Origin: Aporrectodea caliginosa
Lineage: Eukaryota; Annelida; Clitellata; Crassiclitellata; Lumbricidae
Reading direction: 5' to 3'
Length of the DNA stretch: 64,000 bases
NCBI GenBank assembly: GCA_020284085.1
Contig: JACEVL010000339.1
Coordinates: 197,501 to 261,500 of the forward strand
Of this stretch, positions 1 to 64,000 are shown piece after piece (position 1 is the stretch's first letter; each line of letters starts with the position of its first letter). A program made the position numbers and the translations under genes. The notes beneath the pieces are model-generated. The model worked only from the letters and a program-made list of their open reading frames with translations. It did not search any database and was not told where the DNA came from.

Positions 1-160
1 CCAGCCTCAGCGCCACAGTCGCTCCCTCCTGCCTGTCGTAGGCCAAGACGGATGGCCGACGCCAGCCAACTTGGCATCGAGAAGATTGCATTGCGGCTTT
101 CACGAACGTCGCCTGCTCCTCCGTATAAAGACACTTTCACACCCTCTGTCTCTATGTCTG
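1..160. other. GC-rich left edge, unassigned
   Basis: The first ~125 bases are GC-rich compared with what follows and are open in at least one forward frame. They could be the end of an upstream exon of the SUEL/CUB/sushi gene, but I recognise no domain and no convincing splice donor. Left unassigned. Confidence 0.2.
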
Positions 161-660
<500 letters not shown>

Positions 661-699
661 ACTATTAAGTACTATCTCCTTAGTCCTTACTTACCTTTG

Positions 700-808
700 C
701 GATTCATCTGGACATTGACCTGATAACCCCTTGGTTCTGGTGTGCCATCGTTTGATCCTTTATACTTTACACACCGGAGCTATAAAAGTTACCAATTAAT
801 AATACAAA
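700..808 (+). repeat. Dispersed SINE-like segment
   Basis: The block reading GGTGTGCCATCG followed by ACACCGG and AAAGTTACCAATTA recurs with changes at 2100-2170 and 57105-57180. It runs straight into the (TAA)n tract, as retroposon 3' ends often do. No family name is assigned. Confidence 0.4.
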
Positions 809-817
809 GAAGAAGAA

Positions 818-1110
<293 letters not shown>

Positions 1111-1161
1111 TCGCTCGAGGCGCTATATAAATCATCTACTGTAATAACTGTTGTTGTCTAG

Positions 1162-1437
1162 GTCCGCTCGAGTTCTGCCTCAACGAGTCTTTCAACGTGA
1201 CCTGTGACCTCGGTCAGGTGATCCTCGTCGATTCGGCCAAGTTCGGTCGCATGCACCCTGGGAAGTGCATCAGCGGAGAGTTCAACATAGGTTGCACTAA
1301 GGACGTCAAGTCCTACTTCGACGGACAGTGCTCCATCCGGGCCTCCTGTGACGTCAGCATACGAAGTCTCGTCGACTTCCACCCGTGTCAACGAGATTTC
1401 GTCTCCTACCTCGAGATCACCTACAGATGCGTCGAGG
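1162..1437 (+). CDS. Exon encoding a SUEL / rhamnose-binding lectin domain
   Basis: One internal exon, 276 nt, between acceptor TTGTCTAG and donor G|GTGAGAG, phase 1 at both ends. The translation is a galactose/rhamnose-binding lectin (SUEL) domain: it opens with a Cys and an NVTCDLGQVI strand, then VDSAKFGR, several spaced Cys, CDVSI, FHPCQRDF and the closing SYLEITYRC. About 91 residues, the usual size for one such domain. Family members bind rhamnose or galactose outside the cell. The exon is on the same strand as the CUB exon (4323-4772) and the sushi exon (7243-7404), all with phase-1 borders, so one secreted or membrane multidomain protein is likely. The gene's 5' and 3' ends were not found. 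Confidence 0.82.
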
Positions 1438-3180
1438 GTGAGAGGTCACGTTTGGTTAATTTTCCCAATTGAGGGGAGATGATTATCTCTCCTTCTTCTC
1501 TCAGTTTCACCTTTTCAAGGATTACTACCCAGCTGCTCTTTCTCCTCTCTTGATCTGGACCGATAGAAACCAGACTCGGGCCTCCTTCTGACTTCCGTTT
1601 GCACAACCTCTCTGACTCGACGCAGCGCTCGTGAATAAACTGGTGCCCTGCGCTTGGCTGTCCTGTGGTGCTTTGGAAGTTTGGGCATTATGATTGCGAT
1701 TATACGATCATCTAGTCCTCCGCATTCCCATTGTTCTAGACCTAAACGACACCTGCCTTAACAACTGCTCTGTTTCCTCTCTTGATCTGGACTGTCCGGC
1801 AACCGGACTCGGACCTCCTTTTTACTACTCTTTGGAAACCTCTGTGACTTTAACGCAGCGCTCGTGAATACGTTGCTGCCCTGCACTTGGCTTTCGAGTG
1901 GCACTTTAGAAGTTTGGAGATTACGATTACGATAACGATTCGGGAAGGCCGAGGACTTCTAGCGGGTCACAGCTAGTAGAGCCAATGATTAGTTAATTAA
2001 TTATTTAATAAGTTGATTGGCTAGCCAGTTGATTGGCTACTAATCAGGGCAATTATTGTAGAATTTTGGTTGATCCGTCTGAGCTTCTGTTGCGGTTTGA
2101 TGTTGGTGCGCCATCGGTTGAAGCCTTGTGCGTTAGACACCGGCGCAATAGAAGTTATAAATTACAATTGCAAATGCAATTCAACCGAGCCATTGTGGCT
2201 TATAGCTCAGTTGTACGGTCTGTGGCACAGCTAGATTCCCAAGACTGCTTCCAAACACGCAGTCTCCTTTCAAGCTGCAGGCTGGACAGCGTGACCAAAT
2301 ATTGCTGTTGGGTACCGATGGATCAAAGGTTCAGGCGTGGGTGACCTTTGGTTTTCTGTAGATTCGCCACTGCGAACGTAAAGTAATCATATCTGTAACC
2401 AGAAATTTGTAAAATTTCTGAGAAACTAATCATGTATTCAATGTGGATACAATTATACATACCGCACACCACTTCGACCTCGCCGATATTAAGCCGTACT
2501 TATTCCACGCGGTACTGTTTACCGTTTGCCGTTCATAAGCGCGCATGCTCCGTGACATACTTTTATGTAGGGCACGTACTGTTAATCCAGCCTCATCCGG
2601 TAATTTCTTCGGCAGTGGGACATCTGATGCGCTTGGCATCCCACTATCGATCGCCGCGAGCTCAATAATATCAGAGGCCCGTGAGATATCTTAGGCACGG
2701 ATGCGGAAGGATGGACGGTCGGATGAATGCAGAACGATCTTAAATCAGACGGCAAATGAAGACAGAGGAATAAGTAGGAGCAGGAAATATGTAGTCTTTG
2801 GTGGAGAGAGTCTGATAGATTATTGCGCACGGTCTGTTTCGCTGGAAGAATCCGAAATCAGTCGTCCGGGTCTGTCGGGTTTAATTTGAGTTAATGTTGC
2901 GTAGGGTCCTCTGGGTAAAAGAGGAATCGTGTTCAGAGAATTAAAACACGGTTCATTTGGTGGAGAAGTGCATTTTTAAGTGGATGAAGAACAACAGCGG
3001 AAAATAGATTTCTTGATCTGATGTTACAGCTGATTTAGCGGACCAAAGACTAATGACCCGAAGCTAGTCTAATCCCATCGAATCTAATCTAATTTTATCT
3101 AATCCAAATCCAATCTAAGCTTATCTAATCTAATCTAATATAATCTTATCTATAACTATTTCTATGCCTCTTAAAATTAC

Positions 3181-3291
<111 letters not shown>

Positions 3292-3294
3292 GCC

Positions 3295-3450
3295 ACTACC
3301 TAATGACCAAGCATAAGTCGATGTTGCTGAGCAATTGTGAGTGAAGAACTTGCTCAAGTTTCCTACACAGTAGGTAACAGAGGAAAAGGCTCGAAATCGT
3401 ACTCTAGGCGTTACAAGTCGAACACTCAAGCCAATCGGCTACCAGCACTA
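3295..3450 (-). repeat. tRNA-derived SINE, degraded
   Basis: On the minus strand a degraded tRNA-like head (around 3385-3445) is followed by a segment containing TTGAGCAAGTTC. This is the same arrangement as the clearer copy at 3845-3985. Confidence 0.45.
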
Positions 3451-3844
3451 GCCTAAGTCTAGTCTAGTCTACCTCAGCAAGTATAGTCCATTGCAACCTG
3501 TCTTATGCTATCTTACGTATTATAGTCAGCTGCTATAGGGTCTACTCCTCTTATTGGGAATCGTATACCAGAAAACACACGTCCTGCCAATTCGTTACCA
3601 TCATTTAAAACACTTAGTCAATGCCCACAATCTATCTTGCTCTATTCTTTGCGTGAGTAATAAGTGCTTTAAATAAAATAACAAATGAAACTCTTCTGGC
3701 CCTTTCTCTACCGTTCAGCAGTCCATCGCAGTTATGCAATGCAATACAATACAACAGTACTGTATTTCACACAATGCAATGCAACTGTATATATGATATT
3801 GCCCTCCTTCATCCAAAGTTCAGAAGTGCACATGAACATACAAC

Positions 3845-3985
3845 AGAACATCGATGGCGCTGAGCGGAGTGAGGGACTTGCTCAAGGTCCTTACAAAGTA
3901 ATCGTCTCAGGGGTGGAGGATCGAACCCGTACTCTCCGCGTTACAGTCTGGGCGCTATAACCACCCGGCTACCACGTCCCACAGT
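3845..3985 (-). repeat. tRNA-derived SINE
   Basis: On the minus strand: an A-box-like GGTAGCCGGGTGG, then a B box ACGGGTTCGATCC, then a core with CTTGAGCAAGTCCCTCACTC. A tRNA-like head joined to a core containing GAGCAAGTCC is a SINE layout; it lacks the folding continuity of a working tRNA gene. Confidence 0.6.
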
Positions 3986-4049
3986 AATACCTGTTATAGG
4001 TAGAGATTAAGACATTTTTTCCGTAGTGTCTGATCTGAGGAGATTTTAT

Positions 4050-4243
<194 letters not shown>

Positions 4244-4322
4244 GGATGCTATGATAGCGCTCCTTCTAAATAACTACTCAGAGGCGGTTTTATTGTCTGC
4301 TTTGTAAACCGTTTGTTCATAG

Positions 4323-4772
4323 TGTCTGGTCTGACTGAGTCGATCTGTCCGGCAGAGGGCACCCTCCGTCTGTCCAGTCGCAGTGGATACCTCATGCGAT
4401 CCTCCCTCCATCCCGTTGGATCCGTTCTGTGTCCTTGGACTCTGACGGTCTCCCAAGGTCAACGACTGAACCTCACAATCATCCACCTCAGCTCTTCCTC
4501 CTCCTCCGATTTCTCTCCATCTATCTCCTCTTCCTCCTTTTCCACACTATCCTCTTCCTTCTATCCGTCCTTCCTCTCCGCAGAATCCACTCCTTGCTCC
4601 AGGAGTGTCGTCATCGATGACGCAATCGCCGCCAAACGAATCCAGGTCGGCGCATGCGCAACGAGCAGGCGATGGCAGCGACATCTGATGACGTCAGCGG
4701 GAAATGCCGTGCGTGTTCACGTGACTGGTGACGTCGGCGTCGACGGAACGAACTTCCTGTTGCACTATTCAG
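4323..4772 (+). CDS. Exon encoding a CUB-like domain
   Basis: Single exon, 450 nt, acceptor TTGTTCATAG and donor CAG|GTAAAG, phase 1 at both ends. The translation starts ESICPAEGTLRL, then CPWTLTVSQGQRLNLTI, a long Ser-rich insert (about residues 60-90), and ends NAVRVHVTGDVGVDGTNFL-LHYS. Four spaced Cys, the Cys-x-W strand and the closing FLLHY strand fit the CUB fold, an extracellular beta-sandwich. The Ser-rich insert is longer than in typical CUB domains and looks like expansion of a TCC-type repeat. The open frame continues past the donor but becomes low-complexity, which supports the splice site. Confidence 0.65.
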
Positions 4773-4859
4773 GTAAAGAAATTGAGATTAGCTTCCTTCT
4801 TAATTTTGAAAAGAGTTTGATTTTATATTGTATTCTTTTCTATTGTCTGCCAGTTTATA

Positions 4860-5040
4860 TAGAGTCTCTTCAAGAACAAATTATTCAGGTGGTGGTGGCA
4901 GTGATGGTCGTGGTGGTGTTGGTCGTGGCGCTGGCGGTGATGGTGGTGTATTATAGTGGTGGGGATGGTGGTGTTGGTTGTGCTGGTGTGATGGCGGTGG
5001 TGGTAGTGATGGTGGTGGTGGTGAAATTGAAGAAATGGAA
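4860..5040. repeat. GGT/GTG-rich simple repeat in intron
   Basis: Imperfect GGTGGTGATGG-type trinucleotide repeat. It continues the open frame beyond the CUB exon but is not coding by composition. Confidence 0.6.
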
Positions 5041-5429
5041 AACTCTCTGGTTTAAAATCATCTTTTTGAACAGTTCAGATGAAGTACAAAAACTGGGAAT
5101 ACTTGTTCTATCCCTAGTGAAAAATTTAAACGACTGCGGTTTTGCTCCATCTTCTGCCCTACTTTTGCTCAACTTTGCCCTGAATTATCCAACATTGTCC
5201 CACATTGACTGTTGTCCCACTTTTAACCCCACATTTGCTCCATCGTTAGTCCACTTTCGCCTTCCCTGTTGCCTCACTTTTTACCCCACATTTACTCCAT
5301 CATTACTCCACTTTCGCCTTCCCTGTTGCCTTACTTTTACCCAACATTTCAACACTTTCTGCCCAATTTTTCCTAAGTGTTCTCCCACCTTATTGAAGTT
5401 CTAAAGACTTATATACGATTTTCGACACG

Positions 5430-5850
5430 AATTAATTTCATTGCAACATGGCTGCGTGCTTCTACCTGGACGCGATCACTTAACCATAACGAAGCCCTCA
5501 CGCGCAATTATCCCATTATGGCCCCAATTAACGAAACTTATCCGAGCGTCTCTGGCCCCATTTTCCGCAGCTGTTGGCCGTATAATTGGGGCCGCGAGGT
5601 CTCTATTTCTCTCGTCGCTCTATTCGATGTTATGTCTATCCATATTAGCGGCCATTATTACCCGACGCTTCCGACGGCGGCTGTCGGTTATCCGCCCATC
5701 GAGGGAGAGATCGGTGGAATGGCCGCCGTAGTTATGGCCCCCGATGGAGCGCTTCTAAGACGGGTTCCCTTCTCCCTCCTACTGTCCTCTCCGCTCTCGC
5801 CTTACAAGTTTCGTCACGCTGCTAAGCGATCGTAAAACGGTGACCGACCG
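5430..5850. other. GC-rich intronic segment with inverted repeat
   Basis: This block is GC-richer than its surroundings and open in two frames, but no domain is recognisable. GGCCCCAATTA (5520-5530) is repeated inverted at 5583-5593, so the centre can form an 11-bp stem. It may be a repeat or a conserved noncoding element. Confidence 0.3.
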
Positions 5851-5917
5851 ACCTACGTAATTGCTTCTCGAATGGCCCTCACTCTCCGTTCGCGGCTATT
5901 CCCAAGCGATGTGCTGG

Positions 5918-6375
5918 CTCTGTTCGGCTATGTTCGGCTCCGTCCGGCTTTGTTCGGGTCCGTCCGGCTCTGTTCGGATTCGTTCTGCCTTGTTCGGGTC
6001 CGTCCGGCTTTGCTTGGGTCCGTTGGGCTGTGTTCGGGTCCGTCCGGCTCTACTCGGGTTCCTTCGGGTATCTTCCGTTGTGTTCGGATTTCTTTGGATC
6101 CCTTCGGCTCTCTTCGGATCCGTTCGGTTATCTTCGGGTCCTCTCGGCTCTCTTCGGGTCCGCCTGGCTTCGTTCGGGTCCCTTCGGCTCTTTCCGACTC
6201 TGTTCGGGTCCAATGACCACTGTTTAGTTGCATTCGGCTTTTTCCGACACTGTTCGAGTCATTCGGCTCTGTCCGGATCCGTTCGGTTCCTTCCGGCTCT
6301 GTTCTGAACCACTGAGCTCTGTTTGCTTGCATTCGGCTTTTTCCGGCTATGTTCGGTTCCGTTTACTTGTGTTGA
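5918..6375. repeat. Minisatellite with 10-bp period
   Basis: Roughly 30 units of ten bases, each ending in TTCGG or a close variant (for example CTCTGTTCGG, GTCCGTCCGG), run without phase loss from about 5918 to 6210. Looser units continue to 6375. Four forward and reverse frames stay open because of the repeat; none is a gene. Confidence 0.85.
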
Positions 6376-6534
6376 GATCGGTTCAGATCGGTTCATTAGG
6401 CCCAGAGCATCATCCGGGTCTTTGGAAATCCCACGTGACCATAACAACCACTGTTGCGTAATCCAATAGCTTCTGTTGCGCATATATATATATGATGCTT
6501 AAAAATCAATCATGACGATCGTGATAATAATAAA

Positions 6535-6768
6535 AATGATGATGATTATGAAGAAGAAGAAAAAGATGGATGATGACGATGATGATGATGATGCATGATG
6601 ATGATGATGATGATGATGATGCCGTATATGGATGATGATGATGATGATGATGGATGATGATGATGATTTTGATGATGGATGATGCCATGATGATGATGAA
6701 ATGATAGATGATGATAATGATAATGATGATGAATGATGATAGATAATGATTGATGATGGATGATGATA

Positions 6769-6823
<55 letters not shown>

Positions 6824-6883
6824 TGATGATGATGATGATGATGATGATGGATGATGATGATGATGATGAGTGATGGATGATGA

Positions 6884-6924
<41 letters not shown>

Positions 6925-6961
6925 TGATGACGATGATGATGATGATGATGATGACGACGAC

Positions 6962-6993
<32 letters not shown>

Positions 6994-7035
6994 GTGATGA
7001 TTGATTGATGATGATGATGATGTAGTGATAACAAT
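6535..7035. repeat. (ATG)n trinucleotide microsatellite
   Basis: About 500 bases of GAT/ATG units with small interruptions. It produces poly-His, poly-Ser and poly-Ile shadow frames on the minus strand. Confidence 0.95.
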
Positions 7036-7242
7036 ATGAGATAATAATAACAACAACATCAACTTTATTTTAGTAAAACATAAAATAATAATAATAAAAA
7101 TGAAAGCTTCTGGTCCTCGATCGGACTATGCAAATGGGATCGGATCCGTTCAATTGCCACACAAGCAATAACTGTCTCATACGAACTGTTCCGTTCATTT
7201 GAATGGTTCTTTCGTGTGCGTGTGTTTTGTGTGTGGGTGCAG

Positions 7243-7404
7243 CCGTCGGATGCCCGGATGTTCGTCTGCCAGCGAACGCCTGGGCGCGAACGATTGGCGA
7301 TGGGAGGGAGAGCGCCGTCATCCATTGCAACGACACCCTCGAGACATGGTATCTGACTTGCCATGACAACCGTTGGCTTGGAGAATTCGGAAACTGCTCG
7401 CTTA
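7243..7404 (+). CDS. Exon encoding a sushi/CCP-like domain
   Basis: Single exon, 162 nt, acceptor GTGGGTGCAG and donor A|GTAAGC, phase 1 at both ends. The translation GCPDVRLPANAW..., IHCNDT, WYLTCHDNRW and FGNCS has the four-cysteine, Trp-containing pattern of a short complement-control (sushi) module. It follows the SUEL and CUB exons on the same strand and with the same phase, so it probably belongs to the same extracellular mosaic protein. No later exon of that gene could be identified on this strand before 12 kb. Confidence 0.62.
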
Positions 7405-7589
7405 GTAAGCACACGACTCCTGGGTTGTATTGTATATCGTCTGATGATATGATGTTTACCAAAACATGAGGAAATACTTAGAAAAGAGAGAGACAGACAG
7501 ACAGATATACATACATAGAGACAGACAGATATACATACACACAGACAGATGGATGGACGGGCGGACGGACTGACCGACTATTTTGACTG

Positions 7590-8255
7590 ACCATCTTTTT
7601 GACTGGCTGACTGACTGACTGACTGTTTGACTGGCCGTCTTTTTGACTGACTGACTGACTGACTGTTTGACTGACCATCTTTTTGACTGACCTTGGCTGA
7701 CTGTTTTGACCAACTTTCTGACTGACTGACTGACTGACTATGTGACTGACCGTCTTTTTTGACTGACTGACTGACTGACTGACCGTCTTTTTGACTGACT
7801 GACTGACTGACTGTTTGACTGACCGTCTTTTTCACTGACTGACTGACTGACTGTTTGACTGACCGTCTTTTTGACTGACTGACTGACTGACTGTTTGACT
7901 GACCGTCTTTTTGACTGACTGACCTGTGGCATGACTGACTGTCTCTCTGACTGACTTGACTGACTGACTGTTTGACTGACCGTCTTTTTGACTGACTGAC
8001 TGACCGACTGTTTGACTGACCGTCTTTTTGCGTGACTGACTGACTGACTGTTTGACTGACCGTCTTTTTGACTGACTGGACTGACTGACTGTTTGACTGA
8101 CCGTCTTTTTGACTGACTGACTGACTGACTGTTTGACTGACCGTCTTTTTGACTGACTGACTGACTGACTGTTTGACTGACCGTCTTTTTGACTGACTGA
8201 CTGACTGACTGTTTGACTGACCGTCTTTTTGACTGACTGACTGACTGACTGACTG
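7590..8255. repeat. GACT-based minisatellite, ~40-bp unit
   Basis: Higher-order tandem repeat: four or five GACT units, then GTTTGACTGACCGTCTTTTT, repeated about 15 times. Late units (8080-8255) are nearly identical, early ones vary, which suggests recent expansion at the right end. Confidence 0.92.
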
Positions 8256-8279
8256 ATGTAAAATTGCCTCTCATTGATT

Positions 8280-8480
8280 CGCCTTACCTTACATTTACTT
8301 ACATCTGACTTTGCTTAATCTCAGCTTAACTTACTTTACATAATGTAATGTAAATCTTACCTTTGTCTTACTTAGCGTTGCCTCGTTACCTTACTTTACC
8401 TAAACTTACGTTACCTTACCTCATATCACATTACATTACTTTACCTTAGTAACTTTACCTTATAATTATTACGTTACCTT
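8280..8480. repeat. Imperfect TTACCTTA tandem repeat
   Basis: Many TTACCTTA and TTACTTTA units, degenerate, about 200 bases. Confidence 0.6.
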
Positions 8481-10823
8481 ACGCTATTCAGTACAGAATC
8501 TATTCTGAATGAGTTACCAATTAAAGATCTATAAATGTCAGTTGAATTCGACCATTATCAGTTAGTCTGAACCAGCGCGGTGGAAGCTTTCCATCTCAGG
8601 CACAAATCGCACCTAGAAGGATACCTTTGAAAATAACAGTTGAAATAAGTGACTCGGTTCTTATCGCAAACATCTCCACAGTTCTTGTGACTTGGTGTTA
8701 TCACACCTGATGCGACTTAATGAGATTTTCCAGACACCCCGAGGCGAAAGATCTTTTAGCAATTTGAATGCGACGCCTGTCGTCTATTTAAAGCACCATC
8801 TTCACCAGTTTGCTATTACCTATCCATTTACCTATATCTCGTGCAATTACCAATTCTACTGTATAGGTATTATGTTACCTCAACCACATGTTATATCCCA
8901 CAGGGTGCGGTTTAAGGTTGACATCAGAGCCGAAAAGATCTAAGGGTAGGAGAGAAATTTGTGGGGGAAAATAAATCGTTTGAGTGGTGGGGGGTAGTCT
9001 GAACCAGCGCTGCTGTCACGTGGTATGTTAATTGTGTTTCCATAGAAACGGTGCAATCTGAAATCGAAAGTGAAAGCAAAGACTCGAAACGTTTTGTATT
9101 CAACGGTGAGTCTCTACGTAATTCGCTTATGGTGTTTAAAGTGTGCATTACCCGGGGTTTGTGGACTGTTGTTTTCCAGGGCCATTGACATAGACCTTGC
9201 CCTACTTTTGTATGATGGTAATGGTGATGTGGCAAGAATTATTTATATATTGTATATGGCAAGAACTATTTTAATTTCTATGCCTAAAATGGCTATGTAT
9301 GTGGATATATATTGCGGCTGCATATGTGGTTATATATCTGTGACTATGTATGTGGCTATATGTGACTATATTAATGGTTATATGGTTGAAACTAGTCTGT
9401 TAGCATAATGAAGTCCTGGTTTGATATCAGGTATACGGTGTCTACGTCAACGGCCTTATATAATACAATACAATAGATAGAAACGACTATTCTACGGTAC
9501 TACTGTCTATAGACATGGTGGTCTATTAATTATGAATGGGTGAACAGAATGCGGATATTTTTTACACGTCCCTGTATTTCTTTTGACGTAGGAATCATCC
9601 TAGCCATTGTGATCGGAATTCTAACCAATCGAAATAGTCTGTATGGAAGACTTTTAAATCGAAATAGTCCATATTGTGTAAGACTTTGATGGGACTGATT
9701 CTTTTACAGCACTGACATTGTAGACGCAGCGCTTTTCGGAGGTAGGCCTACCTACAGGCAATGCATTGAAATGTCTATTTAAAAGTCTTCCATACACACA
9801 CAGGATCAAAAACCTGTGAAATAAACTTTTGATAAATATACTGTACCGTAGTCTGTACGTATATTTTGAGGCCTCTTCTTTGAGGTGAGCGTTCAATGTA
9901 TGCACTGCATCTTTGACCTGTGCTTAGATGTAGGCTAAGCAATCAAATCAGCAGCTGTATTCAAGTGAGGCTTAGTCTAAATTTGCTCAAAACTGCATTT
10001 AATTTGCTCTAGTGATATGCCTATTGAGCATATCATACATGGTCAGCATTGGATCTATTTTCAGTAAGCCTGTTTGTATCGCCAAAAAGCTGCTGTTTTA
10101 TATATAAATGCCAAACTCGACTGTGAATGATATTCTTTACCAATTTGATCTCTTCAGAGGCTTTAAATTTAAAGGATGCATCCTATAACTATCTATTTCT
10201 TTAACGTTTAAACCCCACTCTCAGATAGCAATGTAAAAAAATAGGATTTCCCAAAACATGTGTAGGCCTATACAGCCTCGTTTACAAAAGCAATAACTTG
10301 CAAACACGTAGCCTATCGACGTCTAGTCCTCCTGCTGCATCGCCTACTTTCTCGAAGACTGAAACTTGGAATTGTGGATTCCCGGATGCTATTTATAGCG
10401 TGCATACAATACCCTGCGGCTCGAGCCAAACTACTGACGATAACATTCACCGTGAACTCTACCTCCCACACAGATCACATGCATGTTTTGGCTCACATCG
10501 TTTGGCCGTATAATAATATCCGTTAGAACATGTGACCTAGTTTATTGTAGGGCCTAGTAGGGAAATGTTTGTGCTCGACAGCGCCCTAATTGTTAAACAA
10601 CCCATAGATTGATCTTAACTTTCCACTAATTTAAACTCAATCCATAATCACAATACCTGGAACATCACCAAAGGGGTCGGCTTCAGAATGTGACTTTAAT
10701 GCCCTATGATATTATGAAATCAGGAGCGTGCAAAGCCAAACCAACTTAGAGGATGTTGCATCTGGAGTGACTACTCCTCGTCAAATCCCAGCAGTGATTA
10801 TGGACCTCCTCGTTCTCTACGTC
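8481..10823. other. Intergenic stretch, no gene seen
   Basis: AT-rich DNA with short open frames only. I see no exon with both splice signals and a recognisable domain on either strand. A 27-base stretch GGGGAAAATAAATCG... and short palindromes are present but unremarkable. Confidence 0.4.
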
Positions 10824-11140
10824 AGTGCTTCCCAAACTTTTCAGTATCACGGACCGGCAAGAATTAACTTCCAGTGCCACGGACCGGCAGGAGTCTTCCC
10901 ACTGCAGCAGGACCGGTGCCAAGTTATCAATTAATTCTGTTTTTCGATCACCTAAAATGTATTCCTCAAATACGTAGTAAAATTGATTTAAATGCATTGT
11001 TTAGCCAATTCTGTGACTCTGCTGCACTTTATATGCTAGCCTAATAAGTGTTTTGTTATTACTTTTAATAATATAATAGTTATTTCCTGATTCGGAGACA
11101 ATTTCACCAGTTTCTTGCCTCACTTTGCGGACCGGTAACT
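10824..11140 (+). mobile_element. hAT element fragment
   Basis: CAGTGCTTCCCAAACTTTTC at 10824 is a typical hAT terminal repeat, and the repeated CACGGACCGGC that follows is common just inside such ends. A matching opposite end and an 8-bp target duplication were not found, so this is a truncated copy with an uncertain right border. Confidence 0.5.
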
Positions 11141-11559
11141 GAGGGCTCGCGTACCATCCATCCAAAGATAGGTTACCCTCTGAAATCGTATGGTCATTAT
11201 ATATAGCCAAATGAGGAATGAAGGCTGAGCGGGTAACATGTGCTAAGTCCTGGTTCACCCATCGATTTGATTCATTTTACTGGGTATGACAGCATCAACA
11301 ACGATAATAAGTCATCCAACCATTGGCACAGATTATTTCCCTCTGTGAAGGTGCACGTCTCCATGATTTGCATCGTTGAAGATATTTCTTCTGTGCGTCT
11401 TTTCCTTTTCTACTGCGGAAAATAATATCGCAACCAGCCAGTAGGCTATAATAAACCATGAATTGAGAAAGCATTTCGCTCCACAGCAGTCAACAAAATT
11501 TATTCAGAATTCAAGCTGTTGTAGTCAATAGTTGTAACTATTCCAGGACATGGGCAAGG

Positions 11560-11720
11560 TTATGGTTGAATGGTACTACACGGACACGAAGAACAGAAGG
11601 ACTCGGGTTCGATACCCGCTAGTCCCATAAGGTTGACTCAGCCTTCCACTCCCTAGAGGGGCAATGGTAAAATAAGCAGCAGTAGCACGGATCAGGTTGC
11701 CGTACAGTCATAAAATTGAC
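11560..11720 (+). repeat. tRNA-derived SINE, duplicated at 26300
   Basis: A tRNA-like B box (GGGTTCGATACCC) is followed by GCTAGTCCCATAAGGTTGACTCAGC. The same block with its flanks is present at 26305-26470. It lies at the same distance beyond the last exon of the paralogous receptor gene, so it was copied with the gene. Confidence 0.55.
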
Positions 11721-12056
11721 TCTTGTCTAACTTGTTATCATGTGTTCCTACTATTTCATGTAATCATACCGTGGTTTGTTAGTTTGAATTTTTGATTTAA
11801 TAAACGATTTTGATCACATAGACAAATAACATCAATAGAAAACGTTTGTAACTTATGTTAGGCTATTAATAATGCAACCAGTTGGCATAATTATTCCTGC
11901 TGAATGTATCAATAAAAGCCTTCAATTGAAATCAAAAGATTAAATATTGAATTAATTTGTTCTAATTGTGATTATCATTCTTATTTTGTCAGCATTCGCC
12001 ATTAATTGTTGTAATATTTCACTGTCAACTTAGGTAATTAATGAGTTGTGAGGTTT

Positions 12057-22561
<10,505 letters not shown>

Positions 22562-23225
22562 TTTGCTCAAAATACTAAATGAAGTCATGTAATACACAAT
22601 CAAGTTTTAAATAAGAACATCTGTACATAAACGAACAACCAGATTAATAACCCAACAGCAGCAAGAATACTCAATACGGATAGAATTAGGTCACGCAGCT
22701 CAAGCGCCTCAGAATGATATGCTCGAAAGACTTCAAATTCCTACTGGAGCATGACGCACGACACTGATAGAGCCATACCGCATGAATAATTAATATATTG
22801 TTGAATTCATAGCTTCTACTCTGCATAATAAATGTACAGGTTGTGACTGTAAAATTCCGCATTACGCCTCCACACGTTCAAACATTATGTCACTGATGAT
22901 GCATACACGTACAGGGAAATATTTGTTCCAAACCACTGGTTTCCCTACTGACTTAGATAAGTGCTCACTGAGTAGCCTATATAGTACCTCGTACATTGCG
23001 CTGAGGTATTTCCCAATATGTTCATCTGAAGGTAAATTTCAATGTAAAGGTACGTGTTTTTCTGTAGCGACCCTTATGGCCTCGCCTCTGCTTATGTAAC
23101 GTTTCAATGTAGTCTCTAGTGAGGGGTGATATCCAGCTCCAACGCTGCCCGTTTGAATGGGTAGCACGCCATTTAAGGGCCCCGTGTGCGAATAGCGCTA
23201 GTTTGAAATTCAATTACCTTATATA

Positions 23226-24025
23226 CACTGTGTCCACGGTAAAGTAGAACACTAGACTTTGTGAAATATCTTGGTCAATTGTAGTATCATAGGTACTAAA
23301 TTTGGTGCACATGATGAACCCCAGTCTATTCTATCTATACCCTGCAAATTTTATTACAATTAATGCAACGGTTACGAGGATATACCCTTATGAAATTTGG
23401 TGGTTCAGGAACCAAGTTAACGAACAGTAAAACGCATTGAATTACGTAATTTTTCTGGCTACCGCAGGGGATACATAGGCTGTTGTTAATAAGCGTCATT
23501 TTCGGAAACAGTTACACTACGAGACCTGTTTTACGTAACAGTAGTTGGTTGTAAAGAAATGGTTTTCAGCGCAGAGGACAAGATTTTAATCAAGGAGTTG
23601 AGAGAGACGAAGGGGTATGGCGCAAGGAGACTCATTACAGAATTTCCAATGAAAAATTGGTCCCTAGCTCGTGTCAGCAAGCTGTTAAAAATGATTGCCA
23701 CAACCGAATCAGTTGCAAGGAAACCACGAGATCGGGCGTTACCAACGCAAACAAATATCAGTGCTGTCGAAGAACTGGTGCTGAGTCAGGATGATTAGGC
23801 GCGCACGCATCTGTCGATGCGTTTTACTGTTCGGTAACTTGGTTCCTGAACCACCCAAATTCATAGAGGTATATCCTCGTAACCGTTGCATCAATTATAA
23901 TAAAATTTGCAGGGTATAGATAGAATAGACTGAAGTTCATGTGCACCAAATTTAGTACCTATAATACTACAATTCACCAAGATATTTTACAAAGTCTAGT
24001 GTTCTACTTTATCGTGGACACAGTG
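23226..24025 (+). mobile_element. Tc1/mariner-type element with long inverted repeats
   Basis: Ends CACTGTGTCC and GGACACAGTG, TA on each side; the inverted repeats extend ~215 bp with a few mismatches. Between them an open frame of 79 codons (23559-23798) encodes only the DNA-binding N-terminus of a transposase. The catalytic part is missing, so this is an internally deleted, non-autonomous copy. Confidence 0.88.
23559..23798 (+). pseudogene. Transposase N-terminal fragment
   Basis: 79 residues with helix-turn-helix character: FSAEDKILIKELRETKGYGA, a second helix NWSLARVSKLLKMI, and an ESVARKPRDRA linker, then a stop. This matches the start of Tc1/mariner-like transposases that open with an ED-KxLIK-LR motif. 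No DDE residues are present; the fragment could at most bind the element's ends. Confidence 0.75.
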
Positions 24026-24614
24026 TAGTACTCTGCACACAAACACACAGCACTTATGTTATTACTCTTTGCATATCCTAAAACATGTTTCCCTCTGATT
24101 CAACGAATTCATACCGTAGAATGAGGTAAATTTTGCCCGTGTCACTGATGACCGCAGGTGGCCCAAATTCAAAAATTAGTTTTTCACCTTCTGACCTTCG
24201 GTACGTAGTTATCTCGTTGTTTCGACATTGACGACGTCTATTTTTTTTATTCTCATGCATATGCATTCAGCTCCATTTTAGCATATTTTATTATTCCTCT
24301 GTAGGCCTATAGACAACTCCATTTTAACATACTTTATTCAAACGATATAAAACCCAAGGAGCAATCATTTGGATTGGTGAAAATAATTCTTTGCGTTCAT
24401 ATAAGTTGGATTTATTAATATTATTCTTTGCGTATAGGCCTGAATAGAAGTTGGATTAATAAAAAAATAATTCATTGCGTAAATAGAAGTTGGATTGATG
24501 GCAGTAATCACTAAGCTAAATATCATTGAAATAATTAAATCCGTTAAAATGGAGTTGACCATCCATAGGGTGCTAATAATTAAATACGATATTACTCTTT
24601 ACTGAAAAAAACAA

Positions 24615-25310
24615 GAATGAAATTCATTCATTCATTCATATCGAACATTTAGATAGCGTCCCTTCATGAAAACTACTCAGAGGCGCTCCCAACTGCAGCA
24701 CGGCCTAAAGGAACAGCCTTAAGGTGAGAAAAGATGGTAGGAGAGAAGGTCCTAAAGGAAAGGGGCGAAGCTCCATGCAGAGGGAGGCCGTTCCAGGTCG
24801 AAGAACCCATCATCGAGAAAGCGAGGTTCTGCATAGTGGAGGTACGGGCAAAAGGGATCAGTAGGATACCCTGTTCAGATGAGCGGAGGGATCGAGAGCC
24901 CCTAGCACTAGCATATTTTATTATTCCTCTGTAGGAGATCACGAAAATAGGCAGAAGCGAGGCTCAACAGGGAGCGCCAGACTAGGGCAGCTATCTTAAA
25001 CACAATCAGATGCTCAGAGGGGAGCCAGTGGAGAACGTCTTGAATGTATCAAGAGCCAAATTTGAGTATACGGCCGATAAGGCGGGCAGCATAAAGCAAG
25101 ATTCGATCCAAGCACCCCAGTCGACAAGCCGGGAGGCCAGCGTAGAGCGAGCAACAATAATCAAGTTTACTTGTGACGAAGGCATGGATAAGAGTGGAGG
25201 TAGCAGAAGCAGTGAGTCAGCTGGCGACAGTGCGGAGCTGGCGCAATTTGAGCCTCAGTCCAAGGTGTCGCCTAGGTCACGAACAGCAGCAATTAACAGT
25301 AATGATATAT
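24615..25310 (-). mobile_element. LINE (CR1/L2-like) 3' fragment
   Basis: On the minus strand a frame ending at 24673 encodes RSLRSSEQGILLIPFARTST, MQNLAFSMMGSSTWNGLP and a final GRAAVGSASE, the characteristic reverse-transcriptase C-terminus of CR1/L2-type LINEs in invertebrates. Downstream a GAATGAATGAAT tail (about 24617-24640) closes the element. Upstream coding (to about 25310) is frame-broken. The 5' part is absent. Confidence 0.72.
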
Positions 25311-25684
25311 AAAATGGAGTTTCACCGTTTCATGAATAACAATCGGAAAACATCTAGCCATTGTATTACCAAAATTTGGTTCTTTTCAGTGTAAAATTTG
25401 TTGAAATATCTACCGAAATGTTTGTAAGCCTAAAAGAATTCTTCTAACGGTACAGGTCAGCATTGCATCAGCTGAGAGTAGCTTCTCTTCATTACCTCTA
25501 CTAAAACATGGTCAAGAGACGAAATTGGTCAGGTTGACCGGTTTAGCCCTCCTAAACGCGCATCGAGAAATTTAAGTAGATGCGGAGAAAGTGATTGATC
25601 ACAAAGATTGGAAACAGAAGATTGGAATTTTTTTGGTAACATGTTATAAAGTTGAGAAACTATTAATTTGATAAGTCATTTTAA

Positions 25685-26038
25685 TAAGCTACTTCAGCAT
25701 TAATTTTCCCGCAAGGCATGACGGAAAAGGTGATAGTTCTCCGTTCATAAACAAAGCGAAACATGGCGGATAGCTTAGACGAATCGTTCAAAGTGGACGA
25801 CTTTAATCGATGGAATGTAGATGATTTGAAGAAATTTATAACAGAAAGATGCCACAAGACAACTTCATCGAGTTAAACATGAACTCGTGGCGATCAAATA
25901 TCTTCTAATATTTGCGTCAAAGTAGATCACAGCAACATGGCTACCGGCACCATTCGGTTTGTTTATGAACGGTGACCTATGACCGGAAGTAAAAGTAAAC
26001 TGGCTGCGCATGCGCACTGGTAATGCTGAAGTAGCTTA
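25685..26038. mobile_element. Non-autonomous DNA transposon, TTAA-type
   Basis: Inverted ends TAAGCTACTTCAGCATTA and TAATGCTGAAGTAGCTTA; left flank TTAA, right flank TTAT, so a decayed TTAA duplication is likely. A 37-codon frame (25763-25876) begins MADSLDESFKVDDFNRW and reads into VDDLKKFITERC, a SAP-like start, then stops. This suggests deletion of a larger coding element. Confidence 0.7.
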
Positions 26039-26257
26039 TTATAATTCCTTTGATCTTGGAAACTATTTGAGATTAGACTATTAATAAAAATGAAGTATTA
26101 ATTCTTCAAACAATTATCGAAAGATCCATAACACTTGATAGGTATTACGGTACATTTACTTTTGCAGTTTGCATTTATTTGCAAAAGTCTTGGTATAAAA
26201 TTGTTTACATTTATATTGCGGTTGATATAATTACTAAATCGCTCATGGGAACCCACA

Positions 26258-26298
26258 GAAATCGCCCCCCGTAAAGAAAAAGTCTAGATCCGCCCCTG
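26258..26298 (-). mobile_element. hAT terminal fragment
   Basis: AAGTCTAGATCCGCCCCTGG resembles one hAT end in reverse (CCAGGGGCGGATCTAGAC). No partner end nearby. Confidence 0.35.
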
Positions 26299-26304
26299 GT
26301 TATG

Positions 26305-26475
26305 ATTGAATGGTAACACGCAGAAAACAGTACAGAAGGACGCGGGTTCGATACCCGCTAGCCCATAAGGTTGACTCAGCTTTCCTCTCACTAGAGGGGC
26401 AATGGTAAAATGAGCAGCAGTAGGACGGATCGGCTGCCGATTTTATGATCATAAAATCGGCTCTTGTCTAACTTG
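26305..26475 (+). repeat. tRNA-derived SINE, paralog of the 11560 copy
   Basis: Contains the GCGGGTTCGATACCCGC B box followed by TAGCCCATAAGGTTGACTC. It is part of the 3' flank shared between genes A and B (11560-12060 with 26305-26830). Confidence 0.55.
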
Positions 26476-28380
26476 TTATCATTGTGCTCCTACTATTTCA
26501 CGTAATCATACCATGGTTTGTTAGTTTGAATTGAATAAACGAATATGATTGCATAGACAAATAACATCAATAGAAAACGTTTGTAACTTATGTTAGGCTA
26601 TTAATGGTGCAAGCGGTTGGCATATTCCTGCTGTTAATGTTAATGCATCAATAAAAACCTTCGATTGAAATCATAGGATTAAATATTGAATTCATTTGTT
26701 CTAATTGTGATTATCATTCTTATTTTGTCAGCAGTCGTCATTAACTGTTATAATCTTTCACTGTCAACCAATTCAATGTTATGAACAGATTTCATTAGCG
26801 TTGCGATTACTTAATTAAGGAGTTGTGAGGTGTTAAATTAGCTGGCTTAGGAACTTCCTTAGCATTTGCATATAAATCACTAAATTCTTGCGGGTATATA
26901 GACCGTGCTTGTCCTCGAAATGGAGAGACCGTGTAAGTTTCCTTAACACGATTTGCCTCTTCGTAATCGGAGTTTGGTGGCGTTGAATTCGGATCCTTAG
27001 TGAATAAAGGAGATGTGTAAATGGTTTCGCTTGATGACCCGGTCTTGTTTCCTTGATTCTTTCCAGGAACAACTACGGCATAAACATCGTTTTGGGTGTT
27101 GTCACTGTCTCCGTCACTGCTTTCCACTGCAGTCCTGGAGTCACCGCCACCGTTGCTTTTCCTATAAAAGAATAAAAGTTCAGAATTTCAGTTGAAGGAG
27201 AAGTGACTAGGAATTTTAAGACAGCTATGGCTACACAGTGTGCCCGAAAAATTATAGTAATCAAGCTCTGAGCATTTATTTAATCAGCGTCCGAAGGATT
27301 ATTCGTTTAAATCAGGTTATAACACGTCATTGTGGGGATTTTAAGTGGGCCATCAGATTTGGGATCTGTGTTAGAAACACTGCAAGATAACCCCAAATGA
27401 ACAGGCGTTAAAGCAGAAACGAAATAGCTGGTCCGGTTCAAATGAAGAGGTCAGGAAGGCAGTAGAATGCACCATCTGATACAATGCTGAGCTCTCGAAG
27501 TTAATAATGAAGTTCATACTTGTACGACTTAACATAAGGTCCTCCCGATATCTTGTCCGTTTATATAATAATTATAATGCACAGACAAACACCCATCACA
27601 AAGAAAAATGTTGCAATTAAATTGCTTGTCTGGCCTTGTCGGAAATTAGGCTGAAATTAAGTTTGCTAAGGTCTAAATAGAGGCTGAAATAGGACGGAAA
27701 TCTTCTACGTCAGCTATGGTCTAGAACAGATATCATAAAGACGCACTAGATATATATATATAAATGATACGAAACCTTGCATAAAAAATATTGTATTAAC
27801 TTTTAGTTGTACTGCTTGCATAGAAATTCTTATTCGCATTAAATCAGAAAGCCTTATTAAGTGGAAAGGCTACTAACGTTTCGCTTAGCGCTTTCGTGAT
27901 AGCATTTAACAGAGCTATAAATAAATATGGAAAGGAGAGATACAGTATTCTCATACCGTTGTCTTCTTTTGATGATTACAATCAAGACAACAATTAAAAC
28001 GATGAGTAGAATGAGACCACCTCCTCCAATTCCAACGGCCAAACCAATCGTACGTCCATCTGCAAAAACAGTGTTGAGAATAAAAATATAGGGGCCTACA
28101 CGGTTCCATTAGAAATCGTAGCACAGAGACTGCAATTAATTGCTGAGTATACCAGACATTTCTGGAGAAATAAAAAATATTGCTCTTAGAAAGGTGACTA
28201 CTTACGACTATAATAATTCTTTGGATAGCTAGGCCTACTCAAAAACATCAAGAGATATCCATAAGATGCAGTCTGTAGGTCCTGCTTAAAAAATACAAAT
28301 GCGGCCTGTGTATTATTAAAATTAAATATGGTTCTTCTAGTTTTTACTAATACTAATATAGTTGTTTTTTAAATTCTTAC

Positions 28381-28821
28381 CTATTTGATTTTGATCTACT
28401 CTTGTAGTTGGTGTATTATCAATGGTCACGTTGAGCTCAGTCACCGTATTCCCAGTAGTAGTTATCAGCCCTACTACAGTTTTTGGTTCCATCGTAGCAG
28501 TAGTTGTTGGTTTCATCGTAGTAGTAGTTGTTGATTTCATCGTAGTAGTAGTAGTTGTTGGTTTCCTCGTAGTTATAGTAGTTGTTGATTTCATCGTAGT
28601 AAGTGTTGTAGTTATTGGTTCAGTAGTAGTTGTAGTTATTGGTTCAGTAGTAGTTGTAGTTGTTGGTTCAGTAGTAGTTGTAGTTATTGGTTCAGTAGTA
28701 GTTGTAGTTGTTGGTTCAGTAGTAGTTGTAGTTATTGGTTCCGTAGTAGTTGTAGTTGTTGGATTCATTGCAGTGGTATCAGGTGTCGTTGTAATTAGAT
28801 TTGGCGATTGACCACCTAATT
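28381..28821 (-). CDS. Gene B stalk exon, Thr-rich tandem repeat
   Basis: 441 nt, GT-AG, phase 1 at both ends. It codes a mucin-like Thr stalk with at least seven TTTTTEP(I/T) units, and shares VGLITTTGNTVTE with the shorter gene A stalk exon (14388-14534). The repeat should carry O-glycans; it probably expanded by slippage of the underlying GTAGTT-type repeat. Confidence 0.75.
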
Positions 28822-28867
28822 CTGCAACAAAGTAATTAGACTAATGATAATTACTCTATAATTCCTA

Positions 28868-29129
28868 CATCGAAAAGAACGATAAAGTAAACGGTTGGAC
28901 CTAACATAGGTCCAATTCGCCAACCTCCGCCCGTCTATGTTAGGTCCAACCCGACTCATGATGTCATCTCGAAACTATTGGAAATCCCCGCCCTCTTGCC
29001 AATGACTCATATCGAAACTATTGGAAATCCCCGCAGTATCGATAAGATCGCGCAACCCACCGCCGAGTCAACGCGTAATTACAGGGACTAATTTCTGTAG
29101 TGTCGTGCGTTGTCGGCCTGTGTAGGCAC
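28868..29129 (+). repeat. Polinton left terminal inverted repeat
   Basis: Inverted copy of 43087-43298. The inner end is at GCCTGTGTAGGCAC. It contains two tandem copies of TCGAAACTATTGGAAATCC (the right repeat has one) and two copies of the TTGGACCTAACATAGG motif. Left of CATCGAAAAGAACG the similarity stops. Confidence 0.9.
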
Positions 29130-29176
29130 GTGTGAAAAAACGAAAAGAGTTTAAATTTTTTTTCCTGTGTAACAAA

Positions 29177-29437
29177 ATGGACAGCGCAACGAAGACAGTA
29201 AACCAATTACGAAACATTGCCAAAGAGAAAGGCATGAAAGGATACTCGAGACTGCGAAAAGCGGAACTCGTAGCACTCATATCGTCGGGACCTGTACAAT
29301 GCATTACGACCGAACACGAAAGCAATCTGTTAGACGCACCGGTTCCTGACATTAGGGTTCCAACGCTTGTTCCGAGTAAGTACACGCCGCCGTCTAATAC
29401 TTGGAAATCATATTTCAGTAATGTTTTGAATGAGTGA
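29177..29437 (+). CDS. SAP-like N-terminal segment, probably start of PolB
   Basis: The ATG at 29177 has the context AACAAAATGG, also seen before other genes of the element, so I prefer it to the upstream non-ATG start. The 86 residues carry a SAP/Rho-N-like helical pair (VNQLRNIAKEKGMKG, RLRKAELVALI) and then a Pro-rich linker. In related Polintons such a segment forms the N-terminus of the PolB protein. Here it ends at TGA 29435-29437, just where the PolB frame opens at 29434 in the next frame. I infer a single gene broken by a one-base change or a sequencing error. Confidence 0.7.
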   Translation: MDSATKTVNQLRNIAKEKGMKGYSRLRKAELVALISSGPVQCITTEHESNLLDAPVPDIRVPTLVPSKYTPPSNTWKSYFSNVLNE

Positions 29438-32400
29438 AGAATAAGGTAAGGTCCAAACTCAACACCTTTTCAGATTGGTTGATTAATTTCGTAGTTCCTC
29501 GAGAACAGAAGCCTGTGAATGAAAGATTGGACGCGTTGAAGTCAGAGGTTTCGAGTATTTTCAGCAAAATTAATAAGAAGAAGTTCGAAATCCTAGAGAC
29601 CGCGAAGGCTATCAAGGGATTTACAAAGCGATACACGATCGACGGAGCTGATGGTATCGACGCCACATCTTTCCTCGATGCTGTTAGGCCTCAGGTAGTC
29701 AGTCTGTTAACGAAAAATCGCGGGGTAAAAGTTCAATTCAATCTTATGTGTGTAATGGAGAAAGCGGATATGAAATCCGGGGAAGTAGTTGAGGCTGAAC
29801 CTAATTTCAAATCAAAGACTGAAATCATTTTGGACTCAACTGACGTAGGTGAAATATATCGCAACGCGGTGGATAAAATTAAGGAGAGCATGGCGAGTTA
29901 TCAGATGCGAGGTAGTAATTGGAGGTTCAAAGCCGTTGCGAAGTTGGATATCGATACGTCAGGATATGAACCGTTGAAAGGTAATTCGTATATTCCACTT
30001 CCCGAGTATTTGGCAAATAAGAAGGCTATTATCAACCTGAAAAACACCGACGATGAATGTTTCAAATGGTGTATTACTAGAGCGTTGAACCAAACGGATA
30101 ACCACCCAGAAAGAATCACTAGAGATTTGATAGAACAATCTGAGAAGCTCGATTGGAGGGGCATTCAATTCCCAGTTGCTGCTGATGCAAATATAATAGG
30201 TAAATTTGAGCGCAACAATAACATTAGCGTTAACGTGTTCGGTTATGAAAGGGAAGTATACCCGTTATATATATCGAAGCATGAAAGCGATATCTGCGTT
30301 GACTTATTGCTTATTTCCGACGGCGAAAAGAAGCATTACTGTTGGATCAAGAATTTTAACAAATTGTTAGCATTACGAACAGAAAAATCCCATAATTCAA
30401 TGCACTACTGTAGAAGGTGTTTGATTGGTTTCAGAGAAGTAGATTCGCTTGCTAAGCATAGCGAGTACTGTTCGCGACAAGACGCCCAACGAATAGTCCT
30501 TCCTGACCCAGGAACCAAGCTAAGTTTCAAGCATTATTTCAAATCGATGAGAGTTCCTTTCGTATTCTATGCGGATTTCGAGTCTTTCATCAAACCGATC
30601 GATACCTGTCAACCCAATCCCAATACCTCTTACACCAATAAATACCAAAAACATGTACCTAGCTCGTTTTGTTATTACATGAAATGCTTCGACGACAGCC
30701 TATACTCGCAAGATCCGGTGTCGTACACGGCTGAAAGTGAGGACGACGATATCGCCCAGATATTCGTAGATACTCTCGTAGAAAATGTAAAACAGATATA
30801 CAATCGGTTCAAATTCCCTTTGAAGATGATATTCGGTAAAACTGAGAAGAAATGTTTCGATGAAGCTGCGAGCTGTCACATCTGTGGAGGAGAGTTAGGC
30901 GATGATCGAGTTAGGGATCACTGTCATTTGAGTGGTAAATTCAGAGGCGCAGCTCATAACCAGTGTAATTTAGAATACAGAGTCCCCAAGTTCTTCCCCG
31001 TTGTGCTACATAACCTTTCTGGATATGATGCGCATTTATTCGTGAAGAAATTACGAGGTGAGAATGGTGAGAAAATTAAATGTATTCCGTGTAACGAAGA
31101 AAAATATATATCGTTCAGCAGAGAAGTTGCGGTTGACAAGTTTGTAAACAAGGAAGGAACAGAGGTAACGGTCAAGCGTGAATTACGCTTCATCGATAGT
31201 TTCAGATTCATGCCCTCGAGTCTCGATGCATTATCGAAGAATCTTAGCAAAGAACAGTGTAAGAATCTGGGGAAACAGTTCTCGGGAAAGCGGCTCGATC
31301 TATTACTCAGAAAAGGAGTTTACCCATACGACTACGTTGACAGCGTTGAAAGACTCAGCGAAACAGAATTGCCCCCAAAACATAACTTCTATTCAAAACT
31401 GAACGACTCGGATATCAGTGATGAAGACTACGAGCACGCGAGAGCGGTATGGAACGAGTTTGGATTCAAAACGTTACGAGAATATCACGACTTGTACAAC
31501 GTTTCGGATGTTCTACTATTAGCCGATGTATTCGAAAACTTCAGAGACGTTTGTACCAAGAATTACAAGCTCGATCCCGCTTGGTATTTCACTTCACCCG
31601 GCCTAGCTTGGGATGCCGCATTGAAGTTAACCGGCGTAGAGTTGGAATTGTTGAGCGATTACGATATGCTACTCATGATCAAGCAGGGAATCAGAGGGGG
31701 AGTCAGCACGATCTCGAATCGATACGCGAAAGCAAACAACAAGTACATGGGAGAAGCTTTCAATAGCCGTGAGCCTTCATCGTTCATTCCTTACTTAGAC
31801 GCTAATAACTTGTATGGTTGGGCGATGAGCGGCCTATTACCAACTCATGAATTTACGTGGATGAGTGATAGCGAACTGAACGATTGGAGGCATATTACGG
31901 AACGAGAAGGGGTTGGATGCATTCTAGAAGTCGATTTAGAATATCCAGAAGAGCTGCACAATCTTCACAACGATTACCCACTAGCTCCAGAGAGCATGAA
32001 ACCCGCAGGTTCGGATGTGGCAAAACTGATTCCAAACCTGAACAATAAGACGAAGTACGTTCTACACTACGGTAATTTACAATTGTACGAGAGTCTCGGC
32101 TTGAAGATCACAAAAATTCATCGAGGATTGATGTTCGAAGAAGACGCCTGGCTGAAAAAGTATATCGATCTGAATACTGACTTACGAACGAAGGCAACTA
32201 ACGATTTCGAGAAAGACTTTTTCAAGCTCATGAACAATAGTGTCTTCGGGAAAACAATGGAATGTATCGAGAATAGAGTTGACGTGCGATTAGTGTGTGA
32301 TGAGAAAGAGGCTATCAAGCTCACAGCCAAAACCAATTATGACAGGCGAACTATCTTCGATGAGAATCTAATCGCCATTCACATGAAGAAGACCAAGCTG

Positions 32401-33015
32401 TTCTACAACAAACCGATATATCTAGGCATGTGTATCCTAGACTCTAGTAAAACGCTAATGTATGATTTTCATTATAATTATATCAAAGCCAAGTACGGTG
32501 ATAGAGCAAAACTGCTATTCACCGATACCGACTCGCTAGCCTATGAAATGAAGACCGAAGACTTTTACGCCGATATCGCTGGGGACGTTCGAAGTAGATT
32601 TGACACAAGCGACTACCCAAAAGACCATCCATCAGGTATAGAAACCGGGGTAAATAAGAAAGTGATAGGTATGTTCAAAGACGAAGCTGGTGGAAAACAG
32701 ATTGAAGAGTTCGTAGGTTTGCGATCGAAGCTGTACTCGTACAAAATGGCTGGAGAAGATTACAAGAAATGCAAGGGTGTGAAGAAGAACGTCGTGAAGA
32801 AAACGATAACCCACCAAGATTACAAAGATTGCTTGTTTACGAAAAGAGAACAGTCGCGTAGAATGAATGTTATACGATCGCATCTTCATGATGTATACAC
32901 CGAGGAGATCAACAAAATAGCGCTTTCCTGCGATGACGACAAACGGGCCATCTTGGAAGATGGAATCCATACTTTGGCATACGGCCACTACTCTTTGAAA
33001 ACTAAAAATACATAA
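29434..33015 (+). CDS. POLB: Protein-primed family B DNA polymerase
   Basis: Replicates the linear element with a terminal protein as primer. Counting from 29434: exonuclease motifs FYADFESF (about 377), HNLSGYDAHLF (about 527) and YNVSDVLLLADV (about 688); polymerase motif A DANNLYGWAM (about 788), motif B KLMNNSVFGKTME (about 931), and motif C TDTDS (about 1030). Before the polymerase part lie a C2H2-like finger (CRRCLIGF...HSEYC) and an endonuclease-VII-like Cys/His cluster (CHICGGEL...DHCHLSGKFRG). The frame has no usable ATG near its 5' end: its first residues follow a TGA at 29431 and its true N-terminus is almost certainly the 29177 segment. An AATAAA lies at 33017-33022, just after the stop. 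All catalytic residues look intact. Confidence 0.95.
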   Translation: MKNKVRSKLNTFSDWLINFVVPREQKPVNERLDALKSEVSSIFSKINKKKFEILETAKAIKGFTKRYTIDGADGIDATSFLDAVRPQVVSLLTKNRGVKVQFNLMCVMEKADMKSGEVVEAEPNFKSKTEIILDSTDVGEIYRNAVDKIKESMASYQMRGSNWRFKAVAKLDIDTSGYEPLKGNSYIPLPEYLANKKAIINLKNTDDECFKWCITRALNQTDNHPERITRDLIEQSEKLDWRGIQFPVAADANIIGKFERNNNISVNVFGYEREVYPLYISKHESDICVDLLLISDGEKKHYCWIKNFNKLLALRTEKSHNSMHYCRRCLIGFREVDSLAKHSEYCSRQDAQRIVLPDPGTKLSFKHYFKSMRVPFVFYADFESFIKPIDTCQPNPNTSYTNKYQKHVPSSFCYYMKCFDDSLYSQDPVSYTAESEDDDIAQIFVDTLVENVKQIYNRFKFPLKMIFGKTEKKCFDEAASCHICGGELGDDRVRDHCHLSGKFRGAAHNQCNLEYRVPKFFPVVLHNLSGYDAHLFVKKLRGENGEKIKCIPCNEEKYISFSREVAVDKFVNKEGTEVTVKRELRFIDSFRFMPSSLDALSKNLSKEQCKNLGKQFSGKRLDLLLRKGVYPYDYVDSVERLSETELPPKHNFYSKLNDSDISDEDYEHARAVWNEFGFKTLREYHDLYNVSDVLLLADVFENFRDVCTKNYKLDPAWYFTSPGLAWDAALKLTGVELELLSDYDMLLMIKQGIRGGVSTISNRYAKANNKYMGEAFNSREPSSFIPYLDANNLYGWAMSGLLPTHEFTWMSDSELNDWRHITEREGVGCILEVDLEYPEELHNLHNDYPLAPESMKPAGSDVAKLIPNLNNKTKYVLHYGNLQLYESLGLKITKIHRGLMFEEDAWLKKYIDLNTDLRTKATNDFEKDFFKLMNNSVFGKTMECIENRVDVRLVCDEKEAIKLTAKTNYDRRTIFDENLIAIHMKKTKLFYNKPIYLGMCILDSSKTLMYDFHYNYIKAKYGDRAKLLFTDTDSLAYEMKTEDFYADIAGDVRSRFDTSDYPKDHPSGIETGVNKKVIGMFKDEAGGKQIEEFVGLRSKLYSYKMAGEDYKKCKGVKKNVVKKTITHQDYKDCLFTKREQSRRMNVIRSHLHDVYTEEINKIALSCDDDKRAILEDGIHTLAYGHYSLKTKNT

Positions 33016-33036
33016 AAATAAATATGATAATACAAA

Positions 33037-33714
33037 ATGGAAGTCTCAAAAGTGTGTTCCAAATGTAAAATGGAAAAAACCTTGAACGAATTTTACAAAG
33101 ATAAATCACAAAAGAGCGGGTATTATCCCAGCTGCAGAACGTGTAAACATAACACAGTGAAGGAACTTACTCAAAAATATTCGCTACTTGTGGATAGGGA
33201 AACGAAAGAGAAAAAAGTTTGCAGCCAATGTAAGAAAGAAAAGAATGTTTCAGAATATTCAAAAAACAGATGCCACAAAGACGGGCTAGACAATGTTTGC
33301 AAACATTGTAAAAGAATATATAATTGCGCGTACTCGAAAACCCGAGCACAATACGACCCAGAGTTCAAACTACATTCAAACCTAAGATGTAGACTCGGCA
33401 GAGCATTGAGAGGTAAGTCGAAAACACAAACTACCAGGCAACTTATCGGTCTTGACTTTGAAATGTTTACAAAGTGGATTGAATATCAGTTGGAAGAAGG
33501 AATGACTATGCAAAATTACGGGTCGGTTTGGCAACTCGACCACGTTCTACCGATATCTTCCTTCAATTTGCTAGACGAAGAGGAACTTCAGAAAGCTATG
33601 AATTGGAAGAATATACGCCCTTTGCTACCTCTTAGAAATATCCAAAAATCTAACAAAATAGATCGCTGGCTGTATGTTATGCAGGAAGTAAAAGCATATT
33701 ACTTTCTAAAATGA
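33037..33714 (+). CDS. HNH endonuclease-like zinc-ribbon protein
   Basis: 225 residues; ATG in the context TACAAAATGG, 21 bases after the PolB stop. Two treble-clef style repeats of the form CxxCK-x-K...F/Y...C-x-x-CK (CSKCKMEKTLNEFYKD and CSQCKKEKNVSEYSKN, each closed by CRTCK or CKHCK) precede an HNH core: WQLDHVLPISSF, then NWKNIRPL and RNIQKSNK. Similar proteins occur in phages and large DNA viruses. It may nick DNA in replication, recombination or homing; the role here is inferred. Its stop overlaps the protease start (ATGA, 33711-33714), suggesting coupled expression. Confidence 0.82.
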   Translation: MEVSKVCSKCKMEKTLNEFYKDKSQKSGYYPSCRTCKHNTVKELTQKYSLLVDRETKEKKVCSQCKKEKNVSEYSKNRCHKDGLDNVCKHCKRIYNCAYSKTRAQYDPEFKLHSNLRCRLGRALRGKSKTQTTRQLIGLDFEMFTKWIEYQLEEGMTMQNYGSVWQLDHVLPISSFNLLDEEELQKAMNWKNIRPLLPLRNIQKSNKIDRWLYVMQEVKAYYFLK

Positions 33715-34142
33715 GCTCAACAAGTGTGAAAAATATCGATGTTGAAGGTGTGGTCCTTCCAAATCATCCATTAACGAATTTTGAATTATTGGATGCCGCG
33801 AAGAAGCTGAACATTCCAAATTTTAGTGGAGTTTTTCTACGAGATGAGCTGCTGAAGAAACCTAGACGGAAGGAGTGTGGTATTCTCAACCTAGACGATT
33901 CTAATGGGGTAGGGTCACATTGGTGCTGTTTTTTCAAGAACGGTAACGACAAATTTTACTTCGACAGCTACGGCCTTCCACCACCAACCGAGCTGTTGAA
34001 GTATTTGGGCGGCTCTGTATATTACAACAGCGAACGAATACAGCCGGACAATGAAGTATTTTGCGGTCATTTGTGTTTGTACGTACTGAAAGCGATCGCT
34101 AACGGTCGTAAATTTCAAGAAGTTGTAAACGATTTGTATTAA
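33711..34142 (+). CDS. PRO: Adenain-like cysteine protease
   Basis: 143 residues, start overlapping the HNH stop. Catalytic order of the adenovirus protease/Ulp1 clan: His70 in GSHWCCFF, Asp85 in YFDSYG, Gln111 for the oxyanion hole and Cys118 in EVFCGHLCLYVLK. The family processes capsid precursors during virion maturation, so its presence beside capsid genes implies that particles were made. It is shorter than adenovirus protease but complete across the catalytic core. Likely substrates are the minor and core proteins on the opposite strand. Confidence 0.9.
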   Translation: MSSTSVKNIDVEGVVLPNHPLTNFELLDAAKKLNIPNFSGVFLRDELLKKPRRKECGILNLDDSNGVGSHWCCFFKNGNDKFYFDSYGLPPPTELLKYLGGSVYYNSERIQPDNEVFCGHLCLYVLKAIANGRKFQEVVNDLY

Positions 34143-34166
34143 TAATATTGTATATTCAAAAACACA

Positions 34167-35222
34167 ATGCCAGTTGATAAATTTGGACATACCGATTCAG
34201 GTTCCGGTTCTATGCAAAGAGTAGTCGCAGGAGGTGTCACGCTGACTCAAGTAAATAATACTTTTGTCAGGCTAGATGGAACGAACGCCTTCGTGGGAAA
34301 TTTAAATATGGGAGGGAACTCGATCGAAAATCTATCGATGACGTATACTCCGGCCGAAGATAACGATTTGACTACCAAGAAATACGCCGATGAACAAGAC
34401 GCTACGAAGGTATCGAAGACTGGTGATATCATGGGTAATCTAATTCTAAATGTCGACGTAGATCGCATACGCACGATGGGGTGTAGGGATTTGAGAGGAA
34501 ATAGACAATTCACATTATTGTTGGGTAGTACGACGAATAAAATGCTATGTCAGTTGAACGTTCCTATCACGCTACAAACGACTGATGGATTACGTGTTCG
34601 AATACATGATGAAGTCGCTATCGATATCGTCAAAACTAGCCACGATCCCTTTGCAAGAATAAATGTGTTCAAAGATATCTATATGAATGGGGCGCGAATC
34701 ACAGGTCTAGCCGAACCCACCAGCGGGGGTAACGCTGTTACGAAGAACTACGTCGATCAGTCTCTTAGAAAAAAGTGCCTTGTTGGATATATTCCTAATT
34801 TAGAAGCTAATAATAGCATGACTGGTTTCATCGCTAATGCCAGTTCGAGTGGCGTCGGGCATGAGGCGTACAGGGCTTTCAACAATCTCGTATCAGGTGA
34901 TTCTTGGTTTTCAAGCGATGAGGGTACAACCTTTTGGTTAGGGATAAAATGTCCAGAACCGGTTCTAATTTGGAGAGTCGCGTTGAAAGTTAGAAAGGAA
35001 TTGGAAGGCTGGAATCTATCGGCGAGCAACGATGGAACACCGTTTGAAGTATTATTCTCATCGACGAGTGCATTACAGAAAGAATTCGTTTATTTTTTTG
35101 ATATTTCGACGACGACTGCTTACCAGTATTACAGACTTACGGCAATAGACAATGATTTTCCTAACACTGATTGGTCTAACAATGGAATTCAGCTCATGCA
35201 ATTATACGTTTACAATACATAA
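34167..35222 (+). CDS. Fibre-like protein with C-terminal discoidin-like domain
   Basis: 351 residues. The N-terminal half has tail-fibre style repeats with GGNSIENLSMTYTPAEDNDLTTKKYAD and GARITGLAEPTSGGNAVTKNYVD character, each a beta-strand followed by T-K-x-Y-x-D (abridged here; see residues 50-75 and 170-195). This pattern is common in trimeric phage fibres. The C-terminal ~130 residues resemble an F5/8 type C (discoidin) jelly roll: GHEAYRAFNN, FWLGIKCPEPV, GWNLSASNDG, YYRLTAIDND, QLMQLYVY. I infer a trimeric attachment fibre whose tip binds carbohydrate or lipid. It is last in the left rightward block, directly before the hairpin at 35229-35258. Confidence 0.7.
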   Translation: MPVDKFGHTDSGSGSMQRVVAGGVTLTQVNNTFVRLDGTNAFVGNLNMGGNSIENLSMTYTPAEDNDLTTKKYADEQDATKVSKTGDIMGNLILNVDVDRIRTMGCRDLRGNRQFTLLLGSTTNKMLCQLNVPITLQTTDGLRVRIHDEVAIDIVKTSHDPFARINVFKDIYMNGARITGLAEPTSGGNAVTKNYVDQSLRKKCLVGYIPNLEANNSMTGFIANASSSGVGHEAYRAFNNLVSGDSWFSSDEGTTFWLGIKCPEPVLIWRVALKVRKELEGWNLSASNDGTPFEVLFSSTSALQKEFVYFFDISTTTAYQYYRLTAIDNDFPNTDWSNNGIQLMQLYVYNT

Positions 35223-35228
35223 GTCGTA

Positions 35229-35258
35229 GAATTCAAATAGTCATTTCTATTTGAATTC
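35229..35258. terminator. Hairpin between convergent gene blocks
   Basis: GAATTCAAATAG, loop TCATTT, CTATTTGAATTC: a perfect 12-bp stem seven bases after the fibre stop, in the gap where rightward and leftward transcription converge. Placement suggests a role in 3'-end formation or in separating the two blocks; this is inference. Confidence 0.5.
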
Positions 35259-35264
35259 TTATAT

Positions 35265-35416
35265 CGCCGTTCTATTCAACGCAAGTACTCTCCTCGAAGT
35301 CAATTAGATCTTTCTCTTACACACCGCCGCCGCTCTCCTCACTGCTGCTTGTACTCTCCTCAGTAGTAGTGGTGGTGGTGGTAATCTCCTCACCGCTAGT
35401 ACTTTCATCATCACTT
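35265..35416. other. Gap between fibre and capsid genes
   Basis: About 150 bases with repeated CTCCTC and GTGGTGGTGG units and no plausible gene. It probably holds only transcript 3' ends. Confidence 0.5.
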
Positions 35417-36727
35417 CTAATACACCACACTCATTTTCTTACCGTCGGATTGGAAGTTCAACAACTTATCCGAAATTACAACCGCGTAAGCTTGCGTTTC
35501 AGCTGGGACCGCAGCGTTGAAAATAAATTTGATCTGGATATCGACGACCGACGATTTCAGTTTTTCCGGCTGTTTACTAACGTCGAATACCATGAGCGGA
35601 TACAGATCTTTGTAATCGGCTGGGGTGATGTTACTTTGCGTAATCAGTTGATCCATTCCGTAGAACTTTTCGCTGAACGTCGCCGCGTCTCTGTAAGCTC
35701 TCGAGAATTTCTGGTCGGGAAACGATAGGTCGTAGTCGACGGCTGGGTATCTCGTTTGATTCAACATCACGTACGCGTTTTTGAGGTTGCAATGATCGAA
35801 GATAGATGGGTTATGTTGTTGGTTACCACCGCGATTGGTTTGGAATCCAACGACTATCCACCTAGGTTTTTCAGGAGCCGACTTGACGCTAAGACGCCAG
35901 CCAAAAGTAGTCGATTGTGGAACCGTTATAGTATCACATTGCCGCGCTCGATACGCAACGGGTAGCGACTCTTTCGATTCGATAGTTTTGTACAACTGCG
36001 CTCTTTCCATGTCCGACGGAGTAACGTGCGGCATGAACCATGAGATTTTACCGATGTCAATTTTTCCTGCAATCGCAGCATCCGCAGCAGCATCCGCGCC
36101 TGCGACTCTGAAAACAGCATCGTCGTCCGATTTGCGAACCAGCGTTAGCGTGTGCTTCAGTCCGTACACTATTTTATCGTAATCTTCGCAGAATCCGAAA
36201 ATATGACTGAGAGGCACGATGAAACTAAACGTTCCCTTTGTCGTTGGTTTTTGAATAAGATACGCTTGACGAGTCGCGAAACCTACGTTATCAGCTATCA
36301 CTGCGGTTGCACCGGTGTCTTTGCACCATAACTGATTAAGACCTTGCGCTTTGGCGAAGTCGTCCGGATATTTCAGCAAACCCAGCATCGTCGTTGCTTG
36401 TCCCGGGTGATATACCGTTTCGATTTCTTGGCTCGATAGGGTATACCCGATTTGGCTGAAAAGATGCATGAGTCCGTTGTTGGCGATGGCTACTGCGTTG
36501 GCGTTGACGTACGCCGCTCCATCCGCTGCTTTGACTAGCCTACCTTCGATCAGCAAGTAAGACTCGGAGGGGTGGCAAAATAGATCTTGTGTTTCGATAT
36601 TGATACGAATCTCACCGGCTGAGTTTAGATTCGCTCTCGCCGCCGGTTCGTATTCGTGCCATTCGTATTGTTCGATTCCTTCGTCGACCGACGAGACTTC
36701 TGTAAAGTTTAGAATATCAGACTGCAT
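35417..36727 (-). CDS. MCP: Major capsid protein (double jelly-roll type)
   Basis: 436 residues, ATG at 36727 in an AAATAAAATG context. It matches from memory a conserved capsid-like family found in animal Polintons: PGQATTMLGLLKYPDDF, QGLNQLWCKD, SHIFGFCEDYDK, KISWFMPHV, WRLSVKSAPEKPR, IFDHCNL, YKDLYPLMVFDVSKQ and a closing SDGKKMSVVY. Length and beta-rich, aromatic-rich composition fit two fused jelly rolls. It should form the trimeric capsomers of an icosahedral shell with the penton protein at 39970-40761. An Ala/Asp-rich insert near residue 210 is probably a surface loop. It is the last gene transcribed in the leftward block. Confidence 0.75.
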   Translation of the reverse strand: MQSDILNFTEVSSVDEGIEQYEWHEYEPAARANLNSAGEIRINIETQDLFCHPSESYLLIEGRLVKAADGAAYVNANAVAIANNGLMHLFSQIGYTLSSQEIETVYHPGQATTMLGLLKYPDDFAKAQGLNQLWCKDTGATAVIADNVGFATRQAYLIQKPTTKGTFSFIVPLSHIFGFCEDYDKIVYGLKHTLTLVRKSDDDAVFRVAGADAAADAAIAGKIDIGKISWFMPHVTPSDMERAQLYKTIESKESLPVAYRARQCDTITVPQSTTFGWRLSVKSAPEKPRWIVVGFQTNRGGNQQHNPSIFDHCNLKNAYVMLNQTRYPAVDYDLSFPDQKFSRAYRDAATFSEKFYGMDQLITQSNITPADYKDLYPLMVFDVSKQPEKLKSSVVDIQIKFIFNAAVPAETQAYAVVISDKLLNFQSDGKKMSVVY

Positions 36728-36762
36728 TTTATTTTACCGAGGATTATAATTTCAAGTATCTA

Positions 36763-37254
36763 TCACGCGATTTTCAATCCAGCTCCGTTGTTGATATGAC
36801 GCACGAGATCACGAATGGACACGGCATTCGAAGAAGAAGGCTTTCCGAGTCCGTTACCGGCTAGTATATTATTAATATTAGTTTCAGACCCTACGCTCTT
36901 ATCGATTAGCCGCGTCAAGATAGCCGCATTCTCTCGCGTAAGCGCTGGTGGTATCGTTTCAATCTTTTGGTTTTCGACAGCGCGCGGTGACAGTACCGAT
37001 GATGCCAAAAGTTTTGCAGCGGCTTTGTCCATCAATCGCTTACCGGCTTCTACTGCGGTATTCTTTCCAACATCTAGCGCCTTTTTTCCCAACTCTTTCG
37101 CGGCATCTTTGCCCATGCTAAGTGCTGTCGATGCGGCTCGGTTAGCAACGCCCGATGTGAAGAGCCTTTTGAAAACACCCGTAATAGTATCGAATATTCC
37201 TGCTCCTCCGATAGCGTGTTTTTTCATATACCTTCTTTTTGTGATGACTAGCAT
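36763..37254 (-). CDS. Small amphipathic virion protein (pVI/pX-like)
   Basis: 163 residues, basic at the N-terminus (KRRYMKKHAIGGAG), then FDTITGVFKRLFTSG and a long Ala/Lys amphipathic helix (GKDAAKELGKKALDVGKNT). The GGAG element resembles adenain-type cleavage sites (xGGxG-like), as expected for a precursor processed by the protease at 33711. Adenovirus protein VI, which disrupts membranes through an N-terminal amphipathic helix, is the nearest functional analogy; sequence homology is not demonstrable here. Lies 35 bases from the capsid gene start. Confidence 0.5.
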   Translation of the reverse strand: MLVITKRRYMKKHAIGGAGIFDTITGVFKRLFTSGVANRAASTALSMGKDAAKELGKKALDVGKNTAVEAGKRLMDKAAAKLLASSVLSPRAVENQKIETIPPALTRENAAILTRLIDKSVGSETNINNILAGNGLGKPSSSNAVSIRDLVRHINNGAGLKIA

Positions 37255-37257
37255 TTT

Positions 37258-38139
37258 TTATAATTGCGACATTAAGTTTTTGTACTCGTCTTTGTTCAAC
37301 ACTCCTTGTCTCATCAGTTCGTCGCATATACCTACGATCTCGTTTCTCACTCCCGTATTACCCGCCTGAAAGCTAGCTATTCGTAAAGACAACATTTCCA
37401 CTAGCGCATTAGGATCTTGCGGGATAACGACGACTCCTCTACCTATCTTCGCGTCCCATATCGGTTTGATAATATTTCTGTACTTTTCACTTCGAGACGA
37501 TTTTGGTTTACTCGGATTGTTTGGTTGTCTCATAGCATTCGTTGAGCGTAGAATCTCGGCGTAATCTGACAGATCGTTACCGTCGTATATCGACTCGTTC
37601 GGCTTCTGCATCGTTAGTAGCTCCCAAAGTCCGGGAGTCCCTGCATAAGTTTTCTCTCCAACCGTTATATCGTCTTTTTGGATAGCTACAGGCGTGTCTC
37701 CGATGTAAAACACGCCGCCTTTGGAACTGAGACCGAACGTCGTATCCGTAGACTTTTTATTCGAAGCGTATTGGTGCAAGTATTTCGCTGCCAAGTTTCC
37801 TAATTCTAAAGTTCTAACGTCTTCGACTGGATCCTCATACGCCTCTATCGAAGGATACTGCGAAAACTGTATGGATTTTATCGACGCGGGAAGCGCTTGT
37901 AGAGCACTAGACGTGGCTGCCGAGTTCTCCTTGATAGTAGATAGCAAAGCGTTTTGTTCTTTCGATATTGCCGATTGCGAGTCGACGATCGGTTTGTACA
38001 ACTTCGTTAGTTCTTGCTGCATCCCTATGTCACCTAATTTCTCCGATAGAAAGTTCTGTTGAATATTCTTCTTCGTCTTGAGAAAATCTGCGACGATGAA
38101 GTCTCTTTTCGCTGGATCGGTTATGTTCAGAAACGACAT
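37258..38139 (-). CDS. Conserved Polinton protein of unknown function (DUF8207-like)
   Basis: 293 residues. The N-terminal ~95 are helical (possible coiled coil, KLYKPIVDSQSAISKEQNAL). The middle has a compact conserved domain: TTFGLSSKGGVFYIGDTPVA, VGEKTYAGTPGLWELLTMQK, DLSDYAEIL. I recall a Polinton-associated family with the GTPGLWELL motif; the DUF number is from memory and unverified. A basic Ser/Lys linker and KPIWDAKIGRGVVVI follow. Function unknown; its place among virion genes suggests a structural or assembly role. The ATG is preceded by a TATA-like run and the ACGT repeat array (38171-38261). Confidence 0.7.
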   Translation of the reverse strand: MSFLNITDPAKRDFIVADFLKTKKNIQQNFLSEKLGDIGMQQELTKLYKPIVDSQSAISKEQNALLSTIKENSAATSSALQALPASIKSIQFSQYPSIEAYEDPVEDVRTLELGNLAAKYLHQYASNKKSTDTTFGLSSKGGVFYIGDTPVAIQKDDITVGEKTYAGTPGLWELLTMQKPNESIYDGNDLSDYAEILRSTNAMRQPNNPSKPKSSRSEKYRNIIKPIWDAKIGRGVVVIPQDPNALVEMLSLRIASFQAGNTGVRNEIVGICDELMRQGVLNKDEYKNLMSQL

Positions 38140-38170
38140 TATTTTAAAATATATAGTATAATGTTTTGAA

Positions 38171-38261
38171 ACGTAAAACGTAAAACGTAATTATCAATAT
38201 GATTTTACGTTTTACGTTTTCACCAATTTACGTTTTACGTTCTACGTTTTACGTTTTACGT
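38171..38261. promoter_or_regulatory. Array of ten ACGT cores at 7-bp spacing
   Basis: ACGT occurs at 38171, 38178, 38185, 38207, 38214, 38230, 38237, 38244, 38251 and 38258: every interval within a cluster is exactly seven bases. The first cluster is an inverted copy of the second, so an ACGTAAAACGTAAAACGT stem can form. It lies just upstream of the start of the 37258-38139 gene, with TATATATTTTAAAAT between. A transcription-factor array or early/late switch is plausible. Confidence 0.6.
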
Positions 38262-38858
38262 TTGCGTTGTCATCGTTTTGCCAAACGCGTTCTTGAACGA
38301 CTCGGCCATAGTTTCTCGATTTTCAGCTGCTTCGTCTATGCTGACTTTTATTTTGCTTCTGATTTCTTCTTTCATTTCGTTAAATTTCACGCGTTCGTTT
38401 AGAATTAGCGAATATTCCTCACCTGAAATGTAATCGTCTTCCAAAGCTTTCGAAATGTGGCCGCTGATCGTGTTGAGTTTTGCTTCGGCTAGCGTTTTGA
38501 TCTTTTCATGCTTCTCCGCCTTCAGCGCGAGTTTCTTATTGACTCGACCGCCGATAAAACGTAGAACTATAGCGACTACCGCTATTGCTTCCAGCGCTAT
38601 CACGACGGGGGCAGCGACTACAGTAGAAAGAACACCGATTCCTGAAATAGCGAGCCCCATCGTAGCCACACCTAGAACGTCGTCTACCCCGCTAATTATT
38701 TTTACGCTTCTATTGTATTTCGTACTTAGCGTTGCCCTTGTATCTCGTTCTCTTTCGAATTCTGTTTGAATTTCTGTAATCTTCGAAAGTCGGTAAACGT
38801 CAGCCTTTCCGTCGACTGCATCCGTTTTCATTACGATTGCTGAATTCTCTCGTGTCAT
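38256..38858 (-). CDS. Membrane-associated Polinton protein, unknown function
   Basis: 200 residues. A helical N-terminus (SKITEIQTEFERERDTRATL) is followed by SVKIISGVDDVLGVATMGLA, a hydrophobic stretch at about 60-105 (two adjacent helices, GVLSTVVAAPVVIALEAIAV), then a charged helix and a conserved AEAKLNTISGHISKALEDD and SGEEYSLIL segment. I recognise it as a recurring companion gene in cnidarian and other animal Polintons, but no function is known to me. Topology suggests a hairpin in a membrane with both ends on one side. Confidence 0.65.
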   Translation of the reverse strand: MTRENSAIVMKTDAVDGKADVYRLSKITEIQTEFERERDTRATLSTKYNRSVKIISGVDDVLGVATMGLAISGIGVLSTVVAAPVVIALEAIAVVAIVLRFIGGRVNKKLALKAEKHEKIKTLAEAKLNTISGHISKALEDDYISGEEYSLILNERVKFNEMKEEIRSKIKVSIDEAAENRETMAESFKNAFGKTMTTQT

Positions 38859-38882
38859 ATTTTAATTATACAATATTATTTT

Positions 38883-39308
38883 TCAAATTACTGCGGGCCT
38901 AGGGCGTTGGGTGTGATAGATGATGCATATTAGGTCACCTTCGATTATGGTAACTACCGAATCGGAATCGTTTGAAATTGTAACGACGATGTCCGCGATA
39001 TCTCCGGTAACGATTCCTTCTCCTTGTAGAGCACATCCACTTGCCAGGATTTCCTGTCTGAGCGATATTCCACACCAGCCTCTAGTCATTCGAACACCGA
39101 GCCCAGACTCTATCGTTTCCGTTTCTTTGGGTTCAATCGTTATCTCTCGTTGTGCAAAAATCTCCCATCTTTGACTACCATATTGCCTCAAAGGTATATG
39201 CGTCAATTCCTTTTTTGGCAACCACTCAACTGGATTAACTAAGAAATTTTTCGAACGAACGGGTTTCGTACCAAACTTGTGTATCGGTCTCAAGTAGTTT
39301 CGAGACAT
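38883..39308 (-). CDS. dUTPase-fold-like protein without catalytic residues
   Basis: 141 residues, ATG in the context TACAAAATG. Residues 54-130 read like a trimeric dUTPase: ITIEPKETETIESGLGVRM (strands before motif 1), GWCGISLRQEILASG where the RSS of motif 2 should be, GIVTGDIADIVVTISND in the place of motif 3, and VVTIIEGDLICII for motif 4. The Ser of RSS and the catalytic Asp and Tyr of motif 3 are not conserved, so activity is unlikely. A structural trimer in the virion or a binding protein is more probable. The assignment rests on pattern only. Confidence 0.5.
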   Translation of the reverse strand: MSRNYLRPIHKFGTKPVRSKNFLVNPVEWLPKKELTHIPLRQYGSQRWEIFAQREITIEPKETETIESGLGVRMTRGWCGISLRQEILASGCALQGEGIVTGDIADIVVTISNDSDSVVTIIEGDLICIIYHTQRPRPAVI

Positions 39309-39331
39309 TTTGTAAATAGGAAATTAAATTT

Positions 39332-39934
39332 TTACAGCAACCACCCGAGAAGCGGAATGTTCTGAAACGGTGAATTAGGTCCTAGTATAAGTCCGTCACC
39401 AGATTTCATGAACAATCCTTTGCCGGTTTTCATATACAATCCCGATCCCATCGAAATACCTTTTGGCCATGGAGACAGATACAAACCATCTCCGGCCGCT
39501 TTCACCTTACCCGTTATTCCGTTCTTATTGATGTACAATACTCCCGACCCGCTAATTTTATCTACAACTTTCGAGGCGGCCGCAGATCCTATACCAGCCA
39601 TTGCTCCCTGTGCTAAACTAGGTAGCATGCTAGAAAGAAGGAATTTGCCGGCCGTTGCTAGAAACGGTAGAATAGCTCCGATGAATCCTCCTTCGACTTT
39701 GGCGTTATGAACTAACTGGGTTTTACTCATTTTGATAGTTACACCCTTTCCATTCTGATACGCTTTCGTCATCTTGTTAATTTGCGCTTGTGTAAGAGCC
39801 AAAACGTGTTCTCCCGACAGATCATCGTGAGACAGTCTAATACTCACACCATCACATTGAGCTTCGAGCGCGCGTTTGATTTTGTCATTTTGCCCTTCCG
39901 AAATATTAACTTTTACATTCGTGTACCGACTCAT
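39332..39934 (-). CDS. Core/minor virion protein with Gly-rich C-terminal repeats
   Basis: 200 residues from the ATG at 39934 (context TACAAAATG). The longer frame that begins at 39973 starts with GTG and is not preferred. N-terminus MSRYTNVKVNISEGQ, a conserved opening in this type of element. A DLSGEHVLALTQAQINKM segment follows, then a hydrophobic Ala/Gly region (GAILPFLATAGKFLL, about residues 90-130), then short repeats GDGLYL, GSGLYM, GKGLFM and GDGLIL. The hydrophobic stretch and the GxG sites suggest a processed, membrane-active or DNA-core component, comparable in place to adenovirus pX/pVI. Function inferred. Confidence 0.6.
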   Translation of the reverse strand: MSRYTNVKVNISEGQNDKIKRALEAQCDGVSIRLSHDDLSGEHVLALTQAQINKMTKAYQNGKGVTIKMSKTQLVHNAKVEGGFIGAILPFLATAGKFLLSSMLPSLAQGAMAGIGSAAASKVVDKISGSGVLYINKNGITGKVKAAGDGLYLSPWPKGISMGSGLYMKTGKGLFMKSGDGLILGPNSPFQNIPLLGWLL

Positions 39935-39969
39935 TTTGTATGTAACCAAGAATAAACTTTTGATATTAC

Positions 39970-40761
39970 TCACACTTCTCTGAGGTGAAATCTAATCGAC
40001 AATTCCTCTCCTCTGAGGTTCAACAAGTTTCCATTTTGGTCGGTAAGCTTCGTTTCCATCGATGAAATCGTGCGTAGCGTAACGGGTAGATAGATCAAAT
40101 TGTGGGGTACTTCGATAATCTTGTAACCCGGCCCCACGTTAGGGAAAAACGAATATATCACGTTTCCCGTCGTTCCGTTAGCGTACGAAGCTCCGATTAT
40201 ATCGCTAGTCACCCTCAAACTGTTTACACTCATTATGTTCACTATTTCTTCGGATTCGTTATATCCCTCACCATATACCCAGCGACGGAAACCTAAGACC
40301 GATCTAATCGAGTTGTTCGGTGTAAAATCAACTTTATAATTCGTTGCAATGGTTAGCACAGACTTCAGCGTATTACTGTTCGGTTGTAGCGTAATACAGC
40401 ATTCTTCCTTTGCCGCATCGTAATGCCCTTTCTCTTTCATGATTCTCTGCAGGTACCCATTGATATCCTCGATTTCGTAGCACCCCTCTGGAATATTTAC
40501 ATCGACCCACGTATCTCCCTCATCGGGTGAATATCTGAAGTTGTTGTTCTTTGCGTCAATATTCGGAAAAGAGAAGTACGTCTCCAAATTAACCAAAGCC
40601 ATTTCGTACATTTTACTCGCGTTCAATTCGATCAGCGGATTATACTGGGTCCTAATTTTCGAGCTCTTTTCGCTCAACAAAATATAAAATGACGATTTTG
40701 GATCCGTGTTACGTTCCACCTTTTCCATAGTAGCCGCTATCTTTTCGAGAGTAGATTCCAT
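39970..40761 (-). CDS. mCP: Penton (minor capsid) protein
   Basis: 263 residues, ATG in AAATAAAATGG context. It matches from memory the conserved Polinton/adintovirus penton: ASKMYEMALVNLETYFSFPN, a GDTWVDVNIPEGCYEIEDIN segment, FTPNNSIRSVLGF, and the C-terminal TDQNGNLLNLRGEELSIRFH. A single jelly roll is expected at five-fold vertices. It lies between the packaging ATPase and the core gene and shares their direction, consistent with a late virion operon-like block. Confidence 0.78.
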   Translation of the reverse strand: MESTLEKIAATMEKVERNTDPKSSFYILLSEKSSKIRTQYNPLIELNASKMYEMALVNLETYFSFPNIDAKNNNFRYSPDEGDTWVDVNIPEGCYEIEDINGYLQRIMKEKGHYDAAKEECCITLQPNSNTLKSVLTIATNYKVDFTPNNSIRSVLGFRRWVYGEGYNESEEIVNIMSVNSLRVTSDIIGASYANGTTGNVIYSFFPNVGPGYKIIEVPHNLIYLPVTLRTISSMETKLTDQNGNLLNLRGEELSIRFHLREV

Positions 40762-40783
40762 TTTATTTTTGTATTATTTTATT

Positions 40784-41566
40784 TCAAATAGACGCAGGCA
40801 TGTAGAAAGTATCGAGTCCACACCGATACTTGCCATTGTCTGCACTACTAGTCGAATCGATTACTAGGAATCCATGCGGACGTTTCCACACAATTTTGCA
40901 TAGGTTCCTAAATTCTTCCATAGGCATGTCTTCACCTACATGATCGTGATATATATGAGTAATATTTTTCAAGTCTTGTGGAAATAAACAAATAAAATTT
41001 GCGTTCTCTCTTATTGTTTGCCTAGGCAGTTTGAAATAATTTTGCGCGAGGTAAAAACAATCTACGTTACTATGCCTTCCTCTGATGTAATACGTCTCGC
41101 ATTTGTTCTGTTTTTCCAACTGAAGGTCATCGAATATCATGAGGTTCTTCTTGTTGCGGCTCAAATCTCTCGGGTCTGGCACGTCTTCTGAACTTTCAAA
41201 GAACTGACAGGTCATATCAGATTTTTCACCTATTTTTTTGGCCATTTCCTCGATGACAAACGCGGGTGATACGTTACACCTCATAATCTCTTCCTTATTT
41301 TCATATAATCCGCCGATCGCTTCTTTGGGTAGTTTCTCTTTGAATGCTTTCTCGAGTATCTTGTACTCTGGTTGAAAGAGAGATCTTCCGAATACTTGCA
41401 GGTTATCGTAGTCTAACCATCCAGGCCTAACCAACAGATTATGAAGAAGCGTCGTCTTACCACAACCAGACTTTCCTACAATCAGACCTCTGATACTTCT
41501 AGGTAGTAGAGGGTTGTTATTTCGTTTCGATGTATTTTCATCCCACGATAAATCTTTGACTTCCAT
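40784..41566 (-). CDS. ATP: FtsK/HerA-type genome packaging ATPase
   Basis: 260 residues. Walker A GKSGCGKTTL (residues 31-40), Walker B NLMIFDDLQ (141-149), and a downstream sensor-like NANFICLFPQD (about 195). Family members pump viral DNA into preformed capsids. First gene of the leftward block, divergent from PLA2 with only 43 bases between the two start codons; that gap contains a 9-bp inverted repeat (41585-41610). Length is normal for Polintons. Confidence 0.93.
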   Translation of the reverse strand: MEVKDLSWDENTSKRNNNPLLPRSIRGLIVGKSGCGKTTLLHNLLVRPGWLDYDNLQVFGRSLFQPEYKILEKAFKEKLPKEAIGGLYENKEEIMRCNVSPAFVIEEMAKKIGEKSDMTCQFFESSEDVPDPRDLSRNKKNLMIFDDLQLEKQNKCETYYIRGRHSNVDCFYLAQNYFKLPRQTIRENANFICLFPQDLKNITHIYHDHVGEDMPMEEFRNLCKIVWKRPHGFLVIDSTSSADNGKYRCGLDTFYMPASI

Positions 41567-41610
41567 CGTTTTTCAATAAAAATCTTTTCGTATTCAAAAC
41601 GATACGAAAA
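41567..41610. promoter_or_regulatory. Bidirectional promoter with inverted repeat
   Basis: The 43-base gap between the ATPase and PLA2 start codons must serve both directions. TTTTCGTAT (41585-41593) and ATACGAAAA (41602-41610) form a perfect 9-bp inverted repeat whose right arm ends on the PLA2 ATG. CAATAAAAAT precedes it. Confidence 0.5.
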
Positions 41611-42167
41611 TGAGTAACAATCTGTATTGCGTAAAGTGTAAGTCAAAAACCGAAACGAGAGATATTCAGAACGTCGTTAGTAAAAATAATAGGAACATGC
41701 TTCGAGGCGTTTGCGCCGTGTGCGGAACGACAAAAACTCAATTCGTGAAAGGAACTCCTTCACACGGAGGAGATCTAGTCGGTTCACTAAATTCAGTTAC
41801 GAGAAATATTAAACTACCGTGGGCTAAATTTCCAGGCGAGATGCATCTACCAGGTCATTCGTTTACCGGTCCCGGCACTAGATTGGATTTGAGACTGAAT
41901 CCTGATGGGAGTCCCAAAGATTGGAGTAAACCCGTTGACAGAGTAGATAACGCTGCGTATCATCACGATTTAGCTTACGACAGGTATTCGGATACCGCCA
42001 CTAGGAATGTCGCCGACAGAACGATGATAGACGAGTTGAATAATATTCCTAATCCTACTATCAGAGAGCGCATCGAAAGAGCGGTAGTGAAGCCTGTATT
42101 GTCCGCCAAAGCGAGTCTCGGTCTAGGTTTGGGGTCTTCAAAAAACTACAAGAGGAAAAGAAGTTGA
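41610..42167 (+). CDS. Viral phospholipase A2-like protein
   Basis: 185 residues. N-terminal zinc ribbon YCVKCKSKT...CAVCGT (Cys 7, 10, 35, 38). Then a parvovirus/adintovirus-type PLA2: TGPGTRLDLR (Ca-binding GPG loop, 86-95) and the catalytic YHHDLAYD (His119-Asp120). In parvoviruses this activity opens endosomal membranes during entry; the same is inferred here. A basic tail (YKRKRS) ends at TGA 42165. The last codons contain an in-frame A AAA AAC slippery heptamer at 42140-42146, and integrase follows in the -1 frame. Confidence 0.85.
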   Translation: MSNNLYCVKCKSKTETRDIQNVVSKNNRNMLRGVCAVCGTTKTQFVKGTPSHGGDLVGSLNSVTRNIKLPWAKFPGEMHLPGHSFTGPGTRLDLRLNPDGSPKDWSKPVDRVDNAAYHHDLAYDRYSDTATRNVADRTMIDELNNIPNPTIRERIERAVVKPVLSAKASLGLGLGSSKNYKRKRS

Positions 42168-43087
42168 AGTGGACTGATGAACTAGCGAATGAATTGCACA
42201 AACCCGCGGTACATCGTTTTCAGAAAAGGAAGGTTTACGTCGGGGGTATTGATGATATATGGGCGGCTGACCTGGTTGATATGCAGGCATTTGCCGAACA
42301 GAACGATGATGTGAAATATCTGTTATGCGTCATAGATTTATTTTCTAGATACGGTTGGATCGCTCCATTGAATGATAAGAGCGGTGACTCCGTTTACAAT
42401 GCCTTCGCGAAGATATTTACGAGCAGCGGACGAAAACCCCAGAAACTCTGGGTTGACAAAGGGACTGAATTCTATAATAAACGTGTAAAGTCTTTGGGAG
42501 TCGAGCTGTATTCGACTGAAAATGAAGAGAAATCATGCGTCGTTGAGAGATGGAACAGGACGATGAAAGAAAAGATGTACAAATATTTTTCAGCTAATTC
42601 TACGAGAAGATATGTAGACGTGTTGGAAGAAATGGTTAGCATTTACAACAACGTTAGACACAGTTCTATACAAATGACGCCTGCTAAGGCGAGTATGAAG
42701 GCAAATGAAAGAATCGTGTGGTTGAATTTATACGGCGGCCTACACCCTACGCGCGTCAAACCAAAGTTTTCAGTAGGCGACAGCGTTAGAATCACTAAGA
42801 AAAAGAAGACCTTTGAAAAGGGTTACACGCCGAGATGGACTGAAGAAGTATTTACAGTATCGCAAGTACAATACACAGATCCACCAACTTATAAAATTAC
42901 TGATTGTAATGATGAGGAAATACAGGGTTCATTCTACGAAGAAGAGCTACAAAAGACTACTCAAGAAATATTCAGGATCGAAAAAGTTATTAGAACACGC
43001 GGGAAGAAATCTCTCGTAAAGTGGCTCGGATACCCAGACTCGTTCAATTCTTGGATCGATAATGAGGCATTGATGACTTTACCTTAG
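42053..43087 (+). CDS. INT: Retroviral-type integrase with chromodomain
   Basis: Inserts the element into host DNA. With the TTG at 42164 counted as residue 1: Asp36 in AADLVDM, Asp98 in WVDKGTEF and Glu128 in VVERWNR form the DDE triad; a C-terminal chromodomain (FRIEKVIRTRGKKSLVKW, then GYPDSFNSWID) may target chromatin. The frame is open from 42053, but no ATG precedes the catalytic core; the first conserved residues, ELHKPAVHRF, lie at about residue 10. Polinton integrases normally have a further N-terminal region, which here is missing or replaced by PLA2 through a -1 frameshift at 42140. The stop codon TAG ends at 43087, exactly where the right terminal repeat begins. Confidence 0.92.
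   Translation, partial: SYYQRAHRKSGSEACIVRQSESRSRFGVFKKLQEEKKLKWTDELANELHKPAVHRFQKRKVYVGGIDDIWAADLVDMQAFAEQNDDVKYLLCVIDLFSRYGWIAPLNDKSGDSVYNAFAKIFTSSGRKPQKLWVDKGTEFYNKRVKSLGVELYSTENEEKSCVVERWNRTMKEKMYKYFSANSTRRYVDVLEEMVSIYNNVRHSSIQMTPAKASMKANERIVWLNLYGGLHPTRVKPKFSVGDSVRITKKKKTFEKGYTPRWTEEVFTVSQVQYTDPPTYKITDCNDEEIQGSFYEEELQKTTQEIFRIEKVIRTRGKKSLVKWLGYPDSFNSWIDNEALMTLP
42140..42146 (+). promoter_or_regulatory. Candidate -1 ribosomal frameshift site
   Basis: The heptamer AAAAAAC is divided by the PLA2 frame as A AAA AAC, the form X XXY YYZ used by many viruses. A -1 slip here moves ribosomes into the integrase frame, which is open from 42053 to 43087 and has no ATG near its 5' end. I see no obvious stem-loop in the following 60 bases by eye. 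Confidence 0.65.
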
Positions 43088-43325
43088 TGCCTACACAGGC
43101 CGACAACGCACGACACTACAGAAATTAGTCCCTGTAATTACGCGTTGACTCGGCTGTGGGTTGCGCGATCTTATCGATACTGCGGGGATTTCCAATAGTT
43201 TCGATATGAGTCATTGGCAAGAGGGCGGGTGGCGAATTGGACCTAACATAGGTTCGTGCACGGGGGAGGTTGGACCTACTTTATCGTTCTTTTCGATGTG
43301 TGCTGATTTGGACCTATGTTAGGTT
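43087..43325 (-). repeat. Polinton right terminal inverted repeat
   Basis: Inverted copy of the left repeat, with its inner end GTGCCTACACAGGC at 43087, overlapping the integrase stop. It has one copy of the ACTATTGGAAATCC unit where the left repeat has two, and extends further outward to a TTGGACCTATGTTAGG motif at 43308-43323. Confidence 0.88.
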
Positions 43326-45799
43326 CTTAGAAGCATATTTCGGAATCGTAAGTTAAATAAATTTACGAATATAAATTACAAAAGCTAAGTGTAAACATGG
43401 AATACGCTCATCTGGTCAATTGATTCTTTAAAGACCATTAATTGCGTCACTTAGCCTACAATTCTCTTATCAAAGATTATGTCCCTTGTTAGCATTGGAA
43501 TTATTTCTATGGATTTAAGAAAAATTCTTCTAAAAATGTTTAAATGAATGATTCAATAAGGCAAGTTATCTGCCAAATCTAATAATCTGGAGCTTACATT
43601 CTTTTGAAATCACGCAAAAAATGAACCACAATCTAGTCCTAACGGTGCTTATAATTTTGTTTCAATCAAATGTAGGTTATTAGAAAATTGTGCAGGCTTA
43701 ATCCTATAAAACGGGATTTTCTTTAAACCAGGAAGCTACACGCATTTGAAGCCGTTCTCACAGTAGCTTGCTTTTATTGCTTGCAATACGTATAACCGTT
43801 GAACTTTATTAAACTCACCAAAAGCAACTGTTGGAGACCATTTCTGCACCATCATGCTCAAAATTCTAAATTAACTCATGTAATGCACGCCTAAGTTTTA
43901 ATAAGCTCATCTATTATAGGCCTACATGAACGAACAACCAAGTTTATGACCGAACAACAGCAAGAAAACTCAATACGGAAAGAATTAGGTCACTCAGCTC
44001 AAGAACCTGAAGATGATAATATAATACATGTATGCTCGATAGACTTCAACTTGTTACCTAAGCATGACGCAGGACACTGATAGAGGCGTACAGCATGAAT
44101 AGTTGATATAATGGTTGAATTCAAAGGGTATGCATAATAATGTACAGGGGTTGTGACTGTAAAAATTCGGTAGTTTCTCTCACTTGTTCAAACCATGTTT
44201 CACTGAAAATGCATATACGTTGGCCTACGTTGAAATATTTCGTTCCGCTCCACAGGTTTCCCTACTGGCTTATGTAAGCACTCACTGACGATATGGTTCC
44301 TCGTTTATTACGCTGATGAACTTCCCTATTTGTTCTTCTGAAGGGAAATTTTCTCCATGTATGTAATACGTAAATGTACATGTTTTTCAGTAGCGACCGT
44401 ATGGCCTCGACCCTGCTAATTTATTAATGTACTGATGGGGTGAAATCCTGCTCCAACGCCGCCCGTTTGAACGGGTGCGTGTACGGACCGTTCTAGAGCG
44501 ACCGGATAGCATCGATCCTGCTAATTCTTCGATGAATTGATCGGGTGAGATCAGTTTTGAATGGGAGCCACGCCATTTAAGGTCTCCGTGTAAGGACCGT
44601 GCTAACCCGAGATTTAATTTTCTTAAATATATGTGGCTAGCTCCTATAGAGGTCATCCAGCAACTGGCTGGAATTATCTACCTGTGACGATACATTCATC
44701 CATGCATGCATTTCTCTTCTTGAAGATTTGTGTGTACATATTTTGTTTGTGACCATGTCTATATAGCCTCGCCACTGCTGCCAGAGACATCGCAACCGAC
44801 TGACATGTACCAGCCGTGAATTGAGGAAATGCATTTAACTTCACGACAGTAGACACGCTAGATTCAGATATCACGTCGCAGTAGTCATTAGATTTGACCT
44901 ATTCCAGAGTTTAAATATGCTAATCTTGATTCAAGCTTGCTGAAACTGCGCCACTGATTGTACTCTGTCAGTGCCAGTCCCAAGCCTGGATGAAGGAGGA
45001 GGGCGACGCTATTGATCTTTGTTATCACACAGTGTCGTTAAACTGAAACTACTACTAAAGCTTGCTTAAATTAATTGAAATGGCTTAGTAAGAACCAGAC
45101 TAGGGACTATGGTACTGTGACCTTTCTGACTATTTACAGTATCCACCCTGATAAGTCGTTCTGCTGCCTGTGTTCGTCAACCTCTAACTGAGACTTCTAT
45201 GCAGTCCTGATGTAACAGCAATAATCCAATACAGCAGGCAGCATATTATGTTCAAACTCATATACAAAATAAGCAAACAAATCTGCAGTTTGTTAAAAGT
45301 CTGTAAAGGCGATATACAGGAAGTATGAAAATGTTTTTTTACTTGGGTGAACTTGTATACCGCAAAAATTGCATATATTAAATGTGGTATAATCGAACTG
45401 AATTCGTAAGACCATTCGTAAGAAACCAGACACTGCCTGTTCAAATAGGCGTCTTTTCGAAAGGTGTAATGCAATGCAACTTAGGCTACTGTAATATAAT
45501 TGTAAATTAATGCAATGCGATACCATGCAATATTGTGCAATGCAGTCTAATACAGTGTAAAGTAGGCCTAATGTAATTTAATGCAATTTACATGTAGGCT
45601 AATGCAATCTCAAAGAATGTGTAAGGATATGGACAGAACCCAATAACTGCAGCTTCTGTTCGCTCAATATCATTAGTGCTATTCTTGTAAATATCGCTGA
45701 GTTTTGACCGATAATTGATGGCCTGCTATAATTCGAATTGTCTATTTGCTTTGCTGTATCTGGAGAAGTTGCCCAATGATACGAACGAGAACACTGTAA
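43326..45799. other. Gene B intron 1, exon 1 and 5' flank; duplicated region
   Basis: 43345-44630 aligns throughout with 21570-23215 (intron 1, exon 1 and upstream flank of gene A), so this is a segmental duplicate. Beyond it, 44640-45800 is AT-rich with no gene; 45460-45620 has repeated TAATGCAAT units. Confidence 0.65.
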
Positions 45800-48700
45800 T
45801 CAATTGGTCTCGAAAAATTCGGGAGTGGCGTAGACGACTGGTTCCGCGGTTGGTTCTCTAAGACCGGGCTGAGAGACGGCAAGAATTTCGGCATACCCGT
45901 TGACGTCACTGGTTAACTGTGTCACTTTAGTCTCTTTAGGTTTCTTGGACTCTTTGGGTTCTTTTGGGTTTTTTTCTTTGGTCTTTGTTTTTGTAGGATC
46001 GGTTGTGTCTTGTTTGCTGAATACAAAACAACGACAGTCAATTTCATTGTTAAATCAAAATCAAAATTAGCCGTTAGTGAAGGCGATGCTGCATAGTTAG
46101 CTGATAACTGGATTCATAGAAAGTATATTTTTCAACCATTAGTGCTTATTTTATGCATTCATGTTATCGGTGTTAATTAGTGCCTTGAAGAACCTCTCTG
46201 CAGTGAATAACAACCGGGATGAAGCAAATATTTAAGAAGTGTTAAAAATCAAAAGGTATAGGCCTACTAGGGCAATACTGTGACTGATATGCGTAGCATA
46301 TCTATGTTAACCTACTTGAATAATTTGCTCCTGTAGGCCTATACATATATATCCATGTAATTGTATAGCGCTGTCAGGTAAGACCTTTGTGAGGAAAAAT
46401 ATCGACAAAAACTTGTTTAAATATTAGTGTAACTGTAGTTTTAAGGACACAGCCGTTACTTTAATTTTAATTAAAGATAAAGAATAATTGCACTAGAATG
46501 CATTTATTATTTTATTTATTATGCATCTATTCTTGCGAGTAATAATTTTCAAAACAGAGAGAATAAAAGGCAAGGGAAAACCCATAATTTTAATTTTAAT
46601 GTACTGTACTGTAGTGAATTTATTCTTGGGGACAGAAAGGATCCTTTACCTCTTTCGTGTTTTGATTAATATGATGATGACGACAACGACTACGATGATG
46701 AGAACACTGCCACCAACTCCTACTCCGACACCAATTGCCAGTTCTGCAACACACAAAATGTTAACTGCATGCAATAGCATTATTTAATTCTTGCAAAGGT
46801 AATGTGTTTTGACTATGCAATAATAAACAGCTTGTTTTAAAATATCTCAATATCAGTTTAAATATTCTTTAAGACAAGACTTATTTAAATTTCGTGCTTC
46901 AATGAATGGATAATCTTTGCATATAGATAAGACCTGTCAGCTAGCGGCATCAGTCGAAGCTTTTTGCATTGCATACGGGCACGATAGAAGCACCTGATTA
47001 ACAACCTTCTGCTTTCTACCAATTGCTTAAGTCCTTTCTCTTTGGCCGTGGCTGGGCTGGGAGCGCCTCTGAGTGGTCTTCCTGAAGAGGCGCTATATAA
47101 ATTTCAGGAATGAATTAACCTGTCTGCCTATGATGTTAGATGGCGTTTAATTTAAGTTCAACTATAGGCTACTTATGTCTCGAGTAGTTAAAACATGATG
47201 ACTACTTAAATTCTATAGTGATGGGTAGGCGTTATAATTATGGGCATCGTAAATATCACTCTTAATATCAACATAATATTATGCTCAGACAGCAAATTTG
47301 TATGCTTTAAAACTTACTTGATTTTTCCATTGAATTTTCTGGATTTTGATTGACGTTCTGAATGGATGTCGCAGAGTTGGGAGTGGTCGAAATGGAAGGT
47401 GTGGCAGAAATATTCCCATCTAGAATCAGAACCAGTTATTTTGTGAACACTGTTTAAGGAAAACAATTCTGTGTAAAAGTAGGCCTAGTTGTTTGGATTG
47501 CGTTGGGCATTCTGATAACAGCGCTATAGAGATCATCATTGGATTAGATCAGCTTAGATTATATTGGATTGGATTAGATTAGCGTAGACTAGACTAAATT
47601 AGATATAACGTTAACTTAAGATAATGCTAGGCCCCAGTTTATTGTTTCACTGACCAAAAGTCAAATTTAAGAAATTGCTTATGATGTAGTCAATACTTGC
47701 ATTTAGCGCAGACAAAGGACCTTTGGATGGAACAATCGCAGTCTATCCAGGTCCTGGAAGAACTTCCATCGATGCAAACACATTCAAAGGAAGAATTGTT
47801 TGGTCGTCCACCTGACCAACTTGAGTATATTATCTCCGATCCATCATCTTACACAAGAACAAACGCATAGTTTTAAAATCGTATCTACATACCTAAGCGC
47901 AACACTTGAACTCAGAGCCTTGGTGAGATTCTAAGACTGCACGAACAACATCATTCAACCTTAGTTACTGTTGGTGACTCAGAAGAATGATTGAAGCGAC
48001 ACTGATTGTATGACGTTCTTAGTAACGAACGATTGATTACCAACAACCAAAGGATTCTTCAAATACAACTTTGCGCCAATGACAATCTAAAGATCTTAAG
48101 CAAGCAACACATTCAGGAACAGAAATGCAACAACGGGACCGCCTTATCGTAAATTTGTGAGATTGAACTAGGAATGTTCAAAGATAGGTTAAGAATTTCT
48201 TAAATATATCCGGCTTAAACTGCTCCTGAGTTTGGAACTTAATTTGCTGCTTTCAAAACCATGAACTGTTTTGTTTAAATAGATCTTCCGACCTAAAGAC
48301 AAACCTGTTGTCTTATCTGTATTTGTCCTAGACCACATTTTCTCCGGCCTACGGTATTTAATCATGCTTTAGCTAATCAAATGACGGTTCTTAAGGTTTA
48401 AATCTATTCGTTACGTGCTAAAATTATGTGCTGGTTTAATTCAATAAACGAATTACAATAAACGAATTACAGCCTCGCCCCTCTTGTGGACATGTGCTCC
48501 GCCCTCGGGCCCATGGCTTCTCTCTTCCGGACAAAGATAATCGTAACTTCATTCCTAGAGTGCTATATAAAGATAATTATATTCTGAATAAATCACTTAA
48601 AATTAAATTAAACGATAACCAGAAAGGACAAAGTGACATACAAATGAACACATATATAAATATATGACTACTTAATGAAACAAGCTGCGTTATGTCAGCC

Positions 48701-50695
48701 TGGTGTTCGGAATAAACGAAAATTGATTGATTGATCCATCTAGTTCCACACAGACTATGCAATCTTACCCATGGTTTTCCAGCGATGGTTTTCCCATCGA
48801 AATCCAATCCAGTAAGAATGTGACAAATTCAGCCATTTTGTATCGAAGTCACTTAAGCTTAAAAACGTTGCTAAATCACCACCTTTGAGGTGACATCTGT
48901 TTCTAGCTTCAAACCAATTTAAAGTTTCATTCTCATATTTAATGTAGAGTGATCCATTGTGGATACAGTAGGTGTTTAGTAAAATGTCCAGTCCAGAAAC
49001 ATCTGCGCAGAAACATAAAGCCCTTGACATTGATTACAGTGATTTTATAAGCTAATTTATATCACTACCACTGGCCAACTTGTGCCATAAAATCAGTGCT
49101 ATTGAAAATACAGCACGTTTACCGAGTATTAATTTTATTAATCTGAAGATACATGGAGCACAAGCTGACATATAAATGAAGAGTTGGACTATTTACGAAG
49201 AAAGAATGGGGCATCAATGTCGCCCTATAAATTAAGTTGGCTAACCTAAATTGCGTGAATCGTGTCAGTTTCTGTTTTAAATTAAATTTAATGACAATTC
49301 CACTAAGTCTTTCTATGCCCTGAACATGTAGACCTGTGCGAATTAAAATGTTCGTAAAGTAGTAATTTTACAAATTAAAAGCAATATCCTACGGCTTCGC
49401 CTGACAAAAATGTGCCTACCTTTAAATCTGCATATGTAGTTTTTCAGTTGTTGAGGACTTGTAGCAAGTACAGCGAAAGCATTTGACCATATGTTGAAAA
49501 ACGAGTAGTATTGATATGCGCTATTTCGACTCTCTGTTTGGTTTTCTACTGATCCTAAAGTAATACCATAGAGAATCATGTTGCGCTATAACTGCATATC
49601 GGCATTTGATAATCGCAATCACAATCGCAAATTCCATATTCCTAAACCGCTACTCAGAAACTAACTGCAGGGCACCAGCTTATTCACGAACACTAATAGC
49701 TGTGATTCTCAGCTTGGGTCATCATAAGACAATTATTTCTGATTTAACTGTGTGAGACATACAGGAAAAGGGTATGTTTCTTTTAATGTCAGCTGCTTGC
49801 GTTTGAATTTAAACTAAGGACATTGCAACCCATGGCCATGCTTCTCGATGTATTCTGAATGAACAAATAAGTCGCATATCTTTGCTTTTATGTTGACTAC
49901 CCAGGCGTTTCTATGCGTGTTATGACGAAAGAAATAATTCGCATATAGGGCCTATGCATTTGATTACTCCAGCAGTCGCTGCGAAAGTGCGAGCCTGTAT
50001 GCCGAATAATCTTCGGCTCACACCTGTAAACCATATTATTAATATCTATGGCTCTTACTAACAGTACTCGATCGATGGTATAAGAGGAAACGAGTGTCGC
50101 GATTCTTTTGCTAGAATCCACAAAATAGTTGTATGTGATTTGTGTATGCTCTCCTTTCCTGTCTGGAAACTCAGGTGCCTTAATCGTGCACCGATCGGCC
50201 GATGCATTTTTCATTATCACATAGGCTATGTCAAAGAGCACACTTTATTAAGAAACTCTTTTGAAAACTTTATGAGACGAGTGAAGTTCAATAGGCGAAG
50301 GTTAGTGCCTATCGCATTAAAGTAAATCAATAGGATATTATTGTGTTCGATGTAGGTAGGCCTATATACAAGTTATGCACACCTGGATACTTGTCTCCGG
50401 TGATTAAATACCACGTATTTCCATTGTTTCTGTCCAGTTTTGCATTTATATGCATGTAGAAAGGAGAGGGAATGTTTAACGATGATAGAAACTCAACCAA
50501 TGCATCCTGAGAACTTTTATTGCTAACAAGAGCCAACGTAGACGAAGCATTGTTGGCACACCAGTATATAGCGTCATCGAAACTTCGAGTCACATCTGCG
50601 CCGGGATATGTAAAGCAATATTCGCCGAAACACTTTTGGGAATCGGACGAAACGTTTATCGAAATCAAGAGAATCACCAGGCATCCTGAAACCAT
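45800..50695 (-). CDS. Gene C: C-type lectin-like receptor, 7 exons
   Basis: Exons in order: 50383-50695, 49420-49554, 48769-49002, 47701-47847, 47318-47419, 46650-46743, 45800-46016; 413 residues, all phases consistent. Start MVSGCLVILLISINVSS is a signal peptide (an upstream exon 1 like gene A's could also exist, since TTTCAG|GA fits an acceptor at 50686). Lectin domain 1: AIYWCANNASSTLALV ... NYICRFKG. Domain 2: YIKYENETLNWFEARNRC, YWIGF, RPN where gene A has EPN, and WIDCDCSIQRSFVC. Then a Ser/Thr/Asn stalk, a Val/Ile TM helix ending IKTRKR, and a Lys-rich tail with GYAEI and VVYATP. Intron 4 appears to use a GC donor (AAAT|GCAAGT). A receptor related to A; loss of EPN argues against mannose binding. 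Confidence 0.78.
47035..47116 (+). repeat. LINE/SINE 3' tail fragment
   Basis: GGGAGCGCCTCTGAGTGG followed by AGAGGCGCTATATAAAT and a GAATGAATTA end. The same layout is seen near 55735, 60846 and in reverse at 24655 and 53105, so this is a dispersed L2-like 3' end. Confidence 0.5.
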
Positions 50696-50759
50696 GAACA
50701 ATACATATGCACACCTGCTATACTTTAGTGATAGTAGATATTATAGAACATCAGAAATC

Positions 50760-51560
50760 GCTGTGAAACCTAAGCGAATTTTGGATTCACAATAGACGCT
50801 AGGCTGTATCAATCGTCATATATGTTCATACATGCGGGATGAGCTCTAGCCCTATACGATAGGGCCTGCCCCTCTTCCGCTACCCTGCAAAACTATATAA
50901 CTGTAGGTTAGTGCACTCATGCCCCTTAGAGTTCATCCCAAGTGACGCTATATAAAATTGGACACCCCAGTTAAACTTACAAAGTTACAGCCACGTGCAG
51001 TAGATAAATAAATAATCATGCACCTACTAAACGGCTTAAACTGTTAAAATTAGGTTTTATTTCAAAAATATTTGATTTTGCCTCCTATAGTTAAATATTT
51101 CTGACCGGTACAATATGAATTAATTTTTTATTTCTTATATCAGCGCTATATAAATGTCTTCTTCTTCGAGTTCTCTATCCTTGGGCAGATTCAGACGTCC
51201 AATGATGCCACTCTCTTGATGCTGCTCCTTCTCCGTAGGTTTCGAATATCCATTCACTATAGTCCTGTGCAGAAGATTAGATATTAAGTGTCTACACAGT
51301 TGACGCATCTCACAATGCACACCAAGCAGAGGCGCTCCCAGTGCGAAAAGTCTTCGAGAATAAAAACAAGTTTAGAGGTAACGAAAAGATGTAGCAGGAC
51401 CACCACATAGTATGGTGGTGCGAACAAAGGGGGAAAGTTGATTCCATAGCGAAGGGCCAATGCAGGCAAATGTCCTATCAAAGTTCAGAAATACACAACG
51501 ATACATCAGAGCATCGGTGGCTCTTAGCATGTAATGTGCATGAAGTAAAACGTAATAAAC
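50760..51560. other. Intergenic stretch with repeat tails
   Basis: No gene recognised. Holds an ACGCTATATAAA tail (50943) and a reverse GAGGCGCTCCCAG fragment (51330). Confidence 0.4.
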
Positions 51561-51574
51561 GGTTCGAATCCATG

Positions 51575-52352
51575 GTATGCGGACAATTCATCCCCGGACG
51601 ATTCATCCCGGACGATTCATCCCCGGACTATTGATCCCCGGACGATTCATCCTGGACCATTCATCCTGGACCATTCATCCTGGACGATTCATCCTGGACC
51701 ATTCATCCTGGACGATTCATCCTGGACCATTCATCCCTGGACGATTCATCCTGGACCATTCATCCCGGACCATTCATCCTGGACGATTCATCCTGGACCA
51801 TTCATCCTGGACCATTCATCCTGGACCATTCATCCCGGACCATTCAATCAAATGAAATAGAAATTACGATATAAAGTAAAGCAACGGAAAGAATTGAAAT
51901 TAATGAAGAAGCATCTATTTGAAATTTATCAGCAGTAGTAGGTGTAGAGGTCCTGATGGTGTAGTGAAGGGACTAGTTCACTGTAACAGAAATATCCTTG
52001 TATTAATACACATTATCAAATGAAATAAAACAAATGTTGCATTAACCTATTTATACCATGACCATACCATGAAAGGTGCGTTAAAGCTTCATAATTCACT
52101 TACTAACCACAATCATAGAATACTGTCCAGGATGAATCGTCCGGGATGAATCGTCCGGGATGAATGGTCCAGGATGAATCGTCCAGGATGAATCGTCCAG
52201 GATGAACAGTCCGGGGATGAATGGTCCAGGATGAATCGTCCGGGGATGAATTGTCCGGGGATGAATCGTCCGGGGATGAATTGTCCGGGGATGAATCGTC
52301 CAGGATGAATCGTCCGGGGATGAATTCTCCGGGGATGAATAGTCACCAAACC
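51575..52352. mobile_element. Foldback element 1 with minisatellite arms
   Basis: 778 bp. The left arm (51578-51845) is ~18 units of GGACGATTCATCCT/GGACCATTCATCCT; the right arm (52118-52342) is the same unit inverted (GGATGAATCGTCC). The middle is AT-rich and non-coding. The insert is flanked by an exact 10-bp duplication CGAATCCATG (51565-51574, 52353-52362). The target is a tRNA-like SINE. It shares the outer GTAT(G/C)CGGAC start with element 2 at 56050. Confidence 0.82.
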
Positions 52353-52362
52353 CGAATCCATG

Positions 52363-53050
52363 CCCTTAGCGTTTCATGCCGAGCGCTTTAGTCAATCGGC
52401 TAAAGCAAATTGTATTAAATGGCTTTTGTTTATCTCTCTAGCATTAACCATCATGTAAAAAGACAAAATAACTGCGCATTACACTTACGGAACGAAAAGC
52501 AAACAAAGTTGTCCATTTCTTTTCGTCTATGTAAACTGAAGACGACTATGTAATCAAGTGTATATAAGCAGAAATTTTCTATTCAGTTAGTACTCGAAAA
52601 AGCCTAAGAGCTTCCGGGTTTTACATGTCTCGCGTCTTAAATGTAGACTGCTTTGCTTACCTGTTCTGAGCACATAATTATTATAGACATTTTTTTGGTC
52701 TCTAGGCGAATATATGAAAAACATGAATCATACACAATCATAAAAGGCTAGTTCGTGAAAGTTAAGTAAGTGACTCACATCTTCATATAGCTTGCTTACA
52801 TGCACGGGAGTTTCCCGCATTGTATTGTACTTCCTGTTAAAATCATATAAGCCTACCACTAACTAATTTCTTTGAACGTTATTACCCAGCGCAACCTGGA
52901 TATGGTTTCTCTGTGCCTCAACCTGACTTCTCCAAAAGACCACGATTTTTTTAATTGTGATTTCACCTAGATTGGTGTCTTGAACATTATGATAACGGTG
53001 TTATAGAAGTCATTTGATTTGGTTTAGATTAGTCCAGCAGCATGATTTAT
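52363..53050. other. Intergenic stretch, nothing recognised
   Basis: AT-rich, short frames only, apart from the remainder of a tRNA-like SINE at 52363-52410. Confidence 0.4.
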
Positions 53051-53069
53051 ATATATTGTAGGCCTATTG

Positions 53070-53290
53070 TATTGTATTTGAACACTTGTTATAGCGCCCC
53101 TACCAGATTTCCCATTCAGAGGCGCTCCCGACTACTGCGCAACGCTGAATCGGAGTTTCACGCCGAAGCGCATGAGCAATTGCGAGCAAAGGACTTGCCC
53201 AGGGTCCCTACGCGGCGACTTTGAGGTGGATTCGAACCCGCAACCCTCCAGCTGCAAGGCACCGAACATACCCCTACCACCGCGCCCCAG
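53070..53290 (-). repeat. SINE: tRNA head, core, L2-like tail
   Basis: On the minus strand: GGCGCGGTGGTAGGGG (A-box region), TTGCGGGTTCGAATCC (B box), a core with CCTGGGCAAGTCCTTTGCTC, and a tail GGGAGCGCCTCTGAATGG ... GGGGCGCTATAACA. All three modules are present in one copy, linking the tRNA-headed SINEs with the L2-like tails elsewhere in the window. Confidence 0.72.
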
Positions 53291-53384
53291 TTGTATTGTG
53301 ATGTGTTGTATTGTGTGTTGTATTGTACTCCACGTTTATAATGCGACCGAGCCACCCGCAGTAAAGATCCGTGATATTAATCTC

Positions 53385-53465
53385 TGATAAACCGACCCGA
53401 CCGGGAAGCGAACCCGGGGCGCCGGAGTGACGAGCAGGCTACCAGCCCACTCGGCCACTCAGGAT
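53385..53465 (-). repeat. tRNA-like SINE head
   Basis: On the minus strand CTGAGTGGCCGAGTGGGCTG (A box) and CCGGGTTCGCTTCCCGG (B box). It resembles a Leu/Ser-type tRNA, but no intact acceptor stem is evident. A true tRNA gene is possible but less likely. Confidence 0.45.
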
Positions 53466-53469
53466 CCTC

Positions 53470-55343
53470 AATATATATGATTAGCATGCTTCTTTTCAAC
53501 AGTAGTCATAGCACTTTGGTTGAAGCTACAACGACAAAATTACTCACGCAAATGAAAATGATTACATGGGAAAGAGTTGGAATTGCAATTGCTGAGATTT
53601 CCTGAATTTACCTCTCGGCATAGACTGCCTCTAACATTTAAGTGCTGCTCTATAGAATAAATCTGGTAGTTTATAGCAAACGTTGAAACGCATGGATTTT
53701 GTATTGCAATTAATTTAGAAGATACCTGGCTTAGTTTTAAAAACCCAGGCTAGTTTGGTTGCTGTTTAGTGACACTGTGTTATAACAAAATATGCTTACC
53801 GCCGCCCTCCTGTTCCTTTCTGCATGCTTGGGACTGGCATCGCCAGAGTACGAGCAGTGGTGGAGTTGGAAAAAACTCGGGCTTGCATTGAATTGTTTTT
53901 AAATGTTACTTTATATATTTTACGTAGGCCTATACACAATGGGTCGGGATATGTTTTGTGCTCTGAGCTGTGACAATCGTGTGAGAACGGCAATAATTAT
54001 TATCTGTTCAATACGTTGGTTCTTTAACAGCAACGAGGCTTTCAACACACACTCGAAAATGACGAACAAAGGAGTATATTTATATAGGCTATACTTTAAG
54101 CAGCGAATCGGGTATGGGATAGTTTAGTCTGCTAGGCCTCGCTCCTGCCTACTTTAGCGAGCTCTGTAGCCCCGCCCTCAGTGCTCGGGGCTCGCGCTCC
54201 CTCCGTATTTATGTATTTGTGTATGTATGTATAACCATAACCATAACCATAACCATCAATTTATTGCTCCAAACATTGAGAAAGTAACATTTCGTTGTAC
54301 AAAGAACAAAGATCTGTTGGTCATAAGCAGGGAACCCAGAAGGGACCAGAGTCCCGCTGGTTAGGGCCACCTATATACATAGTCTGTTGCTAGATGGTTA
54401 ACAGAGGTTATCTAATAAAGTGCAATTATATAATAAGTATCTAGTACATGTATGTATGTATGTATATGTATGCATGTATGTGTAATTTTGTATGCATGAA
54501 TGCATCATACCCTTAGAATAGCGTATTATAAGTAAGCTTACCTCACAAAAGCGCTTAATAGCAAGGCAGTAATATGTTGTCCCTCGCTTAGACCTTCCTC
54601 TGAATAGACTGATTCGCTTTATACACTGCATGCATACTGACTAAAGTGCAAAAAGAGGCGCTAGATAAATGCACACGTACACACAGTTTGGTGACGATGA
54701 AAAGATATCGAACGTTCAGTTATTCAGGGTTCGTAAAGAGGGTTTTATAAAAGGCCCTATATACCTAATCACTTGCAGACAGTTACGCTCTTGTTATGCG
54801 TATCCACGGCGTTTTAAACGGCTCCGAAAATGCGCTACACAACTCTCGAATGGCGAACACTCCTTTACTAAGCGCGTACAAAATAATGAGCCCATAGCTT
54901 ATCAAATGCATTATCGCTCTGCTAATATTTAGTCTAGGGTCAGGACATAATTAACCTACAATCACCCTACACGCAGAGCAGTGACACTCCGGTTCATAAT
55001 TATACCGTAGGCCAGTAGCCTATAATATGCTGCCCTGGGCTTAATGAGGTCGCTACCGCAATGCCTGTCTAGATACATCGCGAAATGTATCAGTGGTATT
55101 ACTCATTATTTTTACATCCATAATCATTAAGGCTGATAACGGCCAGCGCAGTAATTATACATTTTATCGTACATGAATGTACTGTTGGCAGACTGTCGGT
55201 CATGCAACTGAAACAGACTGATAGCGGTCCTGTTCAAAAGTGAGAGGATGTCCGGAATAGCGTTTCCAGACAAAACTGGCACCATTTTCTAGTACTATGC
55301 TATTTTTTTAAGAGTTTAAAAAAATGAGATCTGTATATGGATA
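53470..55343. other. Intergenic stretch, nothing recognised
   Basis: AT-rich. Contains an (ATAACC)n-like run at 54231-54260, a (GTAT)n run at 54450-54480, and a GGCGCTAGATAAAT tail near 54657. No supported gene. Confidence 0.4.
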
Positions 55344-55351
55344 GGATTGTC

Positions 55352-55533
55352 CAGTGGCGTAACGAAGGGTTTCAGCGCCCAGGGGCAAGGGTTGATGACT
55401 GCGCCCCTTATAATAATATTTGCTTGTTGACTTTTAATCGTTCTTGTCATTGTACTGCAGTACGCTGAAAGCTAATTTTGCGCCCCTCTGGTGCTGCGCC
55501 CGGGGGCGGCTGCCCCCTTTCGTTACGCCATTG
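55352..55533. mobile_element. hAT MITE, 182 bp
   Basis: Ends CAGTGGCGTAACGAAGG and CCTTTCGTTACGCCATTG, a 16-of-17 inverted repeat. Flanks GGATTGTC (55344-55351) and GTATTGTC (55534-55541) match at 7 of 8 positions, as expected for an aged hAT duplication. Confidence 0.82.
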
Positions 55534-55699
55534 GTATTGTCAGCAAATACAATTTCACTTTCTGCTGCTATTTTCTGTATGAGATCCTTATCTTGTGAGC
55601 CACTTTCTAAAAAAGCATGGTGATGACGTGTAGCCAACAGTTTCTCGAATTGAGGACATTTCTGCGCAGAAGATGGCACAGTTTCACATCCAGTACAGT

Positions 55700-55795
55700 T
55701 AAACTTAATGAACCAATGAAGATGGAGGAAATAGTGGGAGCGCTACTGAATGGCCACGGCTGTGAGCAGCGCTATATAAATTGCTAATAACAAAT
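55700..55795 (+). repeat. LINE/SINE 3' tail fragment
   Basis: GGGAGCGCTACTGAATGG and CAGCGCTATATAAATTGCTAA, the same tail family as 47035-47116. Confidence 0.45.
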
Positions 55796-56049
55796 AGTGA
55801 ACATGACAGTGATGCAACATAATTAGACAGCTATGACTGTTTTAACCTTATTTTGCAGCTGCTATTTTGTATTTAATAACAGAATGCTCGGATAGAGTTT
55901 TGGCTTTCATGGTTACTTGGCGCATAAACAGCAGAAAACAGTGAACTGCCAGTATCCACAACACATACCGGGATTTCTATGCAAGCTGTTGGAGACGCTG
56001 CGCTGTCTACCATCTGCGACAGACCGTTAGACGCTGAAGCAACCGTGTG

Positions 56050-56710
56050 GTATCCGGACGATTGGTCATAGGACGATTGGTCATAGGACGATTGGTCATA
56101 GGACGATTGGTCATAGGACGATTGGTCATACGGACGATTGGTCGTACGGACGATTGGTCATAGGACGATTGGTCACATGCCTCTAATAAACCGACATAAT
56201 TCGTTATAGTCGTTAGTTATGGACATTCTTAGTTTTAAGCTTAACGCACCGGGCATACATCGTTTTTAGACAAATACAATCAGTGCCAATCAAGACACTT
56301 ATTAGGGTAATACTTACAGGGATTAACTCACTTCAAAGAACTTAACGTTTGGTCGAAATAGTACACGTTTTACCCGTATGTAACTCAAGTATGAAAGGCA
56401 TCAATTAGGGACATTGATCGTTTTCAGACACATACAATCAGTGCAAAAAAAGTGGGGACGGCGTTCCCCACGTTCCCCCCACTACACCACTGGTGCCAAT
56501 CAAGAAAATAGTTTTCATGTTTTAAAAACTTCTTTGTTTTAGCCTTCGATAGCTTTTGATAGTCCCATCGCCGATAGGACCTATGACCGGTAGGCCCTAT
56601 GACCAATCGTCCTATGACCAATCGTCCGTATGACCAATCGTCCGTATGACCAATCGTCCTATGACCAATCGTCCTATGACCAATCGTCCTATGACCAATC
56701 GTCCTAGAAC
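56050..56710. mobile_element. Foldback element 2 with minisatellite arms
   Basis: 661 bp. The left arm (56054-56176) is eight units of GGACGATTGGTCATA; the right arm (56586-56706) is eight units inverted (TATGACCAATCGTCC). The centre is non-coding and includes a hAT end near 56440-56495. Exact 10-bp target duplication CAACCGTGTG at 56040-56049 and 56711-56720. Terminal GTATCCGG and CCTAGAAC are nearly complementary. Confidence 0.85.
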
Positions 56711-56720
56711 CAACCGTGTG

Positions 56721-56890
56721 CTCTGGGCGGCGGAGGAAACCCAGAGGCGAAAATCTGTGCATGACTTTGGGGACAGACTTGTTCGGGGGCCGGATTTTTG
56801 CATGTTTTTGGAGGGGGGAACAGATAGGCCTAGGTCAAATTTTTTGGGGGGACAGTCCCCCTCTGTCCCACCATGATTTACGCCACTGAG
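56721..56890 (-). mobile_element. hAT end fragment
   Basis: The segment ends TTTACGCCACTG, a common hAT terminus in reverse, with G-rich DNA (TTTTTTGGGGGGACAG) inside. The other end is not identified. Confidence 0.4.
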
Positions 56891-57104
56891 GAAAACGAAC
56901 TTCTCCGTCACCTGACCTAGATTTTGGAACTCTCCTTGTATCTGTCTGTTCTGCATAGTCGTTCATATCATCCACCATAGGCTGCCTCTCTTTGTCAGCG
57001 GACTGACCTTGTGTGTAGCATATATGTATCTGGGCTTTATAGAGCGCTTTTATAAAAATCTCTCAAAAACGATACTCAGTATGTTGACCTGATTAGGGCT
57101 TGGC

Positions 57105-57180
57105 TTTGGTGCACTATAATGGTTGATGCCTTGTGCATTTGACATCGGACATTTGAAATGAAAGTTACTAATTACGATAA
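57105..57180 (+). repeat. SINE-like segment, third copy
   Basis: GGTTGATGCCTTGTGCATTTGACATCGG followed by GTTACTAATTACG (abridged match), as at 2100-2170 and 740-805. Confidence 0.4.
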
Positions 57181-57231
57181 CTGCATTATAATCAACTTTT
57201 ACTATTATAAATGCACTCTATTTTTGAGTTC

Positions 57232-57302
57232 TACGTGTGTGTGTGTGTGTGTGTGCGTGCGTGCTTGCCTGTGTTTGTGCTTGTTCGTGTTTGTGTGTGC
57301 AG
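57232..57302. repeat. (TG)n microsatellite, imperfect
   Basis: TG dinucleotide run with C and T interruptions. Confidence 0.85.
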
Positions 57303-58548
57303 TAGCCGGCCACTTGTGGCTCTTTCGTTATCTGAGCATTGTTTGTTAATTGATGAACTTTTTATTAATGTACTTTAGCATCTTTTAGGCTACCACAAAG
57401 AATGCCTTTCATTTCTTCCTTCTGAGGTGTCATTATTATAATTTCTGAATACAGTTACAGCAACGCCCTCTGACATCGCAGCTTATGAGTCAATGTCACG
57501 ACCTTGGGTTTTACATTCTGACTAGTGTCTATATCGTAGATTTCTTTTTCCATTTCCCTCCATTACAGCTCGAATTTGGTTTCGTCCTCTACTGAGTACA
57601 ATCATAAGCTTAGTCACATGGCCATGAACGACTCTTTGCACTATCATTAGCTGCACACTGCTTATAATTATATGCCTAATGTGTACGCTAAAAAGTTGAC
57701 AGAGAAGCCTATACGTTGCTGTGCCCTCCTACATTACTTTGATAAAAGTAAGCTAATTATGATATAATTATGTATATCATGTGTAGGCTATATATATATA
57801 TATGTATATATATATATCAGCAGAGGACTACATATTTGCTGATCGCCCAGCGGTGAGTTGCAATCCGATTGTATACACATAGCCGGGTAAATAATATGGT
57901 TCAAACTCGGAATTGTGTGTCCTTTATTGCATAGGTTCAAAACTCACAATAGGTTATATATTCTATAGTCTATGCATGATTATTTATATAGATTATGTAT
58001 GTATAAAATGCATACATAATCACTTTAAATACATACATTACATAATCACTTACATTATATTTATCTATATATAAGCTTACAGCGTATGTAGTTTAGTGTA
58101 AAACGTATCATATATATATATACACACACACATATACATATATATGTGCGCTAACGTATACGCGAGTATAAATATCAACTTGTCCTATATACTGAAGATC
58201 GTGATGATATTATTATAATGTCCAGGATGTTGCTAATTCACTATCTAGATTTCCTGTTGCAGTTTGCCTAGGCTGTACTACTCGACTCCGGCAACTGTAC
58301 AGTTCAGTCTAAGTTTCAAACGTATACTTACTAAATTCGTGTTTAGAATACGTTTTCTTCGTTTTATTACTGAGACATCGTTTAACGTCTGAAATCGGTG
58401 ATATTTAACTGGATACGGAGCTAAGGGTCTCGCCTCGGATATGTTCTGATGATACTGTAATATCTCGAGTGAGAATATCAGATTCTGGTGACTTGATGTG
58501 TGTTGCCTAACGTCCTTCAGTGATTTCTCTTCGTGAAGGCTAATAACA

Positions 58549-59174
58549 ATGACTGGTAAGTAAAGTTAATTTTTATTAGGGTTAGGTTAAGATTGTGTTT
58601 CGAAGTTTCAGAGTTTTTCTGCATATTTTACCGAATTTAATACGTTTTATTAAGCTCAGTCAAACCTGGATGGAATCATGTAAAGAAGGAATTCGTAGCT
58701 GAGATGAAAGTTTTCAATATAGGTCATGAGTTGTTCGCTCTTTTGAATGGACTAAGCGTCAGGAATCTAACCTGCCTCGTTTTAAGACCAATTGACGGGC
58801 TAGTGATGAATGCCTGCCCTCAGCAAATCGGATGCCTCAGTAGTGGATAACTGAACTTCCATCGTCAATGGTGGAATGCAGGTCTGTGGTGTATATCGAA
58901 GGACGTGTCGAGATACAACTATGTGAACTATTATACGTGTGTTGATTATAATGATGCCTAAGAAATGAAGTCATAACAAAAATAACTAAATAAGTCACTG
59001 TATAGATTAGACTGATTGACATAGCACTAGGGCTATCCTGTTAGCGGAACTTAAGGTTCGTTAGGGTATTACCCATTGTCACTGTATTTGAACGAAATTG
59101 TCTTAACATGTAAACACTGAATTTAAGTTGTGAGCAATAATGTTGATTCTATTGATTGATTGATTGATTTATTT

Positions 59175-59205
<31 letters not shown>

Positions 59206-59218
59206 TATTTATTTATTA

Positions 59219-59250
<32 letters not shown>

Positions 59251-61833
59251 ATTGATTGATTGGTGAGGTAACCAACGGTTATAGTCTTTTGCCGATTCTA
59301 GCTCGTTTGTCGGTCATAGCCTATACATAACAGCAAGGTAAAATAATTGTTCTTATTGCACCTTAAAACTATCTGTCGAAGGTGATCCTCTCTAATTGAG
59401 GTCCTGTCTAGCGAACAAGACAAACTTTGAGCTGTTGGCAAACAATTTATGCATATAATATGTCTACGTATGATTCTCGTTATTTTAGCGCTATGTTGGT
59501 ATACACGTTAATACATGGAATATCTAATTATAAATATATAAATATGATAATAAAATAGATATATGGAATAGCAGTATTGACATGTCTTGCAATTATTATT
59601 TTAAAAAAGTGTGATTGCAAATCGTTTGTTCAGAATCCCCAACACCAGTTACGCCTCCTGATACCACAACAGAAGGAAGCGATCCCAGACTTATGCGTAA
59701 GAAAATCTTATATGCAATTAATAAATTAATTGAATTATTATGTAAAACAGATTAAATAATATTTATTAAATTCGTGTAGGCCTACTTAATTTATTGGAAA
59801 TAGCTAAGAAATTTGAAATAACTAATCTAATACCTCCGAGTACAGGTCTCGCCTTGATAAAGTAATAGTAATATAGAGATTTTTTCTAGTGAACAGATTG
59901 TTCTAGATGAACGTTAAGCAGCGCTTTTGTTAGGAACTGGAAGACGCTATAATTTATTGTCATAGTATACTAACTAAGGTTCCAGTCTTTAGCCGATTCT
60001 AGCTCGTTTGTCGTTTATATAAGACAGAAGGATTGAAAGAGTTTTTATCATAGCAGCTTAAAACTATCTGTCGAAGGCTCATAGAAAGCAGAAGAAGAGG
60101 AATCAATATCGGATAATTCTAAAAACTTCAACCGGAGTCAAAGCGTCTAATGAGCGAGTTGAAGGTTAGAGCCAAGCGCATCATAAAAGACTTTCAATAA
60201 CTTCCATAGCGCCGTTTTACTGCAAAATGAATCAAACAAAGGTTCTTCAACTGAAACCGCAGTCGAAGTTAGATTTATATGGACTCTTTCTACGCTTTAA
60301 TAATGTCACTGCTATTATAATTTAAGGTCACTGCATGTGACTTGAATATGCTTACTTACTTACTTACTTAGTGTCAGATTTTACTTCAGAAGCAGGGCCT
60401 ATACTCTCCTGTTTATCAAGCGCTCTATTAAATATATTTTATGCGCCACATAATCTGACAGATACACTTAAATGCAATGTCCGAATATAATGAAACCAAG
60501 TTAAGTAATTTAATTTGTATATTTGCAATTTATGTTGCAGTTATCATAGTCGTCTCCATCGGAGGAGTCATAATCACAGCGAGCATCATCATTATCGTAG
60601 TCGTTGCCGTATTCGTCAGGAAATCCACGAGGTTTGTCTGAACATTAAAACACCCAGGAATGTTCTAATCATTGGTTCACAACTTCTATATCGACGGTGT
60701 TAATGCAAAAGGCATCAACTGATGGCGCCCCAAAACCAACCGTTACCTGGTCAGCGCCCAGATTATCAGTCCAGCATGACAGAGTAGGCTAACAGCCTGT
60801 GGTTGAACGCCTATGATAGAACATTTGTAGACGCTCTGGATTGAAGTGGCGCTATATAAATTTGCAATTGCGATACACCTATGGCGGATAGACAATTTGG
60901 AGAAGGTAAGTTTCATGAAGACATCGTTGTTACTACCTAAGATTAACACTAAGGCTACACTAACACTAATACTAAGAATCTTTCATATATTTTTGGTTTC
61001 CCTACCGGTTTACGAAGGGGCGTTTCCAAATAATTACTGTTTTTACTTTCATGTGAACATAGATGGGTGCCTTGCGCATATGAAAATGATGCTACCGAAG
61101 TCGTTACATTATTTGCATTAACTATAATGCTAGCACTAACACTACATCTATGTAGATACCTGATATCTGTGCGACGAATTTGCAGAGCTATTCAATAGTG
61201 TTTGTTGGCTGTAATGAATTTAGTTCTAGTAGATTTGCGCTTATTGCTAAGGATTTGTTTACATTTTCCAGAGAGCTCGAACAACAGACAAGGGCCAACC
61301 AAAACCGACCCCATGGCCCACGTCCCGCACACGCAAACTCCGTAAGGTTGGCCCAGGGTCAACGTCCCGAGGTCATCAGAGGTCAACCGGAGGGGCAAAC
61401 AAATCCACATCCGGATCAGAAGGACGCGGAAAAGGCACAAGGAGGACAGGATGAGATTCAGGGTTTCTACGCCCTCATTCCACGTTCTGAAGACCTTGGT
61501 ACCAGCGCCGAAGGACAGGAGGATTCGGGCGAGAAGGGAATTGTGTACGCCGCTCTTGAATTCGACGACGCAACCGGAAAGCCTGGAAAACTGTCGGAAG
61601 AGACTGGATCCCGTCCTGGTACTGGTGTGCTTGTGCCGTCCAGTCCGCCAGACACTTACGTGGAAATGGAACCTCTGGTGGCCACAATTAGAAAAGACTC
61701 AGCCTCTGTGGAATGCTATCCAACCGGAGGTGTCTATGAACTGGCTAAGGATCCTGATGTGGAAATGCAGGCCTCTACTAGGGGTATCTCTGCAGGACAA
61801 ATTAATACCGGCGTGGATCGAAACCTGGCGTAG
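58549..61833 (+). CDS. Gene D: membrane protein with ITIM/YxxM tail, 4 exons
   Basis: Proposed exons 58549-58555 (ATG ACT G, donor GTAAGT), 59634-59696, 60541-60631, 61272-61833; phases 1,1,2; 240 residues. Exon 2 is a Pro/Thr linker (SPTPVTPPDTTTEGSDPRLM). Exon 3 is a TM helix (VVSIGGVIITASIIIIVVVA, then VFVRKSTR). Exon 4 is a 187-residue tail with tyrosine motifs GFYALI, IVYAAL (fits the ITIM I/V-x-Y-x-x-L), TYVEM (YxxM, a PI3-kinase SH2 site) and GVYELA. The TM and tail exons have the same phases as in genes A-C, so all may share an ancestor. The last three exons are well supported; the 7-nt first exon is inferred, and a longer ectodomain upstream is the alternative. There is no signal peptide in this model, so an N-out type III protein is implied. 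Confidence 0.6.
59153..59262. repeat. (GATT)n microsatellite
   Basis: Tetranucleotide run with TTTATTTATT interruptions, in intron 1 of gene D. Confidence 0.9.
60800..60880 (+). repeat. LINE/SINE 3' tail fragment
   Basis: GACGCTCTGGATTGAAGTGG followed by CGCTATATAAATTTGCAATTG, same tail family as at 47035 and 55735. Confidence 0.45.
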
Positions 61834-61899
61834 GCGCCAAGAACAAGGAAACCAGGTTAATAACGTTTATTTAACGACACCGTCAAATCGACGATGATT

Positions 61900-62504
61900 G
61901 GCGTGAACAAGAAAACGTTGGTCCAGACTGTTATACATGTATAGTGGCGTGTATTGAGCGCTGGTGTTCAAACAATTAGAGGGACATTGCGGAAAATTGT
62001 ACACTGTCGTTAATTACAATTCGATGTTCTTCTATCTTTAAGACATAAATAAGTCTTCGCTGAATTGAGGACTTAAGTAAAATCGGACGGTAGTGTGAGG
62101 TAGTTAATTTTCTGTCAATACGAAATCCAGGTGCAGGATTTTAGGTCGGTCTAGCGTTTATCGGGTTAGTAGCGACAGTAGTTACTGGTAAATACTGCTA
62201 TTTACGTAATTAGGTTGATATTGCTTTTTACTAATACGTCCTACACTATACGTCTTATTTTGCACTTCGGTTTAATTGACTTTTCCTTGGTCAAATTAGG
62301 CCTATTATGTGTGCATTGGTTGTCAAACTTTCGTATCTAAAGAATAGAGAACGTATGGGTCACTGCTTAAGATCTTGAGCACTTACCTATAGAACTTTTT
62401 AAAGGCACAGAGTTTGCTGACGTGGCGTTCAGACTGTGAATCTGTATTAACAATGCGAAAAAAACTCAGTCTCTGTGCGTCAATAATGAAATTGTTGTCG
62501 ATGG
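61900..62504. other. Gene D 3' flank, nothing further recognised
   Basis: AT-rich; ATAAATAAG around 62047 could serve 3'-end formation. No other feature. Confidence 0.35.
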
Positions 62505-62512
62505 GTTGATAG

Positions 62513-63451
<939 letters not shown>

Positions 63452-63459
63452 GTTGATAG

Positions 63460-64000
63460 TGCACATGAAATTCTGAATGCATAACTTTACCTTCTGTATA
63501 CATGTATTTGTAACGTCGGATATTCGGGGTTGTCGACCAACAGAAGAATGCGGGAACACTCGGTTGACGTTGAGTCGTTTATTTGTCACGAGCACATCTT
63601 CCAGCAGCAATTCCGACCGACTGAGCTGAGGTTCCTTTACAGTTCAACTCTACACTTAGAATACTCTTTCGGTCGGCGTCGCTCGGTCTACATATTTTCA
63701 CGTGGAGGCCTGTGTGGCTTAACCACAGGCATGATTCCCCTACCTGTGCAATGCACGATAGTGCGTTTATGCAACGCCTACGCATAGCACAGGTCTCGGC
63801 CTTTCCTCATTATTTATTCTCTGCCTCTGTCTGTCTGACTGTCCGTCTGTCTGTCTGACCGTTTGTCTGACCGTCTCCCTCCCTCTCTCTCTCCCTGTAT
63901 CTCTGTCTATCCTTCTCTCTGCCTCTGTCTCTGTATATCAACGTGTGTCTCTGGCTGTCTCTGTGTATATATTAAGGTGTCTGTCTGGCTGTCTCTGTCT
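63460..64000. other. Right edge, unassigned, with CTGT-rich repeat
   Basis: 63500-63790 is GC-richer and open on both strands but without a recognised domain. 63815-64000 is a CTGT/CTCT microsatellite similar in type to the left edge. Confidence 0.4.

Follow-up and report, generated by a model that had tools for sequence, protein, structure and literature searches.

The window, meaning the whole 64,000-nucleotide stretch of Aporrectodea caliginosa DNA that was analysed, holds an element approximately 14.2 kb long that is bounded by 143-nt TIRs with 99% complementarity. It encodes a DJR-like capsid protein (Pfam PF21738, 2.3e-54) and a Pox_A32-like packaging ATPase (Pfam, 4.1e-8), and the TIRs, double jelly-roll capsid and packaging ATPase mark it as a Polinton or adintovirus-like element. 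The integrase (INT) that completes the features by which Polinton/Maverick elements are recognized matches rve at 1.2e-7 in Pfam, its 32.3 bits being just under the curated cut-off of 32.6, and PF00665 is pre-assigned to most of its relatives among the matches listed. The INT second ORF also has a weak Chromo match in Pfam (9.3e-4), likewise under the cut-off. The ORF at 29434-33015, named PolB by eye, gave no Pfam match at 0.01. An ATG-started short ORF at 29177-29437 is in a different frame from it, and among 150 sister copies scored, several have a longer open frame at this gene (1280-1296 aa versus 1193 in the window); because of these longer frames the break near 29434 is probably private to a few copies, unlike the PLA2/INT offset dealt with below. 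Between the putative protease ORF and the capsid gene is an ORF, 34146-35222, of fibre-like look but with no Pfam match.

Table 1. Coordinates in the window of the TIRs and of the ORFs, domains and junction features considered here
Feature	Position	Strand	Remarks
Left TIR of Polinton	28987..29129	+	Complementary to 43087-43229
Putative cysteine protease ORF	33654-34142		Named by eye
DUF5679 zinc-ribbon + PLA2 ORF, 185 aa	41610..42167	+	ATG 41610, TGA 42165-42167
DUF5679 domain, residues 6-45	41625..41744	+	Pfam PF18930, 1.1e-16
Phospholipase A2-like domain, residues 77-145	41838..42044	+	PF08398 Phospholip_A2_4, 1.3e-11
Integrase open frame	42053..43087	+	Offset by -1 from PLA2; lacks an ATG ahead of the catalytic core
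A AAA AAC slippery heptamer	42140..42146	+	In phase with PLA2 (X XXY YYZ)
INT-frame linker K-L-Q-E-E-K-K-L-K-W	42143..42172	+	Where one-frame fusions have their lysine-rich linker
Right TIR of Polinton	43087..43229	-	Starts on the final base of the INT ORF

In the window PLA2 and INT are two ORFs offset by -1 and not a single continuous one. A preliminary description had placed A AAA AAC in the PLA2 frame near its end, with INT in the -1 frame, open from 42053 and without an ATG before its core, and the ORF coordinates bear out both statements. The PLA2 codons TCA AAA AAC occupy 42138-42146, so the heptamer is in phase; it is the sole in-phase canonical heptamer within the entire PLA2 CDS of the window, and the TGA that ends PLA2 is 18 nt past it. 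The PLA2 frame has the C-terminal end ...GLGLGSSKNYKRKRS and the INT frame at the junction reads ...KLQEEKKLKWTDEL..., its first Met being inside the core (...WAADLVDM...). Being in -1, open across the heptamer and devoid of an AUG of its own, the INT ORF has the disposition by which the downstream ORF of a programmed frameshifting pair is recognized.

The search with INT yielded 4835 relatives, the best 120 of which were listed, and that with the fusion protein P0016, out of 8000 candidates scored, retained 3538 at E 1e-30, again with the best 120 listed. PLA2 and INT are in one ORF in 98 of 342 fetched relatives, most of them with DUF5679 as well (104 with a looser script, a count that takes in P0241, for which no PLA2 domain is listed). 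One-ORF DUF5679-PLA2-INT fusions include P0016, P0042, P0089, P0117, P0244 and P0254 among others, and the members of three fusion clusters number 300, 365 and 134. Named sources are Hydra vulgaris and Nymphon striatum, the Hydra ones being gene models with possible predicted introns. As judged from these sequences, relatives do have a real PLA2-INT fusion. The ribbon-PLA2-INT protein of about 490 residues that had been envisaged thus has a counterpart encoded by a single ORF (P0016, 492 aa), but in the window its parts are divided between two. One protein, P0113 (358 aa, 8 member sequences), has DUF5679 joined straight to INT without a PLA2 domain, and the INT proteins P0241 and P0055 have a seemingly part-duplicated integrase segment.

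The single-ORF fusions have the same domains, in the same order and with the junction in the same place, as the window, whose two frames align with them on both sides of the junction; they differ in having a continuous frame and no free PLA2 from an early stop. Their linkers are lysine-rich, with KK in 87 of 95 and KN in 4 of 95, and lie at the position of the slippery run of the window, such that the frames, if joined by a -1 slip at the heptamer, would meet right at the P0016 linker (...GLGLASSDSKSDLKVKWTDQL...). In simple pattern counts from phylogenetically non-independent sequences, SKN is present directly after GLG in 37 of the 119 PLA2-only relatives (a set that takes in P0144, really a fusion fragment) versus none of the 95 fusion linkers, the remaining PLA2-only relatives having KK (68/119), other KN (8/119) or neither (6/119) there. 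PLA2 P0121 and INT P0001 come from different ENA contigs, with 98-99% identity and the same split. Scans of IMG/VR and GTDB gave no relative, three pattern matches being unrelated by eye; phage records likewise held no relative, and PDB had no match to INT.

The 1.10 Gb assembly of the same genome provided 130 INT copies scored from 2650 first-look candidates, and 127 of them were fetched, the other three being at contig edges. With respect to PLA2, INT is in the -1 frame in 90 of the 127, in +1 in 31 and in the same frame in four, and two are without PLA2. By junction, the 125 copies that have PLA2 can be divided into three main types plus two singletons. In the SKN type (tcAAAAAAC), to which the window belongs, all 20 copies are -1, and 18 have 99-100% INT identity. 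A PLA2 search recovered a further six, -1 by eye, and the A6 run is present in all 26 copies, in seven sequence groups (grouped by eye), a count that is partly circular as 20 of the 26 were typed by holding TCAAAAAAC itself. Since L021, which has a type of its own, is the only untyped copy among the 125, no SKN junction of shifted length was missed in that set. Past the run the SKN linkers differ by 15 nt, a multiple of three, and by many substitutions, with A6 kept. Sequencing error in the SKN run, considered as a source of the offset, is unlikely because all 26 copies agree and the ENA contigs share the split. The sequence observation first made in the window is confirmed as correct and, within the SKN type, conserved, heptamer, -1 offset and missing INT ATG being common to sister copies across the seven groups. 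A common frame for PLA2 and INT in relatives had been named as a sign that the offset is a recent indel; relatives of this kind do exist, but the offset of the SKN type is no recent indel because 26 copies in seven groups share it.

The second type, ggtttA7gctt, is the most numerous, with 73 copies of which 68 are at -1, and in all 68 both U UUA AAA and A AAA AAA are in phase, elsewhere than the SKN heptamer. In the third, ggtttA6gctt, 26 of 30 copies are at +1; in a few junctions of this class the run is preceded by an additional T (L023 and L120 for example). The sole A8 copy, L039, is open in one frame for 540 codons. Among relatives the outcome is mixed: heptamer and offset are both present in 26 of 26 SKN copies, the A7 type has another heptamer, the A6 type is mostly +1 and others have one frame. 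An A-run is at the junction in all main types and in 124 of the 125 typed copies. When the overlap is measured from the opening of the INT frame, an in-phase canonical heptamer lies within it in 87 of 90 -1 copies versus none of 31 +1 copies. Through the copies L031-L126 (for instance L045, L057 and L039) there are junctions that have an A-run of 6 or 7 (8 in L039) and are otherwise identical or nearly so, and the INT frame changes with them. Raw counts of A6 to A7 changes, in either direction, on the tree are 16 with 76 rows or 18 with 101 rows. Length errors between A6 and A7 may be present copy by copy, though A6 copies group together on the tree, 9 of them making up a clade of 11 with 2 A7 copies. 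Individual copies carry lesions: a stop in the -1 frame directly after the heptamer in L020, a stop just ahead of INT in L134, and lesions further downstream in L132, L133 and L137.

The presence of a heptamer is by itself weak evidence, since the window overlap has at least one canonical in-phase heptamer in 14% of dinucleotide and 15% of codon shuffles, AAAAAAC itself occurring in 2.2% of the latter; for the A7 overlap the proportions with a canonical heptamer are 6-10% of mononucleotide and 25-34% of codon shuffles. Its conservation throughout the own-genome SKN copies suggests more than chance.

A downstream pseudoknot had been put forward as something to be predicted; neither a stem above shuffles nor a pseudoknot was found, and structure-stimulated frameshifting is unsupported. 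Downstream of the window heptamer no stable structure was detected (z -0.11), nor was there any in 11 junction sequences, for which z ranged from about -1.7 to 1.9 against mononucleotide shuffles; a crude scan for local structure gave no H-type pseudoknot in 5 of the 11 sequences, and the stem or pseudoknot 5-9 nt downstream that is characteristic of programmed frameshifting was not seen in the local scan. The single Rfam match near the site is far under the gathering score. The shift, if ribosomal, would accordingly be a weak one with no stimulator, perhaps suitable for an enzyme required in small amounts. A AAA AAC is the heptamer used by MMTV and HTLV. It is also used by astroviruses, and the passages of that account which deal with slippery sites have a heptamer alone as insufficient for efficient shifting (PMC3835772), which to that extent weighs against an efficient shift at the Polinton junction.

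Whatever its frame, INT shows little sign of a start of its own. The INT frame contains no ATG from where it opens to the first catalytic Asp in any of 121 own-genome copies (the 127 less two without PLA2, the A8 copy and three whose INT match does not start at the first Trp). Of the INT-only relatives of JGI source among the matches listed (n=34), 32 begin with V or L, and so at a non-ATG codon, and two at the core Met. The segment WTDEL..ELHKP past the junction is conserved as protein, and a near-cognate codon is absent ahead of WTDEL in 22 of 30 A6 copies. From the missing ATG, the few near-cognate codons and the relatives starting at V or L, it is most likely that translation of INT enters from upstream. 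A TTG that overlaps the PLA2 stop in the window could be read as favoring expression of INT alone, by non-AUG initiation, by reinitiation at the PLA2 stop or from a spliced start exon, and the occurrence of three offsets while INT stays constrained would fit with the offset being irrelevant. Yet between the INT opening and the first conserved Trp an in-frame TTG is patchy, being present in 18 of 20 SKN and 25 of 71 A7 but only 6 of 30 A6 copies, and the one-frame fusions of relatives indicate that fused translation is viable. With splice sites scored by approximate matrices in the window and six other copies, the PLA2 of several copies has donors in the top 0.2-0.3% and the window has an acceptor, after 42064, in the top 3.8%. 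On the other side, none of the six other copies has an acceptor within the top 15% in the last 110 nt before INT (the best are in the top 16-27%), and by hand count the best window donor, 41638, with its best acceptor is out of the INT frame. Splicing into INT is rejected as the main reading because of these poor acceptors and the out-of-frame pair; splicing and independent initiation both fit worse than slippage, and expression of INT on its own is considered unlikely.

INT is under purifying selection (pN/pS approximately 0.12). The values are 0.121 across 20 SKN copies, 0.115 between the window and L019, 0.130 for A7 and 0.151 for A6, with 0.086 in eight of the nine A6 copies of the clade that also has two A7 members; all groups computed fall within 0.07-0.15, figures that are biased down somewhat as the copies were chosen by protein score. 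By this measure INT has stayed functional in present-day -1 and +1 groups alike. Such constraint argues against dead copies, and in the +1 groups it also speaks against -1 being strictly required, unless the A6 copies have had A7 phases in their past, which is possible since the A6 clade also holds two A7 copies. The alternative of a lesion, in which a PLA2-INT gene once in one frame was broken and its copies are now dead or helped in trans, would agree with the one-frame fusions of relatives and of L039, and with the window PolB-like frame being shorter than that of several sisters. The same idea has to contend with the low pN/pS in each group, with a -1 state common to 26 SKN and 68 A7 copies, and with the near-identity of 18 copies that speaks for recent spread in that state, and it is quite unlikely.

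The best reading is that INT is made by slippage on the A-run as a PLA2-INT fusion, with ribosomal -1 slippage most likely in the SKN family. Observations that underlie it are the ORFs, the in-phase heptamer, the common -1 offset, the missing ATG, the selection on INT and the one-ORF fusions; from them we infer that slippage takes place, that it is ribosomal, its rate and the role of the fusion. It gains further support from the different heptamer of the A7 type, from SKN being present in PLA2-only relatives but not in fusion linkers, and from the low acceptor ranks in the six other copies. Ribosomes translating the DUF5679-PLA2 ORF would shift back by one base at A AAA AAC and so bypass the PLA2 stop, giving a DUF5679-PLA2-INT fusion of some 490 residues, with free PLA2 being made in larger amount. 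The fusion may, as a plausible guess, carry integrase into the particle on the capsid-associated PLA2. Whether a ribosomal -1 slip does yield the fusion beside more free PLA2 seems to us evenly balanced.

Strict -1 programmed frameshifting for INT is plausible on the sequences compared, and the proposal of a -1 frameshift is partly supported. It does not hold as a general rule, as in the ggttt subfamily copies with runs of 6, 7 and 8 are mostly +1, -1 and same-frame respectively. What counts against a ribosomal -1 shift is that most A6 copies, being +1, are unable to reach INT by -1 while INT is still constrained. The lack of any detected downstream structure, the chance frequency of canonical heptamers, the stops in L020 and L134, the KK of 68 PLA2-only relatives and the window acceptor after 42064 count against it too. 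From the A6/A7/A8 series it seems to be the run itself that is important, and, with similar INT constraint in these different frames, slippage by ribosome or polymerase fits better than structure-stimulated frameshifting. Polymerase slippage would add or drop an A on the A6-A8 run to give minority mRNAs with PLA2 and INT in one frame, so that the fusion product would be identical but the mechanism transcriptional. It accords with the near-universal A-run, with A6 and A7 occurring in otherwise identical junctions, with constraint on INT in both +1 and -1 groups and with RNA structure being neither required nor found. Transcriptional slippage has no need, though, of the canonical in-phase heptamer that nearly all -1 copies possess, and six A's are a short run for host RNA polymerase II; on balance this origin of the fusion is improbable. 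We also advance, tentatively and as a minority possibility, that slippage at the PLA2-INT junction is switchable by length, any A count (6, 7 or 8) giving enough fusion, through ribosome or polymerase, for integrase to remain under selection, so that lineages drift between one-frame, -1 and +1 states with integration retained. Were that so, delivery of integrase on a capsid-linked phospholipase would be a general trait of this Polinton clade. In any event the presence of A6, A7 and A8 variants in one genome provides a natural series for measuring slippage.

The arrangement at the junction, with an upstream protein ending past an in-phase X XXY YYZ and a start-less integrase or enzyme ORF in -1, resembles that of retroviral Gag-Pro and Gag-Pol. 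It differs in that the element is a DNA transposon or virus with a nuclear transcript, that PLA2 stands in for Gag, that sister subfamilies change frame and that the Polinton junction has no detected downstream stem or pseudoknot. Transcriptional slippage of the PIPO type in potyviruses, on a run of A6, is a parallel of another kind, a short A-run there also leading to a minor fused product, but with an RNA virus polymerase. To our knowledge Polinton virions have rarely if ever been seen. A PLA2-INT fusion, whether from one ORF or through a frameshift, offers a testable model for how integrase enters the particle, namely as an extension of a capsid-associated enzyme in the manner of retroviral Pol on Gag, and, if true, the integrase of a DNA transposon would be expressed by recoding.

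The suggestion that no such case has been described in Polintons was echoed by a literature search, made mainly outside subscription papers and missing most of those, in which neither a PLA2-integrase fusion nor a frameshift leading to one was found in print. Within the same broad element group, -1 frameshifts have been predicted computationally from slippery sites in adintovirus Penton and Hexon-Adenain; these are other genes, and in the text available of that work PLA2 does not occur and the relevant passages make no mention of an integrase fusion (PMC11071296). Some Polintons encode a PLA2 that is most similar to parvovirus capsid PLA2, the portion of that report concerned with it describing neither fusion to integrase nor recoding (PMC4642659).

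The window has repeats besides the TIRs. Diverged direct repeats at 22432-23225 and 43710-44629, pieces D5-D7, are some 21.3 kb apart with 73-84% identity, and the right-hand copy (43710-44629) adjoins the right side of the Polinton. At 51594-52344, 14- to 15-bp minisatellite arrays are opposed and constitute a large inverted repeat.
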